64,000 nucleotides of DNA. It comes from Anaerolineae bacterium. Its GTDB lineage: Bacteria; Chloroflexota; Anaerolineae; Anaerolineales; Anaerolineaceae. This document shows, one piece after another, positions 1 through 64,000 of the stretch (position 1 is the first letter of the stretch; the number at the start of each line of letters is the position of its first letter). Position numbers and translations under genes: made by a program. A model generated the notes under the pieces. That model was not told the origin of the DNA. It saw only the letters and a list, made by a program, of their open reading frames with translations, and searched no databases. The stretch covers positions 124,001-188,000 of the forward strand of contig JABLWW010000009.1 of the NCBI GenBank assembly GCA_013178295.1. Reading direction: 5' to 3'.

Positions 1-404
1 AGATTGTGATTGCCAAGCATATTGTAGAGCATCTCCATGACCCTTTTGCTGTGATAGGAAAGGTTAGCAGACTTCTCAAGCCGGGTGGTTTGTTATTGAT
101 GGCAACGCCCAATCTAGATTCTCCTATGCGAAGACTCAAGAAACAAAATTGGATAGGGTATCGCGACCCCACACACATCAGCCTGAAACAGCCCTCTGAA
201 TGGCTGGATATGCTCAAGTTTTGTGGTCTTGTGCCATTTCGGGTATTTTCGGATGGCTTTTGGGATGCGCCTTATCTTCCGTTGTTGCCAAAGGTCATTC
301 AGAAGTTGTTGTTTGGTGCTCCTGGCGGCTTGCAAGCTATTTTCGTATGGAGTATCATTCCTGTCTATATGGGCGAGAGTCTGATTGTGCTGGCAAGGAA
401 GTAA
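1..404 (+). CDS. SAM-dependent methyltransferase, C-terminal part (5' end outside window)
   Basis: The reading frame is open from base 3, so the gene starts upstream of the window; a GTG at 6 is only an internal codon. The visible 133 residues begin with the end of a class I methyltransferase fold. A KHIVEHLHDP stretch matches the usual strand 4 motif (D/H.LEH..DP), followed by LLKPGGLLLMATPN, the post-motif III region of Methyltransf_11/23-type enzymes. The C-terminal 80 residues are less conserved and end in a hydrophobic helix. The substrate cannot be told. Its TAA overlaps the ATG of the next gene (TAATG), so it belongs to the membrane glycosyltransferase operon and may act on a lipid-linked glycan or its precursor (inference). 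Confidence 0.75.
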   Translation, partial: IVIAKHIVEHLHDPFAVIGKVSRLLKPGGLLLMATPNLDSPMRRLKKQNWIGYRDPTHISLKQPSEWLDMLKFCGLVPFRVFSDGFWDAPYLPLLPKVIQKLLFGAPGGLQAIFVWSIIPVYMGESLIVLARK

Positions 405-2584
405 TGAACGAAGAACCGACTGTACTGGACTATGTTAAAGCGCTGTTGACACCCTGGAAGGGACCGCCACCGCGTATTCCACCGCTGCCGGAAGAGTTGG
501 AGAGTGATACCTCTATAAAAGTTGCTGGCGGAGACCTTGTTGTGATAGATGATGCGGCAAAGGCCGCTCCGGTTTTGGCTGTGGAAACTGAAGAAAAACC
601 AGAGACCGCATTGAGGAAGGTGGTCATTCCGTGGCGGACGTTTTTGTTGGTGGTTTTTGCGACCTTTGCCCAGAGCTTTATTGAACCGCCCAGCAGGAAT
701 GTAACAGTTGCTGTTGTTGGTTATGCAGTTGTCTGCGCTCTGATGATATGGGCTTTTCTTTCGGATGAATGGCAGCTGTTGTCTGTATCTGAGGATACAG
801 CAACTTCGCTTTCTGCGAAGGTTAAGCCAATCTTTCTTCTTGCCTCTTTCCCGCTGATCTTATTTGCATTTCTGGCATTCAAGGGAAACCGTTTCACTTC
901 ACTGAATTTGATCCTTTGGTCACTAGCCCTGCTTTTGGCATTGGCAGCGCTTTGGTTGCCGGGTGAAAGGGTTGGTAACTTAAAGCAGGAACTTTTGCGG
1001 TTTTTCAAGCATCCGTCATTCAACGTGGACATTTCATCCTGGACGTTGCTTCTATTGGTGTCAACGCTGGTGGTAATCTTTTTCAGGACGTATGCGTTAG
1101 ACAAGATCCCCAATGAAATGTTCAGCGACCATGCTGAGAAACTTCAAGATGTTGCTGAAGTTCTGGACGGTAGATATTCGATCTTCTTTCCCCGCAACAC
1201 TGGTCGCGAAGCTTTTCAGATGTACCTGACAGCCTTAATCGCTGTTGTTTTTGGGACAGGGCTGTCGTTTGCAAGCCTAAAAATTGGTACGGTGTTAGCA
1301 GGGGTGGTAACTTTGCCGTATATTTATTTGCTTGGCAGGGAAATAGGAAACAAATGGGTTGGGCTGCTGGCGTTTATTCTGGCAGGCATCGCATATTGGC
1401 CAAATGTTATCTCGCGTATTGGGTTACGTTTTCCGCTTTACCCACTTTTTGTTGCGCCAGCACTGTTTTACCTGATACGAGGTCTGCGCAAATTACAGCG
1501 AAACGATTTTATTCTAGCAGGGATTGCGGTTGGGTTAGGGCTACATGGTTATAGCCCTTTTCGCATTGTTCCATTTGTCATCATTTTTGCTGTGGTGCTT
1601 TATATTTTACACACATCCTCGGGTAGCAGGCGCGCCTCGGCTTTCTGGGGATTGGTTATCATTGGTTTCTTTGCATTGATTGTGTTTCTGCCTTTGTTGC
1701 GATATTCGCTAGAGTATCCGGATATGTTCGCTTTTCGGGCTTTCTCTCGTCTCGGTACAACTGAGAGAGCCCTTCCAGGACCGGCGCACGAAATTTTCTT
1801 TGGCAATTTGTGGCGGGCTGTGATCATGTATTTTTGGGATAACGGAAATATCTGGGTCCATTCTGTAACCGGCCGACCGGCGCTGGATATTGTGACGGCA
1901 GCTGTGTATTTTATTGGGACGATCTATCTCATTGCGCGTTATGCTCGCTACCGGCATTGGGTAGATTTGTTTTTGTTGATCTCGGTGCCGTTGTTAATGA
2001 TGCCGTCTATCCTCTCATTGGCTTTCCCAGATGAGAACCCTGCCTTGAACCGGGCATCCGGGGCAATTGTGCCGGTTTTTATTATTGCCGCAATTGGGTT
2101 AGAGGGTGCCTTGACCAGTATTGGAAAGCAACTGGGGAAAGGGCTGGCTGTTGTGCTGGGGTTGATCCTGATTGTTTGGTCTGCTTCGCAGAATTATGAT
2201 ATTGTCTTCCGTCAGTTTTATAAGCAGTTTATGGGCGGGGCGTGGAACACATCAGATATTGGGCATGTGATTCGCGCTTATGCTGACTCTATCGGTAGCA
2301 AGGATAGTGCCTATGTTGTACCTTACCCGCACTGGGTAGATACTCGTCTGGTAGGAGTCAATGCTGGTTATGGGCCACAGGATTATGCGTTGCCAAGAGA
2401 ACGCATTGAGGAAACGCTGGCTTTTATGGGCCCTAAGTTATTCATTGTTAACACTGCTGATGAGGAAACGCTAATACAGTTAAAGAAACTGTACCCGAAG
2501 GGGACTCAAAAGTTGTTTGATTCCTCTTTGGAGGGGAAAGACTTTATTATGTATTTTGTCCCCGAGATAGACGCAAGAAGATAG
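404..2584 (+). CDS. GT39-like (PMT/ArnT-type) membrane glycosyltransferase
   Basis: The product has 726 residues from the ATG that overlaps the upstream stop codon, with AAGGAA just upstream. A cytoplasmic N-terminus of about 80 residues rich in Pro and Glu is followed by roughly a dozen hydrophobic segments. The first long external loop carries SDHAEK (D242, E245), the position where GT-C glycosyltransferases keep their catalytic acidic residue. The membrane part ends near residue 610 and is followed by a soluble tail with VVPYPHWVDTRLVG, typical of the family in Chloroflexota. Such enzymes move a sugar from a polyprenyl-phosphate donor to an acceptor outside the cytoplasmic membrane. Donor and acceptor are unknown. 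The next gene follows after 24 bases. Confidence 0.8.
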   Translation: MNEEPTVLDYVKALLTPWKGPPPRIPPLPEELESDTSIKVAGGDLVVIDDAAKAAPVLAVETEEKPETALRKVVIPWRTFLLVVFATFAQSFIEPPSRNVTVAVVGYAVVCALMIWAFLSDEWQLLSVSEDTATSLSAKVKPIFLLASFPLILFAFLAFKGNRFTSLNLILWSLALLLALAALWLPGERVGNLKQELLRFFKHPSFNVDISSWTLLLLVSTLVVIFFRTYALDKIPNEMFSDHAEKLQDVAEVLDGRYSIFFPRNTGREAFQMYLTALIAVVFGTGLSFASLKIGTVLAGVVTLPYIYLLGREIGNKWVGLLAFILAGIAYWPNVISRIGLRFPLYPLFVAPALFYLIRGLRKLQRNDFILAGIAVGLGLHGYSPFRIVPFVIIFAVVLYILHTSSGSRRASAFWGLVIIGFFALIVFLPLLRYSLEYPDMFAFRAFSRLGTTERALPGPAHEIFFGNLWRAVIMYFWDNGNIWVHSVTGRPALDIVTAAVYFIGTIYLIARYARYRHWVDLFLLISVPLLMMPSILSLAFPDENPALNRASGAIVPVFIIAAIGLEGALTSIGKQLGKGLAVVLGLILIVWSASQNYDIVFRQFYKQFMGGAWNTSDIGHVIRAYADSIGSKDSAYVVPYPHWVDTRLVGVNAGYGPQDYALPRERIEETLAFMGPKLFIVNTADEETLIQLKKLYPKGTQKLFDSSLEGKDFIMYFVPEIDARR

Positions 2585-2608
2585 TGATAGTTTGCTGGAA
2601 GACGGGTA

Positions 2609-5600
2609 TTGGAATTGACGGGAAAAGACTTAATGACTGGTGCGCCTGAGACAAACAAAACGCGAAGATTGCCTTTGTGGGTAGGGGATATTCTGTTAGT
2701 GTTGGTTTTGCTTGTTGGGGCTTATTTTCGTTATGTCGGTATTGATTGGGATGATAATCATCATCTTCATCCGGATGAACGTTTCTTGACGATGGTGGAA
2801 ACAGGTATTTCGCCTGTTAGTAGCCTTGCAGAATATTTTGATACAGCGGCTTCAAAGTTAAATCCACACAACGTCGGATTTGGTTTTTATGTTTACGGGA
2901 CATTTCCAATATTTGTTGTGAGGTATTTGGCGGAATGGCTGGGGAAAACCGGATACGATCAGGTGCATCTGGTTGGTAGATATTTTTCTGCTTCGGTGGA
3001 TTTGCTGACAGTATTCCTGGTGTATTTAATCGCTTTACGAGTGTATCGGAAAGAGTGGCTTGCAATACTGGCAGCAGCTTTTTCGGCACTGGCGGTTTTG
3101 CAAATTCAGCTTTCGCACTATTTCACGGTAGATACCTCCACGAACTTTTTTGCGTTCCTGGCAATTTACTTTGCGGTCAGGATATTGACTTCGGGTAGGA
3201 TTGAACAGATTGGCAGTGTGGTGGGGCAGCAGGGGGAGGAGGGTGAAACTGCTGAGAAAATACCGGCTTTAAAGGGGGAGATACTAAGCCTTTGGACGAA
3301 AAACTGGGATTTGATTGGAGAGTTTGTGCTTTTTGGGCTGGCTTTGGGACTGGCAGTAGCCTCGAAGGTCAGCGTGGTGCAGATAGCTGTTTTATTGCCT
3401 CTGGTTGTGATTATCCGTTACACCCAGATTCCTCCTGCCAGGCGGACAAATTGGGCAATCATCATGTTGCGGAATCTGATGATTGCCGCGCTGGTTAGTT
3501 TTCTGGTTTTTCGCATTGGTCAGCCCTATGCTTTTACTGGTCCGGGGTTCTTTGGCTTGAAACCCAACGAAAAATGGATCAACAATTTGAAGGATTTGAG
3601 TGCGCAAAGCAATGGAGACGTGGATTTTCCCCCGGCGTTGCAATGGGCACGGTTACCGTTTGGTTTTGCCTGGAAAAATATGGTGGTGTGGGGGCTTGGG
3701 TTGCCGCTGGGTTTGCTTGCCTGGGCAGGATTTCTGTGGATGGGTTGGCGCATGATCAAGGGGGAATGGAGACAGCATATTTTGCTGTGGGGCTGGACGG
3801 CGCTCTATTTTGCATGGCAGTCAAATGTATTCAATCCCACAATGCGCTATCTTCTACCCGTGTATCCTACCCTGGCGATCATTGCGGCATGGACGGTGGC
3901 ATCTTTATGGGATTTGAGGCGCTCGCCGTTGATTTTTAGGCTACGGCAATTCCAAAACGACTTTGGCTGGACCAAGGTCGTGGCAGCAATATTGGGGGCA
4001 GGTGTCTTGCTGACTACGTTGCTTTGGGCGTTTGCGTTTACCCGGATATATACGCGCCCAGTCACGCGTGTGGAAGCCAGCGAGTGGATATATCAGAATG
4101 TGCCTAGCGCGATTAACGTGCGCATCCAAAAAGGCACAGAGGAAATCAATCAGCCCATATCGTTTCATCAGGGCGAGACTGTTACCAGTGATCAGCCATT
4201 CATCTTCTCGTTTATTCCCCGTTCAAGTGGCGATCTGGTGGAGGTTCGGTTTGACCATATTGTTGACAAACAGGGGGGCGGAGAGGTTAAGAGCCTGGCG
4301 GTTTCTATTGATCAGGATTTAGAAGGGGTGATCTCGCTAGGGCAGAATGCGCTTATGGATGTCTTTCAGCCAGACGGAGGAGACCCGCGGGGTCGGGAGT
4401 ACTCCATTGCTTTTGACCCACCCTTACATTTGGAAGCGGGAAGACAATATTATCTTCGTGTTAGTCTTTATGATAGTGCTGAAGCCCTAAATCTTTCTGG
4501 CTTAATTACACTGAGTGTTCTCACTCCCAATGGAGTTGTACGACAATCGCTTGCTGAACCAGTTAAAGCGCTTCGTATCGGGAAGCCTTTTTTGACTCAA
4601 TTCAATGCGGTGGCAGATGGGGAAATCAGTAAGGTCTTTCTCCCACATATTGTTGATTGGGAGGGGCGGTCAGAGCAGAAAACAATCAGGTTGTCTTTGA
4701 TAGACCCTGCTCAAGTTGCTGTACCTCTCGGCGTTAGTTCTATAACGGACGCATTTGCTTCCACAGCGGATGAACCCAGGGGGAGTGGTTACACATTTAC
4801 TTTTACCTCGCCTGTGCCTGTTCAAAAAGACCGCAGCTATGCGCTGACTTTGGAGCTTGTTGATGGAGCAGGGGCGATTGGAGTATATGGATCGAGACAG
4901 GCGAATGAAAGCACGTGGGATGATCCGTTGCCGGTCAGTTTGCATGGCTACAGCCCGTTTGATTATGTTGCAGGTTTGTATCGCAGTGATTTGAATTTTG
5001 AGATGTACTGGGATGATAATGAGGATAAGCGGGAAAGGTTTATTCGCATTCTCGATCAGGCTGATTATATTTTCATCAGCTCAAACAGACAGTGGGGGAC
5101 AACTGTGCGTGTTCCTGAGCGATATCCAATGACGGCTATGTATTACAGGAATCTGATTGGCTGCCCAGATGATAGGGATATTGTATGGTGTTATCGCGTT
5201 GCAGATACAGATACATTTGAAGGCAGACTGGGTTTTGATCTGGTTAAGGTTTCTCAGTCAGACCCCAATATTGGTTCCATTCGTTTCAATAGTCAGTTTG
5301 CCGAAGAGGCTTTTACGGTATACGATCACCCCAAGGTATTTATATTCAAAAAAAGCCCTGATTATGACCCCGATCGGGTCAGACAGCTATTTAACAGTGT
5401 GGACATATCTACGGCGATCCACATTACACCGCGCAAGACAAAAAGCTACCCGGCTAATTTGATGTTGCCTGATAGATTACTTGCCAAGCAACGTGCTGGA
5501 GGCACCTGGTCGGATCTATTTGACCGGAATGCCTTGCCAAATCGTTATCCATTTTTGGGTATGTTGTTTTGGTATATCGAGATCAGCTTGTTGGGCTGGG

Positions 5601-7996
5601 TGGTATATCCTCTGACGCGGCTGGCGTTTGGGGGTTTGGAGGACAAAGGTTACCCCCTGATAAAAATCTTAGGGGTTGTCTTGTTGGCTTTTCTAGTGTG
5701 GTTTGGCGCTTCAAATGGGCTGTCGTTTAGCCGTCAGGTTATCAGTATTTCGTATGGGCTTTTGTTTGTTTTGAATGCATTTATCTTTTATCGGCATAGA
5801 GAGAAAATCAAGCAGGAGTGGCTGGAGCGGAAAAAGTATTATCTGATCATAGAGGGTATTGCATTTCTATTGTTTGCTGTGTTTATTCTGGTGCGTTTGG
5901 GCAACCCTGACTTGTGGCATCCATACAAGGGTGGCGAAAAACCAATGGATTTTTCATATCTCAATGCAGTTCTCAAAAGCACCCATTTTCCACCCTACGA
6001 CCCGTGGTTTGCAGGGGGATATATCAACTATTATTATTATGGTTTTGTTTTGATCGGTGTCATGGTCAAGTGGCTGGGAATAATCCCTTCCATTGCATAT
6101 AATCTGATTTTGGCTACCTGGTTCTCGTTTGCGGGGATGGGGGCTTTCTGTTTGGGCTACAATCTGTGGTTTTCTGTTCGCCAGAAGGACACTGAGGATG
6201 ACCAATATCAGGATACTGCACTTCAAGATAGCGCTGTTATGAAAAAGGGTGTTTTGGCAGGGTCTATCTCGGCGGTTTTCTACCTGATTCTGGGAAATCT
6301 TGGCACGGTGCGGATGATCTGGCAAGGTTTTATACGTCTGTCGTCTCCAGTACCAATCGAAGAGTTGGGGTTCTTGCAGCGCTGGATGTACTCGTTTGAC
6401 GGATTGAAGAGGTTTATTAACGGCGCTGGACTTCCGTACGGGCATGGGGATTGGTACTGGATACCCAGTCGGGTGATTCCGGGCGAGCCGATTACAGAGT
6501 TTCCATTTTTTACATTCCTTTATGCTGACCCACATGCACATCTAATTGCTTTGCCGTTGACACTTCTGGCGTTATCCTGGGTTCTCTCGATTGTTTTTAC
6601 AAAGCTCGACTGGATGGAAGAAATGGGACGTTCCCGCTTCTGGCGTTTTGCGTTGACCTTTGTGGTTGGGGCAGTCATTATTGGAAGTTTGCGTCCGACG
6701 AATACCTGGGACTATCCAACTTTTCTGGCGCTTGGAGGTGTGGCGCTCGTCTATGTGGTGTTGGCAGGTATCGCGAGTAAGACACACACATTTTTGAGTA
6801 TGTCGGGAAAGATAAAGGCCGTTGTTTTGCCAGCCCTTTATGTTTTGGCTTTGGTTGTGCTTTCGGCAGTTTTCTACTCTCCGTTTTCGCGCTGGTTTGG
6901 ACAGGCATATAATCAGGTGGATTTTTGGAAGGGCGATCACACACCTCTTGGGTCTTATATCACGCATTGGGGACTGTTTTTGTTCGCCATTGTAAGCTGG
7001 ATGTTTTGGGAAACATTGGATTGGATGGCAAAAACACCCCTTTCGGCGCTCAACAAATTGCGCCCTTATAAGGTAGTGATTCAGGGATCTGTGCTGCTTC
7101 TGCTGATTGCTGTGGCAGTTCTATTGTTCTTAGAGGTCAAGATCGCCTGGCTTGTATTACCTATTTGCTTTTGGGCTGCTGTTCTTTTGCTGCGACCAGG
7201 GATGCCGCTGGGCAAGCGTTGTGTTCTGTTTCTTGTTGGTACGGGGCTTGTTTTAACATTGCTGGTGGAGCTGGTTGTCTTACGTGGTGATATTGGGCGG
7301 ATGAATACAGTGTTCAAGTTTTATTTGCAGGCGTGGGCTTTTCTGTCCGTCAGCGCTGCGGCGGCTGTCGTCTGGGTGATTCCGGTGGCTGCAATGGAAT
7401 GGAGCCAACGATGGCGCACGGCATGGACGGCGGTATTGATGCTTTTGATTGGCGGCGCAGCATTGTTCCCGTTGATGGGTGGCGCAGATAAGATACGCGA
7501 CCGCATAAGCAATCTTGCGCCGCACACGCTGGATGGAATGGCTTACATGAAGTATTCGTACTACAGTGATTTTGGGGTGGACATGGATTTGAGCCAGGAT
7601 TATCGCGCTATTATCTGGCTGCAGGATCATGTAAAAGGATCACCAGTCATTGTGGAAGCCAATATCCCTGAGTATCGTTGGGGGACGCGTTATACCATTT
7701 ATACGGGGCTGCCAGGGGTAGTGGGGTGGAACTGGCATCAACGTCAGCAGAGGGCTATTACTGCCACACAGTGGGTAACGGATCGCGTTGCGGCGGTGGA
7801 GGCTTTTTATCGCACGCTGGATCGTCAGATGGCTAAAACATTTTTGTCAAAATATGATGTCAGCTATGTTATTGTAGGTCAGTTGGAACGGGCAGCATAT
7901 CCGGAGGGCGTGGAGAAGTTTGACTGGTTTACAGGTGATTTGTGGGAAGTTGTGTATCAGGATTTGCAGACAACAATTTATCGGGTTATCAGATAG
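2609..7996 (+). CDS. Giant GT39 / tandem beta-domain / Chlor_Arch_YYY (DUF2298) fusion protein
   Basis: The TTG start gives 1795 residues; an in-frame ATG at 2633 is an alternative. Residues 1-490 form a GT-C glycosyltransferase with the acidic loop motif HPDE (54-57). Residues about 525-770 hold two copies of a beta-rich domain, each with HIVD (near 549 and 680) and a later PRG..Y segment, spaced about 130 residues. Residues about 950-1795 form a second polytopic domain with NYYYYGF (1140-1146), ADPHAH (1306-1311), NTWDYP and NTVFKFYLQAW, the signature of the Chlor_Arch_YYY/DUF2298 family known from Chloroflexota and archaea. The protein should sit in the cytoplasmic membrane and act in surface glycan assembly. 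The downstream YYY gene starts 2 bases after its stop codon. Confidence 0.85.
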   Translation: MELTGKDLMTGAPETNKTRRLPLWVGDILLVLVLLVGAYFRYVGIDWDDNHHLHPDERFLTMVETGISPVSSLAEYFDTAASKLNPHNVGFGFYVYGTFPIFVVRYLAEWLGKTGYDQVHLVGRYFSASVDLLTVFLVYLIALRVYRKEWLAILAAAFSALAVLQIQLSHYFTVDTSTNFFAFLAIYFAVRILTSGRIEQIGSVVGQQGEEGETAEKIPALKGEILSLWTKNWDLIGEFVLFGLALGLAVASKVSVVQIAVLLPLVVIIRYTQIPPARRTNWAIIMLRNLMIAALVSFLVFRIGQPYAFTGPGFFGLKPNEKWINNLKDLSAQSNGDVDFPPALQWARLPFGFAWKNMVVWGLGLPLGLLAWAGFLWMGWRMIKGEWRQHILLWGWTALYFAWQSNVFNPTMRYLLPVYPTLAIIAAWTVASLWDLRRSPLIFRLRQFQNDFGWTKVVAAILGAGVLLTTLLWAFAFTRIYTRPVTRVEASEWIYQNVPSAINVRIQKGTEEINQPISFHQGETVTSDQPFIFSFIPRSSGDLVEVRFDHIVDKQGGGEVKSLAVSIDQDLEGVISLGQNALMDVFQPDGGDPRGREYSIAFDPPLHLEAGRQYYLRVSLYDSAEALNLSGLITLSVLTPNGVVRQSLAEPVKALRIGKPFLTQFNAVADGEISKVFLPHIVDWEGRSEQKTIRLSLIDPAQVAVPLGVSSITDAFASTADEPRGSGYTFTFTSPVPVQKDRSYALTLELVDGAGAIGVYGSRQANESTWDDPLPVSLHGYSPFDYVAGLYRSDLNFEMYWDDNEDKRERFIRILDQADYIFISSNRQWGTTVRVPERYPMTAMYYRNLIGCPDDRDIVWCYRVADTDTFEGRLGFDLVKVSQSDPNIGSIRFNSQFAEEAFTVYDHPKVFIFKKSPDYDPDRVRQLFNSVDISTAIHITPRKTKSYPANLMLPDRLLAKQRAGGTWSDLFDRNALPNRYPFLGMLFWYIEISLLGWVVYPLTRLAFGGLEDKGYPLIKILGVVLLAFLVWFGASNGLSFSRQVISISYGLLFVLNAFIFYRHREKIKQEWLERKKYYLIIEGIAFLLFAVFILVRLGNPDLWHPYKGGEKPMDFSYLNAVLKSTHFPPYDPWFAGGYINYYYYGFVLIGVMVKWLGIIPSIAYNLILATWFSFAGMGAFCLGYNLWFSVRQKDTEDDQYQDTALQDSAVMKKGVLAGSISAVFYLILGNLGTVRMIWQGFIRLSSPVPIEELGFLQRWMYSFDGLKRFINGAGLPYGHGDWYWIPSRVIPGEPITEFPFFTFLYADPHAHLIALPLTLLALSWVLSIVFTKLDWMEEMGRSRFWRFALTFVVGAVIIGSLRPTNTWDYPTFLALGGVALVYVVLAGIASKTHTFLSMSGKIKAVVLPALYVLALVVLSAVFYSPFSRWFGQAYNQVDFWKGDHTPLGSYITHWGLFLFAIVSWMFWETLDWMAKTPLSALNKLRPYKVVIQGSVLLLLIAVAVLLFLEVKIAWLVLPICFWAAVLLLRPGMPLGKRCVLFLVGTGLVLTLLVELVVLRGDIGRMNTVFKFYLQAWAFLSVSAAAAVVWVIPVAAMEWSQRWRTAWTAVLMLLIGGAALFPLMGGADKIRDRISNLAPHTLDGMAYMKYSYYSDFGVDMDLSQDYRAIIWLQDHVKGSPVIVEANIPEYRWGTRYTIYTGLPGVVGWNWHQRQQRAITATQWVTDRVAAVEAFYRTLDRQMAKTFLSKYDVSYVIVGQLERAAYPEGVEKFDWFTGDLWEVVYQDLQTTIYRVIR

Positions 7997-7998
7997 AT

Positions 7999-10617
7999 AT
8001 GGTGATCAACTTTATTCTCTGGTATCTTGTCATTTTGATAGCTGGATGGTTGTCTTTTCCACTGGCATACCGTTTGTTTGGATTGCTTTCTGACCGCGGG
8101 CATGGTTTGTCTAAGCCGTTAAGTTTGCTGTTGTGGGGGTATTTGTTCTGGATGTTGTCCTCTTTGCATGTGATCCAAAATGATATTGGGGGAATTTTAT
8201 TTGCAGCGCTTGTTCTAGTAGTTGTCAATATGTGGCTGGGCAAGGGGATATGGAGAGAGATACGCTCCTGGATTGCGGAAAACAGGAAAGTCGTTGTAGT
8301 TAGTGAATTGCTGTTTTTGATCTCTTTTGGGGTTTGGGCGGTTGTGCGCGCTGCCAACCCTGAGATTTTGGGCACCGAGAAGCCAATGGAACTGGCTTTT
8401 ATTAATGCGATCCTTCGTTCCCCCCAGTTCCCGCCGCATGATCCATGGCTGTCGGGGTATGCCATTTCTTACTATTACTTTGGTTATGTCATTGTCGCCA
8501 TGCTGGCGCGTGTAACTGCGGTGAGCGCTGGGGTAGCCTTCAACCTGGCGGTCTCTTCGTGGTTTGCCTTAACAGCTATTGCGGCTTACAGTGTGTTGTA
8601 TTCCCTTTTCTCAGGGGCGGCGACACGCAGAGATGTTAGAACTGCCCAAAAGGGAAAATTCACATTTGCGTCCCTTTTGGCGCCTTTTTTTATTTTGATT
8701 GTTGGCAATCTTGAAGGTTTTTTGGAGGTGTTGCATGCAAGGGGGATTTTCTGGACGCGCTTGGCGGATGGTGGATGGTATTCAAAGTTCTGGAGTTGGT
8801 TGAGGATTATGGAATTGGATCAGCCCCCAACGCCGCCTTTTGGTTGGGTACCCGAGCGTGTATCAGGTATTTGGTGGTGGCGCGCTTCACGCGTGGTGCA
8901 GGATTTTGATATGGCGGGGCAGGCAAAAGAGATCATTGATGAAATCCCTATTTTTTCTTTTATCCTCTCTGATTTACACCCGCATGTTCTGGCAATGCCT
9001 TTTGCCATTTTGGCGGTTGGTTTATCCTTGAATTTGTTTTACAAAGGGAGCGCTGCCTATGTGGGCGGTTTTGGTTTGGGAAAGTGGGTCTCCAAAGTAT
9101 TTTCGTCTGATGGCGCAAGGCTGGATGAACTCAACCTATTCAATTGGATAACACGGACTGATTTCTGGGCTGCTGCTTTAATTTTTGGCGGTCTGGCATT
9201 TCTGAACACCTGGGATTTTCCCATCTATTTGGGGCTTTTCAGTGCGACGTATGTTTTCCTTAAGTATTCCGCAGAGGGTTGGGGCATCAGGCGCATCTGG
9301 GAATTTTTTGAGGTAATCGTGTATATTGTGATTGCCGGTGTGTTAATATATCTACCTTTTTATACCGGCTTCTCTTCGCAGGCGGGGGGGATATTGCCCA
9401 GTCTTAGTTTTTATACCCGAGGGGTGTATTTTTGGGTGATGTTTGCTCCGCTTATCCTACCTTGTTTGGTGTGGTTTATCTGGTTGTGGCGGAAGCAGTG
9501 TGGTTTGATGTGTTTGCGACAAGGACTTAAGTTCTCATTGAGTGTGGTTTTTGGATTATGGATATTTTCTTATGTGCTTGCTGGGGTTTTTATTTTGCTG
9601 GTTTCTTCCAACTTGTTTGTGCCGCTTCAACCTTTGGTTGGTATGTTGTACAGCTTGCATGGCGTATCAAGCACAGCGCAATTGTTTTGGGGCTCGCTAG
9701 GGAGGCGGTTTGCTGAACCGGGTACCTGGGTGACATTGCTCTTTTTACTTGTTCTTGTATGGGGGCTTTTATCAAGTTACAGGCATGGGACAAAGAGCGC
9801 TGGATCTAAGCGAAAGGAAACGGTAGCATATTCAGAACAGGGTGGTGCAGAAGGGAATGTACATGAACCCCCGGCAACGCCATTCGTGCTTCTCCTGGCG
9901 CTGGTTGGTATGGGGCTGACACTTGTGCCGGAGTTTGTGTATCTCCGCGATCAATTTGGATGGCGGATTAATACGATATTCAAGTTTTATTTTCAAGCGT
10001 GGATATTGTGGGGGATAGCTGCAGGCTTTGCGTCGGGAATACTGCTGGGTATGTTGGAAACCCCATGGAAAAACATTTTTCGTCTTGGCTGGGTGGCTTT
10101 GCTGTTGATGGCAATGGCGTATCCGGTGTTTGGTATATGGACAAAGACGGAGGGTTTTTCTCCATCTTACTGGACGCTGGATGGGACAGCCCATATCCGG
10201 AAATATGCTCCTGATGAAATGAACGCTATCGAGTGGCTTCAGCAGGCGCCAATTGGTGTGCTAGCGGAGGCGATTGGTGGAAGTTATAGTGGTTATGCTC
10301 GTATTTCGACCCATTCCGGAATGCCTACTGTGCTGGGCTGGCCAGGCCATGAAAGCCAGTGGCGCGGTGGGAGTAAAGAGATGGCAGGGCGCGAGGAGGA
10401 TATTGAGTTGTTATATCGAACCTCAAGATGGGAAGAGGCGCTGGGTGTTATTCAGCGGTATTCTATTCGTTACATTTATGTGGGTTCGTTGGAGCGGAGC
10501 AAGTATCGCGCAAACGAAAATAAGTTTATAGAAAATTTGAAACCTGTGTTTCAATCTGGTGCAGATGTGATCTATGAAGTGCCATCAAGTTTGGTTCCCA
10601 ATGAGACCTATCCGTGA
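7999..10617 (+). CDS. Chlor_Arch_YYY (DUF2298) membrane protein
   Basis: The ATG at 7999, two bases after the stop of the fusion gene, gives 872 residues. A longer frame to 7942 would overlap that gene and is not needed. The protein is polytopic from its first residues. It repeats the landmarks of the YYY half of the upstream fusion: AISYYYFGYV, LSDLHPHVLAMP, LNTWDFP and RINTIFKFYFQAW, so the two genes are paralogues. The soluble tail contains a repeated theme seen in these clusters, a sentence-like IRYIYVGSLERSKY motif near the end. Enzymatic activity of DUF2298 is not established. Linkage to GT39-like genes suggests a role in sugar transfer or lipid-linked sugar handling. Confidence 0.85.
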   Translation: MVINFILWYLVILIAGWLSFPLAYRLFGLLSDRGHGLSKPLSLLLWGYLFWMLSSLHVIQNDIGGILFAALVLVVVNMWLGKGIWREIRSWIAENRKVVVVSELLFLISFGVWAVVRAANPEILGTEKPMELAFINAILRSPQFPPHDPWLSGYAISYYYFGYVIVAMLARVTAVSAGVAFNLAVSSWFALTAIAAYSVLYSLFSGAATRRDVRTAQKGKFTFASLLAPFFILIVGNLEGFLEVLHARGIFWTRLADGGWYSKFWSWLRIMELDQPPTPPFGWVPERVSGIWWWRASRVVQDFDMAGQAKEIIDEIPIFSFILSDLHPHVLAMPFAILAVGLSLNLFYKGSAAYVGGFGLGKWVSKVFSSDGARLDELNLFNWITRTDFWAAALIFGGLAFLNTWDFPIYLGLFSATYVFLKYSAEGWGIRRIWEFFEVIVYIVIAGVLIYLPFYTGFSSQAGGILPSLSFYTRGVYFWVMFAPLILPCLVWFIWLWRKQCGLMCLRQGLKFSLSVVFGLWIFSYVLAGVFILLVSSNLFVPLQPLVGMLYSLHGVSSTAQLFWGSLGRRFAEPGTWVTLLFLLVLVWGLLSSYRHGTKSAGSKRKETVAYSEQGGAEGNVHEPPATPFVLLLALVGMGLTLVPEFVYLRDQFGWRINTIFKFYFQAWILWGIAAGFASGILLGMLETPWKNIFRLGWVALLLMAMAYPVFGIWTKTEGFSPSYWTLDGTAHIRKYAPDEMNAIEWLQQAPIGVLAEAIGGSYSGYARISTHSGMPTVLGWPGHESQWRGGSKEMAGREEDIELLYRTSRWEEALGVIQRYSIRYIYVGSLERSKYRANENKFIENLKPVFQSGADVIYEVPSSLVPNETYP

Positions 10618-12350
10618 GTGTTCAAATGGATGATAAAAAAATTGGTTTTAACCTTGAATTTGCTCTCTATGTGCTGTCTTTCATCATCGCGCTTGGCTTT
10701 CGTCTTGCCTGGCTTGGACGATTACCGCTGTCGGACAGCGAGGCAACCTGGGCATTACAGGCGCTTGGTCTTGCTCGAGGGGAGCAAGTAAGCGTTGCTT
10801 CCCATACATTGTATGTCCTGTTGACGCAATTCCTGTTTTCTTTGTTTGGGGATTCCAATTTTGTGGCGCGCGTTGTTCCCGCTTTGTTGGGGGGAAGTAT
10901 TGTTTTTGCTCCTTATCTTTTTCATAGGCATCTGGGTAGATGGGCGGCTGTAATCTTAAGTTTTGGTTTGGCAATTGACCCAGCAATGATTGCTGCTTCC
11001 CGCCAGCCGGGCAGTCCGATGTTGGCGATAGTGATGTTTGTTTTTATGGCAGGTTTTCTCATCAATGGTTATGAAGCATGGGCAGGCGTCTTTGGCGCGC
11101 TGGCGTTGATGGGGGGGGCAGGGGTATGGCAAGCTGTTGTAGCTGTTTTGCTTTCTCTGTTATGGGGGAAGGTGTTGCGCCGCGATCGGGAAGCAGATAT
11201 TAATGCTGTGGATTGGGCAGAGATTTCCTGGAAAAAGTTTCTCTACTGGTTTGCTGGAAGCTTTGTTTTTGCAAGCTCGTTCTTGCTTATTCAGCCCCGA
11301 GGATTGGGGGCTTCCTTATCTTCAGTTGTGGATTACGTTTCTGTTTGGGTGAAGGGCGGGGGTGTTTCTCTTGAGATCATGTTGTCGGCATTGCTGATGT
11401 ATGAGATATTCCCTCTTATTCTAGGATTGTCTGCTATTGTGTTGCTGTTGTTTCGCAAAGATGCGTTGGGCGGCTATCTGGCGCGCTTGTGGGTGGTTTT
11501 GTTGGTGTTGTTGCTGGCTTATTCGAACAAAGCGACGGTTGATCTATGCTTAGTCGTTATTCCTTTGTGGGCTCTTGCTGCGAGGCTGGTTGTCAGGATA
11601 GTAGAGGGGCTTTCTGGCGAATTTTGGCTATTTGCGTTTGGGTATGGAGCGGTTGTTTTTGCTCTGCTGGTCTTTGTTTGGTTGAATTTAGTCAGCTTGC
11701 TCAATCCCCAGCCAGCATCTGCGAGTCTTTTGCAGCGTTACATTGTGATTGCAGTCTCTGCGGTTTTGATTGTGGTCATTGCTCTTTTGGTGACGATTGG
11801 GTGGTCGCAGAAACATGCTAGCTACGGTCTGATGGTCGGTGCTGGCATCATTTTTATCATTTATACATTTTCAGCGACATGGAACAGTGCTGGTCTGGGC
11901 AAAAATCCTGATCTAGAACTGTGGTGGTCTTCCCCGGATTTGGTTGAGTCTGGATTGATGATGAAATCAATACAGCAAATTTCAGAATGGCAACACAAAG
12001 GTTTTCGCGATCAGGTTGATGTGTGGGTAATTGGTGTGGATTTGCCCTCTTTGAAGTGGTTTTTGCGCGATTTGCACAATGTTGTTTTCAGCCGGGTATA
12101 CCCTGTTGGTGTTTCTCCTTCTATCGTGATAACGACAAGTGAGCAAGTACTCTCTTTGGCAGATCGCTATGCGGGTCAGGATTTTGTTTGGTGGAGGGGG
12201 TTGCCGCTTTGGACTGGGTTGGATGTGTCTGGGCGTTTTCGCTGGATTGCTTTTCGAGAAGCGTCCCAGGACTATCGTGCGTTGATACTTTGGGTGCGGA
12301 GCGATCTGTTCCCGGGAACAGGGGTGTTGGCAGGACAGCCGACACCTTGA
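10614..12350 (+). CDS. GT-C fold membrane protein, Agl23-like
   Basis: The GTG start overlaps the preceding TGA by three bases (GTGA); an ATG four codons later (10626) is possible. There are 578 residues with about twelve hydrophobic segments. The first external loop carries LPLSDSEATWALQAL, the acidic loop of GT-C proteins. The general layout resembles TIGR03663 (flippase-associated Agl23-like) proteins, which often travel with Chlor_Arch_YYY genes; this family assignment is from memory of the family and is not certain. The C-terminal 150 residues are soluble. Translational coupling to the YYY gene suggests it works with that protein at the membrane. Confidence 0.65.
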   Translation: MSVQMDDKKIGFNLEFALYVLSFIIALGFRLAWLGRLPLSDSEATWALQALGLARGEQVSVASHTLYVLLTQFLFSLFGDSNFVARVVPALLGGSIVFAPYLFHRHLGRWAAVILSFGLAIDPAMIAASRQPGSPMLAIVMFVFMAGFLINGYEAWAGVFGALALMGGAGVWQAVVAVLLSLLWGKVLRRDREADINAVDWAEISWKKFLYWFAGSFVFASSFLLIQPRGLGASLSSVVDYVSVWVKGGGVSLEIMLSALLMYEIFPLILGLSAIVLLLFRKDALGGYLARLWVVLLVLLLAYSNKATVDLCLVVIPLWALAARLVVRIVEGLSGEFWLFAFGYGAVVFALLVFVWLNLVSLLNPQPASASLLQRYIVIAVSAVLIVVIALLVTIGWSQKHASYGLMVGAGIIFIIYTFSATWNSAGLGKNPDLELWWSSPDLVESGLMMKSIQQISEWQHKGFRDQVDVWVIGVDLPSLKWFLRDLHNVVFSRVYPVGVSPSIVITTSEQVLSLADRYAGQDFVWWRGLPLWTGLDVSGRFRWIAFREASQDYRALILWVRSDLFPGTGVLAGQPTP

Positions 12351-12389
12351 CTTGCGTATAGAAAATTATTCTTAGGAGCAGCAGGTACA

Positions 12390-13070
12390 TTGTCAAAACA
12401 ACCTAACATCATTGCAATAGATGGTCCCGCAGCGTCGGGAAAATCGACCTTGGGAGAACGTCTGGCAAAGCATTTCGGTTATCTGTATTTTGATACAGGT
12501 GTGATGTATCGTGCGGTGACCTGGGCAGTGCTGCATAGCTCTTGCGATGTTCGAGATGAGATAGCAGTGACAAAGATTGCAGAGAATACGCAAATAGAGG
12601 TGTTACCGCCGTCGGCGGCTTGCCGTAAGTATGATGTATTGATTGATGGCAGGGATATAACAGATGAAATCCGAAGTCCTGAGGTAGAAGCAATGGTTTC
12701 GGTCGTGTCTGCGTATCCGGGCGTGCGGCGCGCAATGAGTTTGCAGCAGCGGCGTATTGGTTTAAGGGGCAATGTTGTTATGGTGGGGCGGGATATCGGG
12801 ACAGTAGTGTTGCCAGAAGCGCCGCTGAAGGTTTATCTTGAGGCTTCGGTTGAGGTGCGCGCCAAAAGAAGATTACTGGAGGTCAAACAGAGAGATCCCC
12901 AGATGAGCTATGAAGAAGTGCTCCAGGCGTTAATGCGGCGGGACGAAATTGACTCTACACGTTCGGTGGCGCCGCTCAGGCCGGCAGATGATGCTCATAT
13001 CATCCACACGGATAACTTGACGATTGAAGAGGTTGTAAGAAAAGTGATTGATCTCAGCCGGGGGGTTTAA
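12390..13070 (+). CDS. cmk: Cytidylate kinase
   Basis: This 226-residue protein phosphorylates CMP and dCMP with ATP in the cytoplasm. It shows the P-loop DGPAASGKST near residue 10, the CMP-binding region FDTGVMYRAVTW, DGRDITDEIRSPEVE, and MVGRDIGTVVLPEAPLK, all typical of bacterial Cmk of 220-230 residues. The start is a TTG with AGGAG about 11 bases upstream (12374-12378); no ATG lies near. It follows the membrane operon by 39 bases and may be read from the same transcript. No partner genes such as rpsA or plsC are adjacent. Confidence 0.95.
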   Translation: MSKQPNIIAIDGPAASGKSTLGERLAKHFGYLYFDTGVMYRAVTWAVLHSSCDVRDEIAVTKIAENTQIEVLPPSAACRKYDVLIDGRDITDEIRSPEVEAMVSVVSAYPGVRRAMSLQQRRIGLRGNVVMVGRDIGTVVLPEAPLKVYLEASVEVRAKRRLLEVKQRDPQMSYEEVLQALMRRDEIDSTRSVAPLRPADDAHIIHTDNLTIEEVVRKVIDLSRGV

Positions 13071-13093
13071 TCTATCTCAGATAAGAGCCTCAA

Positions 13094-13102
13094 TGCTATA
13101 AT
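13094..13102 (+). promoter_or_regulatory. Extended -10 promoter candidate before histidine kinase gene
   Basis: TGCTATAAT is a perfect extended -10 element (TGn plus TATAAT) located 27 bases before the kinase ATG. No good -35 hexamer lies at the right distance, as is common for extended -10 promoters. Confidence 0.5.
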
Positions 13103-13128
13103 GTGTTGAGCTTCAGGGTTGCTTTTTA

Positions 13129-16100
13129 ATGTTGCAATTTATTTTTACGATATTATCCAATCGGGCATCCATTGAACAGCCTTTTGAGTTAAAAGGCTGG
13201 TTGTATGTGTTTTTGCTTTTGGCTTTTGTAATGTGGGCTTTGTGGAAGACGTGGACGCCGATTTCAGGATTGGACAGGCGTAAAGCAATTATCTTGTTAT
13301 TGCTGACGCTTTTGGCGCCACTTGTATCCTCATTCTTTGGGGTACGTGTGCTCAATGGCTTACCGCCACCCTTTCCGGGTTTGCCTGTTGATGTAGAAGC
13401 GCCGTTGGTGATGATTTTCTCGGCAATACCCTGGGTGTTGGCGGCGGGTTTTCTGAGCCCGCCTTTAGCTGCAATAATTGCTCTGTTGGGGGCTTTTCCC
13501 AGAGTCTTTTTTGAAACCCACAGTCTGTTTACCGGTTTTGAGTTGATGTTGTTGGCGCTAATATATAGCGTTTGTATTCGCCAGCGTTACCGCAGCAGCT
13601 TTTTTAGTCTTTTGCGGCACCCATTTTTTGCAGCATTTGCTTCAATCATTGTGCTTGTTCCTTATTACGCGCTGGGTGGCTTTTTTGCGGCAGATGGCGA
13701 TTTTGCCACCATGTTTGGTTTTTCTATCATACAGCCATGGGGCTGGGTCATTCCACGTTTCCTGGAAGTTCTTGTTGCGTCTTTTCTGGCGGAAGTGTTA
13801 TTTTTGAAAGGGGCGTGGTGGAAGGTGCCACGCTTCTTGCAGCCTTCGCCAGTGGAACAGAGCATTAAAGGGAAGTTTTATTTTGGTGTTGTACCGCTTG
13901 CTCTGGGGCTCATGTTGATTTTAGCGGTTGGAAACTGGTTTTTTGCCCAGAGAATTGCTCGTTTGATTGTCCGTGATCGGCTTTCCACTTTGGCAATCAT
14001 GGCATCAGAAAGCCTTCCGGCATTTATTGAAATGGGGCAGTATTTTATCAAGGATGTTATCTCTGAAGAGGTGACGTTGCTGCCAGAAGACCAAATGCAG
14101 ACTGCTTTATTAAAAGGCGCTGAGGATGTGCCCTATTTTGATCAATTAATAATCTTTGACGCTCGTGGCAACTTTGTTGCCGGCTATCCAACAGATGTGC
14201 TTGATCAAGCACCGCTTACTTTAGAGGAGCAATCAGGCGTTCGTTTTGCCTTTCAGGGTGTTCCAATGCAGCTATATGTGCTGCCGCCTGTTTCTGGTGA
14301 TGCAGCAACGCGCCTTTCTTTTATTTCTTTGATAATGGGAGAGCAGGGGAATATTTACGGAGTGATTGTTGGGCGCGCCGGGGTGGTTTCGAATCCATTT
14401 TCGCAATCTTTTTTAGGGACAATCAACGCAGTTGAAGGTTGGGGAGGGGGAGGCGCGGTTGTTGATCAAAATTCACAGGTGGTATTTCGTTCTAAAAGTT
14501 ATGTTGAGACACATTTTGCGGGTAGTGAAACTTCTGCATCAGAAGATTTTCATGAAGAAATGTCGCCCAGCGGCGATCGTTATTTGGTGTTTCGCAGAAT
14601 GGTGAAGGGGACTTCATGGGCTATTATCCTCTGTGTGCCTTTTGAAAAAGTTCAAGAGATTGCATTAATGCTGGCTTTGCCTATCATGCTGGTAATTATT
14701 GTTTTGATTGTTTTTATTGTTCTCTTGTGGTCATTTGTTTTAGGTAGGATTACTTCTTCGTTGCGTGAGCTGGCTAAAGAAGCCACTTATGTCTCTAGCG
14801 GGCAGCTGGATCGCTCGATACCTGTTTATGGGGCGGATGAGGTTGGGCAACTCAGTTACTCTTTTGAACAAATGCGGATGAGTCTCAAAGCTCGGATTGA
14901 GGAGTTAAGCCGTCTCTTGGTGGTTAGTCAGTCAGTTGCTTCTCATCTGGATGCGAGAAGCTCCCTGCAGCCCGTTTTTGAGGCAATTCTTGACGAAGGA
15001 GCAGACATTGCCCGTATCGTTTTGGAGAGCAGTGTCATGCCAGATTCTGTTGCTTCGAGAGTGACTGCGCTTGGCGCTGGCAGGCATACTGACCAGTACG
15101 CGTATCTGGATGAACAGGTGTTTGATTTGATGGCGCAGCAAGATACATTGATTATTCCTAATACAGTGCGTATGCGACGCATTCAGTTTTTAGAAGGTCG
15201 GGCATTGGGGGCGTTGATGGCAATCGCCTTGAGGAGTGAGAGTCATTATTACGGCGTGTTGTGGCTTGCATATTATGACCAGCATAATTTTACGGACGGC
15301 GAAATTCGCTTTTTTAACACGTTAGCCACGCATGCTTCGTTAGCAGTGGCAAATGCGCGTTTATATTCCAGCGCCGAAATTGGGCGCAGGAGGCTTGAGG
15401 CGGTGTTAGCTTCAACCCCTGATCCGGTCTTGGTGATTGACGAGCAAATGCAGTTACTGCTCTTAAATCCTGCTGCACTGCAAATTCCCGATTTGATTAG
15501 AAGCCCCCAAATCGGGAAACCCATCAATGAGGTGGTAATTGTGCCAGCACTTTTAGACTTGCTGGCGAAACCTGTGGCTGACACCTTAACCACGAATGAA
15601 ATTACCCTTTCGCAAGGGAAAATATTTAACGCATGTATATCTCCGGTTATCTCTGAAAATCGCTTACAAGGGAAGATTTGCATTTTACGCGACGTAACCC
15701 ATTATAAGGAACTGGACACGATTAAGTCAGAGTTTGTTTCGACGGTTAGTCATGATTTGCGTTCTCCTCTCTCGCTGATGAGGGGATATGCTACAATGCT
15801 CCAAATGGTGGGGGAACTCAATGCGCAACAAAAAGGGTATTTGGGCAAGATTATTCAGGGCATTGATAACATGATTCACCTGGTGAATAATTTGCTTGAT
15901 CTGGGACGTATTGAGGCGGGTGTTGGGTTGCGGGTAGAACGTATATCAGGAATTAAGATTATTGAAAATGTCATTAATCTGCTTCAGCCTCAGGCAACAC
16001 AGAAAAAAATACAGTTACAGTTTGTTGACAACAATTCATCGCTGGCAATTCTCGAGGCGGATCCGGCTTTGTTGCAACAGGCTCTTTATAATCTGGTTGA

Positions 16101-16410
16101 GAATGCGATCCAATACACACAGGTTGGTGGGCAGGTAACAGCCAGTCTAGAAGTTCGTCCTTCCTCGGTTGTTTTTACGGTTAAGGATACGGGGATAGGG
16201 ATTGCACCTCTTGATCTGCCGCACATATTTGAAAAGTTTTATCGCAGCGAGGGGCGCGAGGCACATCAGGCAAGGGGTACGGGTCTTGGATTGGCTATTG
16301 TCAAGTCTATTGCAGAGCGCCATAAGGGGCACGTGTGGGTAGAAAGCCAGCTTGGGAAGGGGAGTGCGTTTTCCCTTGAGCTGCCTTTCAAACAAACTCA
16401 ATCCCTTTGA
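13129..16410 (+). CDS. Orphan membrane sensor histidine kinase with HAMP, GAF and PAS domains
   Basis: The product has 1093 residues. Residues 1-235 contain about six to eight membrane segments with conserved Pro/Gly loops (a MASE-like integral sensor). A further membrane helix near 253-275 is followed by an extracytoplasmic sensor of about 230 residues (Cache-like in layout) and a strong membrane helix at about 513-538. Then come HAMP (537-590), GAF (about 600-735), PAS (about 752-865), HisKA with SHDLRSPLSLMRGYA (phospho-acceptor H875) and an HATPase domain with NLVENAIQYT and GTGLGLAIVKS near 1050. It should autophosphorylate and pass phosphate to a response regulator. None is adjacent; the nearest single-domain regulator lies 36 kb away on the other strand. 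The signal is unknown. Confidence 0.9.
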   Translation: MLQFIFTILSNRASIEQPFELKGWLYVFLLLAFVMWALWKTWTPISGLDRRKAIILLLLTLLAPLVSSFFGVRVLNGLPPPFPGLPVDVEAPLVMIFSAIPWVLAAGFLSPPLAAIIALLGAFPRVFFETHSLFTGFELMLLALIYSVCIRQRYRSSFFSLLRHPFFAAFASIIVLVPYYALGGFFAADGDFATMFGFSIIQPWGWVIPRFLEVLVASFLAEVLFLKGAWWKVPRFLQPSPVEQSIKGKFYFGVVPLALGLMLILAVGNWFFAQRIARLIVRDRLSTLAIMASESLPAFIEMGQYFIKDVISEEVTLLPEDQMQTALLKGAEDVPYFDQLIIFDARGNFVAGYPTDVLDQAPLTLEEQSGVRFAFQGVPMQLYVLPPVSGDAATRLSFISLIMGEQGNIYGVIVGRAGVVSNPFSQSFLGTINAVEGWGGGGAVVDQNSQVVFRSKSYVETHFAGSETSASEDFHEEMSPSGDRYLVFRRMVKGTSWAIILCVPFEKVQEIALMLALPIMLVIIVLIVFIVLLWSFVLGRITSSLRELAKEATYVSSGQLDRSIPVYGADEVGQLSYSFEQMRMSLKARIEELSRLLVVSQSVASHLDARSSLQPVFEAILDEGADIARIVLESSVMPDSVASRVTALGAGRHTDQYAYLDEQVFDLMAQQDTLIIPNTVRMRRIQFLEGRALGALMAIALRSESHYYGVLWLAYYDQHNFTDGEIRFFNTLATHASLAVANARLYSSAEIGRRRLEAVLASTPDPVLVIDEQMQLLLLNPAALQIPDLIRSPQIGKPINEVVIVPALLDLLAKPVADTLTTNEITLSQGKIFNACISPVISENRLQGKICILRDVTHYKELDTIKSEFVSTVSHDLRSPLSLMRGYATMLQMVGELNAQQKGYLGKIIQGIDNMIHLVNNLLDLGRIEAGVGLRVERISGIKIIENVINLLQPQATQKKIQLQFVDNNSSLAILEADPALLQQALYNLVENAIQYTQVGGQVTASLEVRPSSVVFTVKDTGIGIAPLDLPHIFEKFYRSEGREAHQARGTGLGLAIVKSIAERHKGHVWVESQLGKGSAFSLELPFKQTQSL

Positions 16411-16469
16411 CAAGGGAGCAGGGGTGATTGCATGTTCGCATGAATTTTCAATGTTTTTGCGCGAAAAAT

Positions 16470-16498
16470 TTGATTTATCCAGTAATGTGTGGTATCAT
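16470..16498 (+). promoter_or_regulatory. Sigma70-type promoter for rpoC
   Basis: TTGATT and TATCAT are separated by exactly 17 bases, and TGG before the -10 gives an extended -10. Predicted transcription start is near 16505, leaving a leader of about 95 bases before the chosen rpoC start. This indicates that rpoC is transcribed on its own here. Confidence 0.6.
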
Positions 16499-16540
16499 AT
16501 TTGTTTGCATGAAAATTCTTAGGTGACGTAAACTACTAAT

Positions 16541-16566
16541 AGGCGCTTGAGGACACTCGCGCGCCT
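16541..16566 (+). promoter_or_regulatory. Leader hairpin upstream of rpoC
   Basis: AGGCGC (16541-16546) pairs with GCGCCT (16561-16566); inside, GAG pairs with CTC around a GACA loop, separated by a 2x2 internal loop. No U-run follows, so it is not an intrinsic terminator. It sits in the 5' leader 33 bases before the rpoC start and could be a site for translational or processing control. Confidence 0.4.
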
Positions 16567-16598
16567 TGTTTGTGTTAAGGGCTAATTTGGAGGTACTT

Positions 16599-19500
16599 GT
16601 GGAAACAAAAGGCTTGGTTGCACTGCGGATATCACTTGCATCACCGGATACGATTAGGGGCTGGTCTTATGGCGAGGTTTTGAAACCTGAAACGATTAAC
16701 TATCGCCGTTTACGTCCGGAGAAGGATGGTCTGTTTTGCGAGGCTATTTTTGGTCCCACTCGCGATTGGCAATGTTACTGTGGGAAATATAAGAACCCGC
16801 GCTACAAAGGGATCGTCTGTGATAAGTGTGGCGTTGAGGTGACTCGTTCGGCTGTGAGAAGAGAGCGTATGGGGCATATTGAGCTTGCTACGCCGGTAGC
16901 ACATATATGGTATACGCGAAGAATACCCTCTTACCTGGGGTTATTGTTGGATATATCTCGACGCAACCTGGACAGGGTTTTATATTTTGCTCAATATATT
17001 GTCACGTATGTTGATGAAGAAGCTCGGCAGAAGGCGTTGAAGCGTCTGGAGGATGAGATAAGTGTCTCGGAGCGCGAGCAAGCGGCTGAAATAAATGCCA
17101 AGATACTGGAAGTCAAAATCGCGCGGGACAAAAAGCTAGAGGAAGCAAAGACACAAAAAGCTGACCTTGAGAAACGTGCAGACGAGCAGATTGCCATCCG
17201 CCTGGACCCAGTGATCAAAGAGGGACAACGTCTTGAAAGTGACTTACAAGAGCAAATTGGTAAACCGGCCAAGCAGACGTATGTATTTGCAGAGGCAAAT
17301 GTAACAATTGTAGAAAAGGGAGTTGTGGTTACTCCGCAGCATTTATCCTCTGTCCAAAAAGTGGTCAAAGAGCGGCTTGAGGAAATTGAAAAAGAGTTTA
17401 AGCAGCAGCTTCAGCGAGAGCTTGAATTAATCAAAATGAATATGGAACAGATCAAAGCTGAAGCCGATGAACAGATGGAGGCATTGCGCAATCAGCTTGA
17501 AGATCAGTCTGCGATTTCCCAGAATCAAAACTCTTACCAGCGTGATGAGTTATTGGAGCTGAAGCCCTTTACTTTTCTGACCGAAACGCGCTATAGGGAA
17601 CTCAAGTCGCGTTGGGGGCAGGTTTTTCGTGCTGATATGGGGGCGGAGGCACTGTATGATATTTTACACCGTCTTGACTTGGAAAAGCTGGCTGAAGAGT
17701 TGTGGACAGAGGTGCGCACTTCAAAAAGCAAGCAAAAACGCAAGAAGGCTACCACGCGTTTGAAAATTGTGGAGGCTTTTCGCAGATCGAAGAACAGCCC
17801 CGAGTGGATGATATTAACAGCATTGCCGGTGATCCCTCCAGACCTGAGACCTATGGTGCAGCTGGATGGCGGTCGTTTCGCCACCTCTGATTTGAATGAT
17901 TTATACCGGCGTGTGATTAATCGCAACAACCGTCTAAAACGTTTGCTTGAACTGGGGGCGCCGGATGTGATTGTGCGCAACGAGAAACGCATGTTGCAGG
18001 AGGCAGTCGACTCTTTGATTGATAACTCTCAAAGAGGGAAGGCTTTATCCCGCCGTGGCAGAAGAGAGCTGAAGTCGCTGAGCGATATGCTGAAAGGGAA
18101 AAAGGGCCGCTTTAGAAGAAACCTTTTGGGTAAGCGTGTAGATTATTCTGGGCGCTCGGTGATTGTTGTTGGCCCGAATTTGAAACTTTATCAGTGTGGT
18201 TTGCCTAAAGCCATGGCGCTGGAGTTGTATCGCCCCTTTGTTATTTCTCGTCTTGTTAGTCATAATTATGCGGCGAATGTTAAGGGCGCGCGCAGATTTA
18301 TTGAGCGTAACCGTCCGGAGGTTTGGGAAGTTCTCGAAGAAGTTATCAAAGAGAGACCTGTGCTGCTCAATCGTGCCCCTACCCTTCACCGTTTGGGTAT
18401 TCAGGCTTTTGAGCCTGTGCTGATAGAAGGTTCTGCCATTCAACTTCACCCGTTGGTAACTACAGCGTTCAACGCGGATTTTGATGGAGACCAGATGGCT
18501 GTTCATGTTCCGTTGTCCGAAAAGGCTGTTGCCGAAGCGCGCGAGCTGATGCTTTCCTCAAGAAACCTGCTCAAGCCTGCTGATGGCGAGCCGATTATCA
18601 GCCCTTCCAAGGATATGGTGCTTGGGGTGTATTATCTGACGATGAAAGATAAAGAACAGCACAAGGGCGATGGACGTAGATTCGCTGATATGGATGAGGT
18701 CGAGCTGGCGTTTAATTTGGGGCAGCTTGACCTGCATGCGAATATCCATGTGCTGGTGAACACCTGGTATGATGATCATGGCAACCGGATGCCTGAACAA
18801 CGTCAGGCACTTGTGGAAACTACGGTTGGCCGTGTTATCTTTAATCGCATCCTGCCAGCTGATATTCAATACATCAATCGTGTTTTGGATAAGGGGGGGG
18901 TCAAGGATTTGATTGCTGAGGTGTATGAAATTTGCGGTTCTGAGGTTACTACAAAGATCGCTGATGAGATTAAGGATATTGGGTTTGAGTATGCCATGCG
19001 TTCTGGTGCAACGATTGCCATTGCGGATATCTCCATACCGCCGAAGAAACAGCAGATATTGGCAGAAGCACAACAGCAGGTGGAAAATGTTAACCGGAGC
19101 TATCGCCGCGGGCTTCTAACTGAGCAGGAGCGTAATGAGAGAGTCATCGAGATATGGCAAACGACCACTAAAGAGGTTGCTGATGCAGTTCGCGCCAATA
19201 TGGATCCTAACGGGAATCTGGCTACGATGGCAAACTCAGGCGCTACGAAGGGCGGTTTTGGACCGATTTCTCAGCTTGCCGGGATGCGCGGTTTGATGGC
19301 TGACCCGGCGGGTCGTATCATTCGTTTACCCATTCAATCGAATTTCCGCGAAGGTCTGACTGCTCTGGAATACTTTATTTCAACGCATGGTGCACGTAAA
19401 GGGTTGGCTGATACCGCTTTACGTACAGCTGACGCAGGGTATCTGACCCGCAGGCTGGTTGATGTGGCGCAGGATTTAATTATCAATGAAATAGACTGTG

Positions 19501-20885
19501 GCACCAAAGAAGGTATTTGGATACGCAAGACAGATGATGTTGCCGGGCAATCTATGGCAGTACGCATGTATGGGCGTTTGCTTGCTGAACGAGTGATAGA
19601 TCCAAACACTGGAGAGGTGATTGGTGAACGTGGAGAAATGCTTGACCGCGAACTTGTGCGTAAGATTACTCAAGCGGGCATTGAGGCGGTGAAGGTCAGG
19701 TCGCCGTTAACGTGCGAGTTAATTCATGGCATTTGTGCGCGTTGTTATGGGATGGACCTGGGTAGAGGCTCACTCGTTGATTTGGGTTCTGCGGTAGGTA
19801 TTGTAGCGGCGCAGTCAATCGGTGAACCGGGTACGCAGCTGACTTTGCGTACGTTTCACACGGGTGGTGTGGCTGCTGGCGGCGATATTACCACTGGCTT
19901 ACCCCGTGTTGAAGAGTTGTTCGAAGCCAGACGAATGCCTAAGGGAGAAGCAGTGATCACCAGAATTTCTGGGACTGCAAGCATTATTCAGTCGGATCGT
20001 GTCAGCGAGCAGCGGGTTGTTCGCGTTGAACATAGCGAAATGGTGAATGATGAGTATATCATTCCGGATGGTTGGAAAATCTTGGTTAAGAGCGAGGATA
20101 GGGTCTCCCCCAATGATGTGATTGCGGCGTTGGATGATGCTACAATTAACGCCCAACATGAGGGGCGCGTGCGTGTGGAGGGGCAAAAGATAATCGTAGC
20201 GTATGAGCAGCGAGAATCTGAGGAATATGAAATTCCCAGCACCTCTCGATTAATTATTAAGGACGGAGCCAAGGTTGAGGCGGGGCAACAGTTGACCGAA
20301 GGCTCTTTGAACCCGCACACGATCCTTCGCATAAAAGGACGTGAGGCATGTCAGATGTATTTGCTCTCTGAGATACAAAAGGTGTATCGCGCCCAGGGGC
20401 AGAATATCAATGACAAACATTTTGAAGTAATTATTCGCAAGATGGTTGGTAAGGTTCAGGTTATCCGTCCTGGCGATACAGACTATCTGCCCATGGATTT
20501 GGTGGATCGCCTGGAACTCCGCAAAGTGAACGAGAAATTAATTGCGGAAGGAAAACAACCTGCCAAGTTTGCTGAGATTTTGCTGGGTGTGACCAAAGCC
20601 TCTCTGAGTACAGAATCGTTCCTTTCGGCTTCTTCATTCCAACATACAATCAAGGTATTGGCAGGAGCCGCGATTGCTTCCAATGAGGATAAATTGTTTG
20701 GCTTGAAGGAAAATGTTATTATTGGAAAGCTCATTCCTGCTGGGACAGGTTTTAAGCATGGGCGTTTTGTTGGGCTTGAAGCGGAAAATAACTTTTCGGA
20801 GATGGAAACAAAATATCCCTCTATTGAAGGGAATGACACTTCGGAACCAGAGGAAAAACTCCCCTCCATTAGAGAAGAAGAGTAA
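16599..20885 (+). CDS. rpoC: DNA-directed RNA polymerase subunit beta'
   Basis: The GTG at 16599 has GGAGG five bases upstream (16589-16593) and gives 1428 residues starting [16 protein letters not shown]. An upstream TTG is less likely. Residues C59, C61, C74 and C77 form the N-terminal zinc site. The active-site magnesium loop NADFDGDQ holds D627, D629 and D631. A second cysteine set (DCG, LTCELI, GICARC) forms the later zinc site. Between the clamp start and the normally adjacent [12 protein letters not shown] segment lies about 200 residues rich in Glu, Lys, Gln and Ala that should form a coiled coil (roughly residues 130-330). rpoB is not upstream, unlike the common rpoBC operon. A strong terminator closes the gene. 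Confidence 0.97.
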
Positions 20886-20905
20886 GCGGCGTGTTGACTG
20901 TGTAG

Positions 20906-20940
20906 ACCCCCGAGGGAATTTCCCTCGGGGGTATTTGTTT
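20906..20940 (+). terminator. Intrinsic terminator of rpoC
   Basis: A perfect 13-bp stem (20906-20918 with 20920-20932, ACCCCCGAGGGAA and its complement) closes on a one-base centre, in practice a small loop, and is followed by TATTTGTTT. It separates rpoC from gyrA. Confidence 0.9.
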
Positions 20941-20967
20941 GGATTACTTGCGAAAATGTGTGATAAT
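20939..20967 (+). promoter_or_regulatory. Promoter for gyrA
   Basis: TTGGAT and GATAAT are spaced by 17 bases directly after the rpoC terminator; the -35 overlaps the end of its U-tract. The predicted transcript begins about 28 bases before the gyrA ATG, with AGGAG at 20992-20996 in between. Confidence 0.55.
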
Positions 20968-21001
20968 CAGTTGAGAAATTATGTGTGTTTGAGGAGTCAG
21001 G

Positions 21002-23506
21002 ATGGAAATAGGATTGGTCAAAAAAGTTGATATTGATGGGGAGATGCAGCAGTCCTATCTCGATTATGCGATGAGTGTGATTGTTGCCCGCGCCCTACCG
21101 GATGCCCGTGACGGTTTAAAACCTGTCCAGCGAAGAATATTATATGCCATGTATGATATGGGGCTGCGCCCGGATAGCGAATATAAAAAGTCCGCGAGAA
21201 TAGTGGGTGAAGTTCTTGGAAAGTATCACCCGCATGGGGACATGGCGGTATATGAGGCAATGGCAAGGCTGGCGCAAAGTTTTACCATGCGTTACCCCTT
21301 GATTGACGGTCAGGGCAACTTCGGCAGCGTGGATGGCGATCCTCCGGCAGCGATGCGCTATACAGAGGCGCGTCTGTTGCCGTATGCTATTGAATTATTA
21401 GCGCAGATTGACCGCGATACGGTTGATTTCGTTCGCAATTTTGACGATACGCTTCGTGAACCTGTTGTTTTACCGGCGGCTTTGCCTAATTTACTGGTGA
21501 ACGGTGCCAGCGGTATTGCTGTTGGGATGGCAACAAGCATCCCTCCACATAATCTTGTTGAAGTCTTGGATGCAATGATATATATGTTGTCTCGCTGGGA
21601 AAAGCAGGATGATATTGCTATCGAAGACTTGATGAAATATATCAAAGGACCGGATTTTCCTACGGGAGGATATATCATTCAAGAGGGCGGGCAAAATGAT
21701 TTGCTTATGGCGTATGCCAGTGGCAAAGGCAAGATTACTCTGAGAGGGAAGGTGCAGGACGAAGAACTCGGCAGAGGTAGAGATAGGGTGATTATTACTG
21801 AGCTGCCTTATCTGGTCAACAAAGCTGGGTTAATCGAGAGAATAGCCGAATTGGTGCGCGAAGGAGAGCTTGAAGGGATTGCTGATTTGAGGGATGAGTC
21901 TGACCGGCATGGCATGCGAATAGTGATTGAACTGAGCAGAACTGCGGATAGAGATTCTGTGTTGCGCGAGCTGTACCGTAGAACTCCATTGCAAACCACG
22001 TTTAGCATAGCACTGTTGGCTCTTGTAGGTGGCGAGCCGAGGTTGTTGCCAATCAAGCAAGCCTTACGGGTGTATATTGAACATCGTCTGAGTGTTGTAC
22101 GGCGGCGTAGCGAGTTCGATCTGGCGCGGGCGCGGCAGCGTGAACACATACTAGCTGGATTGCGCATAGCCATATCAAATATTGATGAAATTATCACAAT
22201 TATCCGCAATGCACCCGACAGCGATCAGGCAAAGAGTCGTCTTATCAGACGGTTTAAACTCAGCGATGTACAGGCTCAGGCAATTCTGGATATGCCATTG
22301 AAGCGGCTGGCGTCATTGGAGCGAAAGAAGATTGAGCAAGAGTATAAAGATGTCCTGAAGACTATCAAGGATCTTGAGACGCTTTTGAAGTCTCCCAAAA
22401 AGCTGCGCGATGTTGTTTCGGAGGAGTTTGCCAATGCTAAAGCGCTCTTTGGTGATCGGAGACGGACGCAGATCATTACCTTGCGAGAAGGAGAGTCGGC
22501 CAAACTGTTATTGACAGCAAATGAGATTACCCCAGCCAAGGAAGTGTGGGTAGGTTTGACAAATGACGGCTTAATAGCCCGTACGATTGGAGATGCATTG
22601 CCTAAAGTCAGCGGCAGAGCAGCACCGTTATTTGTTCTGAAGACAAACACGCATCACACATTGTACATTGTTTCAGAGTCTGGCAAAGCCGCCTCGGTTA
22701 CTGTTGAAAGCTTGCCGGAGACTGAGGTTTTTGAAAATGGCACGCCGCTGTCAAAGGTTACGCCATGTGGTGTAGATTTTAAGGTGGCTGCCATTTTTTC
22801 CACTCCGGCGCGCGAAAAAATTGAGGGAGAGAAATATATTTTTCTAGTAACGCGGGCTGGTTTGGTCAAAAAGACGGCAATTGCTGAGTTGCCCGGACCG
22901 TCGGCGCAACTTTTTACGGTGGTCAAGGTTAATCCGGGCGATGCTGTAATTTGGTCAGGATTAAGCCATGGGAATAACGACATTGTGTTGTTTACATCTC
23001 TTGGGATGGCAATTCGTTTTTCTGAACATGATGTTCGTCCCATGGGATTAGTTGCTGCCGGAGTAGCCGGAATTAAGTTGGCAAGCGATGATGCTGTTAT
23101 AGGCGCCAGCCGCTTTGACGCCAAAGGGCATGTGTTGCTGTTGTCTTCTTTGGGGAGAGCCTGGCATGTGCTATGCGAGGATTTTCCCTTACAGGGGCGC
23201 TATGGACAGGGAGTTATCGCTTGCCGTTTGAACAGAGGAGAAAGAATCACTGCGCGCCTGTTCGGCAAGCCCAATCACAGTGGCATTTTGCGTTTTTCCA
23301 AGGCGGCTTCGCGCGCCGTGCGGGTGGACATGGTGGCTGTAAAGAAGAGGGGGTTGGCAGGACAGCCTGCGGTGGAAATCAAGGCTGGCGATCAGATTGT
23401 TGGGTTGACGGATATTTTAGACGATTTGGATTTTTGGCAACATCAAGATTCGCCTGCCGCAAGACGAGCGGGGGCAAAAAGAGCTTCTTCGGTCAAGAAG
23501 ACGTAA
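21002..23506 (+). CDS. gyrA: DNA gyrase / topoisomerase IV subunit A
   Basis: This 834-residue protein is the DNA-cleaving subunit of a type IIA topoisomerase. The N-terminus shows [26 protein letters not shown] and the catalytic tyrosine Y120 in [14 protein letters not shown] and GNFGSVDGD of the winged-helix region are present, and the coiled-coil tower follows. The C-terminal beta-pinwheel (about residues 500-815) is present, but where blade 1 normally carries the GyrA box (QRRGGRG type) the sequence reads [15 protein letters not shown]. The pinwheel also lacks this heptapeptide elsewhere. So the enzyme may decatenate rather than supercoil, or wrap DNA differently. The start is the ATG with AGGAG five bases upstream. 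It ends 14 bases inside the convergent gene. Confidence 0.9.
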
Positions 23507-24605
23507 TTGTGAAAAAGGTGTAGTGATAACTGATTTTTCCGTCGAGCAGTCCAAAGGTATCGTTACCGTTGGTGATTTTACCTTTCGGAGAGGTTGCCTG
23601 CCACGTAAAATAACGTGAATTACCGCTGCCGGAGGAGCTTGTTAGACGGAATGTTGCATTGGGCAGGGTTTGATTGAGAAAAATAGTGTACCATGCCTTG
23701 ATGGCATCATTGCCTTGGATAGACAACGAGGCGGTTATACGGATGGCATTATCGTGAAACAGTTTGGCTACCTCGCTGGGGTTACGGGCATTTAGCGCCG
23801 CGATATACGCTTCGGTAATATCTTGTGGAACAGGCTGAGGGTTGCTGCCTCCCCAGTTGAAATTTGCAATGGTATTCCAGAGAGCCTTGAGGTTAGAGCG
23901 CCCGTATTCCCAAGAGAAGAAGTTTACCGCTGCCAGGTTAAGGGAACGGGCGGTGTTAAGGAAATCGGCTATTTCGGCAGCGGCGGGAGCCCAGTCTGCC
24001 GTGTTATAGACCGGTCCGGTGGGCACAACGGGTCTGATGGGAGTCAGACTTTGCAATTCGCGTACGGAGCGTCTGAGCTGTTCACCGGCGTTGTGGGCTT
24101 TTTCCCAATATACCTGCGGCATGTTGTAGTCGCATTTCTCTAAAAACACTTTCCAGGGAAAAGTCGGGTGATATGAGGGAAAGCGAAAAGAGCATAATGC
24201 CACAGGGAGGTTTGGGATTCCCTTGCGAAGCTCAGTCATGAAAACTTTGGCTTTTTCCTCCGCTCCTGGCACCTTGTATTCAACTTCTGCGTCAATCACA
24301 TATCCATCTAAGGCGAGCTGCTTGCAACGTTTTACTGCTATTTGCGCCTCAGCGGCGGGGTTATATCCGTACACGTAATGCCAGCCCCATACCTGCATAC
24401 CTTTTTGCCGCAATGCCTGAGCCACCGGCGCTACCAGGTCGATACCTCTGGCGCGGTCTTCGTTATACGTGCCTATGCCATCGGCTATTTTGATCAGTAC
24501 ATGTGTCAGCCCGGCAGATTGTGCTACAGAGGCAATTTGACTAGGGTTGCCTCCTTCGCAATCTTTGACTTTCCATATCATAAAACCTTTGCCTGCAAGT
24601 GACAT
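23493..24605 (-). CDS. GH25-like TIM-barrel protein with C-terminal SnoaL/NTF2-like domain
   Basis: There are 370 residues from an ATG with GGAGG five bases upstream. Residues 1-250 look like a TIM barrel of the lysozyme-like glycoside hydrolase type: alternating strands and helices, [10 protein letters not shown], and [11 protein letters not shown] with a DxE pair that resembles the GH25 catalytic motif. Residues about 262-370 read [26 protein letters not shown] and then a cone-like fold, matching SnoaL/NTF2 domains that bind small ligands or form dimers. No signal peptide is visible, which is odd for a wall hydrolase. The gene converges on gyrA with a 14-base overlap. The function of the pair of domains is unknown. 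Confidence 0.65.
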
Positions 24606-24639
24606 CTATGCCTCCGAGTTCTCTCACCCAAATGAAGCA

Positions 24640-25209
24640 CTAAGGTGTTGACATGCCGTCTAGCCCAAGCTGGGGAGCTACCTGCCGCATTGCCAGAATG
24701 ACATTGTCCGTATGCTCCCATAAATCAATGTTAAAATCCTGAGCTGCCTGAGCAATTTCATCGCGATTAGCGCCCGCAGCAAAGGCCTTATCCTTCCACT
24801 TTTTGCGTACGGAAGAAGAGGTTAAATCATGGAGAGAGCGCGAAGGTCTGACAAGAGCGACAGCCGTGATCAACCCAGTAATTTCATCACATGCATATAG
24901 GGCTTTTTCCATCAGCGTTTTTCGTTCTACACCGGTGTTGACTCCGTGGCTGAGAATTGCCCGTACGATCTCCTCGGGACATCCCCGCTGACGCAAAATT
25001 GGGGCGCCCAGCACGGGGTGCTCATCGAGTGTGGGGTGGATTTCCCAGTCAAAATCGTGAAGCAGACCGGTGATACCCCATGTTTCGACATCCTCCCCAA
25101 ACTTTGCCGCGTAGAAACGCATTGCGGCTTCAACGGCAATCATGTGATGGATAAGATTTTCACTTTTGATGAATTCTTTGACGATGTCAAAGGCTTGTTG
25201 ACGATCCAT
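24640..25209 (-). CDS. HD-domain hydrolase (HDIG-type)
   Basis: The ATG at 25209 follows GGAGGAG and gives 189 residues. The upstream in-frame extension lacks a site. Residues show H in LIHHMIAVEAAMRF, the HD pair in GLLHDFDWEIHP, a further H in EEIVRAILSHG, and D in KALYACDEITGL, the metal-binding set of HD phosphohydrolases. Proteins of this size and sequence are often annotated as HDIG-domain or tRNA-nucleotidyltransferase-related hydrolases. The substrate is unknown. It lies 34 bases after the GH25-like gene start in the same orientation and 75 bases after the SanA-like gene, so the three may share a transcript. Confidence 0.8.
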   Translation of the reverse strand: MDRQQAFDIVKEFIKSENLIHHMIAVEAAMRFYAAKFGEDVETWGITGLLHDFDWEIHPTLDEHPVLGAPILRQRGCPEEIVRAILSHGVNTGVERKTLMEKALYACDEITGLITAVALVRPSRSLHDLTSSSVRKKWKDKAFAAGANRDEIAQAAQDFNIDLWEHTDNVILAMRQVAPQLGLDGMSTP

Positions 25210-25284
25210 TGCTCCTCCATGAAGATACTCTCTGCTGGGTTTCTTGCAATTATTATGCCATCCTGGCGGCAATATAGTATTTGC

Positions 25285-25932
25285 TCATTGCTCTGAAGTT
25301 TGTTCGAAAATTGGCTCAATGTTTCCAAGCACGGGCGTTGGGTGGCGTACCCATACATCCCATAGAGCGGTAAGGGTAGCCACAAGCTCGCGTAATCGCC
25401 AGAAATTGTGGGCATATTGCCGATAACTTCGCCTGTCTGCGATTACCCCTTCGGCTTTTGTGCCGACCTGATTGCAAATGAAGATTGCTCTTGGCAGGTG
25501 AAAGCGCTGGGTAACCAGCAGGGCATTATCAATTTTGAAAATGTGTTTTGCCCTGTAACAGGTGTCATACGTGCGTCTGCCAGCGTAATCGAGCACAATA
25601 TCAGCTTCTGGAACCCCCAGACTTACCGCATACGCATACATTGCTCCTGGCTCGTTGTAATCAATGAAACGGTTATCTCCGCTCATTAAGATTTTTCGAA
25701 CTTTGCCCTGAAAATAAAGGTCGGCCGCTGTGGCAACACGGTCTTGGAGAATGGCAGTTGGAGAGCCATCTCGATGTAGCCCTGCGCCAAAGACGATAGC
25801 GACCGGATAATGATCAGGTGCATTTATGGTATGATGAATTTTCCCGGCGCTGTAAATCTCCGTGATGATTTTTGGTGTGGTTAATATAACCAGGAAGATA
25901 ATGACTGGGATTACAATCCATATAAGGGCCAT
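25285..25932 (-). CDS. SanA/YdcF-like membrane protein (DUF218)
   Basis: From ATG 25932 it has 215 residues; the open frame extends to 26136 but would run into the divergent gene. An N-terminal membrane helix (MALIWIVIPVIIFLVILTTP) is followed by a DUF218 fold: VAIVFGAGLHRDGSPTAILQDRV, ILMSGDNRFIDYNEPGAMYAYA, GRRTYDTCYRAKHIF, ALLVTQRFHLPRAIFI. This matches SanA-type proteins, linked in enterobacteria to envelope barrier function at high temperature. The biochemical role is not settled. Start choice is uncertain because no clear ribosome site precedes it; a GTG six codons upstream is another option. Confidence 0.8.
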   Translation of the reverse strand: MALIWIVIPVIIFLVILTTPKIITEIYSAGKIHHTINAPDHYPVAIVFGAGLHRDGSPTAILQDRVATAADLYFQGKVRKILMSGDNRFIDYNEPGAMYAYAVSLGVPEADIVLDYAGRRTYDTCYRAKHIFKIDNALLVTQRFHLPRAIFICNQVGTKAEGVIADRRSYRQYAHNFWRLRELVATLTALWDVWVRHPTPVLGNIEPIFEQTSEQ

Positions 25933-25999
25933 TTGCAATATTTTTTTCACAAGAAGGGTATCAATGACTTGATGTTTTGTTGGGAGACAGGAGAGAATG

Positions 26000-26028
26000 T
26001 CGAGGCTGTTAGCAAGACGGATTATAAT
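26000..26028 (+). promoter_or_regulatory. Promoter candidate for DUF4230 gene
   Basis: TATAAT at 26023-26028 is perfect, with a weak -35 (TCGAGG) at 17-base spacing, in the divergent gap between the SanA-like gene and the DUF4230 gene, about 40 bases before the ATG. Confidence 0.45.
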
Positions 26029-26069
26029 GTAAGTGGAAGAGTTTTGCGCAAAGGAAATGGAGATGTGTG

Positions 26070-26750
26070 ATGAATAAACAGCAATGGGCGTTTGCAGGAG
26101 GCGTGATATTGGTGTTGGTGCTGATAGTTGCCTCAATCGTTATCATATTTGGAATTTTCCAACGAACACTGGAGCAGGTGATGACGCCTGTGGAACAGGC
26201 AAACCAACAGTTGACAAAAATCTCCGAATTCTTGCGCCCTACCCCCACGATTATACCCGATCCCATTACGATTATTCACGAGGTGCGGGCGCTCTCCAGA
26301 TTGGAGACGATACAGTACTCTGTGGAGAAGATTATCACTGCAGAGAACAGACAGGGCGATCTAGCTTTTTTGTTTGGAGACAGGCTTTTATTTGTGGCAC
26401 ACGGAACGGTTATTGCGGGTGTCGATTTGGGAAAAGTGCGTCCAGAGGATATTTGGCTTGAAGGAGATGTTTTGTTTATTCGTATGCCACAGCCCGAGGT
26501 TTTTATTGCCACTTTGGATAACGAGAAGTCTTATGTTTATGATCGGGATACGGGTTTGCTTACTCGGGGGGATATTCATTTGGAGACTAGCGCGCGCCAG
26601 GTGGCGGAAAAGGAAATCATGAAAGCGGCAATTGAGGATGGAATCCTGAAGCAGGCGGGCGAAAATGCAGAAATGTTCCTGACCCGTCTGTTCCTTAAAC
26701 TGGGCTATCAAGAAGTTGTCTTCTCACAAAAATCTGACAGTGGAACATAA
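26070..26750 (+). CDS. DUF4230 membrane-anchored protein
   Basis: The ATG at 26070 is preceded by GGAG (26059-26062); a GTG directly before it is an alternative first codon. The 226 residues start with an N-terminal membrane helix (residues 8-30), then a Pro/Thr-rich linker. The DUF4230 domain follows: LSRLETIQYSVEKIITAE, LLFVAHGTVIAGVDLGKVRPEDI, and MPQPEVFIATLDNEKSYVYDRDTGLL. The bulk of the protein should be outside the membrane. DUF4230 has no established role. The nucleoside kinase gene follows 24 bases later, probably on the same transcript. Confidence 0.8.
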   Translation: MNKQQWAFAGGVILVLVLIVASIVIIFGIFQRTLEQVMTPVEQANQQLTKISEFLRPTPTIIPDPITIIHEVRALSRLETIQYSVEKIITAENRQGDLAFLFGDRLLFVAHGTVIAGVDLGKVRPEDIWLEGDVLFIRMPQPEVFIATLDNEKSYVYDRDTGLLTRGDIHLETSARQVAEKEIMKAAIEDGILKQAGENAEMFLTRLFLKLGYQEVVFSQKSDSGT

Positions 26751-26774
26751 GATCACAGGATAATATGGTGAAGT

Positions 26775-28505
26775 ATGAAGACGACACTTAGCAGCCACAT
26801 CCAGGTTCAGCAGGTGCAACCACGTCCGACGGTGGAGATTCATTTGCCGGACGGCAGGGTATTTTCAGGTCCCAGAGGTGCGACTGCTGAGCAGTTCTTG
26901 ATGGCACTTCCCGAATGGCATAAAACGCCGATCATTGCCGTTGTTGTTAATTCCGAGTTGCATGAGCTAACCCACCCTATTCTTGTGGACGCATACGTGA
27001 AGCCGATTACGTTGGCTGATACTGATGGAGCGCGTATCTACCGCCGATCGTTGACGTTTTTGCTCGAAGCAGCTTTTGAGCAACTTTTTCCGGAACTTTC
27101 GCTGTCTGTGACGCATACGGTGGCTTCGGGGGGATTTTTCTGTGAGGTTGAGGGAAAACAGTCTTTGACTCACCAGGAAATTAAGCTGCTGGAGAAAAAG
27201 ATGGGGGAGCTTGTCAGTGCAAATTTGCCCTTTCATCGTGAAGAGGTGCCTCTCGACCAGGCAATCGCATATTTTGAGGCGAAAGGTGCGTATGACAAAG
27301 TACGACTTTTGAAATACAGACAGAAAAAACACCTTGTGTTGTACAGTCTGGGAGATCATCGCGATTATCATCATGGTTATATGGTGCCTTCTAGCGGTTA
27401 TTTGCGATGGTTTGACCTTACCAAAATGGGGGATGGTTTTGTGCTTCGCTTTCCGAGACGGCATTTACCTCCTAGTGAGTTTATGCCTGTACCCGAATCG
27501 CCAAAGCTGTTAGAGACATTTCAACAGTACCGTAGCTGGTTGAACTCACTGGGTATTTCTAGCATTGGTGCGCTGAATGATGCGATAACAGATCAACGAA
27601 TACGCGAAGTTGTTCTTATGTCAGAGGCGTTGCATGAGCAGAAAATCGCTGAAATTGCTTCGCGCATTGCGTCATCTCGTGCCCAGACCCGCATCATTTT
27701 AATTGCCGGGCCTTCATCTTCTGGCAAGACAACCTTTTCAAAGAGATTGGCTATACAGTTGCTTGCGAGGGGCATTTCTCCCTTTGCGCTGGAGATGGAT
27801 AATTATTTTGTAGATCGAGTCAAAACACCCAGGGACGCAAATGGAGAATATGATTACGAAGCGCTTGAAGCCCTGGACACGAACCTGTTGTCGCTCCATC
27901 TGAAGCGATTGATAGCTGGTGAAGAAGTGCAGCTGCGACGGTATGATTTTAAGACTGGGTCGGGGGTTGAGGGAGATACTGTTCGTTTGTCCAAAGACCA
28001 GTTGATTATTTTAGAAGGAATACACGGTTTGAATCCCAGACTCTTGCCCGATATTCCTTCTGAGCGCACATTTCGCATTTATGTTTCGTGCCTGACGCAG
28101 CTTAACCTTGACCGTCACAATAAAGTATCCACAACAGACGCACGGCTTGTTCGCCGCATTGTGCGTGACGCGCGTGAGCGGGGCTATTCTGCTCAGGAGA
28201 CTTTGAATCGCTGGGAGTCGGTTCGCCGCGGCGAAAAGCTGCACATTTTCCCTTATCAAGATTTTGCAGATGAAATGTTCAATTCTGCTTTGGTGTATGA
28301 GATGTGCTGTCTCAAGCCCCTGGTTGAGCCGCTTTTACGGCAGGTACCCTATGGCACAGCAGAATATATTGAGGCAAAGCGTTTGCTTGCTTTTCTGGAA
28401 TGGTTTTTGCCTTTTGGGGATGAGATTATTCCCGATAATTCGATTCTCAGGGAGTTTATTGGGGGGTCAATTCTAGCCGGGTTTAAAATCTGGAAAAACG
28501 TGTGA
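26775..28505 (+). CDS. Uridine kinase-like nucleoside kinase with ThrRS-type N-terminal domains
   Basis: There are 576 residues. Residues 1-80 form a TGS-like domain (VEIHLPDGRVFSG). Residues about 80-260 match the threonyl-tRNA synthetase second additional domain: YFEAKGAYDKVRLLKY, then DHRDYHHGYMVPSSGYL. Residues about 300-510 are a PRK/uridine kinase domain with P-loop IAGPSSSGKTTF (about 310-321), MDNYFVDRVKTPRD and ILEGIHGLNPRL. This three-part layout is a known bacterial family annotated as nucleoside kinase. It likely phosphorylates uridine/cytidine or a related nucleoside, and the ThrRS-like part is not a synthetase because the class II catalytic core is absent. It ends just before a bidirectional terminator. 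Confidence 0.9.
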   Translation: MKTTLSSHIQVQQVQPRPTVEIHLPDGRVFSGPRGATAEQFLMALPEWHKTPIIAVVVNSELHELTHPILVDAYVKPITLADTDGARIYRRSLTFLLEAAFEQLFPELSLSVTHTVASGGFFCEVEGKQSLTHQEIKLLEKKMGELVSANLPFHREEVPLDQAIAYFEAKGAYDKVRLLKYRQKKHLVLYSLGDHRDYHHGYMVPSSGYLRWFDLTKMGDGFVLRFPRRHLPPSEFMPVPESPKLLETFQQYRSWLNSLGISSIGALNDAITDQRIREVVLMSEALHEQKIAEIASRIASSRAQTRIILIAGPSSSGKTTFSKRLAIQLLARGISPFALEMDNYFVDRVKTPRDANGEYDYEALEALDTNLLSLHLKRLIAGEEVQLRRYDFKTGSGVEGDTVRLSKDQLIILEGIHGLNPRLLPDIPSERTFRIYVSCLTQLNLDRHNKVSTTDARLVRRIVRDARERGYSAQETLNRWESVRRGEKLHIFPYQDFADEMFNSALVYEMCCLKPLVEPLLRQVPYGTAEYIEAKRLLAFLEWFLPFGDEIIPDNSILREFIGGSILAGFKIWKNV

Positions 28506-28511
28506 AAAATG

Positions 28512-28547
28512 CAAGAAGCCCTGATTTTGCAAGTTCAGGGCTTCTTG
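28512..28547. terminator. Bidirectional intrinsic terminator
   Basis: CAAGAAGCCCTGA (28512-28524) pairs perfectly with TCAGGGCTTCTTG (28535-28547) around a 10-base loop. It is T-rich on the plus side (GTTTGGTT) and has a five-T run on the minus side. It lies between the convergent nucleoside kinase and aminotransferase genes. Confidence 0.9.
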
Positions 28548-28553
28548 GTTTGG

Positions 28554-29777
28554 TTATGTATTTTGCATCATTCTTTGTAGCACGCGCCCAAGACGTGCAA
28601 TTCCTTCGTTGATCAGTTCCGGTGAAGAGTAGGAGAAGTTTAATCGCATTGTGTTTTCTCCGCCACCATTGGGGTAGAAAGGTTCACCTGGAACAAAAGC
28701 CACTTTCTCTTTGATTGCTTCCATGAAAACCTGTTTGGAGTCCATATGATTAGGGAGCGTTACCCACAGGAATAATCCTCCTTTGGGGTGTGTCCATTTA
28801 ATGCCAGGAGGCATGTGTTCTTCAAGAACATCAAGCATCACGTCTCTTCTTTGGCGATAGACCTGGCAAATGGTCTTTACGTGGCGATCGAAGAAACCGT
28901 GTTGCCCAACCTCACAAGCAACATACTGGGTAAATGTGGCTGTGTGCAGATCCACGCCCTGCTTGGCGACTGCCAGTTTTTGGATCACTTCTTCGGGGGC
29001 AATCACCCAAGCCAGACGCAAGCCAGGCGCCAGTATTTTAGAGAAAGTGCTCAGGTAAATTACGTTTCCGGTATATGTGCCTGGTTCGTTTCGCATTTGG
29101 CTGTCCAGCACTTCAACGGCGGGTAAGTTTTCTCCCTCAAAACGTAATTGCCCATAGGGGTCGTCTTCAATGATGGGTACACCATACCGGTCGGCAAGCT
29201 CAACAATGCGTTTTCGCCTCTCAAGAGAAATGGTAACCCCAGTGGGATTTTGAAAGTTGGGAAGGATGTACATGAATTTTGGACCACAGCGCAGCGCACT
29301 TTCCAGCTCGTCGGTAATCATTCCGTCTTCATCGGAGGGGACGGCAATGTACTCTGCGCCATACGCATTCCATGCTTGTAGGGCGCCTAGATAGGTGGGC
29401 GCCTCGACGAGAATGCGGTCGCCACGGTTAATGAATAATTTCCCAATGAGATCGAGTGCCTGTTGCGAGCCAGAGGTGATAAGGATATTGCTGGGGTTGA
29501 CATTGATTCCGTAGCGACAGGTATGACGGGCGATCATTTCCCGCAAGGGCAACAGCCCTTCAGTGGTGCCATATTGTAACGCTTGAGGACCGTTGTTTTT
29601 CAGGACTTTTATACAGGCTTCCTGAAATTCCTGAATGGGGAACACATCCGGCGCTGGAAGTCCTCCGGCAAATGAGATAATTTCTGGATCGCTTGTCAGT
29701 TTTAGCAACTCCCGTATGGCAGAGGCTTTTATTCTCTGCATACGTTGTGCGTAACGGTGATCCCAGGGCGTTTGCAT
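28554..29777 (-). CDS. PLP-dependent aminotransferase, class I/II (LysN / 2-aminoadipate type)
   Basis: A 407-residue fold-type I aminotransferase. Landmarks are ISFAGGLPAPDVFP near the N-terminus, LITSGSQQALDLIGKLF, PNFQNPTGVT, IIEDDPYGQLRFEG and the PLP lysine in YLSTFSKILAPGLRLAW. These match the 2-aminoadipate/kynurenine-type and MocR-like aminotransferase subgroup; the exact amino donor cannot be read from the sequence. The ATG has AAGGAG nine bases upstream. It lies 53 bases downstream of the glyA-gcvT fusion in the same direction, so it may be co-transcribed, and it ends at the bidirectional terminator. Confidence 0.9.
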   Translation of the reverse strand: MQTPWDHRYAQRMQRIKASAIRELLKLTSDPEIISFAGGLPAPDVFPIQEFQEACIKVLKNNGPQALQYGTTEGLLPLREMIARHTCRYGINVNPSNILITSGSQQALDLIGKLFINRGDRILVEAPTYLGALQAWNAYGAEYIAVPSDEDGMITDELESALRCGPKFMYILPNFQNPTGVTISLERRKRIVELADRYGVPIIEDDPYGQLRFEGENLPAVEVLDSQMRNEPGTYTGNVIYLSTFSKILAPGLRLAWVIAPEEVIQKLAVAKQGVDLHTATFTQYVACEVGQHGFFDRHVKTICQVYRQRRDVMLDVLEEHMPPGIKWTHPKGGLFLWVTLPNHMDSKQVFMEAIKEKVAFVPGEPFYPNGGGENTMRLNFSYSSPELINEGIARLGRVLQRMMQNT

Positions 29778-29830
29778 TTTATTTCATCTCCTTGAAATAT
29801 TTATATCCAAACATGCCTTGTGCCTCAAGT

Positions 29831-32800
29831 TTATGGAAAACGACTGATGATGGTTGCCGGTGTAGGAAGTGTGATGCGGTCGCCAAGTTGAAGTTCTGCG
29901 GGTGGCTTGCCCGCTGTATTGGGTGACCCTTGATAGATTGCAATTGGGGTGCCTTCAGCTGAAGATTTGATCTCAACGAAAGCCTGACCGGTCAAAAAGC
30001 CTTCACTGTCAATAGCGCAACTGGTAACTTTTCCAATGACGCGTCCCTTTGCGTCTAATACAGGGTCTCCCAGATGTGCCATGCGAACCCCTTTTTCATT
30101 AAACCGAAAACGAACTACAACGCCCTGTCGTTTTGCTTCCCGCTCAATATAGGCTTCCCGTCCTATGAACCAGGGTTTATAGACTTTGACGAACGCGCCA
30201 AAACCAGCCTCGGCAACGCCAAGCCCCAAAGCTCCGCCCATCTCATGTCCGTAGAGGGGCAGTCCTGCTTCTGTGCGCAAAGAGTCGCGCGCACCAAGCC
30301 CGCATGGTTTTAACCCATGTTCAACACCAGCGTTCATCAGGGCTTCCCAGAAAGCAACAGCGTTAGATGGGTGAATAAATAGCTCAAAAGCCATTTTTTC
30401 TCCAGTATAGCCGGTTCGTGAGACAACTAGATCAAATCCCCCAATAACGGCTTCACATAGTTCTGTGCGTTTGAGACTCACCACCTTTTGCTTTGTGGCT
30501 TGATCGCAACCCAAGGAGAGCAAAATGTCCCGCGATTTCGGTCCCTGCAACGCAATATCAATGCGCATGTCGGGCCCTTCTTTTGGATCCCTCAGATTAC
30601 GGAGAGTCACTTTTTGCCCAAACGCCTTAACCCATGGGCGGACCCGATCGACTCGTACACGACCCTCAAGTACAGACGTCAGCCATGCCCAGTCTTTTTC
30701 ATCGTTGGCGGCGTTAACGACCACGAGGTATTTGTCCTGGCTGCGTCGGTATACGATTGTATCGTCTATAACATTGCCATCGGGATCCAAAAAGTGGGTA
30801 TAGCAGGATTGCCCAACGGCGAGCAAGCCAATATCGTTTGCGCAGACGCTGTCTAAAAACACAGAGGCATAGGGGCCTTCTGCCTGCAGCACACCCATGT
30901 GTGACACATCAAACAAACCGGCAGCCTGGCGCGTAGCTGCATGTTCTTCAAGGACGGACGTGTACCAGACAGGCATTTCCCAGCCAGCGAACGGAATAAT
31001 TTTTGCGTTTAGTTTTTTATGAACTTCATACAATGGAGTGCGTTGCGACTTTTCGCTTTCTTTTTCCTGCCAGGTAAACGGAGGTAGCGGCTCACCGCTT
31101 GCAGATTCAATCCCTATGTAGTATGGTTTGGTGTGGCAAACAGCCTCTCCGCTGGCTGAGATTACCGGTTCGGCATCAGATTCGGATACTACAACAGGAC
31201 CTGGCATTCTGCGGGTTACGTCCGCATCAAATTTGACGTAGCCGTCCGACATATCACGCAGCCATGTGGCTGCCAAGGTTGCCTGTGCGCGAGGAACGGT
31301 CAGACGGTATTGGTTCTCGCCCACGTACGTAAGAACCCCTTCTACGGTTTCTTGAGGGGTAATTAGCCGTGTTTTCTGACTCTTTCCGGGTGCAAGCTCC
31401 TCTGGATTGCTGGTAAAACAGTAATTGACAAAATGCCTGATATTTGTGCCGGACAGATCGTATACGGCATGGTCAAGCTTTGTTTTTGGTTGTTCATCAA
31501 TAAACCAGTAATGGGGATAACCGTGCTTGGTGGGAACAGAATCAATACCGGCTGTCTCTGCAATTTCTCTTGTACGTAGTTTAGCGTTTTCGAGGACGCC
31601 GAAATCAATTTTCGCCCGCAGTCCTGATCCCGACCGTGTTTGAATTTTGTAAGGGGTGATGGCATATAAAACATCCGCCATGATGTCGGCAATTTTGACC
31701 ATGTCCGCTTCTTTTAAACCGCGTTGTGTCACCCAAGGCGTGCCGTAGCGTATCCCCGATGCACTCAGTGCGCTTTTATCTCCGGGGATGGTGTTGCGAT
31801 TGAGTACGATACCGGCTAATTCCAGTATGCGTGCCGCCATGTCGCCAGAGAGAGGCGTGCCATCTGGTCCTTTAACGGACTTACAGTCTATATTGCCCAG
31901 ATGTGTGTTGGTGCCACCATAGGAGATACGTAGCCCGCGCTCTGCCAACCGATTGGTTAGAGCTTGACAGTTTTTCAGAATCTGTTGCTGAAGGCTACGA
32001 AAAGCTTCGGTTTTTGCCAGCTTGAAGGTGAGAGCCAATGCGGCAAAGATATGGACATGTGGGCCGCCTTGCTCTCCCGGGAACACGGCGCGGTCTAATT
32101 TTTTTGACAGTTCGGCATCGTCAGTAATGATGCATGCGCCTCTTGGCCCACAGAGTGTCTTATGTGTTGTGAAGGTAAGGATATGAGCAAACCCGACTGG
32201 CGAGGGAATAGCGCCAGCAGCGATCAATCCGGCGATGTGGGAAACGTCTGCAAGCAGATATGCCCCAACCGAGTCGGCAATTGCGCGGAAGCGCTCCCAA
32301 TCTGGTACCCAGGGGTATGAGGAGTAACCTGCAATAATGATTTTGGGGCGGGTTTCTAGGGCAATTTGTTGTAAGGCATCGTAGTTGATTTGCTCGGTTT
32401 GTGGGTCGGCAGTGTAGTGTGAAATCTTAAACAATTTCCCCGAACGGTTTACAGGCGAGCCATGCGAAAGATGCCCGCCATGCAGAAGATTCATACTGAG
32501 AACCGAATCCCCCGGCTCAACAAGCGCAGTGTATACCGCATTATTGGCGGGCGCGCCAGATAATGGCTGAACGTTAACAAAAAGCTTCTCGGCTGGCAGA
32601 GAGGCAGTTGCAAACACTTCTGCGCAGCGACGTCTTGCCAACGCTTCAACAATATCTGCATATTCGACCCCTTTGTAGTAGCGGGGGTCTGCGTAGCGGC
32701 GGTATTGTGCCAGTCGTTTTTCATAGTTTAGGATTTCTTTTTCCGGCATCCAACGCGTGTCTTCATCAGGGTATCCTTCAGCGTAGAGATTTTGGAATGA

Positions 32801-32953
32801 AGATCCCATCGCCTCACGAACCGCCAGTGGGGCGGTGCTTTCGCTGGGGATAAGAATGAGTTTTCGGTATTGCCGTTCAGATTCGAGTTGAATTAACTCA
32901 TGAATATCAGGGTCAAGTTCTGCCAGACTACCTCGAACGAGAAAATCTTGCAT
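29831..32953 (-). CDS. glyA/gcvT: Serine hydroxymethyltransferase-aminomethyltransferase fusion
   Basis: One open frame of 1040 residues joins two folate enzymes. Residues 1-470 are serine hydroxymethyltransferase: LIPSEST, YAEGYP, LLADVSHIAGLIAAG, and TFTTHKTLCGPRG with PLP lysine K265. Residues 638-1040 are the glycine cleavage T protein: PFAGWEMPVWY, GLFDVSHMGVLQAEGP, ARDSLRTEAGLPLYGHEM. Residues 471-637 are a middle region I do not recognise; it shows mixed strand/helix character and no typical linker composition. SHMT makes glycine and methylene-THF from serine, and GcvT makes methylene-THF from the aminomethyl group on GcvH, so both halves feed one pool. gcvH and gcvP are not in the window. 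AAGGAG precedes the ATG, and a near-consensus promoter lies upstream. Confidence 0.93.
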   Translation of the reverse strand: MQDFLVRGSLAELDPDIHELIQLESERQYRKLILIPSESTAPLAVREAMGSSFQNLYAEGYPDEDTRWMPEKEILNYEKRLAQYRRYADPRYYKGVEYADIVEALARRRCAEVFATASLPAEKLFVNVQPLSGAPANNAVYTALVEPGDSVLSMNLLHGGHLSHGSPVNRSGKLFKISHYTADPQTEQINYDALQQIALETRPKIIIAGYSSYPWVPDWERFRAIADSVGAYLLADVSHIAGLIAAGAIPSPVGFAHILTFTTHKTLCGPRGACIITDDAELSKKLDRAVFPGEQGGPHVHIFAALALTFKLAKTEAFRSLQQQILKNCQALTNRLAERGLRISYGGTNTHLGNIDCKSVKGPDGTPLSGDMAARILELAGIVLNRNTIPGDKSALSASGIRYGTPWVTQRGLKEADMVKIADIMADVLYAITPYKIQTRSGSGLRAKIDFGVLENAKLRTREIAETAGIDSVPTKHGYPHYWFIDEQPKTKLDHAVYDLSGTNIRHFVNYCFTSNPEELAPGKSQKTRLITPQETVEGVLTYVGENQYRLTVPRAQATLAATWLRDMSDGYVKFDADVTRRMPGPVVVSESDAEPVISASGEAVCHTKPYYIGIESASGEPLPPFTWQEKESEKSQRTPLYEVHKKLNAKIIPFAGWEMPVWYTSVLEEHAATRQAAGLFDVSHMGVLQAEGPYASVFLDSVCANDIGLLAVGQSCYTHFLDPDGNVIDDTIVYRRSQDKYLVVVNAANDEKDWAWLTSVLEGRVRVDRVRPWVKAFGQKVTLRNLRDPKEGPDMRIDIALQGPKSRDILLSLGCDQATKQKVVSLKRTELCEAVIGGFDLVVSRTGYTGEKMAFELFIHPSNAVAFWEALMNAGVEHGLKPCGLGARDSLRTEAGLPLYGHEMGGALGLGVAEAGFGAFVKVYKPWFIGREAYIEREAKRQGVVVRFRFNEKGVRMAHLGDPVLDAKGRVIGKVTSCAIDSEGFLTGQAFVEIKSSAEGTPIAIYQGSPNTAGKPPAELQLGDRITLPTPATIISRFP

Positions 32954-33006
32954 TGGTGATCTCCTTTTTTATTTGGATGAATTTATACATTTGTCAGCGC
33001 ACTTTT

Positions 33007-33035
33007 ATTGTATGCTGTGGTGTATACGGGGTCAA
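33007..33035 (-). promoter_or_regulatory. Promoter for glyA-gcvT fusion
   Basis: On the minus strand TTGACC and TACAAT are separated by exactly 17 bases. The predicted start lies about 45 bases before the ATG, which leaves no room for a glycine riboswitch. Confidence 0.7.
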
Positions 33036-33065
33036 TATTACTTATTTCCTTACTTTTGCGTCGTT

Positions 33066-34052
33066 TTAGAGTCCGATTCCAAGATTGTACACGATGAAAA
33101 TACCTGCCACGTAACAGATAATCAGCAATACAGCATCCATTTCTAAGAACAAAATTTTTCTTTCCAAGCGGGCGAGATTGCCGATAAGCGCCATGCAGGT
33201 CAAAATAATCGCCATGGTGCCAACAAGGACATATCTTGGGTCAATTGACCCAATAAATCTGCCGTTCAGCATGAAGAAGTCAGCCAGCCCTAGGGAAAAC
33301 ATGTTGAACAAATTGCTTCCCAACAAATTGCCGACAGCCATGTCGAACAATCCCATCCGAATCGCTGTAATTGTGGTAACAACCTCGGGTAAAGATGTAA
33401 CAAAGGCTACCAATAGCACTCCCACGAAACCTGTACCCAGGCCTGTGACGCTGGCGATTTCGTTACTGCTGGAGACCAGCCAGGGAACTGCAAAAATAAG
33501 GACGACTGTGGCAATTGCAAATCCGGCTATCCCGCGCAGTAGTGAGGGGGTTTTGGGGTCTATTTCTGCATCGCTATCTGAAGAAGAAGCATTGGTTTCT
33601 GAGCGCACAAGCCAGACGCCGATCAAGTAAACTGCAATAATAAGGATGCTGTCAATTCCAACCCAGAGTATTTTGACATCGGGGTTTAGGAGAATGAAAA
33701 ATATGGCTAAGGCGTTGAGCAATACAGCGAGCGATCCGGTCAGGGCATGTCTGTGTGCTACGCGCCGCAGAAGGCGGGTGTTATAAAACAACACATCAAT
33801 GCAGCCCAGAATAAACATGTTAAACATATTGCTGCCAAACATGTTCCCAGCAGCGATGTCGGGTACCCCCAGATTGATGGCACTGATTGTTGTTAAAAAT
33901 TCGGGCAGGGATGTAGCGCCAGCAAGTAAAATCATTCCAATAAACATACTTCCCAGTCCGGTGCGAATGGCAACGATTTCGCCATACTCGGAGAGCTTTT
34001 TGGAGGCAAAGACAATTACCAGAGAACTAATGACAAACTGTATCCAAATCAT
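33066..34052 (-). CDS. CaCA-family sodium/calcium (cation/H+) exchanger
   Basis: A 328-residue membrane protein with two inverted-topology repeats, each with an alpha-motif: GATSLPEFLTTISAINLG...NMFGSNMFN (first half) and FVTSLPEVVTTITAIRMG...NLLGSNLFN (second half). Both carry the conserved acidic residue used for cation transport. About ten membrane segments are separated by a short cytoplasmic loop rich in Ser, Asp and Glu (SSSDSDAEIDPK). This is the usual length for YrbG-like bacterial members. Its ATG overlaps the stop of the PII-like gene (ATGA), so the two are translationally coupled, which suggests that the PII-like protein regulates this exchanger. Confidence 0.92.
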   Translation of the reverse strand: MIWIQFVISSLVIVFASKKLSEYGEIVAIRTGLGSMFIGMILLAGATSLPEFLTTISAINLGVPDIAAGNMFGSNMFNMFILGCIDVLFYNTRLLRRVAHRHALTGSLAVLLNALAIFFILLNPDVKILWVGIDSILIIAVYLIGVWLVRSETNASSSDSDAEIDPKTPSLLRGIAGFAIATVVLIFAVPWLVSSSNEIASVTGLGTGFVGVLLVAFVTSLPEVVTTITAIRMGLFDMAVGNLLGSNLFNMFSLGLADFFMLNGRFIGSIDPRYVLVGTMAIILTCMALIGNLARLERKILFLEMDAVLLIICYVAGIFIVYNLGIGL

Positions 34053-34405
34053 GCGTGGTCCTTTGCGTTAGCAACCCCTTTGACATAAGTGATTGGCCAT
34101 ACAGCTAAAATGCCTGTATTGGGAAGATCGAGGTTGCCCGTAACCTCCTCGGTGGCTCTGATACATTTTTGGATGATCTCTTCATCTCGCAATATTGTGA
34201 ACAAAGTGAGATGCCCCTCTTCTTCGTGACTGACGCCGACTTGGTTAAATGGGAATAGCAAGGGAACAAGTTTTTTTCTTGCTTTAATGCGTTGAATACC
34301 GGTACTCTCTACAATAGTAGCGCCGGATATGCCAGCATCTTCCCATGCGTTGAGAACAGCTTGAAGCTTCCCCGGATCATCTAAGACAAGCATCAGCATA
34401 TACAT
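34049..34405 (-). CDS. PII-like ferredoxin-fold regulatory protein
   Basis: The ATG at 34405 has AAGGAG nine bases upstream and gives 118 residues; the longer frame would run into glpK. The sequence MLVLDDPGKLQAVLNAWEDAGISGATIVESTGI, then a central loop, LTLFTILRDEEIIQKCIRATEEVTGNLDLPNTGILAVWPITYV, fits the PII-like superfamily (beta-alpha-beta-beta-alpha-beta with a T-loop between). Canonical PII residues such as the uridylylated tyrosine are not visible, so this is a PII-like rather than a GlnB/GlnK protein. Such proteins often bind nucleotides and control a neighbouring membrane protein. The four-base overlap with the exchanger gene fits that. Confidence 0.7.
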   Translation of the reverse strand: MYMLMLVLDDPGKLQAVLNAWEDAGISGATIVESTGIQRIKARKKLVPLLFPFNQVGVSHEEEGHLTLFTILRDEEIIQKCIRATEEVTGNLDLPNTGILAVWPITYVKGVANAKDHA

Positions 34406-34463
34406 AAGAGTTGCTCCTTCGATAGTTCTTTGAGCCGTTGTTTTACTTTTGAGGAAGTTTGCT

Positions 34464-35957
34464 TTACACCCAGTCGAAAGAACGCGTGATAGCTTTCTTC
34501 CAGCGGAGGTACAAATCCTGGCGTTTTGCATCATCCATATTGGGTAGCCATTCCCTTTCCTTGCACCAGTTGCTGCGTAACTCGTCCAGATTTTTCCAAA
34601 ATTCGACGGCTAGTCCTGCAGCGTAAGCGGCTCCCAGAGACGTTGTTTCAGAAACTTTGGGGCGGATGACGGGCACATTCAGGATGTCAGCCTGAAACTG
34701 CATTAACAGGTTGTTGTGCACCATGCCGCCATCTACTTTCAGGGTGGTTAATTTCACGTTCGAGTCCTTCTCCATCGCTTCCAGCACTTCTCGTGTTTGA
34801 TAGGCGGTGGCTTCCAGGGCAGCGCGCGCGAAGTGTCCGCGGTTGACAAAACGCGTTAGCCCGACAATGACACCACGGGCATCGCTGCGCCAATGAGGGG
34901 CAAATAAACCCGAAAAGGCGGGGACGAAGTAGACGCCCCCGTTATCCTCTACGGTCAGAGCAAGCTCTTCAATATCGCTAGATTTTTCAATGAGGCGGAG
35001 ATTATCGCGCAGCCACTGCACCAACGCTCCCGTAATGGCAATGGAGCCCTCGAGACAGTACACTGGCTTTTGGTCACCTATTTTGTACCCGGCTGTTGTA
35101 AGCAGCCCGTGCTGGCTGGGGATGGGCTTGTCCCCGGTATTCATGAGCATAAAGCATCCCGTTCCATACGTGTTTTTTGCCTCTCCCGGATTGAAGCAGG
35201 TCTGGCCAAAAAGAGCTGCCTGCTGGTCTCCGAGATCGCCGCACACAGGGACATTCGGGGCAATATATTGCGCATAGCCATAAAAACTTGAAGAGGAACA
35301 AATTCCAGGTAAAATACTCTCAGGCACACCCATCACCTCCAGGATTTCACTATCCCAGCAGAGCGTTTCGAGGCTCATGAGCATTGTGCGTGAGGCGTTG
35401 CTCACATCGGTGATATGCACACCGCCATGCGTGCCGCCTGTTAAATTCCATATTAACCATGTGTCAATGTTTCCGAACAGGGCGTCGCCGCTGTCAACAG
35501 CCTTTCGGATCGCCGGGTTATTTTGTATCAACCATGCTATTTTGGGTCCTGAGAAGTAAGTGGCAAGAGGTAATCCGACTTTTGCTCGAAAGCGATCCTG
35601 TCCCCCATGTGATGATAACTCTCTGCAGATCTGGCTGGTTCTGGTGTCCTGCCAGACAATGGCATTGTGATAGGGCTTACCCGTATTGCGATTCCAGATC
35701 ACTGTTGTTTCCCTCTGATTAGTAACGCCAATAGCGGCAATATCTTGGGCTGTCAGACCACCTTTTTGTAATGCCATTTGTGATACATGGAGAACCGCTT
35801 CCCAGATCTCTATTGGGTCATGTTCTACCCATCCGGGTTGTGGATAAAACTGTTGATGTTCGCGCTGCTCGCTGGAAACAATGCTACCCGATTTATCGAA
35901 GATGATACAGCGCGAACTGGTGGTTCCCTGATCAATTGCGAGGACATATTTGTTCAT
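34464..35957 (-). CDS. glpK: Glycerol kinase
   Basis: A 497-residue FGGY kinase that makes sn-glycerol 3-phosphate from glycerol and ATP. Clear motifs: [18 protein letters not shown] at the start, [53 protein letters not shown] near the C-terminus, and [12 protein letters not shown]. The length is typical of GlpK. The ATG is preceded by GGAGAAAG. No glpF, glpD or glpA is next to it; it sits in a mixed metabolic run between a sulfurtransferase (40 bases) and the PII-like gene (58 bases). Confidence 0.97.
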
Positions 35958-35997
35958 TTTCTCTTTCTCCTCATTGGCAGTATAGGTGGGAAGTTAT

Positions 35998-36849
35998 TTA
36001 GCTCTTTGCTATGGGTCGAGAAGGATCACGAATCCACTGACTCCATGAACCTGCATATAAGCGGGCGCCTGGCAATCCGCAGAGCTCCATTGCTAAAATG
36101 TGATGGCAGGAAGTAACACCCGAACCGCAATAGACAATGACATTTTGGGGTGATCTATCTTGCAACAATGCATTAAATTCGCTCTTGAGCGTATCGGGAG
36201 ACTTGAAAGTTCCGTCAGGGCGCAGATTGTTCCCATGAAAGCGATTGACTGCACCTGGTATGTGACCAGCGACAGGGTCAATAGGCTCTAGTTTTCCTTG
36301 ATATCTTTCGGGTGTGCGCGCGTCGATCAAACAATATGCTGGGTCAAGCCGAATGTGATCAACCTCTTCTGTTGTAACAGTGCCTGACCACGTTGTGATA
36401 CCTTTGAAAAGATATTGCAATGGCAGATTTTCTTCTTTTCCTGAGGCTATGGGATAATGATCGTTTTGCCAGGCTGCAAACCCGCCGTCAAGGAGCGAGG
36501 TTTTTGGATGGCCAATTGAGCGGAGCATCCACCATAGACGTGAGGCATAGGCACCCCCGGTAGTATCATAAACTACCACATGTTTTGACTGGTCAATGCC
36601 CCACGTAGATAGCAATGCGATAAATTTTTCTATCTCGGGAAGGGGATGACGCCCTGTTTCTGGAGTGACATCACCTGAAAGATCCCGATCAAGGTGAGCG
36701 TAGATTGCGCCGGGAATATGGGATTGCTGATACTCAGCCTCCCCTTTGTTTGGGTTGGTGAGATCGAAACGACAATCTATGATGACATAAGATGGGTCAT
36801 TAAGGTGATCATACAGACTTTGCGCCGAGACAAGATTGCTTAGACTCAT
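35998..36849 (-). CDS. Thiosulfate/3-mercaptopyruvate sulfurtransferase (tandem rhodanese)
   Basis: There are 283 residues with two rhodanese domains. The inactive N-terminal domain has YVIIDCRFDLTNPNKGEAEYQQSHIPGAIY and no active loop cysteine. The C-terminal one has ARTPERYQG and the active loop CGSGVTS with catalytic C241. The CGSGVT loop is nearer to 3-mercaptopyruvate than thiosulfate sulfurtransferases (inference). It moves sulfane sulfur to acceptors in the cytoplasm. The ATG overlaps the stop of the MFS gene by four bases. Confidence 0.92.
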   Translation of the reverse strand: MSLSNLVSAQSLYDHLNDPSYVIIDCRFDLTNPNKGEAEYQQSHIPGAIYAHLDRDLSGDVTPETGRHPLPEIEKFIALLSTWGIDQSKHVVVYDTTGGAYASRLWWMLRSIGHPKTSLLDGGFAAWQNDHYPIASGKEENLPLQYLFKGITTWSGTVTTEEVDHIRLDPAYCLIDARTPERYQGKLEPIDPVAGHIPGAVNRFHGNNLRPDGTFKSPDTLKSEFNALLQDRSPQNVIVYCGSGVTSCHHILAMELCGLPGARLYAGSWSQWIRDPSRPIAKS

Positions 36850-38357
36850 GCCTTACCTCCGTGCCACTTCAAGGTTTCGCGTTTGTCTTTTATACGTTGT
36901 TTTCTTTTTATCAGAGATAGGCGGATACGCATCTGACGCTCGCGGGTGATTGGGTAAAAGTATGCTATCAGCACTGCCGAAAGAAGAAAGACAACTACCA
37001 GGGGCCCCGTTAGCAAGCGGATAATCAACAGTGTGTTTGGAGATTGCACAAACAAAACAGCATTATCTGGTGGCGTCTGGTAGCCAGCCCATCCCAAAAC
37101 CTGAAGCGCGAGAAAAATTGCCAACGCGCTGCTGATTTTTCTGATGAGATTAATGGCACCGTAGTACATCCCCTCTCTGCGCGTGTGTGTTCTGAATTCG
37201 TCCCAGTCGATAACATCGGGGAAAATGGCGTCGGGCATAATATGGGCAGTTGATACGCCAATTCCAGCCAGGAAGGAAAGAAACACGATCAATTTGGATT
37301 GTCCGGGTGTGATTAATAATATGGCGAGCTGCACGGCAATCCAAAATACAAGCCCGGCAATATAAGCAAGGCGTTTGCTGGTCTTTTGTGCTATCCAGTT
37401 CCACAATGGTATGGTGAGTGTTGCAGTGATCAGCATGATACCGAACACTACAGATTCAATAGACATCCTCAAACCAAAAATGGAGAACTTTGCCAAAAGA
37501 TTTCCCTCTGAGATCCAATAGAGCAGGTAGAATGGCAACATTAAACCGACCAGGTCAAAAGAAATCCAGTTCAGCACATAGATCCCCATTGCATAACGGA
37601 AAGGTTTGTTTTGCCACAGAATGGCGATAGTTTTTCTCAGGGTGTTGTTCTCTGGAGATGGCTGTTCCAGCACTTCTTGTTCCCTGACGGAAAAAAAGAT
37701 CAATATGAAGGGGATTACTGCTATCCCGCCGAATAATGCTGCAATGGTCAGATAACCTTGCTGCAAACTGAGGCCAGCATTCACTGTAGCATCCATAATC
37801 ATGGGCGCCGCAACGGCTGTTGCCAGCGAAGATATCAGGTTGAAAAACATGCGAATACTTGTCAGCGTGGTGCGCTCATCATATTCAGGCGCAAGCTCGG
37901 GGGTCAGGGAGAGATATGGCACAGTAACAAGCGTCTGAAGAGTATCGCTGACCATGTAAGCCAGAGTTACATGAATCATCAAAAGCACCTGGCTTTGCCA
38001 GGGCGGAGCCCACCATAATATCAGAAAGGCGAGCATAAAGGGGACGGAGAAGAGAAGCAAGAATGGCCGCCGTCTGCCCCAGCGCGTTCTCACGTTATCG
38101 CTCAGGGCACCCACAATGGGGTCGTTGGCGGCGTCCCACAGGATGCTGACAAAAGCTGCTACGGATGCTAGACGGGGGTCAAGCCCGACCACATCTGTTA
38201 GAAAAATTGCATAAAAGAATTGCCGCAGGGTATTGAAGCTGGCTCTGCCCAGGTCCCCCGTACCATAGACAAAACGCACTAACTTGGTTGGGATTTGACT
38301 GGGTTTTCCCAAACCCTGTGATGCTGGTTTGTTGACAGGTGATTGTTGGTTATTCAT
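36846..38357 (-). CDS. MFS_2/GPH-family sugar:cation symporter
   Basis: A 503-residue polytopic protein of the glycoside-pentoside-hexuronide family. The first helices carry VYGTGDLGRASFNTLRQFFYAIFLTDVVG and WDAANDPIVGALSDNVRTRWGRRRPFLL, the loop 2-3 signature of this family. A related half-repeat follows at TAHIMPDAIFPDVIDWDEFRTHTRREGMYYG. The ends are cytoplasmic, with a basic C-terminal tail. It should import a glycoside or sugar with Na+ or H+; the substrate is unknown. It overlaps the sulfurtransferase gene by four bases and follows the GNAT gene by six. Confidence 0.9.
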   Translation of the reverse strand: MNNQQSPVNKPASQGLGKPSQIPTKLVRFVYGTGDLGRASFNTLRQFFYAIFLTDVVGLDPRLASVAAFVSILWDAANDPIVGALSDNVRTRWGRRRPFLLLFSVPFMLAFLILWWAPPWQSQVLLMIHVTLAYMVSDTLQTLVTVPYLSLTPELAPEYDERTTLTSIRMFFNLISSLATAVAAPMIMDATVNAGLSLQQGYLTIAALFGGIAVIPFILIFFSVREQEVLEQPSPENNTLRKTIAILWQNKPFRYAMGIYVLNWISFDLVGLMLPFYLLYWISEGNLLAKFSIFGLRMSIESVVFGIMLITATLTIPLWNWIAQKTSKRLAYIAGLVFWIAVQLAILLITPGQSKLIVFLSFLAGIGVSTAHIMPDAIFPDVIDWDEFRTHTRREGMYYGAINLIRKISSALAIFLALQVLGWAGYQTPPDNAVLFVQSPNTLLIIRLLTGPLVVVFLLSAVLIAYFYPITRERQMRIRLSLIKRKQRIKDKRETLKWHGGKA

Positions 38358-38363
38358 AGAGGG

Positions 38364-39488
38364 TTAAAGTAAATATTGATACGTGCGGTGAATTTTATGG
38401 TAGATTATTCCGATATTGTCCCAGTCAGACTTGCTCTTAAAATTATTTTCGTTGACCTGAACGAATTCGCCTCGCTCGAAACCAAATTGACGAATTGTCT
38501 TTTCCAGCTCCACATACAGCATGGCATTTGCACCCAATCCCTGATACTGGGGCAGTAGTCCCACACCGTTGAAATCCACAACTTTTGTAAAACGTTTGTC
38601 CCAGAGAAGATGCAGCCAGCCCAAGGGAAATAGCCTGCCGCGAGACTTTTTGAGTCCGTTGGAAATGTTGGGGTATGAAATGACAAAACCGGCGACTTCG
38701 TCGCCTTTCATGACAAGTTTGATCATGCGCGGCCGGGCAATTTGTATCATGCTGTTAGCAATGAGACCAAACTCGGCATCGGTAGAAGGGTAGTAGTTAG
38801 GATTATCCGAGAAAGCAATTTCCTGTACCTTCTTTACATAGGGTATCCATTGCCGCATCTCGTTAGCATTCTTAAAAGATTTTATCCAGAAGCTTCCGCG
38901 CTGTTTGACCTTATCAGCGATCTCGTGGAGTCTTTCAGGCAGCTTTTTGTATGATTGTGCATCAAGATAGCCAGAAAATTGATCGAGTAGTTTTTCGAAC
39001 CCCCAAGCCTCAAGGAAGGACGGGTAGTACGCAAAATTATAGGGAATACCTATTGCAGGGGTAAACTCGAATCCTTTGATGAGAATTCCCATGCCGCTGG
39101 AACGCAGAAATCCTTTTGTCCCTATAATGCGGTTAAGCTGGCGTTGTTTACACCAGTCAACGATGGCATCGAGCAGGGCATCTGAAACTTGTTTATCTTC
39201 TATGACTTCATAAAAATAGAAAAAAGCAGTTTGTACGTTATGATATTGGCAGTAGTTATGGTTGTGCAGGACAGCAATTCTGCCAAGAACGTCATTCTCA
39301 CTTTTAGCAATAAAAAAATCTGCCTCAGAGTGTTGGTAGAAAGGGTGCTTGTGGCGGTTCATGACCAGCTTCATATCAGAGATGAGAGGCGGCACCCATT
39401 GTTCGCAATTCTTGTATAGTTCAAAGGGGAACTGAATGAACTGGTTGACATCGCGCGGGTTTTCGGTGTCGAGTTTGCAAACTTTCAT
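38364..39488 (-). CDS. GNAT-like N-acetyltransferase family protein
   Basis: A 374-residue protein with the layout of a double GNAT. The N-terminal half contains FFIAKSENDVLGRIAVLHNHNY and a helix-rich stretch with LLDAIVDWCKQRQLNRIIGTKGF. The C-terminal half has EVAGFVISYPNISNGLKKSRGRLFPLGW, then VVDFNGVGLLPQYQGLGANAMLYVELEKTI, where LLPQYQGLGANA resembles the acetyl-CoA pyrophosphate loop. This fold is known in uncharacterised bacterial proteins of the same length. The acyl acceptor is unknown. It starts four bases from the end of pyk and is clearly co-transcribed. Confidence 0.7.
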   Translation of the reverse strand: MKVCKLDTENPRDVNQFIQFPFELYKNCEQWVPPLISDMKLVMNRHKHPFYQHSEADFFIAKSENDVLGRIAVLHNHNYCQYHNVQTAFFYFYEVIEDKQVSDALLDAIVDWCKQRQLNRIIGTKGFLRSSGMGILIKGFEFTPAIGIPYNFAYYPSFLEAWGFEKLLDQFSGYLDAQSYKKLPERLHEIADKVKQRGSFWIKSFKNANEMRQWIPYVKKVQEIAFSDNPNYYPSTDAEFGLIANSMIQIARPRMIKLVMKGDEVAGFVISYPNISNGLKKSRGRLFPLGWLHLLWDKRFTKVVDFNGVGLLPQYQGLGANAMLYVELEKTIRQFGFERGEFVQVNENNFKSKSDWDNIGIIYHKIHRTYQYLL

Positions 39489-39491
39489 AAA

Positions 39492-40958
39492 TTACCTCTT
39501 CACAGATTTACCTTCCCCGATCGTATGTAATAGTGCCAGGTTGGGGGGGCGCATGGCGCCTACGGGTAAGCCGGATATCAGTATGACCTGCTGTCCTGCT
39601 TTTACCTTGGATGAAGCCAAAGCCTCTTGTTCAATGATGGAGAGCATGTCTTCCACAGTTGATGCATAAGGGACAAGGAAGGGTGTTACTCCCCAGTACA
39701 TACCCAGCCTCTGGAACGTCTTTACATTGGGTGTGAAAGCCATGATGGGCACCCTGGGGCGCGCTTTAGACATCAACAGGGCTGTGCGGCCCGATTCGGT
39801 GAAGACGGTAATAGCGACCACATTTCGGTCGTGCGCCAGTTCGCGGGCAGCGCGGGTAATTGAAACAGCGTCATCGTCCTGGTTAGTGTACTCCTCAAAC
39901 CTTTGGCAATGCCCCCATTCGTGGATATGTTGTTCTGCTTCAATGACGAGTGCGTTCATCATGCTAACGCTTTCCACCGGATATTTGCCGCTGGCTGTTT
40001 CACCAGAGAGCATAACAGCATCAGTGCCATCGAAGATGGCATTTGCTACATCGGAGGCTTCAGCGCGGGTTGGGCGCGGGTTATGGATCATCGAGTCCAG
40101 CATCTGTGTGGCTGTGATGACCGGTTTTGCATGGTAATAAGCAGTTCGGATGATTTCCTTCTGGATGATTGGAACAACGGCGGGGCGAGTCTCAACTGCT
40201 AAATCACCGCGCGCGACCATGACCCCATCCGACATTTTAATGATCTGATCAAGGTTCTGCACTGCCTCGGGACGCTCAAGTTTTGCGATGATGGGAACGT
40301 TTGTGCTTTGTGGGGAGAGCTGGGCAATCTGCTCTCGGACGGAGAGAATATCTTCTGGCTGACGAACAAATGAGAGGGCAACAACGTCCACACCCTGCTG
40401 CAGACCAAAAGTCAGGTCTTCTTTATCCTTGTCTGTCAAGCAGGGAATATTAAGTGGGACACCGGGCAAATTTACCCCCTTGTGGGAGTACAGGGTTCCG
40501 CCCAAGACCACCTCTGCCCTTATGCGCTGTTTGTTAACCTCCAGCACTTCTAGCTCGAGCTGCCCATCGTCCAGTAAGATGTGGTCTCCCTTTTTCAAGC
40601 TATCACCCAGTCTGGGCACTTCAAAAGGGATTGATCCGCTTTCTATCTCTGCTGGTGTTTCAATCTCTTCTGTGTTGGTAAGAACGATGACCTGACCAGC
40701 TTGAAGTTTGATACCTTCCTCCGGTAGGCGTCCGACTCGCATTTTGGGGCCCTGCAAATCCTGCAGGATAGTAATGGGCTTGTTGTACCGTTTTGACAAG
40801 GAGCGGATGGTATTGATGGCCTGGAGATGATCTTCGTGACTGCCGTGCGAAAAATTCAACCTGGCGACGTCAATATCTGCCTCAATCAGTTTTGCTAGCT
40901 GTTTTTCATCGCGGCAACTGGGACCAATGGTCGCAATTATTTTGGTAAATCTGGCCAT
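39492..40958 (-). CDS. pyk: Pyruvate kinase
   Basis: A 488-residue glycolytic enzyme (phosphoenolpyruvate + ADP to pyruvate + ATP). Motifs: KIIATIGPSCRDEKQL at the start, ARLNFSHGSHEDH, DLQGPKMRVG, PIIAKLERPEAVQNLD, MVARGDLAVE and ATQMLDSMIHNPRPTRAEASDVANAIFDGTDAVMLSGETASG. The allosteric C-terminal domain is present (about 360-488), and the extra phosphohistidine domain of some Bacilli enzymes is absent. It lies 17 bases after rocD and four before the GNAT gene. Confidence 0.97.
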   Translation of the reverse strand: MARFTKIIATIGPSCRDEKQLAKLIEADIDVARLNFSHGSHEDHLQAINTIRSLSKRYNKPITILQDLQGPKMRVGRLPEEGIKLQAGQVIVLTNTEEIETPAEIESGSIPFEVPRLGDSLKKGDHILLDDGQLELEVLEVNKQRIRAEVVLGGTLYSHKGVNLPGVPLNIPCLTDKDKEDLTFGLQQGVDVVALSFVRQPEDILSVREQIAQLSPQSTNVPIIAKLERPEAVQNLDQIIKMSDGVMVARGDLAVETRPAVVPIIQKEIIRTAYYHAKPVITATQMLDSMIHNPRPTRAEASDVANAIFDGTDAVMLSGETASGKYPVESVSMMNALVIEAEQHIHEWGHCQRFEEYTNQDDDAVSITRAARELAHDRNVVAITVFTESGRTALLMSKARPRVPIMAFTPNVKTFQRLGMYWGVTPFLVPYASTVEDMLSIIEQEALASSKVKAGQQVILISGLPVGAMRPPNLALLHTIGEGKSVKR

Positions 40959-40975
40959 TGTAAGACCTTATGCAT

Positions 40976-42178
40976 TTACTCAGTCATTAACACATCTCTG
41001 ATTTTGGGCATTGCCCAGTCAATCGTGGCGCGGTCAATAATCAAGGGTGGAGCGAAACGGATGACGTGTTCGTGTGTTTCCTTTGCAAGAATACCTGTAT
41101 TTTTTAGTGCTTCGCAAAAACGGCGTGCCCCTCCCGCTGATGGTTTAAGCTCTACGCCAATGAGAAGCCCTTTGCCGCGCACTTCCTTGATATGTGGGCT
41201 GTTGATTTCTGACAACCGCTCGTAAAAGTATTCCCCCATGTTTGCAGCATTTTCGATAAGACGCTCTTCAACAATGACTTTTAGCGCTTCGCGCGCAATA
41301 GCTGCTGCCAGCGGGTTGCCGCCGAAAGTGGAACCATGATCTCCGGGTTTTAGTAAACCGAGGATAGGGGTATCGGCAAGAACAGCAGAGACCGGATAAA
41401 AACCTCCGCTGAGTGCTTTGCCAATGATGGTCATGTCGGCTTTGACATCTTCGTGATGGCAGGCAAACAATTTTCCGGTTCGCCCCAGCCCGCTTTGGAT
41501 TTCATCTGCAATAAAAAGTACGTTGTTTTGCTTGCAGATTTCAGCCACCCTTTTCAAATAGCCCGGCTTTGGGATAATGACTCCCGCTTCACCTTGAATG
41601 GGTTCGAGCATCACGGCGGCAGTGTTTGGGGTGATTTTTTTCTCCAGAGCTTGGTCGTCATTGTATGGGACAATTGTAAAACCTGGTGTGAAAGGCCCAA
41701 AATTTTCACGGTAAGCTTGTTCAGTCGAAAAAGATATGATAGAGATGGTTCTGCCGTGAAAATTGCCGCTGGCAACAATGATTTCTGCTTGGTCTTTGGG
41801 TACTTTCTTGACGTTATAAGCCCATTTGCGAGCAACCTTCAGGGCAGTTTCCACAGCTTCTGCACCGCTATTCATTGGCAATGACATTTCGTACCCTGTG
41901 AGCTCGGAGAGCTCTTTGTAAAACAAGGGCAACTGGTCATTGCGAAAGGCTCTAGAGGTCAGCGTTACTTTTTGCGCTTGCTCGATCATGACCTTGAGGA
42001 TTCTGGGGTGCACATGACCCTGGTTCAGCGCCGAGTAGGCGCTGAGACAATCAAGATATTTTTTGCCTTCGATGTCATAAACCCATACGCCTTGTCCTCT
42101 TGCGATGACGACATCAAGAGGGTGATAGTTGTGAGCCCCAAACTTTTCCTCAAGCTCAATATAATATTGTGTTTGCAT
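40976..42178 (-). CDS. rocD: Ornithine aminotransferase
   Basis: The ATG at 42178 lies directly after the argF stop (TAAAATG) with GAGG upstream, giving 400 residues. A TTG 24 bases earlier would overlap argF. A class III aminotransferase that converts L-ornithine and 2-oxoglutarate to glutamate semialdehyde and glutamate. Motifs: [67 protein letters not shown], and the PLP lysine in [20 protein letters not shown]. These fit RocD rather than ArgD because of YSALNQGH. Next to argF it forms a branch point: ornithine goes to citrulline or to proline/glutamate. Confidence 0.93.
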
Positions 42179-42179
42179 T

Positions 42180-43106
42180 TTATGAACCTCGCAACAACTC
42201 AACTAGAATAGCTTTTTGAGCGTGCAGGCGGTTGTGTGCTTGTGGGAAGAGAGTGGAATGAGGTCCGTCGGCTACCTCATCAGTAATTTCCTGTCCGCGA
42301 TGTGCTGGCAAACAGTGCATGACAATAACATCTGGGTCAGCCATTTCTACAAGATGTTGGTTAACCTGATAGGGCACAAAGATGTTTTTGCGTTTTTCGG
42401 TTTCCGCTTCCTGTCCCATGCTTACCCAGGTGTCGGTATAGAGCACATTGGCTCCTTTTGCGGCTTCCTCTGGGTCACGAAGAAGGCGAATTTTGCTTCC
42501 TGTTTTTTCGCAGAATGCTTTTGCAATTTGCAAAGCGTTTGGATCCAAGTCATACCCTTCTGGCGAGGCGAGGGTAAAGTTTCCGCCCAGCATGGTAACG
42601 ACATGCATCAGCGAGACAGCTACATTATTCCCGTCTCCAATAAAAGAAACATTGATGCCTTTAAGTGTCCCAAATTTTTCGATGATGGTAAGTGCATCTG
42701 CCATGCCCTGGCAAGGGTGGTTGTAGTCGCTAAGCCCATTGATCACTGGGATGCTCGAATATTTTGCCAGATCCACGACGTGCTGGTGTTCAAAAACCCT
42801 TGCCATGAGAATTTCGACATACCCGGAAAGAACCCTGGCAACATCTGCGATGGACTCGCGTTGCCCAAGTCCAATCTCGTTGGGAGAGAGATACAAGGCG
42901 TCTCCGCCGAGATGCCGCATTGCCATGTCGAAGCTGACCCGTGTTCGCAGACTTGGTTTTTGAAAGATCATGCCCAGCACTTTCCCCTTTAGAAGTGGAG
43001 GATTACCGCCAGATTTCCATTCCTTCTTTAGCTCAATGGCTAAATCAAGCATTTTTTGAATTTCGCTGGGTGAATAATCTGAGATGGCTATAAAGTCTTT
43101 TTTCAT
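42180..43106 (-). CDS. argF: Ornithine carbamoyltransferase
   Basis: A 308-residue enzyme that makes citrulline from ornithine and carbamoyl phosphate. Motifs: [16 protein letters not shown] (carbamoyl phosphate site SLRTR), [42 protein letters not shown] and the ornithine-binding [16 protein letters not shown]. The length is normal. It is the first gene of a nine-gene packed run on the minus strand that reaches 33066. No arginine operator was recognised upstream. Confidence 0.96.
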
Positions 43107-43233
43107 TTTTTATTCCTCTTTATCCATTAGAATATATAGGCAAACGCATATTTCATATCCTGCTCAATTTAATGATATGATTTACTCAGGTTAATTCGTG
43201 TATTCTATGCAGATAATCGCTGCGCGCAGAAGG

Positions 43234-43455
43234 TTAGTGATGGCAAGAAGAACATGTGCCGCCTCGGCAGCTGCCACATCCACTGCTCGGAGTGATGGCT
43301 TTGCCCCCGCTAACCGCAAAGAAAGAGGAGATTTTTCTTTTTGTCTCGTTGCTTTTACAATTTTTGCATGTGATTTGCAGGTCAGCGTCTTTAATTGAAC
43401 GCATCATTTCAAAGGAATGACCGCAATTCTGGCAGACGTATTCGTATATTGGCAT
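43234..43455 (-). CDS. FmdB-family zinc ribbon protein
   Basis: The ATG at 43455 has GGGAG upstream and gives 73 residues starting MPIYEYVCQNCGHSFE, the hallmark of FmdB/CxxC_CXXC_SSSS regulatory proteins. A second pair, CKNCKS, completes the zinc ribbon. The tail is rich in Gly, Ser, Cys and His (GCGSCRGGTCSSCHH), common in this family. FmdB proteins are thought to act as transcription regulators or in cofactor assembly; the role here is unknown. It diverges from the YhhQ gene. Confidence 0.88.
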   Translation of the reverse strand: MPIYEYVCQNCGHSFEMMRSIKDADLQITCKNCKSNETKRKISSFFAVSGGKAITPSSGCGSCRGGTCSSCHH

Positions 43456-43556
43456 AAATGCTCCCGGCAAAAGAGATCCACTTGTGAACAAACTGCACTG
43501 ATATTCTACCGCAACTTTTGGGCTTCTATAATGTACATTTGTCAGTAAAAATATTG

Positions 43557-43568
43557 CTGATTAATCAG
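43557..43568. promoter_or_regulatory. Perfect palindrome just before yhhQ-like gene
   Basis: CTGATTAATCAG is a perfect 12-base palindrome that ends seven bases before the ATG of the transporter gene and downstream of a TATAAT at 43527-43532. Its place between promoter and start suits a repressor operator. No regulator is assigned, and chance occurrence cannot be excluded. Confidence 0.3.
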
Positions 43569-43575
43569 ATAATAT

Positions 43576-44280
43576 ATGATACGATTTCGTTTTTTTGACT
43601 TGATTATGGCGGTGTTTGTTACCGTTCTCCTGGTTAGCAATGTTGCCTCTTCGGCGAAGATTATTGACTGGGGTGTGGATGTGTTTGGGGTGCGATTAGC
43701 CTTTGACGCGGGCACTCTTTTGTTTCCGATTAGTTATATATTTGGCGATATTTTGACGGAAGTATATGGCTATAAACGTTCGCGACGTGTGATTTGGACA
43801 GGTTTCTTTTGTCTGATTTTCAGTTCGCTGATTTTTAGCCTGGTGAGAGTGCTGCCTGGCGAAGTCACATGGCAATCCTATGCTGGGCAGGCAGCGTATG
43901 ACTCTATTCTTGGGGGAATGAGTTCGGGGGGGATTGTTCTGGCAAGTCTGGCGGCTTATTGGGCAGGTGAGTTCTCTAATTCCTTCACTCTGGCAAAGAT
44001 GAAAATCCTTACAAGAGGAAAATGGCTGTGGGCACGCACTGTCGGCAGCACAATCATTGGAGAGCTGGTTGACACCTCCCTGTTTATATTGATTGCTTCT
44101 CTCTTTGGGGTTTTTCCATGGAGTCTTTTTGTAAGCCTGGTTGCCACGAATTATATTTTTAAGTGTGGTGTCGAAGCCTTGATGACTCCTTTCACTTACA
44201 TTGTTGTGAGCAAGCTGAAAACGGCTGAAAAGGAAGATTTTTATGATTATGAGACCAATTTTAGCCCTTTCTCGCTTTAG
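43576..44280 (+). CDS. yhhQ: Queuosine precursor transporter (YhhQ/VUT family)
   Basis: A 234-residue protein with six or seven membrane helices. MAVFVTVLLVSNVASSAKIIDWG, LLFPISYIFGDILTEVYGYKRSRRVIW, and ARTVGSTIIGELVDTSLFILIA are signatures of the YhhQ family, which imports queuine precursors (preQ0/preQ1) for tRNA modification. No Shine-Dalgarno site precedes the ATG, so it may be leaderless or start elsewhere. Queuosine biosynthesis genes are not in the window. Confidence 0.92.
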   Translation: MIRFRFFDLIMAVFVTVLLVSNVASSAKIIDWGVDVFGVRLAFDAGTLLFPISYIFGDILTEVYGYKRSRRVIWTGFFCLIFSSLIFSLVRVLPGEVTWQSYAGQAAYDSILGGMSSGGIVLASLAAYWAGEFSNSFTLAKMKILTRGKWLWARTVGSTIIGELVDTSLFILIASLFGVFPWSLFVSLVATNYIFKCGVEALMTPFTYIVVSKLKTAEKEDFYDYETNFSPFSL

Positions 44281-44311
44281 CTAAAAACTCCTGCTTTCCA
44301 AAAAGCTGTCG

Positions 44312-45859
44312 TTGGGCGGACGTTTGGCAGAAAAACGAAAATTTACTCTTTTTTTACTTACCTTTGTGCTGCTTGTCTCAGCGCCATATCTATTCGCTTA
44401 TTTTGCGCAGGGAGAATCACATTTTTTTTCAGGACTTCTCTTCAATGTTAAGGACGGTAGCTCGTATTTTGCTAAGATGTATCAAGGCGGGCAAGGCGAA
44501 TGGCGGTTTGTTTTGCCATATACATCAGAACCAGGAGACGGAGCGTACCTGTTTCTTTTCTATCTGTTTCTTGGGCATCTCTCCTCATGGTTTCATATTC
44601 CTATCGTGTTGCTCTACCACCTGGCGAGGGTGTTGGCGGCAGTTTTGCTCCTTCTCTCTATGCTCAAATTTTATGTGCATGTTTTTGGAGATAAAAAAGA
44701 CTTCACCTTTAATGCTTTGCTGCTTGCAGCGGTTGGCTCTGGGAGCGGTTGGTTGCTTCTCTTCTTCGGAAAAATGACTTCAGATTTTTGGGTTGCGGAG
44801 GCTTACCCTTTTCTATCCTGTTTTGCAAATCCGCACTTTCCGCTCGGTATCGCTTTGATGCTGTGGATTGTTATGCTGGCAACTCAGGATGGCGTTGGGC
44901 GCTGGCGCACCAAGCTTTTGCTTTTCTTACTGGCAGTTTTGTTGTCTGTTGTAATGCCCTTTGGGGTTGTCGTTACAATTGTCATTGTGGTGGTAGACGC
45001 TTTTGTTGCCATGTTGTTGCAAAAACAAAAGCCAAATTGGTGTTTCGTTTTTGTTATCCTGGGGAGTGCCCCATTTTTGGTGTACCAGTATTGGGCAACA
45101 GTCAATGACGAGGTTTTGAGAATCTGGAATCTTCAGAATGTGACACCCACGCCACCCTGGTGGGATTTGCTTTTGTCATTATCTCCTGCTCTGGTGTTGA
45201 GCTTTTTAGGGGTAGTATCTGTGCTTAAAGCCGAACAGTTTCTATCTACAAAGCGGGTTGTGTTGGTTTGGCTGCTATGTGCGCTTGCCCTCCTATGTAT
45301 TCCTTTTTCTTTACAACGCAGGTTTATCATTGGGATTTTTATACCGGTTGCTGCACTTGCTGTTATTGGGCTTGAGGATATTTTTTGTCGTTATCAGCGT
45401 TGGAAAGCGCGGCTGTGGCTGGTAGTGATGACACTGTCTGTCGTCACAAACATCATTTTGCTTGTATCCATTGGCGGTGCTGTTTTGACGCATAATGCAA
45501 ATATCTACCTATCCAAGGATGAACATGAAGCTTTGCAGTGGATTGAAGCAAATACTCTCCCGCGGGATATTGTTCTCTGTTCACCAGAGATGGGGCTATT
45601 TATCCCGGCTTATACCGGAAGGCGGGTGATTTACGGTCACCCCTTTGAAACGATCCATGCGGAGGAAGAATCTGGGAAAGTGATGGAATGGTATCAGGGG
45701 GATTTAGGTGCAAAAGCAGCACATCAATTTGTTGAACAGCGGCAAGTCGCTTACATTCTTTGTGGAACAAGAGAGCGCCGTATCGGTTGCCCCGAATATC
45801 TTAAGGATTTTGAGGCAGTTTTCACCAATTCTGAAATCACCATCTTTCGCGCCCAATGA
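44312..45859 (+). CDS. GT-C-like polytopic membrane protein, copy A1
   Basis: A TTG start at 44312 gives 515 residues; a second in-frame TTG at 44324 is as likely, since neither has a clear ribosome site. The protein has about ten membrane helices after a first external loop FSGLLFNVKDGSSYFAKM, whose acidic D in DGSSY takes the place of the GT-C motif. Near residue 280 it reads RIWNLQNVTPTPP, and the soluble tail from about 395 starts with DEHEALQWIEANTLPRDIVLCSPE. It is homologous along its length to the gene at 47979. Probable role: transfer or polymerisation of lipid-linked sugars outside the membrane. It overlaps the next gene by four bases. Confidence 0.7.
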   Translation: MGGRLAEKRKFTLFLLTFVLLVSAPYLFAYFAQGESHFFSGLLFNVKDGSSYFAKMYQGGQGEWRFVLPYTSEPGDGAYLFLFYLFLGHLSSWFHIPIVLLYHLARVLAAVLLLLSMLKFYVHVFGDKKDFTFNALLLAAVGSGSGWLLLFFGKMTSDFWVAEAYPFLSCFANPHFPLGIALMLWIVMLATQDGVGRWRTKLLLFLLAVLLSVVMPFGVVVTIVIVVVDAFVAMLLQKQKPNWCFVFVILGSAPFLVYQYWATVNDEVLRIWNLQNVTPTPPWWDLLLSLSPALVLSFLGVVSVLKAEQFLSTKRVVLVWLLCALALLCIPFSLQRRFIIGIFIPVAALAVIGLEDIFCRYQRWKARLWLVVMTLSVVTNIILLVSIGGAVLTHNANIYLSKDEHEALQWIEANTLPRDIVLCSPEMGLFIPAYTGRRVIYGHPFETIHAEEESGKVMEWYQGDLGAKAAHQFVEQRQVAYILCGTRERRIGCPEYLKDFEAVFTNSEITIFRAQ

Positions 45860-47982
45860 AAACGAAGCTTCTGGTTATCCTTTTGCTGGTTTTGCCTTTG
45901 GCGGCTCTGTTCCCGTATTTGTCAATGTATCCTTATCCAAGATATTCAGAATTTTCTGATCTAACAGTCTCTCATTTGCCAAATGCCCTGTATGTACGCA
46001 ACGCATTGGCTACCTGGAGAACTATCCCGCTTTGGTCAGATGCAATTTTGAGTGGTTACCCTTTTTATGCCAACCCCTTGTCAGGTTTGTGGTATCCGCC
46101 TGGATGGTTGACGTGGGTGTTGCCCTTGCCCCTTGCTTTTAATTTGTTGGTGGTGCTGCATTTGCTTATAGGGGGGTTGGGGCTTTATGCCTTTTTGAAA
46201 TCTGAGGGTGTTTCGGATTATGCTGCATTGATTGGTGGTGTGAGTTTTGAGTTGATGCCAAAGATTTTTGGGCACTATGCTTATGGGCATATCAGCTTGA
46301 TTTATGCTGTGTGTTGGACACCCTGGCTTCTTAGAGCTGAAAAGCAAAGACTGCTCAAGCAGGGTAGTGCAGGCGCACAAATCTTTCCCGCTGTCTTTCT
46401 GAGCTTAATGCTTCTGGCGGATGTTCGCTGGGCGGCATATGCAGCAATTTTGATGCTTGTTTATAGTATTTTCAGCGCATGTGGCCGCTCATATCGAACA
46501 ATAGCTGGATCGCTTCAAAATGCGCTGTATATGTATGGCAACTGGTGTTTAGGAATGATGCTGCAGCTGGCTTTTGCGTGTTTATTGGCAGCCCCGTTAT
46601 TATTGCCGCTTGTCCAGTTTATATCCCTGTCCACACGCAGCCAGATGGAAATAACTGATCAGCTTGCCTTCTCTTTGTCGCTGGTGATGCTGTTTGGCTT
46701 GCTTCTGCCCAAGTTTGGCGCCTATGCTGAGTGGCTGATTTATCCGGGAGGTTTATCCCTGCTTGCTCTTATCACTATCCTGGGTTCGGCACAAATACGC
46801 AAGAGGTATCGCTTCTGGTTATATGCGATCCTGGTGAGTTTTATGCTTTCTCTTGGATCGTTTGTGCCCTTTGGGGAATATATTTTTAAACTGCCTTTAT
46901 TGAACCTGTTGCGAGTGCCGCCACGCATTTTATTTATTGCTTTTATGAGCTTTTCCATTTTGAATGCCTGCTTGCTGGATACACTTATCCGCCGTCAAGT
47001 AGAAAAGCAAAAAGATGTTTTGTATGTTGCGTTTATCTTTTTTGTTGTTTGTCTATCAGTAGGATTGAGTTTCATCGGTTGGTCTGCGAAGCTGGAATTT
47101 TTCTGGCTTCCCGTTCAACTGATACTGTTATCTTTGCTTTTTTCGGGCTGGAAACGCTGCAAAATCAAAGGACAGATTGCTGCCAGCATTTTATATGTGC
47201 TGGTTATTCTGGATATGGGTATTGTGGGTTTTGTGCAAATCCGCTACCGCTCGGCAGCTGAGGTTTTTTCGGAGGGGGGCGCTGTTGCCAATTATTTGAG
47301 CGGGCTACCAGGCGTTTTTCGAGTGTATTCGCCCTCGTATTCCATCCCGCAGCATACTGCGGCGATGTATGGTCTTCGCCAGGCAGATGGGGTAGATCCC
47401 ATGCAGCTACAGTCCTATGTAAGCTTTATGGAGAAAACCACAGGCGTGCCTGTATCCGGATATTCGGTAACTTTGCCCCCTTTTGAAAGTGGAAATCCCA
47501 GGAATGATAATCGGGGGTATATCCCCGATGCAAGGCGGCTGGGCTTATTGAATGTATGTTATGTATCAAGTGTGTATGAGATAAAGGCTGACGGGCTGAA
47601 ATTTGTTGGGAAGTTTGAAGATGTCTTTCTGTATGAGAATATATTCTGCCTGCCAAGAGTATGGCTGCAACGGGCTAATGACGCGACCGGGAAAAACCTT
47701 GTAAAGGTCTCTTTCAATGTGTTTCCCAACAAGGTTTTTGCAGAAGCAAGTGGTCCTGGTTTGCTGGTTTTGTCTCAAGTGGATTATCCAGGCTGGCAGG
47801 TTTATGTCAACGGCGAGCAGACTCAGAAGGTGACGGTTGAAAATCTGCTGCCGGGGGTTATTCTGCCCGAAGGAAAGCACCATGTGGTTTTTGTTTTTCG
47901 CCCTGTTTTGTTGTATATTGGACTTGGGCTGGGTGGTCTCAGTTGGGCTTTTACGGGGTTTTTGGTATTAAGGCGGAGATGA
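45856..47982 (+). CDS. YfhO-like membrane protein, copy B1
   Basis: This 708-residue protein starts at an ATG that overlaps the stop of A1 (ATGA). About twelve membrane helices follow an external loop with FSDLTVSHLPNALYVRNAL and PLWSDAILSGYPFYANPLSGLWYP, the common start of YfhO/GT-C proteins. A soluble domain from about residue 470 contains VFRVYSPSY and ends in SQVDYPGWQVYVNG, a small beta domain before the last membrane helix. YfhO in Bacillus and Listeria adds sugars to teichoic acids; the acceptor here is unknown. It is homologous to the gene at 49594. Confidence 0.75.
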   Translation: MKTKLLVILLLVLPLAALFPYLSMYPYPRYSEFSDLTVSHLPNALYVRNALATWRTIPLWSDAILSGYPFYANPLSGLWYPPGWLTWVLPLPLAFNLLVVLHLLIGGLGLYAFLKSEGVSDYAALIGGVSFELMPKIFGHYAYGHISLIYAVCWTPWLLRAEKQRLLKQGSAGAQIFPAVFLSLMLLADVRWAAYAAILMLVYSIFSACGRSYRTIAGSLQNALYMYGNWCLGMMLQLAFACLLAAPLLLPLVQFISLSTRSQMEITDQLAFSLSLVMLFGLLLPKFGAYAEWLIYPGGLSLLALITILGSAQIRKRYRFWLYAILVSFMLSLGSFVPFGEYIFKLPLLNLLRVPPRILFIAFMSFSILNACLLDTLIRRQVEKQKDVLYVAFIFFVVCLSVGLSFIGWSAKLEFFWLPVQLILLSLLFSGWKRCKIKGQIAASILYVLVILDMGIVGFVQIRYRSAAEVFSEGGAVANYLSGLPGVFRVYSPSYSIPQHTAAMYGLRQADGVDPMQLQSYVSFMEKTTGVPVSGYSVTLPPFESGNPRNDNRGYIPDARRLGLLNVCYVSSVYEIKADGLKFVGKFEDVFLYENIFCLPRVWLQRANDATGKNLVKVSFNVFPNKVFAEASGPGLLVLSQVDYPGWQVYVNGEQTQKVTVENLLPGVILPEGKHHVVFVFRPVLLYIGLGLGGLSWAFTGFLVLRRR

Positions 47983-49586
47983 TGAGAGAAGAAAAAGCCT
48001 GGGCGCTAAAGTTTGCACTGTTCGTCATTGTTATAACGACGCTGCCTTACTTTCTTGGCTACCAGCTTCAGGGCGAGAATTGGCGCTTCACAGGCTTTTG
48101 GTTTGGTGTTGAAGATGGTAATTCCTATATCGCCAAAATGCTGGCAAGTTCTTGGGGCGGCTGGTTGTTGAAATCTCCTTACACCACATATCAACAGAAT
48201 GGGCTTTTTATCTTGATGCCGTATGTTCTGTTGGGCAAGCTGGTCTCTCCGCCTGCCGAGCACGAGCAGCTTGTCGCGCTTTTTCATCTTTTCCGCTGGC
48301 TGTCGGTGGCAATGGTTGTTCTGGCAACCTATGATTTTCTTTCTATATTTCTTAGGAATATTTTTTACCGGAGATTGGGAGCCATTGTTATCACGCTTGG
48401 GGGTGGGCTGGGCTGGCTTTCAGTAGTGGGGATGGGGCATCTGTGGGGGGGCGCGCTTCCGTTGGATTTTTATTCGCCAGAAACTTTTGGTTTTCTGGCA
48501 GTCTTTGGCATCCCTCATATGGTCATGGGGCGCGCCTTTTTTCTTTGGTCTCTGGGTATCTATTTTCGGATGAGACAGGATCGGGTTACACCTAGAGATT
48601 GCCTGATGTCGGGTGTCTTGCTGCTTTTTGCCGGTCTGATGCAGCCCATTTTTGTGATGATTGGTTGGGCTGTCATCGTTATTGATGTGGTTGTAAGAAT
48701 TCTTATAGATGTGTTTGATATGGCGAGAAAATCGAAGCTCTCGGCTGGCGGTGTGAGCGTTGGCAGTGTGTTGTGGCTTATCTTGATTTTTCTCTTCTCT
48801 TTGCCGATCGTTGCTTATTTGGTGTACATCTCCTTTACAGATGGTTATTTTAAGATCTGGCAGATTCAAAATGTTCTTCCCTCGCCGCCAATATCACACT
48901 ACTTATTGGCTTACGGATGGGTATTGCCTTTGGTGTTGATTGGGTTGTATGGCATGTACCGTAAGCATATCCGAGCCTATGGCATGATGGGATGGTTATT
49001 TCTTTTCCCTCTGCTGGTATATTTACCGCTAGGTTTCCAGCGCCGAATGGCAGAGGGTTTCTGGGTGCTTTTGACTGTTTTGGGCTTGTATGGCTTGGAG
49101 GTGTATCGCATTCCCAAGAAAGTCTCCTGGGTGTATGGGGCATCACTTGTTTCTTTTCTGGTTTTGCTGGCAGGTAGCCTCCTGGGCTTTCAGAGCCGTT
49201 GCGAACCGTCTTATCTTCCTGCCGATAAGGTCAAGGCGTTTCGGCAGTTATCAGCCATCATATCGCCTGGCGAAGTTGTGCTGGCTTCCTATAACACATC
49301 CAACGCACTGCCAGCTTGGGTGCCGGCTAAGGTGATTGTTGGTCACGGGGTTGAAAGCGCTGACTTAAGTACAGCGCTTCGCCTGGTCAATCGAATGTAT
49401 CAACCAACGACAGATGACAGCGAAAGATATGCTGTTATCAAACAGTTTAACGTTCGCTACATCTTTTGGGGTCCTGATGAAAGAGCTATTGGTATCTGGC
49501 ATCCTTCTTCGCTGAGGGGTACAGAGCTGGTATATCAGCAAGCGGGTTACGAGATTTACAGAATAGCGGCATTGACTGAGAGGTGA
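47979..49586 (+). CDS. GT-C-like polytopic membrane protein, copy A2
   Basis: An ATG at 47979 overlaps the B1 stop (ATGA); an ATG directly after it (47982) is equally possible. There are about 535 residues. The first loop FTGFWFGVEDGNSYIAKM, the later KIWQIQNVLPSPP and LGFQRRMAEGFWVLL, and a soluble tail with YNTSNALPAWVPAKVIVGHGVE match A1 at the same positions, so A1 and A2 are paralogues. It should reside in the membrane and act on surface sugars together with B1/B2. It is followed by B2 after seven bases. Confidence 0.7.
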   Translation: MMREEKAWALKFALFVIVITTLPYFLGYQLQGENWRFTGFWFGVEDGNSYIAKMLASSWGGWLLKSPYTTYQQNGLFILMPYVLLGKLVSPPAEHEQLVALFHLFRWLSVAMVVLATYDFLSIFLRNIFYRRLGAIVITLGGGLGWLSVVGMGHLWGGALPLDFYSPETFGFLAVFGIPHMVMGRAFFLWSLGIYFRMRQDRVTPRDCLMSGVLLLFAGLMQPIFVMIGWAVIVIDVVVRILIDVFDMARKSKLSAGGVSVGSVLWLILIFLFSLPIVAYLVYISFTDGYFKIWQIQNVLPSPPISHYLLAYGWVLPLVLIGLYGMYRKHIRAYGMMGWLFLFPLLVYLPLGFQRRMAEGFWVLLTVLGLYGLEVYRIPKKVSWVYGASLVSFLVLLAGSLLGFQSRCEPSYLPADKVKAFRQLSAIISPGEVVLASYNTSNALPAWVPAKVIVGHGVESADLSTALRLVNRMYQPTTDDSERYAVIKQFNVRYIFWGPDERAIGIWHPSSLRGTELVYQQAGYEIYRIAALTER

Positions 49587-49593
49587 ACAGGGG

Positions 49594-51957
49594 ATGCGGA
49601 TTAAGAACTTTCTGCTAACACACCAATTTTATCTTCCACTTTTCCTGTTTCCATTTATCTTGTTCTCCGAAGCGTTGTTGTTGGGAAAGACGCTCTTTTG
49701 GGGCGCGCCTTCGCTGCAGTTCATTCCATGGCGTTCCTATGCTTTTCAGCTATTGTCTGAAGGTCAAATCCCTTTGTGGAATATCTTCAATGGGATGGGC
49801 GCTCCATTATTGGCAAACTATCAATCGGCGATTTTCTACCCGCCATCCTGGCTGCTATACCCTCTCTGGCTGGCGGGGGGAACGCCCTGGATGGCATGGG
49901 GCTGTACCTTTCTGGCAGTTGCGCATCTGGTTTGGGCTTGCTTTGGGATGTCAAAGCTTGGGGGTCTTCTTGGCTTTTCCCCGCTTGGCAGGGTCGTGAG
50001 CGGGTTAGCTTTTGGCTTGAGCGGGTACTTTGTTGCCCGTATGGGCTTTTTCAGCATGATATGGGTTGGGGCATGGATGCCCTGGGTCATTGTGTATGCA
50101 AGTTCGATTGCATTTCCTGGAAATTCTCGTGTGTCTGCGGGCAATCATGTACCAGTCAAGCTGATTATTTCACTATCTATGCAGTTATTTGCCGGACATG
50201 CCCAGTTGACCTGGTATACGTGGATGCTTGGGGGATTGTGGGTAATTGCTGGAGGGGTTGGGAGGGGTGGTTTTAAAGGCGCGGTGCGGGCGCTTTGCTT
50301 GTTTATTATTGCTGTGTTGGTCTCTATGCTGGTTGCTGGGGTGCAGCTATTGCCAACAGCCGAATTGCTTGGCTTATCGCAACGGGCGGAGAGGGTGGGC
50401 TATGAGACGGCAATGACCTACTCGTTCTGGCCGTGGCGTTTTATTACGTTTATTGCGCCGGAGATATTTGGCAACCCCGGAAAGGGCACTTATTGGGGGT
50501 ATGCCAGCCACTGGGAAGACGCGGTGTATCTGGGGCTGTTGCCGCTTTTTATGGCATTCTTTGCTTTTGTTAGTCCCAAAAGAGATGGGCGCGGTGATGC
50601 AATTAACAGATCATTTCAGGCGTTGATATGGTTCTCGGGCATTGTTCTGCTTGTTGGAGGATTGTTTGCTCTTGGAAAAAATACGCCGGTATTTCCCTTC
50701 CTGTATCGGTATATACCGACTTTTGATATGTTTAATGCGCCTGCCAGGTATATGATATGGGCAGTATTTTCTCTGTCTCTGCTGGCAGGGGCGGGGATGA
50801 CTTTATGGCGGAAACCGGAGGGGCGTTGGTTGTACTGGTTGAGGCTGTTTACCGCTGGCGGCGTGGCGATTATTATCGGGGCGCTGATTACAAGGGCAGC
50901 TTTAAAATCGGTGCGTTCCACTTTTTTAGAAGCGGCTGTGGCGCTGGGCGTTTTTGCTTTTGGTGTCGGGCTACTGGCTGTTTTTACGCCTGCACAGAAG
51001 GATGAAAAGCGTTATACCCTGTGGGCATGGTTGATACTCTTTTGGATTGGCATGGATTTGATGTATGCCGGGTGGTATTTGAACCCCATCATTGATAAAA
51101 GCTTTTACGCGGCAGAGCATATTAAAACCCAACTGGCTGAACAGGATATTAATGGGCAGCGTTTCTACATGTCTCTGAAAACAGAGTATGACATGAAGTA
51201 TAAATACTTCTTCTCCTTTGACGATTATGGACACGAGGAACGCTGGGGCGATTTGTGCCAGGTGCGTCTGGCAAATATCAATATCCTCGACAGCAGTCCG
51301 CTGGTGAACAATTATGATCCTTTGCTACCTAACCGATATGTTGCATGGATGCAGGCGTTGGAAATGCTTGCGCCTGAGCAACGCGATGACTGGCTATCCA
51401 TGATGAATGTAGGCAAGGTAATTGTGCGCCCTGCAGAAGATCGTGTTGTTGAGATAACAAATATTACTGGAAAACCCGCTTTTGCAAAGTGGTATTCCTG
51501 CGCTCAGTTTGTGTGGGATGAGAAAGAAGCCTATCAGTTAATTGTTGGCAGTATGCATGCAAGCTCAAGCAATGCGGCATCTGAGCGGGTTGTTCTGGAA
51601 GATGCAGCTTTTGATGGTCAAACGCGTTGCAATGCGGTTTCAAAAGCTGTGATTTGGGTAAATGGCTACTCCCCTCAACGTATCGAACTTACTATCCAGG
51701 CGGAAGGGCAGGGCTGGGTTTTAATCGCTGATGCGTGGTATCCTGGATGGAATGCGTATTTAGATGGGGCGGTCACAAAGGTATACGCAGGCAACTATCT
51801 TTTTAAAGCGGTTGAAGTTCCTGACGGCACACATTCTCTGGTTTTATCTTATGCGCCCGCATCGTTTGCGGTTGGTGCGATACTCTCCTGTGTGTCTTTG
51901 CTTGGGTTGCTTTTTGTCTTTGCTCTGCGATATTCTCAGGCGAAAAGAAACTCTTAG
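49594..51957 (+). CDS. YfhO-like membrane protein, copy B2
   Basis: This 787-residue protein shows FILFSEALLLGKTLFWGAPSLQFIPWRSYAF and PLWNIFNGMGAPLLANYQSAIFYPPSW at the N-terminus, the usual YfhO loop. Twelve or so membrane helices follow, then a large soluble domain (about 510-770) that ends in ADAWYPGWNAYLDGAV, and one last helix. The end domain matches that of B1. A2-B2 repeats the A1-B1 unit, which suggests an old tandem duplication of a two-gene module. It converges on the mogA gene with a four-base overlap. Confidence 0.75.
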   Translation: MRIKNFLLTHQFYLPLFLFPFILFSEALLLGKTLFWGAPSLQFIPWRSYAFQLLSEGQIPLWNIFNGMGAPLLANYQSAIFYPPSWLLYPLWLAGGTPWMAWGCTFLAVAHLVWACFGMSKLGGLLGFSPLGRVVSGLAFGLSGYFVARMGFFSMIWVGAWMPWVIVYASSIAFPGNSRVSAGNHVPVKLIISLSMQLFAGHAQLTWYTWMLGGLWVIAGGVGRGGFKGAVRALCLFIIAVLVSMLVAGVQLLPTAELLGLSQRAERVGYETAMTYSFWPWRFITFIAPEIFGNPGKGTYWGYASHWEDAVYLGLLPLFMAFFAFVSPKRDGRGDAINRSFQALIWFSGIVLLVGGLFALGKNTPVFPFLYRYIPTFDMFNAPARYMIWAVFSLSLLAGAGMTLWRKPEGRWLYWLRLFTAGGVAIIIGALITRAALKSVRSTFLEAAVALGVFAFGVGLLAVFTPAQKDEKRYTLWAWLILFWIGMDLMYAGWYLNPIIDKSFYAAEHIKTQLAEQDINGQRFYMSLKTEYDMKYKYFFSFDDYGHEERWGDLCQVRLANINILDSSPLVNNYDPLLPNRYVAWMQALEMLAPEQRDDWLSMMNVGKVIVRPAEDRVVEITNITGKPAFAKWYSCAQFVWDEKEAYQLIVGSMHASSSNAASERVVLEDAAFDGQTRCNAVSKAVIWVNGYSPQRIELTIQAEGQGWVLIADAWYPGWNAYLDGAVTKVYAGNYLFKAVEVPDGTHSLVLSYAPASFAVGAILSCVSLLGLLFVFALRYSQAKRNS

Positions 51958-52475
51958 CGAGCATCGCTTGCGTACGGTGCGCTGTGTCCTTTCTCCGCCT
52001 GCGGACTGTTCCGCAGCAATTCAACGGCATGCGGCAGGATGGTTTTAATGACTTCAAAATTTTCGATAGCGGCTTTGGGGCTGCCCGGCAAGTTTATGAT
52101 CAAGGTTCGCTTACGGATGCCTGCAACGGCACGCGATAACATGGCATGAGGGGTGATTTTGAGGCTTTCCAGCCGCATCGCTTCGGCTATGCCGGGAGCC
52201 GGGCGTTCAATGACAGCCATTGTAGCCTCTGGGGTAACATCGCGCGGCGAAAAACCCGTTCCGCCGCTTGTAAGAATGACGTCAATATCCCCTTTGTCGC
52301 ACCATTGGATAAGGGTGAATTTGATCTGCTCGTAATCATCAGGGATGACTGCGGATTTTATCAATTGCCAGTGATTTGTCTCAATAGCGGATGCCAGCGC
52401 AGGGCCAGAAGCATCGGGGCGAATACCTGCTGCAGATCGGTCTGAGATTGTCAGAACAGCAATATGGATTGTCAT
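51954..52475 (-). CDS. mogA: Molybdopterin adenylyltransferase / MoaB-type protein
   Basis: A 173-residue single-domain MogA/MoaB protein that activates molybdopterin by adenylation before molybdenum insertion. Motifs: IAVLTISDRSAAG, VILTSGGTGFSPRDVTPEAT, RTLIINLPGSPKAAIENFEVI. MogA and MoaB cannot be told apart with confidence from sequence alone. No other molybdenum cofactor gene is in the window. Its ATG overlaps the last base of the response regulator stop (TGATG), so they are translationally coupled despite unrelated roles. The C-terminal few residues are low in conservation. Confidence 0.9.
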   Translation of the reverse strand: MTIHIAVLTISDRSAAGIRPDASGPALASAIETNHWQLIKSAVIPDDYEQIKFTLIQWCDKGDIDVILTSGGTGFSPRDVTPEATMAVIERPAPGIAEAMRLESLKITPHAMLSRAVAGIRKRTLIINLPGSPKAAIENFEVIKTILPHAVELLRNSPQAEKGHSAPYASDAR

Positions 52476-52849
52476 CAGGGGTTTGTGCGTTCGAGGGAAC
52501 GCAGATACTTGATCAGGTCATCCGGCATGTAGGGTTTCATCAGGAAGACGTCGGCTCCGGATTGGAGACATTGGTCGCGCAAGTCCATGCCAGAAGACAT
52601 GATCACTTTCAAATTTTTGATCTCTTTGTTCTTGCGGATGTCCTTCAGAATATTTATTCCGCTGGCTTTGCGCAAGTTGACGTCCATGATAAGGCAATCT
52701 GGTTTTTCGTTCTGCAACGCTTCCATAATAGCCTTTTCTTCTTGTTGTGTGTCGCCTACAACAACGACTGCGAAACCCTCGATCTCGAGCAAAGTTTTGA
52801 GGAGCGAGCGCATGGTAGAATCGTCCTCAATTAACATGATTTTTTTCAT
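52475..52849 (-). CDS. Single-domain response regulator
   Basis: The ATG at 52849 gives 124 residues. The longer open frame to 52966 is discarded because its first 40 residues are translated from the tRNA gene. Typical receiver features: IEDDSTMRSLL (acidic pocket), phospho-acceptor D in CLIMDVNLRK, S in VIMSSGMD, and K in VFLMKPYMPDD. No output domain is present, so it acts by protein contact or as a phosphate relay. The cognate kinase is unknown; the orphan kinase at 13129 is one candidate (speculative). Confidence 0.9.
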   Translation of the reverse strand: MKKIMLIEDDSTMRSLLKTLLEIEGFAVVVVGDTQQEEKAIMEALQNEKPDCLIMDVNLRKASGINILKDIRKNKEIKNLKVIMSSGMDLRDQCLQSGADVFLMKPYMPDDLIKYLRSLERTNP

Positions 52850-52885
52850 AAGGAATCTCTCAAGGAAGGGTGGTTTTGCGGCTAG

Positions 52886-52957
52886 CGCGGGTGACAGGAT
52901 TCGAACCTGCATCCAATGGCTTAGAAGGCCACTGCTCCTCCATTGAGCTACACCCGC
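52886..52957 (-). tRNA. tRNA-Arg (anticodon UCU)
   Basis: A full cloverleaf of 72 bases is visible: acceptor GCGGGTG/CACCCGC, D arm GCTC-loop-GAGC, anticodon stem GTGGC/GCCAT with loop CTTCTAA (anticodon TCT), T arm GCAGG-TTCGAAT-CCTGT, discriminator G. CCA is not encoded. It reads toward the response regulator gene, whose ATG begins 36 bases downstream, so both may be in one transcript. Confidence 0.95.
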
Positions 52958-53056
52958 AACGCTCATATTCTAACATGGATTGAGAATTTTTTGGCAGCCC
53001 GCGAACACAGAATTCTAGCCCTGATGCAATTTACTCTCAATCTGGAAGCGATGAGA

Positions 53057-53062
53057 TATAAT
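53057..53062 (+). promoter_or_regulatory. -10 element candidate of the defence cassette
   Basis: TATAAT lies 95 bases before the helicase ATG in an AT-rich gap after tRNA-Arg. No convincing -35 is found at 16-18 bases. It would produce a leader that covers the small ORF and paired elements described at 53069-53155. Confidence 0.35.
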
Positions 53063-53068
53063 TTCCTT

Positions 53069-53155
53069 ATGTATACATTTGTGGGCGACTTTTACCAAGT
53101 CGTCGCGGCAGAGAAGGCGGGACGACGCCCATATATAACAAAAGAAACACAATGA
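53069..53155 (+). CDS. Possible 28-residue leader peptide before helicase
   Basis: ATG 53069 opens a frame of 28 codons (begins MYTFVGDFYQVV, ends RPYITKETQ) that stops inside the helicase start (ATGA). The helicase itself lacks a good ribosome site, so re-initiation from this short frame is plausible. No Shine-Dalgarno site precedes the small ORF, and it overlaps mutually exclusive RNA stems. It is low confidence as a real protein; it may only be a leader. Confidence 0.25.
   Translation: MYTFVGDFYQVVAAEKAGRRPYITKETQ
53083..53130 (+). promoter_or_regulatory. Leader with alternative stems
   Basis: Inverted repeats CGACTT (53086-53091) and AAGTCG (53097-53102) form one hairpin. GTCGTC (53099-53104) and GACGAC (53121-53126) form a second that uses part of the same bases, and GGGC (53083-53086) can pair with GCCC (53127-53130). 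Only one of the first two can form at a time, as in attenuation or translational switches. Confidence 0.3.
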
Positions 53156-56100
53156 CGACTCTTGAAGATCTAAAACCAAATTGCCGGGTGAAGGGAATCT
53201 TACCGAACGACACGGTGACCATTCTCAGTGTGCAGTGGCATGGCTCGGATGTTGTTGAGGTGGCTTATCGTGGAACGACAGGCAACTTGGGAAATGAATT
53301 ATTGTTCCGCGATCGTCAATCCGCTCTAGAGGTCATCGCCTCTGGAATAGCCTGGGCGTTTGATGCTGACCCAGAGATGTTCCGACTGGTCTCCGAAGCC
53401 TACCGTATCCGTATGGCTTACCTGTTCGACCCCTGGCTGGCGATCCATCTTTCACAGGTGGAGCCCCTTCCGCATCAGATCACGGCGGTCTATGGCGAAA
53501 TGCTCCCGCGCCAGCCGCTGCGTTTCCTCCTGGCGGATGACCCCGGCTCCGGTAAAACGATTATGACTGGTCTGCTGATCAAAGAATTGATGCTGCGCGG
53601 CGACCTGCAGCGCTGTTTGATTGTTACCCCCGGAAATTTAACCGAGCAGTGGCAGGACGAGCTCTGGCAAAAGTTCCAGCTTCCCTTTGACTTACTCACT
53701 AATGACAAGATTCAAGCCGCCCGCTCCGGAAACGCGCTGGCAGAAACACCGCTGGTGATTGCCCGTTTGGATAAACTCAGCCGTGATGAGGATCTTCAGG
53801 CGCGTCTGGCGCAATCCGATTGGGATTTGGTTGTCGTTGACGAAGCGCATAAAATGTCCGCTTCGGTGTTTGGCGGAGAAATCAAATACACAAAGCGCTA
53901 TCGGCTTGGTCAGCTTTTGGCGAGCAGAACGCGTCATCTGTTGCTGCTTACCGCCACACCGCACAATGGCAAAGAAGAAGACTTCCAGCTTTTTATGGGC
54001 TTATTGGATCCAGACCGTTTTGAAGGCAAATACCGCGAGGGGGTTCACACAGTAGATGCCTCAGATTTAATGCGACGGCTGGTGAAAGAGCAGCTGCTCA
54101 AATTTGACGGCACGCCGCTTTTCCCGGAAAGACGGGCTTATACGGTTGATTATGATTTGTCCGATGAAGAAGCTGCTTTGTACAATGCGGTGACCAAGTA
54201 TGTTTCCGAAGAGTTTAACCGCGCCGATACGCTCGAAGCCGAGCGCCGCGGCACGGTTGGCTTTGCCCTGACCATGCTGCAAAGACGCCTGGCTTCCAGC
54301 CCGGAAGCCATCTATCAGTCGCTGCGCCGCCGCCGCGAACGGCTCGAAAGCCGCTTGAGAGAAGAACGGATCCTGAAGCGGGGCGGTGAGGTCCGATTGG
54401 ACTTTTTACAGAACCTGCCCCAACTCGACGCTGAGACGATAGAGGATTTTGAAGACGCACCCGAGGAGGAGCAGGAGCAAGGCGCTGAGCAGCTTGTAGA
54501 CCTTGCGACAGCCGCCCGAACAATCCACGAGCTGGAGCTTGAAATCGCCGAGCTGCGCCGTTTGGAGCAGATGGCTGACGCTGTGCGCCGATCGGGTAGA
54601 GACCGCAAATGGCAGGAGCTTTCACGCATCCTTCAAGAAAACGAAGAAATGTTCGACGCCAACGGTCAGCGCAGAAAACTGGTGATCTTCACCGAGCACC
54701 GTGATACGCTCAATTACCTGGCTGAGAAAATCAGAACATTATTGGGGCGTCCTGAATCGGTGGTTACCATTCACGGCGGGATGCTGCGCGATGATCGCCG
54801 AAACGTGCAAGCCGCTTTTGTGCAGGATAAAGACATTTTGGTATTGGTCGCCACAGATGCCGCCGGAGAGGGCATTAACCTGCAGCGCGCCCATCTGATG
54901 GTCAACTATGACCTGCCCTGGAACCCGGCGCGCATCGAGCAGCGCTTTGGGCGCATCCACCGCATCGGTCAAACGGAGGTATGCCACTTGTGGAACCTGG
55001 TGGCAGACGAGACGCGCGAGGGGGATGTCTATGCGCGCTTGCTGCGAAAGATTGAAGAGCAGCGCCGGGCGCTGGGGGATGGCGTTTTTGATATCCTGGG
55101 AAAATTATTTCGTCAAACCAGCCTGCGTGACCTGCTTCTGGAAGCCATCCGTTATGGCGACCGCCCGGAGGTGCGCGCCCGTCTGAACCAGGCAGTGGAC
55201 AACCTGGTGGACCGTCAGCGCTGTCAGGAACTGTTGGAAGACCGGGCGCTGGCGCGCGATGCGATGGATATCACCCAGGTACAGCGCATCCGCCAGGATT
55301 TTGAGCGCGCCCAAGCCCGCCGTCTGCAGCCGCATTTCATCGAGGCTTTCTTTAAAGCCGCTTTTGAGCATCTGGGCGGGGCGATGCACAAACGCGAGGG
55401 CAAACGCTACGAAATCACCCACGTGCCCTCTGTGATCCGCAATCGCAGCTTTAACCTTGGGCGCGGCAATCTGCTCAGCCATTACGAGCGGGCAACTTTC
55501 TACAAAGAAGAGATTGCCCTGCCAGGCAAACCCCTGGCTGAATTCCTGTGCCCGGGGCATCCTCTGATGGACGCCGTGATTGACCTGATCCTGGAGCGCT
55601 ACCGCTCCTTGCTGCGCCAGGGGACAATCCTTGTAGATCAGGCGGACCCGGGAGAAGAGCCAAGAGTGTTGTTCTATCTGGAAGAGAGCATTCAGGATGG
55701 GCATGCCGACGGCGGAGACCAGCGCCGCGTGATTGCCCGTCAGATGCAGTTTGTTGAAATGACCCGAGATGGCAGCGCTTCCCCGGCGGGACCAGCGCCT
55801 TTTCTTGACTATGCCCCGCTGGATGAGGTGCTGCGTCCACTGGCTGCGCCAATCCTAGAAGAGAGTTGGTTGAAAAATGATTTGGAAAGCAGCGCAAAGG
55901 CCTATGCGATCCAGCATCTGCTGCCGCGCATGTTCTCTGAAACACGGCAGCAGCGTGAAGAGACCGTCGCCCGCACGCTGGCGGCGGTCAAAGACCGGCT
56001 CACCAAAGAAATTAGTTATTGGGATCACCGCGCCCAGGATTTGAAAGCGCAGGAAAGGGCTGGCAGGGTCAATGCACGCCTGAACTCCGAAATGGCGCAG

Positions 56101-56646
56101 CGCCGGGCAGATGAACTGCAAGCCCGTTTGCAGCGCAGGCTGGAAGAATTGGAAAAGGAACGGCTGCTCTCGCCGCTGCCGCCGCTGCTGCTGGGAGCAG
56201 CCCTCATTCTGCCTTTTGGGCTGCTTGCCCGTCTGCAAGGGCTGAGCGCCCCTGAACCCGGTTTGTTTGCCAGACAGAAAAAAGCCGTTGAAGAAGCCGC
56301 CATGCAGGCGGTGATGGAGAAAGAACGCAGTTTGGGCTTCTTGCCGGTGGATGTCCACCGCGAGAATCTCGGCTGGGATATTGAATCCGCCATTCCCGGC
56401 AGCGGCAAACTGCGCTTTATCGAGGTGAAGGGACGTGTTGAAGGCGCGCAGACGATCACGGTCAGCAAAAATGAAATTCTGGCTGGATTGAATAAGCCTG
56501 AAGATTACATCCTGGCAATCGTTGAGGTCAAATTCACCGATGGCAGCGCTCAGCCGATCGGTGTGCATTATCTCCGCCGTCCTTTCCGCCGCGAACCGGA
56601 TTTTGCCGCCACCAGCGTCAATTACAGTTGGAAAGAACTCATGTAA
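53152..56646 (+). CDS. SNF2/DEAD-type helicase with C-terminal DUF3883 (DrmD-like defence protein)
   Basis: The protein has 1164 residues. Walker A is LADDPGSGKT (D129-T136), Walker B is VVDEAHK (D230-H233), then LTATPHNGK. The second RecA domain has VIFTEHRDTLNYLAEK, ATDAAGEGINLQ and RFGRIHRIGQ. A Glu/Arg-rich insertion at about 390-480 probably forms coiled coils. After a long middle region, residues about 1065-1145 form a DUF3883 domain (NLGWDIES, LRFIEVKGRV), a nuclease-like fold with a D...E.K pattern. The DDPGSGKT form is typical of the helicases found with DISARM and related anti-phage loci. It likely moves on or remodels DNA. GC-rich codon use unlike the genes to the left suggests transfer. 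Confidence 0.88.
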   Translation: MTTLEDLKPNCRVKGILPNDTVTILSVQWHGSDVVEVAYRGTTGNLGNELLFRDRQSALEVIASGIAWAFDADPEMFRLVSEAYRIRMAYLFDPWLAIHLSQVEPLPHQITAVYGEMLPRQPLRFLLADDPGSGKTIMTGLLIKELMLRGDLQRCLIVTPGNLTEQWQDELWQKFQLPFDLLTNDKIQAARSGNALAETPLVIARLDKLSRDEDLQARLAQSDWDLVVVDEAHKMSASVFGGEIKYTKRYRLGQLLASRTRHLLLLTATPHNGKEEDFQLFMGLLDPDRFEGKYREGVHTVDASDLMRRLVKEQLLKFDGTPLFPERRAYTVDYDLSDEEAALYNAVTKYVSEEFNRADTLEAERRGTVGFALTMLQRRLASSPEAIYQSLRRRRERLESRLREERILKRGGEVRLDFLQNLPQLDAETIEDFEDAPEEEQEQGAEQLVDLATAARTIHELELEIAELRRLEQMADAVRRSGRDRKWQELSRILQENEEMFDANGQRRKLVIFTEHRDTLNYLAEKIRTLLGRPESVVTIHGGMLRDDRRNVQAAFVQDKDILVLVATDAAGEGINLQRAHLMVNYDLPWNPARIEQRFGRIHRIGQTEVCHLWNLVADETREGDVYARLLRKIEEQRRALGDGVFDILGKLFRQTSLRDLLLEAIRYGDRPEVRARLNQAVDNLVDRQRCQELLEDRALARDAMDITQVQRIRQDFERAQARRLQPHFIEAFFKAAFEHLGGAMHKREGKRYEITHVPSVIRNRSFNLGRGNLLSHYERATFYKEEIALPGKPLAEFLCPGHPLMDAVIDLILERYRSLLRQGTILVDQADPGEEPRVLFYLEESIQDGHADGGDQRRVIARQMQFVEMTRDGSASPAGPAPFLDYAPLDEVLRPLAAPILEESWLKNDLESSAKAYAIQHLLPRMFSETRQQREETVARTLAAVKDRLTKEISYWDHRAQDLKAQERAGRVNARLNSEMAQRRADELQARLQRRLEELEKERLLSPLPPLLLGAALILPFGLLARLQGLSAPEPGLFARQKKAVEEAAMQAVMEKERSLGFLPVDVHRENLGWDIESAIPGSGKLRFIEVKGRVEGAQTITVSKNEILAGLNKPEDYILAIVEVKFTDGSAQPIGVHYLRRPFRREPDFAATSVNYSWKELM

Positions 56647-56689
56647 TTGGAACAACGTGAAGTTTGCTGATGATGGAGTGAATGCATAT

Positions 56690-56848
56690 ATGCCCTACCG
56701 CAAAAAGCTCATCGAAGTTGCCCTGCCGCTCGAAGCGATTAACAGACAAGTGGCGCGCAAAATGTTCTTCCGTTGCGGATGCCCGAGCGCATTGCGATTG
56801 TGGCGGATAGCTAGAAGATTGACACGACACAACGCTGTTCTTTCCTCT
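56690..56848 (+). pseudogene. Remnant of a DUF1156 methylase gene, 5' end only
   Basis: From ATG 56690 the translation begins MPYRKKLIEVALPLEAIN and continues with VAR..R.G.PS.L.LW.ARR up to AVLSS. It aligns with the first 55 residues of the intact DUF1156 protein at 57627. The first 33 bases of overlap (from 56696) are identical to those from 57636, then the copies diverge, with tryptophan and histidine positions changed. After 56848 the match stops and a promoter begins. The frame stays open to 56998 by chance, so a 102-residue product is formally possible but unlikely to function. Confidence 0.8.
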
Positions 56849-56861
56849 CAGCAAATTCGAT

Positions 56862-56890
56862 TTGACAATGGCAGCGATTTGTGCTATAAG
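56862..56890 (+). promoter_or_regulatory. Strong sigma70-type promoter before small RNA and NYN gene
   Basis: TTGACA, 17 bases, TATAAG, with TGC giving an extended -10. It is the best promoter in the window. Predicted start is near 56897, between the methylase remnant and two hairpins. Confidence 0.8.
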
Positions 56891-56896
56891 TTAAAT

Positions 56897-56958
56897 ACAT
56901 CCCCCCTGTTCCTTCGGGGACAGGGCGCGAGGCGGCACATTACCGCCTCTGCTTTTTT
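56897..56958 (+). ncRNA. Putative 62-nt small RNA or attenuated leader with two hairpins
   Basis: The predicted transcript starts about seven bases after the -10 element. Its first hairpin (56904-56925) is a nine-bp stem CCCTGTTCC/GGGACAGGG closed by a UUCG tetraloop. Its second (56927-56952) is an intrinsic terminator stem followed by six T. No start codon with a ribosome site lies inside. It is either an independent small RNA or a premature terminator that limits expression of the NYN-methylase-ATPase genes downstream. I recognise no known RNA family. Confidence 0.55.
56927..56958 (+). terminator. Intrinsic terminator between strong promoter and NYN gene
   Basis: GC plus GAGGCGG (56927-56935) pairs with CCGCCTC (56943-56949) and, after a single bulged T, GC; loop CACATTA; then TTTTTT at 56953-56958. 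It lies 36 bases before the NYN start codon. Confidence 0.85.
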
Positions 56959-56994
56959 AAACTTTCCTTTCTTCAAATGTTCGACAGGGGAAAT

Positions 56995-57621
56995 ATGATC
57001 ACGTATGTTTACGTGGATGGTTTCAACCTGTATTACGGAGCTGTTAAAGGCACGCCCTATAAGTGGCTGAATATTCTCAGTCTCTGCCAGAAACTGCTGC
57101 CAAAAAATAACATTGTTAAAATAAAATATTTTACTGCTTTGGTGGCTGCTCGTCCTGGAGATCCCGATCAGCCCAATCGCCAGCAGATTTACCTGCGCGC
57201 TTTGAGAACGATTCCCAACCTGGAAATCATTTACGGGCATTTTCTAGAGCACCCGGTGAACATGCCGCTCGTTGACAGCCTCTCTGGTAAAACAAAATAT
57301 GCGTATGTGATGAAAACAGAAGAAAAAGGCTCAGACGTTAACCTTGCCGCACATATGATCAATGACGGTTATAAGGGGCTCTATCAGGTTGCTGCTTTGG
57401 TTAGCAACGATTCTGACCTGGTGGAACCGGTCAAGATTGTGCGCAGCGAATTGAATCTTGCGGTGATTGTGCTCAACCCACGCCCCAAAAGCCCCAGTCA
57501 CGAACTGCGCAAATACGCTACTTTTGTCAAACCCATCCGAAAAGGTGTATTAGCTGCCTCGCAGTTTGCTGATAGGCTGACTGACGCAGAAGGTACTTTT
57601 CATAAACCCCCCAGGTGGTGA
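56995..57621 (+). CDS. NYN-domain (PIN-like) protein, putative RNase
   Basis: The ATG at 56995 has AGGGG four bases upstream and gives 208 residues starting MITYVYVDGFNLYYG, the classic NYN/LabA N-terminus. Putative metal ligands are D8 (VDGFN), the acidic pair in TEEKGSDVNLAAHMINDG, and the aspartates in VSNDSDLVEPVKIV. NYN domains are PIN-like nucleases, mostly acting on RNA. The C-terminal 30 residues are basic and polar. It lies six bases before the DUF1156 gene, so the two are co-transcribed. NYN is not a usual member of the helicase/DUF1156/DUF499 set, to my knowledge. Confidence 0.88.
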   Translation: MITYVYVDGFNLYYGAVKGTPYKWLNILSLCQKLLPKNNIVKIKYFTALVAARPGDPDQPNRQQIYLRALRTIPNLEIIYGHFLEHPVNMPLVDSLSGKTKYAYVMKTEEKGSDVNLAAHMINDGYKGLYQVAALVSNDSDLVEPVKIVRSELNLAVIVLNPRPKSPSHELRKYATFVKPIRKGVLAASQFADRLTDAEGTFHKPPRW

Positions 57622-57626
57622 ATTAA

Positions 57627-60578
57627 ATGTCCAATTACCGCAAAAAGCTCATCGAAGTTGCCCTGCCGCTTGAAGCGATAAACAAAGAATCAGCGCGCGA
57701 AAAGTCCATCCGTCACGGACACCCCAGCACACTGCACCTGTGGTGGGCGCGCCGCCCGCTGGCTGCCTGCCGCGCTGTGCTGTGGTCTTCGCTGGTGGAT
57801 GACCCCTCAGAATATATGCCCGATGAAGCCTCTGCCAGCCGCGAGCGCGAGCGTCTGTTCGCCATTTTGGAAGATCTGGTGAAGTGGGAGAACAGCAACA
57901 ACGAGGCGGTGCTGGATAAAGCCCGTCTGGAGATTGCCCGCAGCGTGGCGCGCCAGCTGGGCGTGGAGGTGCCGGTGGGCAAACAAGCCGTCAGAGAGTT
58001 TTTGGCAGCCCAAGCCCCGCCTGTATTGGACCCCTTTGCCGGGGGCGGCTCGATCCCTTTGGAAGCCCAGCGGCTGGGGCTGCGCTCCTATGCCAGCGAC
58101 CTCAACCCGGTGGCGGTGCTGATCAACAAAGCCCTGATCGAGATCCCGCCCAAATTTGCCGCTATGCCGCCGCTGCACCCGCCCGAATCCCCCGCGCCCG
58201 GCGCGGGAGGGGCAGGGGCAAAGAGCAAACAAGCCGAACTCTGGCAAAGGGAGTGGCAGGGCGCCCAAGGGCTGGCGGAGGATGTGCGCTACTACGGGGC
58301 GTGGATGCGGGCGCAAGCTGAACAGCGCATTGGGCATTTGTATCCCAAAGCCAAGATCAGCGCCGCACTGCTGGCAGAGCGCGACGACCTGCGCCGCCAG
58401 GGGCTGCAGCCCGGCGACGAACTGACCGTGATCGCCTGGCTGTGGGCGCGCACGGTGACCTGCCCCAACCCGGCCTGCAATGCCCAAATGCCGCTGGTGC
58501 GTTCCTTTGCGCTTTCGACCAAAAAGGGCAAAGAGGCTTGGGCAGAGCCTGTGGTCTCTCCCTTTCCGCTCAAGGGCGATGGGCAAGGGGTGAGGAGTAT
58601 TAGCTTTACCGTGCGGACTGGCGCAGGAAAAGCCCCCGAAGGCACGGTAAACCGCAATGGGGCGCGCTGTATTGCCTGTGGGACGCCCGTGCCGCTTGAC
58701 CATGTGCGCGCCGAGGGCAAAGCCGGGCGCATGAATGCCAAAATGATGGCAATTGTGGCAGAAGGTAAGAATGGGCGTGTGTATCTGCCGCCTGACCCCG
58801 AACACGAGCGCGTTGCCGCCTCGGCAGCGCCAGCCTGGAAGCCTGACCAGGAATTGCAGGGGAAATGCCGGGTGAGCGTGCCCCTTTATGGAATGAACAC
58901 GTTTGGCGATCTCTTTACCCCGCGCCAGTTGAGCGCGCTGACCACCTTCAGCGACCTGGTGGGCGAAGCGCGCCAAAAAGTTTTGGAAGATGCCCGCGCC
59001 GCGCTGCCAGCCGCCCCATCCCCAGCCCTTCCCCCCGCGTGGGGGAAGGGGGCGAGCGACCTCCCCCAAGCCTACGCCGACGCCGTGGCAACCTATCTGG
59101 CGTTTGCGGTGGATAAGGGAGCTGATTATTGGTCAAATATTTGTACGTGGCATAATTCTGGAGAGAAAATGCGTAACACCTTTGGGCGTCAAGCGATTCC
59201 TATGACATGGGATTATGCTGAAGCAAATCCAATGTGCGACTCTACGGGAAATTGGATGGCTATGGTGGATTGGATTTGGAAAGTAATTGAAATTGCCCCT
59301 GCTTCATCCGACGGCTTTGTTACGCAAGCCGACGCGCAAGGATTGAATACTCATTCGAATATCCTCATTTCTACTGACCCGCCTTACTATGATAACATCG
59401 GTTACGCTGATCTTGCAGATTTCTTTTACGTTTGGCTACGGTCTATATTAAGTCGAGTATATCCTGAACTCTTCAGCACCCTGTTGGTGCCAAAATCGCA
59501 AGAGTTGGTTGCCACTCCATATCGTTTTGGCGGAGATAAGCAGAAAGCAGAAGAATTTTTTGAAGAAGGACTCCGCCAGGCTTTTCGCAACTTTCGGCAA
59601 TTGGCAAACCCGCACTACCCTGTTACCGTTTATTATGCTTTCAAGCAGTCGGAAGAAGAAGTTGACTTAGAAGACAAGCCCTCATTCTCAGGGGGGCGCG
59701 CCTCTACCGGTTGGGAAACGATGCTGGAGGGTTTGCTGGCAAGCGGTTTTGAAATCACTGGCACCTGGCCAATGCGCACCGAACTGGCAAACCGCAGCGT
59801 AGGGTTGGGCACCAACGCCCTGGCGTCCTCGATCGTCCTTGTCTGCCGTCCGCGCCCGGCTGATGCTCCTGCCATCACCCGCCGCGAGTTCCTGGCTGCA
59901 CTCAAGCGCGAACTGCCCGCTGCGCTGCGCCAGTTGCAGCAGGGCAGCATCGCCGCGGTGGACCTGGCGCAAGCCGCCATCGGTCCGGGCATGGCAGTCT
60001 TTTCGCGCTACCATGCGGTGCTGGAAGCCGATGGATCGCCCATGCGCGTGCGCGCCGCCCTGGCGCTGATCAACCAGGCGCTGGACGAGTACCTGGCGGA
60101 GCAGGAGGGCGAATATGACGCCGAGACACGCTGGGCGCTGGCATGGTTTGAACAGTACGGGCACGAGGTGGGTCCCTATGGGGTTGCCGAGACGCTTTCC
60201 AAAGCCAAAAACACCAGCGTGGAAGGGCTGGCGCAGGCTGGCTTTCTGGAAGCGCGCGGCGGCAGGGTGCGTCTGCTGCACAGGGAGGAACTGGTGCAGG
60301 ATTGGGGCCCCGCCAAGGATCAACGCCTCACCGTCTGGGAAGCGGCGCAATATCTCATCCGTGCCCTGGATAGGGAGGGCGAACAGGGCGGCGGGGTTTT
60401 GCTGGCAAAGCTGGGCGGCGTCGGCGAAGCGGCGCGCGACCTTGCCTACCGCCTTTACACTATCTGCGAACGCAAAGGCTGGGCGCAGGAAGCGCTGGCG
60501 TATAACATGCTGGCGGTTGTCTGGCAAAGGATCAAAGAACAAGCCGGCAAGGTTGCGCGGCAGGAGCGTTTGTTGTAA
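57627..60578 (+). CDS. DUF1156 DNA methylase with zinc-ribbon insertion
   Basis: There are 983 residues with AGGTGG before the ATG. The N-terminus (MSNYRKKLIEVALPLEAIN...HGHPSTLHLWWARRPL) is the DUF1156 domain. The SAM site is LDPFAGGGSIPLEAQ (D135-S142). CPNPACNAQMP and CIACGTPVP form a zinc ribbon. The catalytic motif is TDPPYYDN (D584-N590), which implies N6-adenine or N4-cytosine methylation. The gene is a mosaic: GC-rich (about 68% in 60 bases at 57901), but AT-rich from about 59105 to 59690 (about 38% in 60 bases at 59341). Three palindromic repeats sit in frame at 58181, 58556 and 59014. The likely role is to mark self DNA for the defence system. Confidence 0.9.
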   Translation: MSNYRKKLIEVALPLEAINKESAREKSIRHGHPSTLHLWWARRPLAACRAVLWSSLVDDPSEYMPDEASASRERERLFAILEDLVKWENSNNEAVLDKARLEIARSVARQLGVEVPVGKQAVREFLAAQAPPVLDPFAGGGSIPLEAQRLGLRSYASDLNPVAVLINKALIEIPPKFAAMPPLHPPESPAPGAGGAGAKSKQAELWQREWQGAQGLAEDVRYYGAWMRAQAEQRIGHLYPKAKISAALLAERDDLRRQGLQPGDELTVIAWLWARTVTCPNPACNAQMPLVRSFALSTKKGKEAWAEPVVSPFPLKGDGQGVRSISFTVRTGAGKAPEGTVNRNGARCIACGTPVPLDHVRAEGKAGRMNAKMMAIVAEGKNGRVYLPPDPEHERVAASAAPAWKPDQELQGKCRVSVPLYGMNTFGDLFTPRQLSALTTFSDLVGEARQKVLEDARAALPAAPSPALPPAWGKGASDLPQAYADAVATYLAFAVDKGADYWSNICTWHNSGEKMRNTFGRQAIPMTWDYAEANPMCDSTGNWMAMVDWIWKVIEIAPASSDGFVTQADAQGLNTHSNILISTDPPYYDNIGYADLADFFYVWLRSILSRVYPELFSTLLVPKSQELVATPYRFGGDKQKAEEFFEEGLRQAFRNFRQLANPHYPVTVYYAFKQSEEEVDLEDKPSFSGGRASTGWETMLEGLLASGFEITGTWPMRTELANRSVGLGTNALASSIVLVCRPRPADAPAITRREFLAALKRELPAALRQLQQGSIAAVDLAQAAIGPGMAVFSRYHAVLEADGSPMRVRAALALINQALDEYLAEQEGEYDAETRWALAWFEQYGHEVGPYGVAETLSKAKNTSVEGLAQAGFLEARGGRVRLLHREELVQDWGPAKDQRLTVWEAAQYLIRALDREGEQGGGVLLAKLGGVGEAARDLAYRLYTICERKGWAQEALAYNMLAVVWQRIKEQAGKVARQERLL
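58181..58221. repeat. GC-rich palindromic repeat element A, in frame in methylase gene
   Basis: CCCGCGC (58191-58197) and GCGCGGG (58201-58207) form a stem inside a segment that codes for PESPAPGAGGAGAK. On the other strand it reads PCPSRAGRGG, the look of interspersed palindromic elements often translated as PSPxxGRGE. Confidence 0.5.
58556..58596. repeat. Palindromic repeat element B, in frame in methylase gene
   Basis: CCCTT (58560-58564) and AAGGG (58572-58576) form the stem; the minus-strand reading is LLTPCPSPLSGKGE, the best match to the common interspersed element. The plus-strand residues SPFPLKGDGQGVRS are low-complexity compared with the neighbours. Confidence 0.6.
59014..59070. 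repeat. Palindromic repeat element C, in frame in methylase gene
   Basis: A perfect 10-base stem (59026-59035 with 59041-59050, CCCTTCCCCC and its complement, loop CGCGT) in a stretch coding for PSPALPPAWGKGASD. The minus strand reads SPPSPTRGEGLGMG, the same element type as B. Confidence 0.65.
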
Positions 60579-60597
60579 GAATCACAGGAGGATACAG

Positions 60598-63500
60598 ATG
60601 ACAATCAGCAATATCGAGCGCATTAGCAAGGGGCTGCACATCCTGCGGGCAGGGCTGGCGCCGTATATTCTGCGGGAACTGAAAAGTGTCTATAAGGAAC
60701 GCTGGTGGGCCAACGGGGTGGAAGCGGTGCTGCAAAACGCGGCAGGGCGTGAAGCCCTGAGCGGCGGCACGCCCGAGGAGCGCTTTGACAGGCTGGATAT
60801 CCAGGCGCTGCTGGTGGTGATGTGGGAAAACTGGAATGACGTATTCAAGGCAGAATTGGGGCACAGCGGGCGCAGCTATGTCAGCGAACTGCGCGAGGTG
60901 CGCAATGCTTGGGCACATCAGCAGCCTTTCAGCCCGGAAGACACCTTCCGCGCCCTGGATACTATGGCGCGTCTGGTTGAGATGGTGCATGGGCAGGGTT
61001 TGGACGAGCTGCAAGAGCTAAGCCGCGAGATGCTGCGTCAGCGCTTTGAAGCCGAGACAAAGCGCGAACTCAAGAAATCGGCTGCCGTTCTTTCTACCGG
61101 GGTGATGCAGGGGTTAAAACCCTGGCGCGAAGTCGCCACGCCGCACCCGGACGTGGCTTCTGGCAGATACAAGATGGCGGAGTTTGCCGCCGATTTGTTC
61201 CAGGTCATCAACGGCAAAGCCGAAGCGGAATACGCCAGCCCGCTTGAGTTTTTCCGCCGCACATATCTGACGGAGGGGTTGACCCGTTTGCTTTCGCAAG
61301 CCTGGGCGCGGCTGGCTTCGGCTGGCGGCGATCCGGTGGTGGAGCTGCAGACCAACTTTGGCGGCGGCAAGACGCACTCCATGCTGGCGTTGTATCACCT
61401 CTTTGGCGGGCAGATCAAGCCGCAGGATGTGCCTGGTCTTGAAGCCCTGCTGCCCGAAGGGTTAAAAAGCGGCGCAGTGGAGCTGCCGGTTGCCCGCCGC
61501 GCTGTGCTGGTGGGCACGCAGATCAGCCCGGCTGAGGTGCGCAGCAAGCCGGATGGCAGCGAGGTTCGCACGCTGTGGGGAGAGATGGCATGGCAGATCG
61601 GTAATGCCATCGGCAAAGCTGGCGAGGCGTATACCCTGCTGGCGGAAGAGGATCGCCGCGGCGTCAGCCCCGGATCGGAGAAACTGGCAAAGCTTTTTGA
61701 CCAATATGGACCGGTGCTGGTATTGATTGACGAATGGGTGGCGTATGCCCGTCAGCTGTATGGCAAAGATGACCTGCCGGGTGGGTCGTTTGATGCCAAC
61801 ATGACCTTTGCCCAGGCGTTGACCGAAGCCGCCAAAGCAGTGCCGCATGCCATGGTGGTGGCAGCCATCCCGCAATCGGATATCGAGATCGGCGGCGAAG
61901 GCGGCAAAGCCGCGCTGGAGCGCATCCGCAACGTGTTTGGCAGGGTTGAAGCGGTTTGGAAACCGGCTTCAGCCACCGAAAGCTTTGAAATCGTGCGGCG
62001 GCGTCTGTTTCAGCCCGTCAGCGATTATGCTGCCCGTGATGCCGTCTGCCGCGCTTTTGCCGAAATGTATCAGGCAAACCGCGCCGAGTTCCCCTCTGAG
62101 TGCCGCGAGGCGGATTACGAAAAGCGTCTGGTTTCGGCTTACCCCATTCATCCCGAGTTGTTTGACCGGCTGTATGAGGATTGGTCAACCCTGGAGCGCT
62201 TCCAGCGCACGCGCGGCGTCCTGCGCATGATGGCTGCCATCGTACATGCGCTGTGGGAGCGTCAGGATGGTTCGCTGCTGATTATGCCTGGTGCAGTTCC
62301 GATGGATACCACAGATGTGCGTTTTGAAGTGACCCGCTACCTGCCGGAAGGCTGGGGGGCAGTGGTTGACAAAGACATTGACGGGGCGCTCAGCCGCCCG
62401 CTGGCGCTTGATCGCGATAACCCCAACCTTGGGCGTTATTCTGCCTGCCGCCGGGTGGCGCGCACCATCTTTATTGGCAGTGCCCCCTCGGCAGGCGCAC
62501 AAAGGGTGCATGGAATCGAAGAAGTGCGCGTCAAACTTGGCTGCGCCCAGCCGGGTGAATCAACCGCCGTGTTTGGGGATGCGCTGCGGCGGCTTTCTGA
62601 AGAACTGACCTATCTCTATTCGGATGCGACGCGCTATTGGTTTGACACGCGCCCCACCATTACGCGCATTGCCTCTGACCGCGCCGCGCTGTATGAAAGG
62701 AAACCCGAAACTATCGAGGATGAAATCATCAGACGCGTGCGAGAACTTGTGCGCCGCGAGCGGGGAGATTTTGCCGCTGTGCATGCGATTCCGGGAAGCA
62801 GCGGAGATGTCCCGGATGAAGCCGCTTGCCGCCTGGTCATCCTGCCACCCTCGTGTGCGCACCGCACCAGAAGCGAACAAAGCAAAGCGCTCAGTGCAAC
62901 GCGCGAGATGCTGGAACAGCGCGGCAGCAGCCCGCGCCTCTATCGCAATATGCTGGTTTTTCTGGCAGCGGACGCTGAAAGATTGGCAGAATTGGAGCAG
63001 GCAGTGCGTCATTGGCTGGCTTGGACCTCGATTAGACAAGAGGAAGAGCAGTTAAACCTGGATGCTAATCAGAAGCGTCAGGTCGAAAAACAGATTCAAA
63101 ATTACGAGGATACCATCCAAGCCCGTCTGCTGGAGACATACTGCCACCTGATCGTCCCCACCCAGGATGGCACCAACCCGATGACGTATTCGGTCAGCCG
63201 CTTGCAGGGTGGCGAAAGCCTGGTGGAGCGCGCTGCCAGTAAACTCAAAAACGATCAGCAATTGATCACCAAATGGTCGCCTGCTCTGCTGCGGATGGAA
63301 TTAGACCGCTGGCTTTGGAAAGACGCCAACCACATCGGTGTAAGACAATTGTGGGAATATATGGCGCAGTATCTGTATCTTTCCCGATTGAAAGATGAAA
63401 CAGTGCTGATTGCAGCCATCCGGGATGGGGTTAGCTCTTTGACATGGGGTGATTATTTTGCCTATGCCTCTGCGGTTCGCGAAGACGGCACTTACATGGG

Positions 63501-63945
63501 ATTAGCCGCCGGAAGCATTCCCAGCGTCGCTCTTGATCAGGCAAGCGTGCTGGTCAAGCCGGAGGTAGCCAAAAAACAACGCGAAGCGGAAGCCGCAGAG
63601 CAGGAAGGGCAGGGTCAATACCTAGGCGGTGAAAAACAGCCGGAGAAGGATGTGAACGAGACAAAAGTTGTGCCACTGCCTCTGCCACCAGACGTTGAGA
63701 CAAAAGTCGTCCTACGCCGCTTCCATGGCACGGCGGAACTGGATGCTACCCGTCTGGGACGAGACGCAGGCAGGATTTCTGATGAGGTTTTATCTCACCT
63801 GATTGGTCTGGTGGGTGCAAAGGCAAAAGTTGTTCTAGAAATTGATGTCGAAGTCCCCAACGGAATCCCGGAGGATAAGATACGGATTATCAGCGAAAAT
63901 TGCAACACGCTGAAATTCAAGGGACATGGATTTGAGGAAGTGTAG
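60598..63945 (+). CDS. HEPN(Swt1)-DUF499 ATPase, anti-phage associated
   Basis: The ATG at 60598 has AGGAGG six bases upstream and gives 1115 residues; the open frame upstream overlaps the methylase gene and is ignored. Residues 1-130 match the Swt1-type HEPN domain, with RNAWAH (R102-H107), the R-x4-H motif of HEPN ribonucleases. Residues about 245-560 form the DUF499 P-loop ATPase: NFGGGKTHS (K258, T259) and VLIDEWVAYARQL (D378, E379). The C-terminus is the DUF499 beta-rich end (ELDATRLGRDAGRISDEVLSHL). An ATPase with an RNase-like N-terminus beside a methylase and helicase fits a phage-sensing effector. It ends 55 bases before the window end, and no further gene is visible there. Confidence 0.88.
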   Translation: MTISNIERISKGLHILRAGLAPYILRELKSVYKERWWANGVEAVLQNAAGREALSGGTPEERFDRLDIQALLVVMWENWNDVFKAELGHSGRSYVSELREVRNAWAHQQPFSPEDTFRALDTMARLVEMVHGQGLDELQELSREMLRQRFEAETKRELKKSAAVLSTGVMQGLKPWREVATPHPDVASGRYKMAEFAADLFQVINGKAEAEYASPLEFFRRTYLTEGLTRLLSQAWARLASAGGDPVVELQTNFGGGKTHSMLALYHLFGGQIKPQDVPGLEALLPEGLKSGAVELPVARRAVLVGTQISPAEVRSKPDGSEVRTLWGEMAWQIGNAIGKAGEAYTLLAEEDRRGVSPGSEKLAKLFDQYGPVLVLIDEWVAYARQLYGKDDLPGGSFDANMTFAQALTEAAKAVPHAMVVAAIPQSDIEIGGEGGKAALERIRNVFGRVEAVWKPASATESFEIVRRRLFQPVSDYAARDAVCRAFAEMYQANRAEFPSECREADYEKRLVSAYPIHPELFDRLYEDWSTLERFQRTRGVLRMMAAIVHALWERQDGSLLIMPGAVPMDTTDVRFEVTRYLPEGWGAVVDKDIDGALSRPLALDRDNPNLGRYSACRRVARTIFIGSAPSAGAQRVHGIEEVRVKLGCAQPGESTAVFGDALRRLSEELTYLYSDATRYWFDTRPTITRIASDRAALYERKPETIEDEIIRRVRELVRRERGDFAAVHAIPGSSGDVPDEAACRLVILPPSCAHRTRSEQSKALSATREMLEQRGSSPRLYRNMLVFLAADAERLAELEQAVRHWLAWTSIRQEEEQLNLDANQKRQVEKQIQNYEDTIQARLLETYCHLIVPTQDGTNPMTYSVSRLQGGESLVERAASKLKNDQQLITKWSPALLRMELDRWLWKDANHIGVRQLWEYMAQYLYLSRLKDETVLIAAIRDGVSSLTWGDYFAYASAVREDGTYMGLAAGSIPSVALDQASVLVKPEVAKKQREAEAAEQEGQGQYLGGEKQPEKDVNETKVVPLPLPPDVETKVVLRRFHGTAELDATRLGRDAGRISDEVLSHLIGLVGAKAKVVLEIDVEVPNGIPEDKIRIISENCNTLKFKGHGFEEV

Positions 63946-64000
63946 CGTCTGTTTCTAGGGGTTTTGGCAGGGGCGTATGCCTTTGTACACCACAGCGCCA

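Follow-up and report, generated by a model that had tools for sequence, protein, structure and literature searches.

A conserved two-hairpin RNA accompanies the HEC-09 NYN nuclease family and suggests a type III-like toxin–antitoxin module inside and outside Hma operons

In type III toxin–antitoxin systems, the antitoxins as described are RNAs encoded upstream of the toxin gene and co-transcribed with it. The systems of this type (ToxIN, CptIN, and TenpIN) combine a promoter, a structured RNA, a terminator, and an RNase gene, and the antitoxin forms a pseudoknot that is processed by the toxin. A tandem hairpin array followed by a terminator and a toxin gene is the layout by which ToxIN loci are recognized (PMC8860590). 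In the RNA-regulated system AbiF/RCd22, which was termed type III-like, the effector gene is immediately preceded by a small RNA that comprises two motifs and has a promoter and a terminator of its own (PMC12373285). A NYN protein located in Hma operons has already been catalogued as HEC-09 (Hma-embedded candidate 09, PADLOC PDLC04163), which goes back to Payne et al. (bioRxiv 2024, 10.1101/2024.01.29.577857; cited in PMC12988326). Several HECs have been reported to be antiviral (PMC12988326; PMC12111858 for HEC-04), and HEC-09 correlates with phage susceptibility in Pseudomonas syringae (PMC12447246), beyond which nothing on HEC-09 activity was found in the literature. In Bacteroides fragilis, a CRISPR-associated NYN ribonuclease, which likewise has an acidic active site and lies in a defense locus, is proposed to trim crRNA and has no dedicated partner RNA (PMC11346440). 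The HEC-09 entry of PADLOC is a protein profile only, whereas an RNA partner was found nearly everywhere in the loci described here, most of which are located outside Hma.

The locus under study is part of a window of 64,000 nucleotides from an Anaerolineae bacterium and contains a member of the HEC-09 protein family in the same Hma setting. The following features were assigned:

53152 to 56646, forward strand: hmaA, SNF2-like helicase (PADLOC HmaA, E 0), host operon, outside the module
56690 to 56806, forward strand: decayed second copy of the hmaB 5′ end with an ATG at 56690, recognized by nucleotide identity to the hmaB start
56862 to 56890, forward strand: sigma-70-type promoter, read directly (TTGACA, 17-nt spacer, TATAAG)
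56897 to 56958, forward strand: two-hairpin RNA of about 62 nt (fold; covariance model R1, 78.5 bits; covariation; no Rfam match)
56904 to 56925, forward strand: hairpin 1, 9 bp with UUCG loop (arms 56904–56912 and 56917–56925; 9 of 9 pairs compensated)
56927 to 56958, forward strand: hairpin 2 and U-run (arms 56927–56935 and 56943–56952, U-run 56953–56958; 10 of 11 pairs compensated)
56995 to 57621, forward strand: NYN/PIN-like RNase gene of the HEC-09 family (208 amino acids; PADLOC HEC-09 E 5e-42; Pfam NYN E 5e-10)
57627 to 60578, forward strand: hmaB, DUF1156 DNA methyltransferase (PADLOC HmaB, E 0), host operon
60589 to 63945, forward strand: hmaC, DUF499 ATPase (PADLOC HmaC, E 0), host operon

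The Hma gene order of helicase, methylase, and ATPase is intact in the window, and the hmaB-start remnant, the promoter, the two-hairpin RNA, and the NYN gene follow one another between hmaA and hmaB. The decayed methylase start, the near-consensus promoter, and the NYN gene had been placed between helicase and methylase in the first-pass annotation, and all three were confirmed by direct reading and alignment. The same annotation considered the combination of an RNA with a NYN gene in this operon to be unfamiliar; this was correct for the RNA, as no RNA partner of the HEC-09 family was found in a literature search that covered few preprints and subscription papers, but not for the NYN gene, whose presence in Hma operons is on record. 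Positions 56696–56806 of the remnant are 80% identical over 111 bases to positions 57636–57746. Remnants of the hmaB start are also located directly 5′ of the cassette in the two closest Hma-embedded relatives of the window, L009 and L056 (positions 5333–5425 in L056). Since the remnants of the window and of L009 are each most similar to their own hmaB, either the start of the target gene was repeatedly duplicated upon insertion or gene conversion homogenized the copies. The N-terminus of HmaC (60589–60990) is a Swt1-like HEPN domain (Pfam E 1e-35), which represents a second putative RNase of the same operon.

The promoter elements (−35 box TTGACA at 56862–56867, −10 box TATAAG at 56885–56890) match 11 of 12 consensus bases; the sole reason why a simple promoter scan did not list this promoter is its demand for a T at the last −10 position. 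From 5′ to 3′, the RNA comprises AUCCCC, the UUCG-capped hairpin 1, the bulged hairpin 2, and the U-run. The predicted fold has a free energy of −31.5 kcal/mol (z −4.5), which was equaled by none of 200 shuffled sequences. According to a terminator scan, hairpin 2 with the U-run doubles as an intrinsic terminator, and the bulge in hairpin 2 is conserved. The earlier proposal of an approximately 62-nt transcript with a UUCG hairpin and an intrinsic terminator is borne out as the prediction of a conserved, structured RNA that is linked to the NYN gene. Curated Rfam covariance models gave no match in the window at E ≤ 5 and, on 20 homologous loci, matched only tRNAs and CRISPR repeats elsewhere in the loci. 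VIPR guide RNAs proved to be unrelated. In one centroid fold, the 5′ CCCC of the RNA pairs with the ribosome-binding site of the NYN gene, as it would with any G-rich ribosome-binding site. In the genome from which the window derives, the RNA and HEC-09 each occur once.

The HEC-09 profile spans the entire NYN protein (residues 4–208 of 208, profile positions 5–202 of 203), and an alternative start at 56977 is unsupported by the relatives. The AlphaFold model (pLDDT 94) displays a confident NYN fold, to which segments are added, among them a C-terminal tail ending in KPxxW. The nearest structures identified by Foldseek are the NYN domains of VPA0982 (PDB 2QIP) and MARF1, which share the fold and comprise 150–162 residues compared to 208 in the protein of the window. 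No partner RNA is known for VPA0982 or MARF1. The acidic active site residues D8, D114, D139, and D141 are invariant in 57 sequences, and dN/dS values of 0.045 and 0.050 were obtained against two relatives, which are rough estimates with dS near saturation. Because of the NYN fold, the invariant acidic residues, and the purifying selection indicated by the low dN/dS, the protein is very likely a working RNase.

Relatives in other genomes have the same order of promoter, two hairpins, and NYN gene, with differing stem sequences and in unrelated genomic places. Twelve of these loci were used to build a covariance model, which was tested on loci fetched separately by protein similarity alone (80 loci from GTDB genomes, 79 of them searched; about 14 phyla according to the record titles) and detected the RNA adjoining the NYN gene in 76 of the 79 HEC-09 loci. 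Two of the three remaining loci contain truncated or contig-edge genes (L080 and L102), and the third (L127) has a variant form of the RNA by eye. In the model-based alignment, 95.3% of the cells are paired and 19 of 20 base pairs show changes on both sides; the covariation score is 0.566 compared to 0.195 for shuffled alignments, with none of 500 shuffles reaching the observed value. The compensatory changes given above for each hairpin were counted in 108 distinct sequences. As the model-based alignment is fitted to the structure, the analysis was repeated without this constraint: the 12 seed sequences, aligned with plain MAFFT and folded with RNAalifold, gave the same structure, in which 14 of 21 pairs are compensated. 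G–U is common or even the commonest pair at several stem positions, which points to an RNA rather than a DNA hairpin. The unpaired parts (AUCCCC, UUCG) are short and near-constant, and the variability is confined to the paired stems. A promoter with at least 9 of 12 consensus bases precedes 65 of 87 homologous RNAs (5.3 expected from shuffles) and most often ends 6 nt 5′ of the first base of the RNA. The conserved promoter, the paired RNA, and the covariation, which the first-pass annotation had proposed to look for in related loci, were all present. The covarying RNA is a new family, and the module of the window recurs beyond chance. In a Cys-containing HEC-09 subfamily (L003, L004, L028, L029, L031, and L033), the two-hairpin RNA is conserved differently and is co-directional with the NYN gene in some members and divergent in others.

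The RNA and the HEC-09 nuclease occur as a pair. Within 400 Chloroflexota genomes, the modeled RNA was located within 1 kb of 64 of 75 full-length HEC-09 genes and at only one of 40 tail-less NYN genes, in which the C-terminal part of the profile is missing (Fisher p 1.7e-19, a nominal value because related genomes are not independent). Upon inspection of the 11 full-length genes without a match, an RNA was recognized by eye in seven cases, co-directional in two and divergent in five; one further gene borders a contig end, and no RNA was visible in the remaining three, namely L272, L273, and the truncated L274. RNA and protein distances are correlated (Mantel r 0.50, p 0.001), which common descent alone could also yield.

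The orientation of the RNA varies. It is upstream and co-directional in 60 of 76 loci. Six loci from Acidobacteria have it upstream in divergent orientation, and in the other 10, mostly from Actinomycetota, it lies downstream on the opposite strand (convergent). The downstream form is also present in a Mycobacterium prophage (L262), and a divergent RNA was identified by eye on a Thermus plasmid (L268), where the module is again located inside Hma. The divergent and downstream placements indicate that the RNA acts in trans as a partner and does not serve as a leader; the conserved RNA accompanies the HEC-09 nuclease and can act from whichever side it occupies.

Of 118 strong matches to the RNA model, 37 were orphans, that is, RNAs without a NYN gene. 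A few of these lie beside NYN fragments and some near contig ends, where the NYN gene may be cut off. The reverse case of a NYN gene without the RNA was rare, and such an asymmetry is expected if the nuclease alone is harmful. Inspection of 36 orphan regions by eye revealed no common neighboring gene family, so that the idea of orphan RNAs serving another gene family was dismissed; a few of the regions contain NYN fragments. Among the orphan RNAs (L224–L259), several share their neighbors across related genomes (L231/L237/L238, L226/L228, L233/L236, and L240/L241/L249/L250), which suggests that orphan copies are kept.

At most loci, one or two RNA units are present, with one in the window and two in a row in some Chloroflexota loci. 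On mobilizable plasmids of 4.5–4.6 kb from E. coli, Klebsiella, and Salmonella, the hairpins form a head-to-tail array with a period of 33 nt, which is followed by the terminator and the NYN gene and thus resembles the ToxIN layout; five of six such plasmids have four units and one has five. One E. coli plasmid of 4.6 kb with this array is NZ_CP145651.1. A 3.4-kb E. coli plasmid (L260) carries two two-hairpin units. A more distant member on a Klebsiella plasmid (L265) differs in its upstream sequence, which includes a direct repeat. Tandem repeats are not a general feature: in 109 upstream regions, TRF detected the hairpin array exclusively in the E. coli plasmid type, besides two other periodic matches. 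The annotated NYN start in L283, L285, and L286 is located far upstream, within the RNA array, and is probably wrong. The NYN proteins of Cupriavidus plasmid pBB2 (L263) and of Shinella (H79) are annotated with an Xre/MbcA/ParS or DUF2384 domain and may represent a form that bears a protein antitoxin domain. IbfA, which is encoded by a Salmonella plasmid, turned out to be HEC-04 and not a NYN protein.

Hma neighbors were found at only 6 of 181 homologous loci, which is a lower bound because many flanks are short. The pairing is not specific to the Hma operon, as the first-pass annotation had implied, and a function restricted to Hma was rejected. In L095, the module is flanked by a type I specificity gene and a type I restriction gene, and in this locus as well as in L074 and L078 it lies directly 5′ of the restriction gene hsdR. 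The PrrC anticodon nuclease inside EcoprrI is a parallel to this arrangement. Other modules are located near resolvases, on plasmids, and in prophages, and some genomes hold four to six copies.

The best reading of these data is a type III-like toxin–antitoxin module, to which we assign a probability of roughly 0.66. Its toxin would be a PIN-fold RNase without relation to ToxN, and restriction-type operons often harbor the module. The order of promoter, RNA, terminator, and toxin gene known from type III systems is realized in the window and in 60 of the 76 homologous loci, the other 16 being oriented otherwise. The plasmid and prophage homes are a further likeness, to which the RNA repeats of some lineages may be added. 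Several points cut against this assignment: the RNA mostly consists of one or two copies of the two hairpins, the predicted RNA structure consists of hairpins, and the divergent or downstream position of some RNAs is unusual for type III systems. The toxin has a NYN/PIN fold and not that of ToxN; hence, the module is not filed in one of the known type III families, although it would work like them. RCd22 is similar in layout, and its effector AbiF (Abi_2) belongs to another protein family.

The module is a free-standing RNA–protein pair of the HEC-09 ribonuclease and a small RNA transcribed from its own strong promoter, which has settled inside the Hma operon in the window and inside type I restriction operons in relatives. 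In the most likely mechanism, judged from the architecture, the abundant RNA would bind and silence the nuclease, and the terminator between both would keep the RNA in excess over the NYN mRNA, which would arise mainly by terminator read-through. When host transcription collapses, either because a phage shuts it off or because the plasmid or island is lost, the RNA would decay first, and the freed enzyme would cut RNA and halt the infection or the segregant. Such an RNA-guarded effector, with the RNA as antitoxin, was one of two mechanisms offered by the first-pass annotation and is the better supported one; toxicity, inhibition by the RNA, release upon infection, and defense are the parts we infer.

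In an unlikely variant, HEC-09 would be a novel class of RNA-controlled nuclease, whose RNA does more than act as an antitoxin: as the sensor component of a resident ribonucleoprotein, it would monitor the cell for phage or for a block of the restriction operon around it, regardless of its own position and strand. Rather improbable as well is a role of the RNA as an activator of the nuclease or as a sensor of infection, according to which the RNA–NYN complex would be resting and competent until a phage product alters the RNA. The near-obligate pairing regardless of orientation, the embedding in restriction operons, and the conservation of the loop, the bulge, and the 5′ AUCCCC beyond the needs of a terminator would suit such a role, but orphan RNAs and arrays of varying copy number fit an antitoxin better, and a terminator between RNA and nuclease implies an excess of the RNA. 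A small RNA beside a nuclease in defense operons might also guide the enzyme to target transcripts; this is very improbable and was rejected because the stems vary and the RNA has no free variable segment. The second mechanism of the first-pass annotation, an attenuated effector expressed upon infection, agrees with the co-directional RNA ending in a terminator before the NYN gene in the window and most loci. It fails as a general function and is hardly tenable, since the RNA is encoded on the opposite strand in 16 of the 76 loci, including 10 in which it lies 3′ of the NYN gene, where attenuation is impossible, and orphan RNAs occur. Scarcely credible are a DNA recombination signal (attC- or REP-like) moving the cassette, which would fit its mobility through varied operons and the solitary hairpin copies but not the frequent G–U pairs, the UUCG-type loop, and the near-fixed promoter distance, and a mere insulator blocking read-through into a toxic gene, for which hairpin 2 acts as a terminator in most loci, but hairpin 1 covaries equally strongly and the RNA has its own promoter and occurs on the opposite strand and downstream.

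With the type III-like module as the preferred reading, a single-gene defense candidate is recast as an RNA–protein pair, in which the RNA is the new part, and a PIN-fold RNase would join the short list of RNA-partnered toxins together with a covarying RNA family spread over about 14 phyla. If HEC-09 is cloned without its RNA, the phenotype risks being misread. Since intact modules reside on E. coli plasmids of 3.4–4.6 kb, the idea is testable in E. coli at once. The locus also provides a concrete example of toxin–antitoxin-like modules settling in restriction-type operons.
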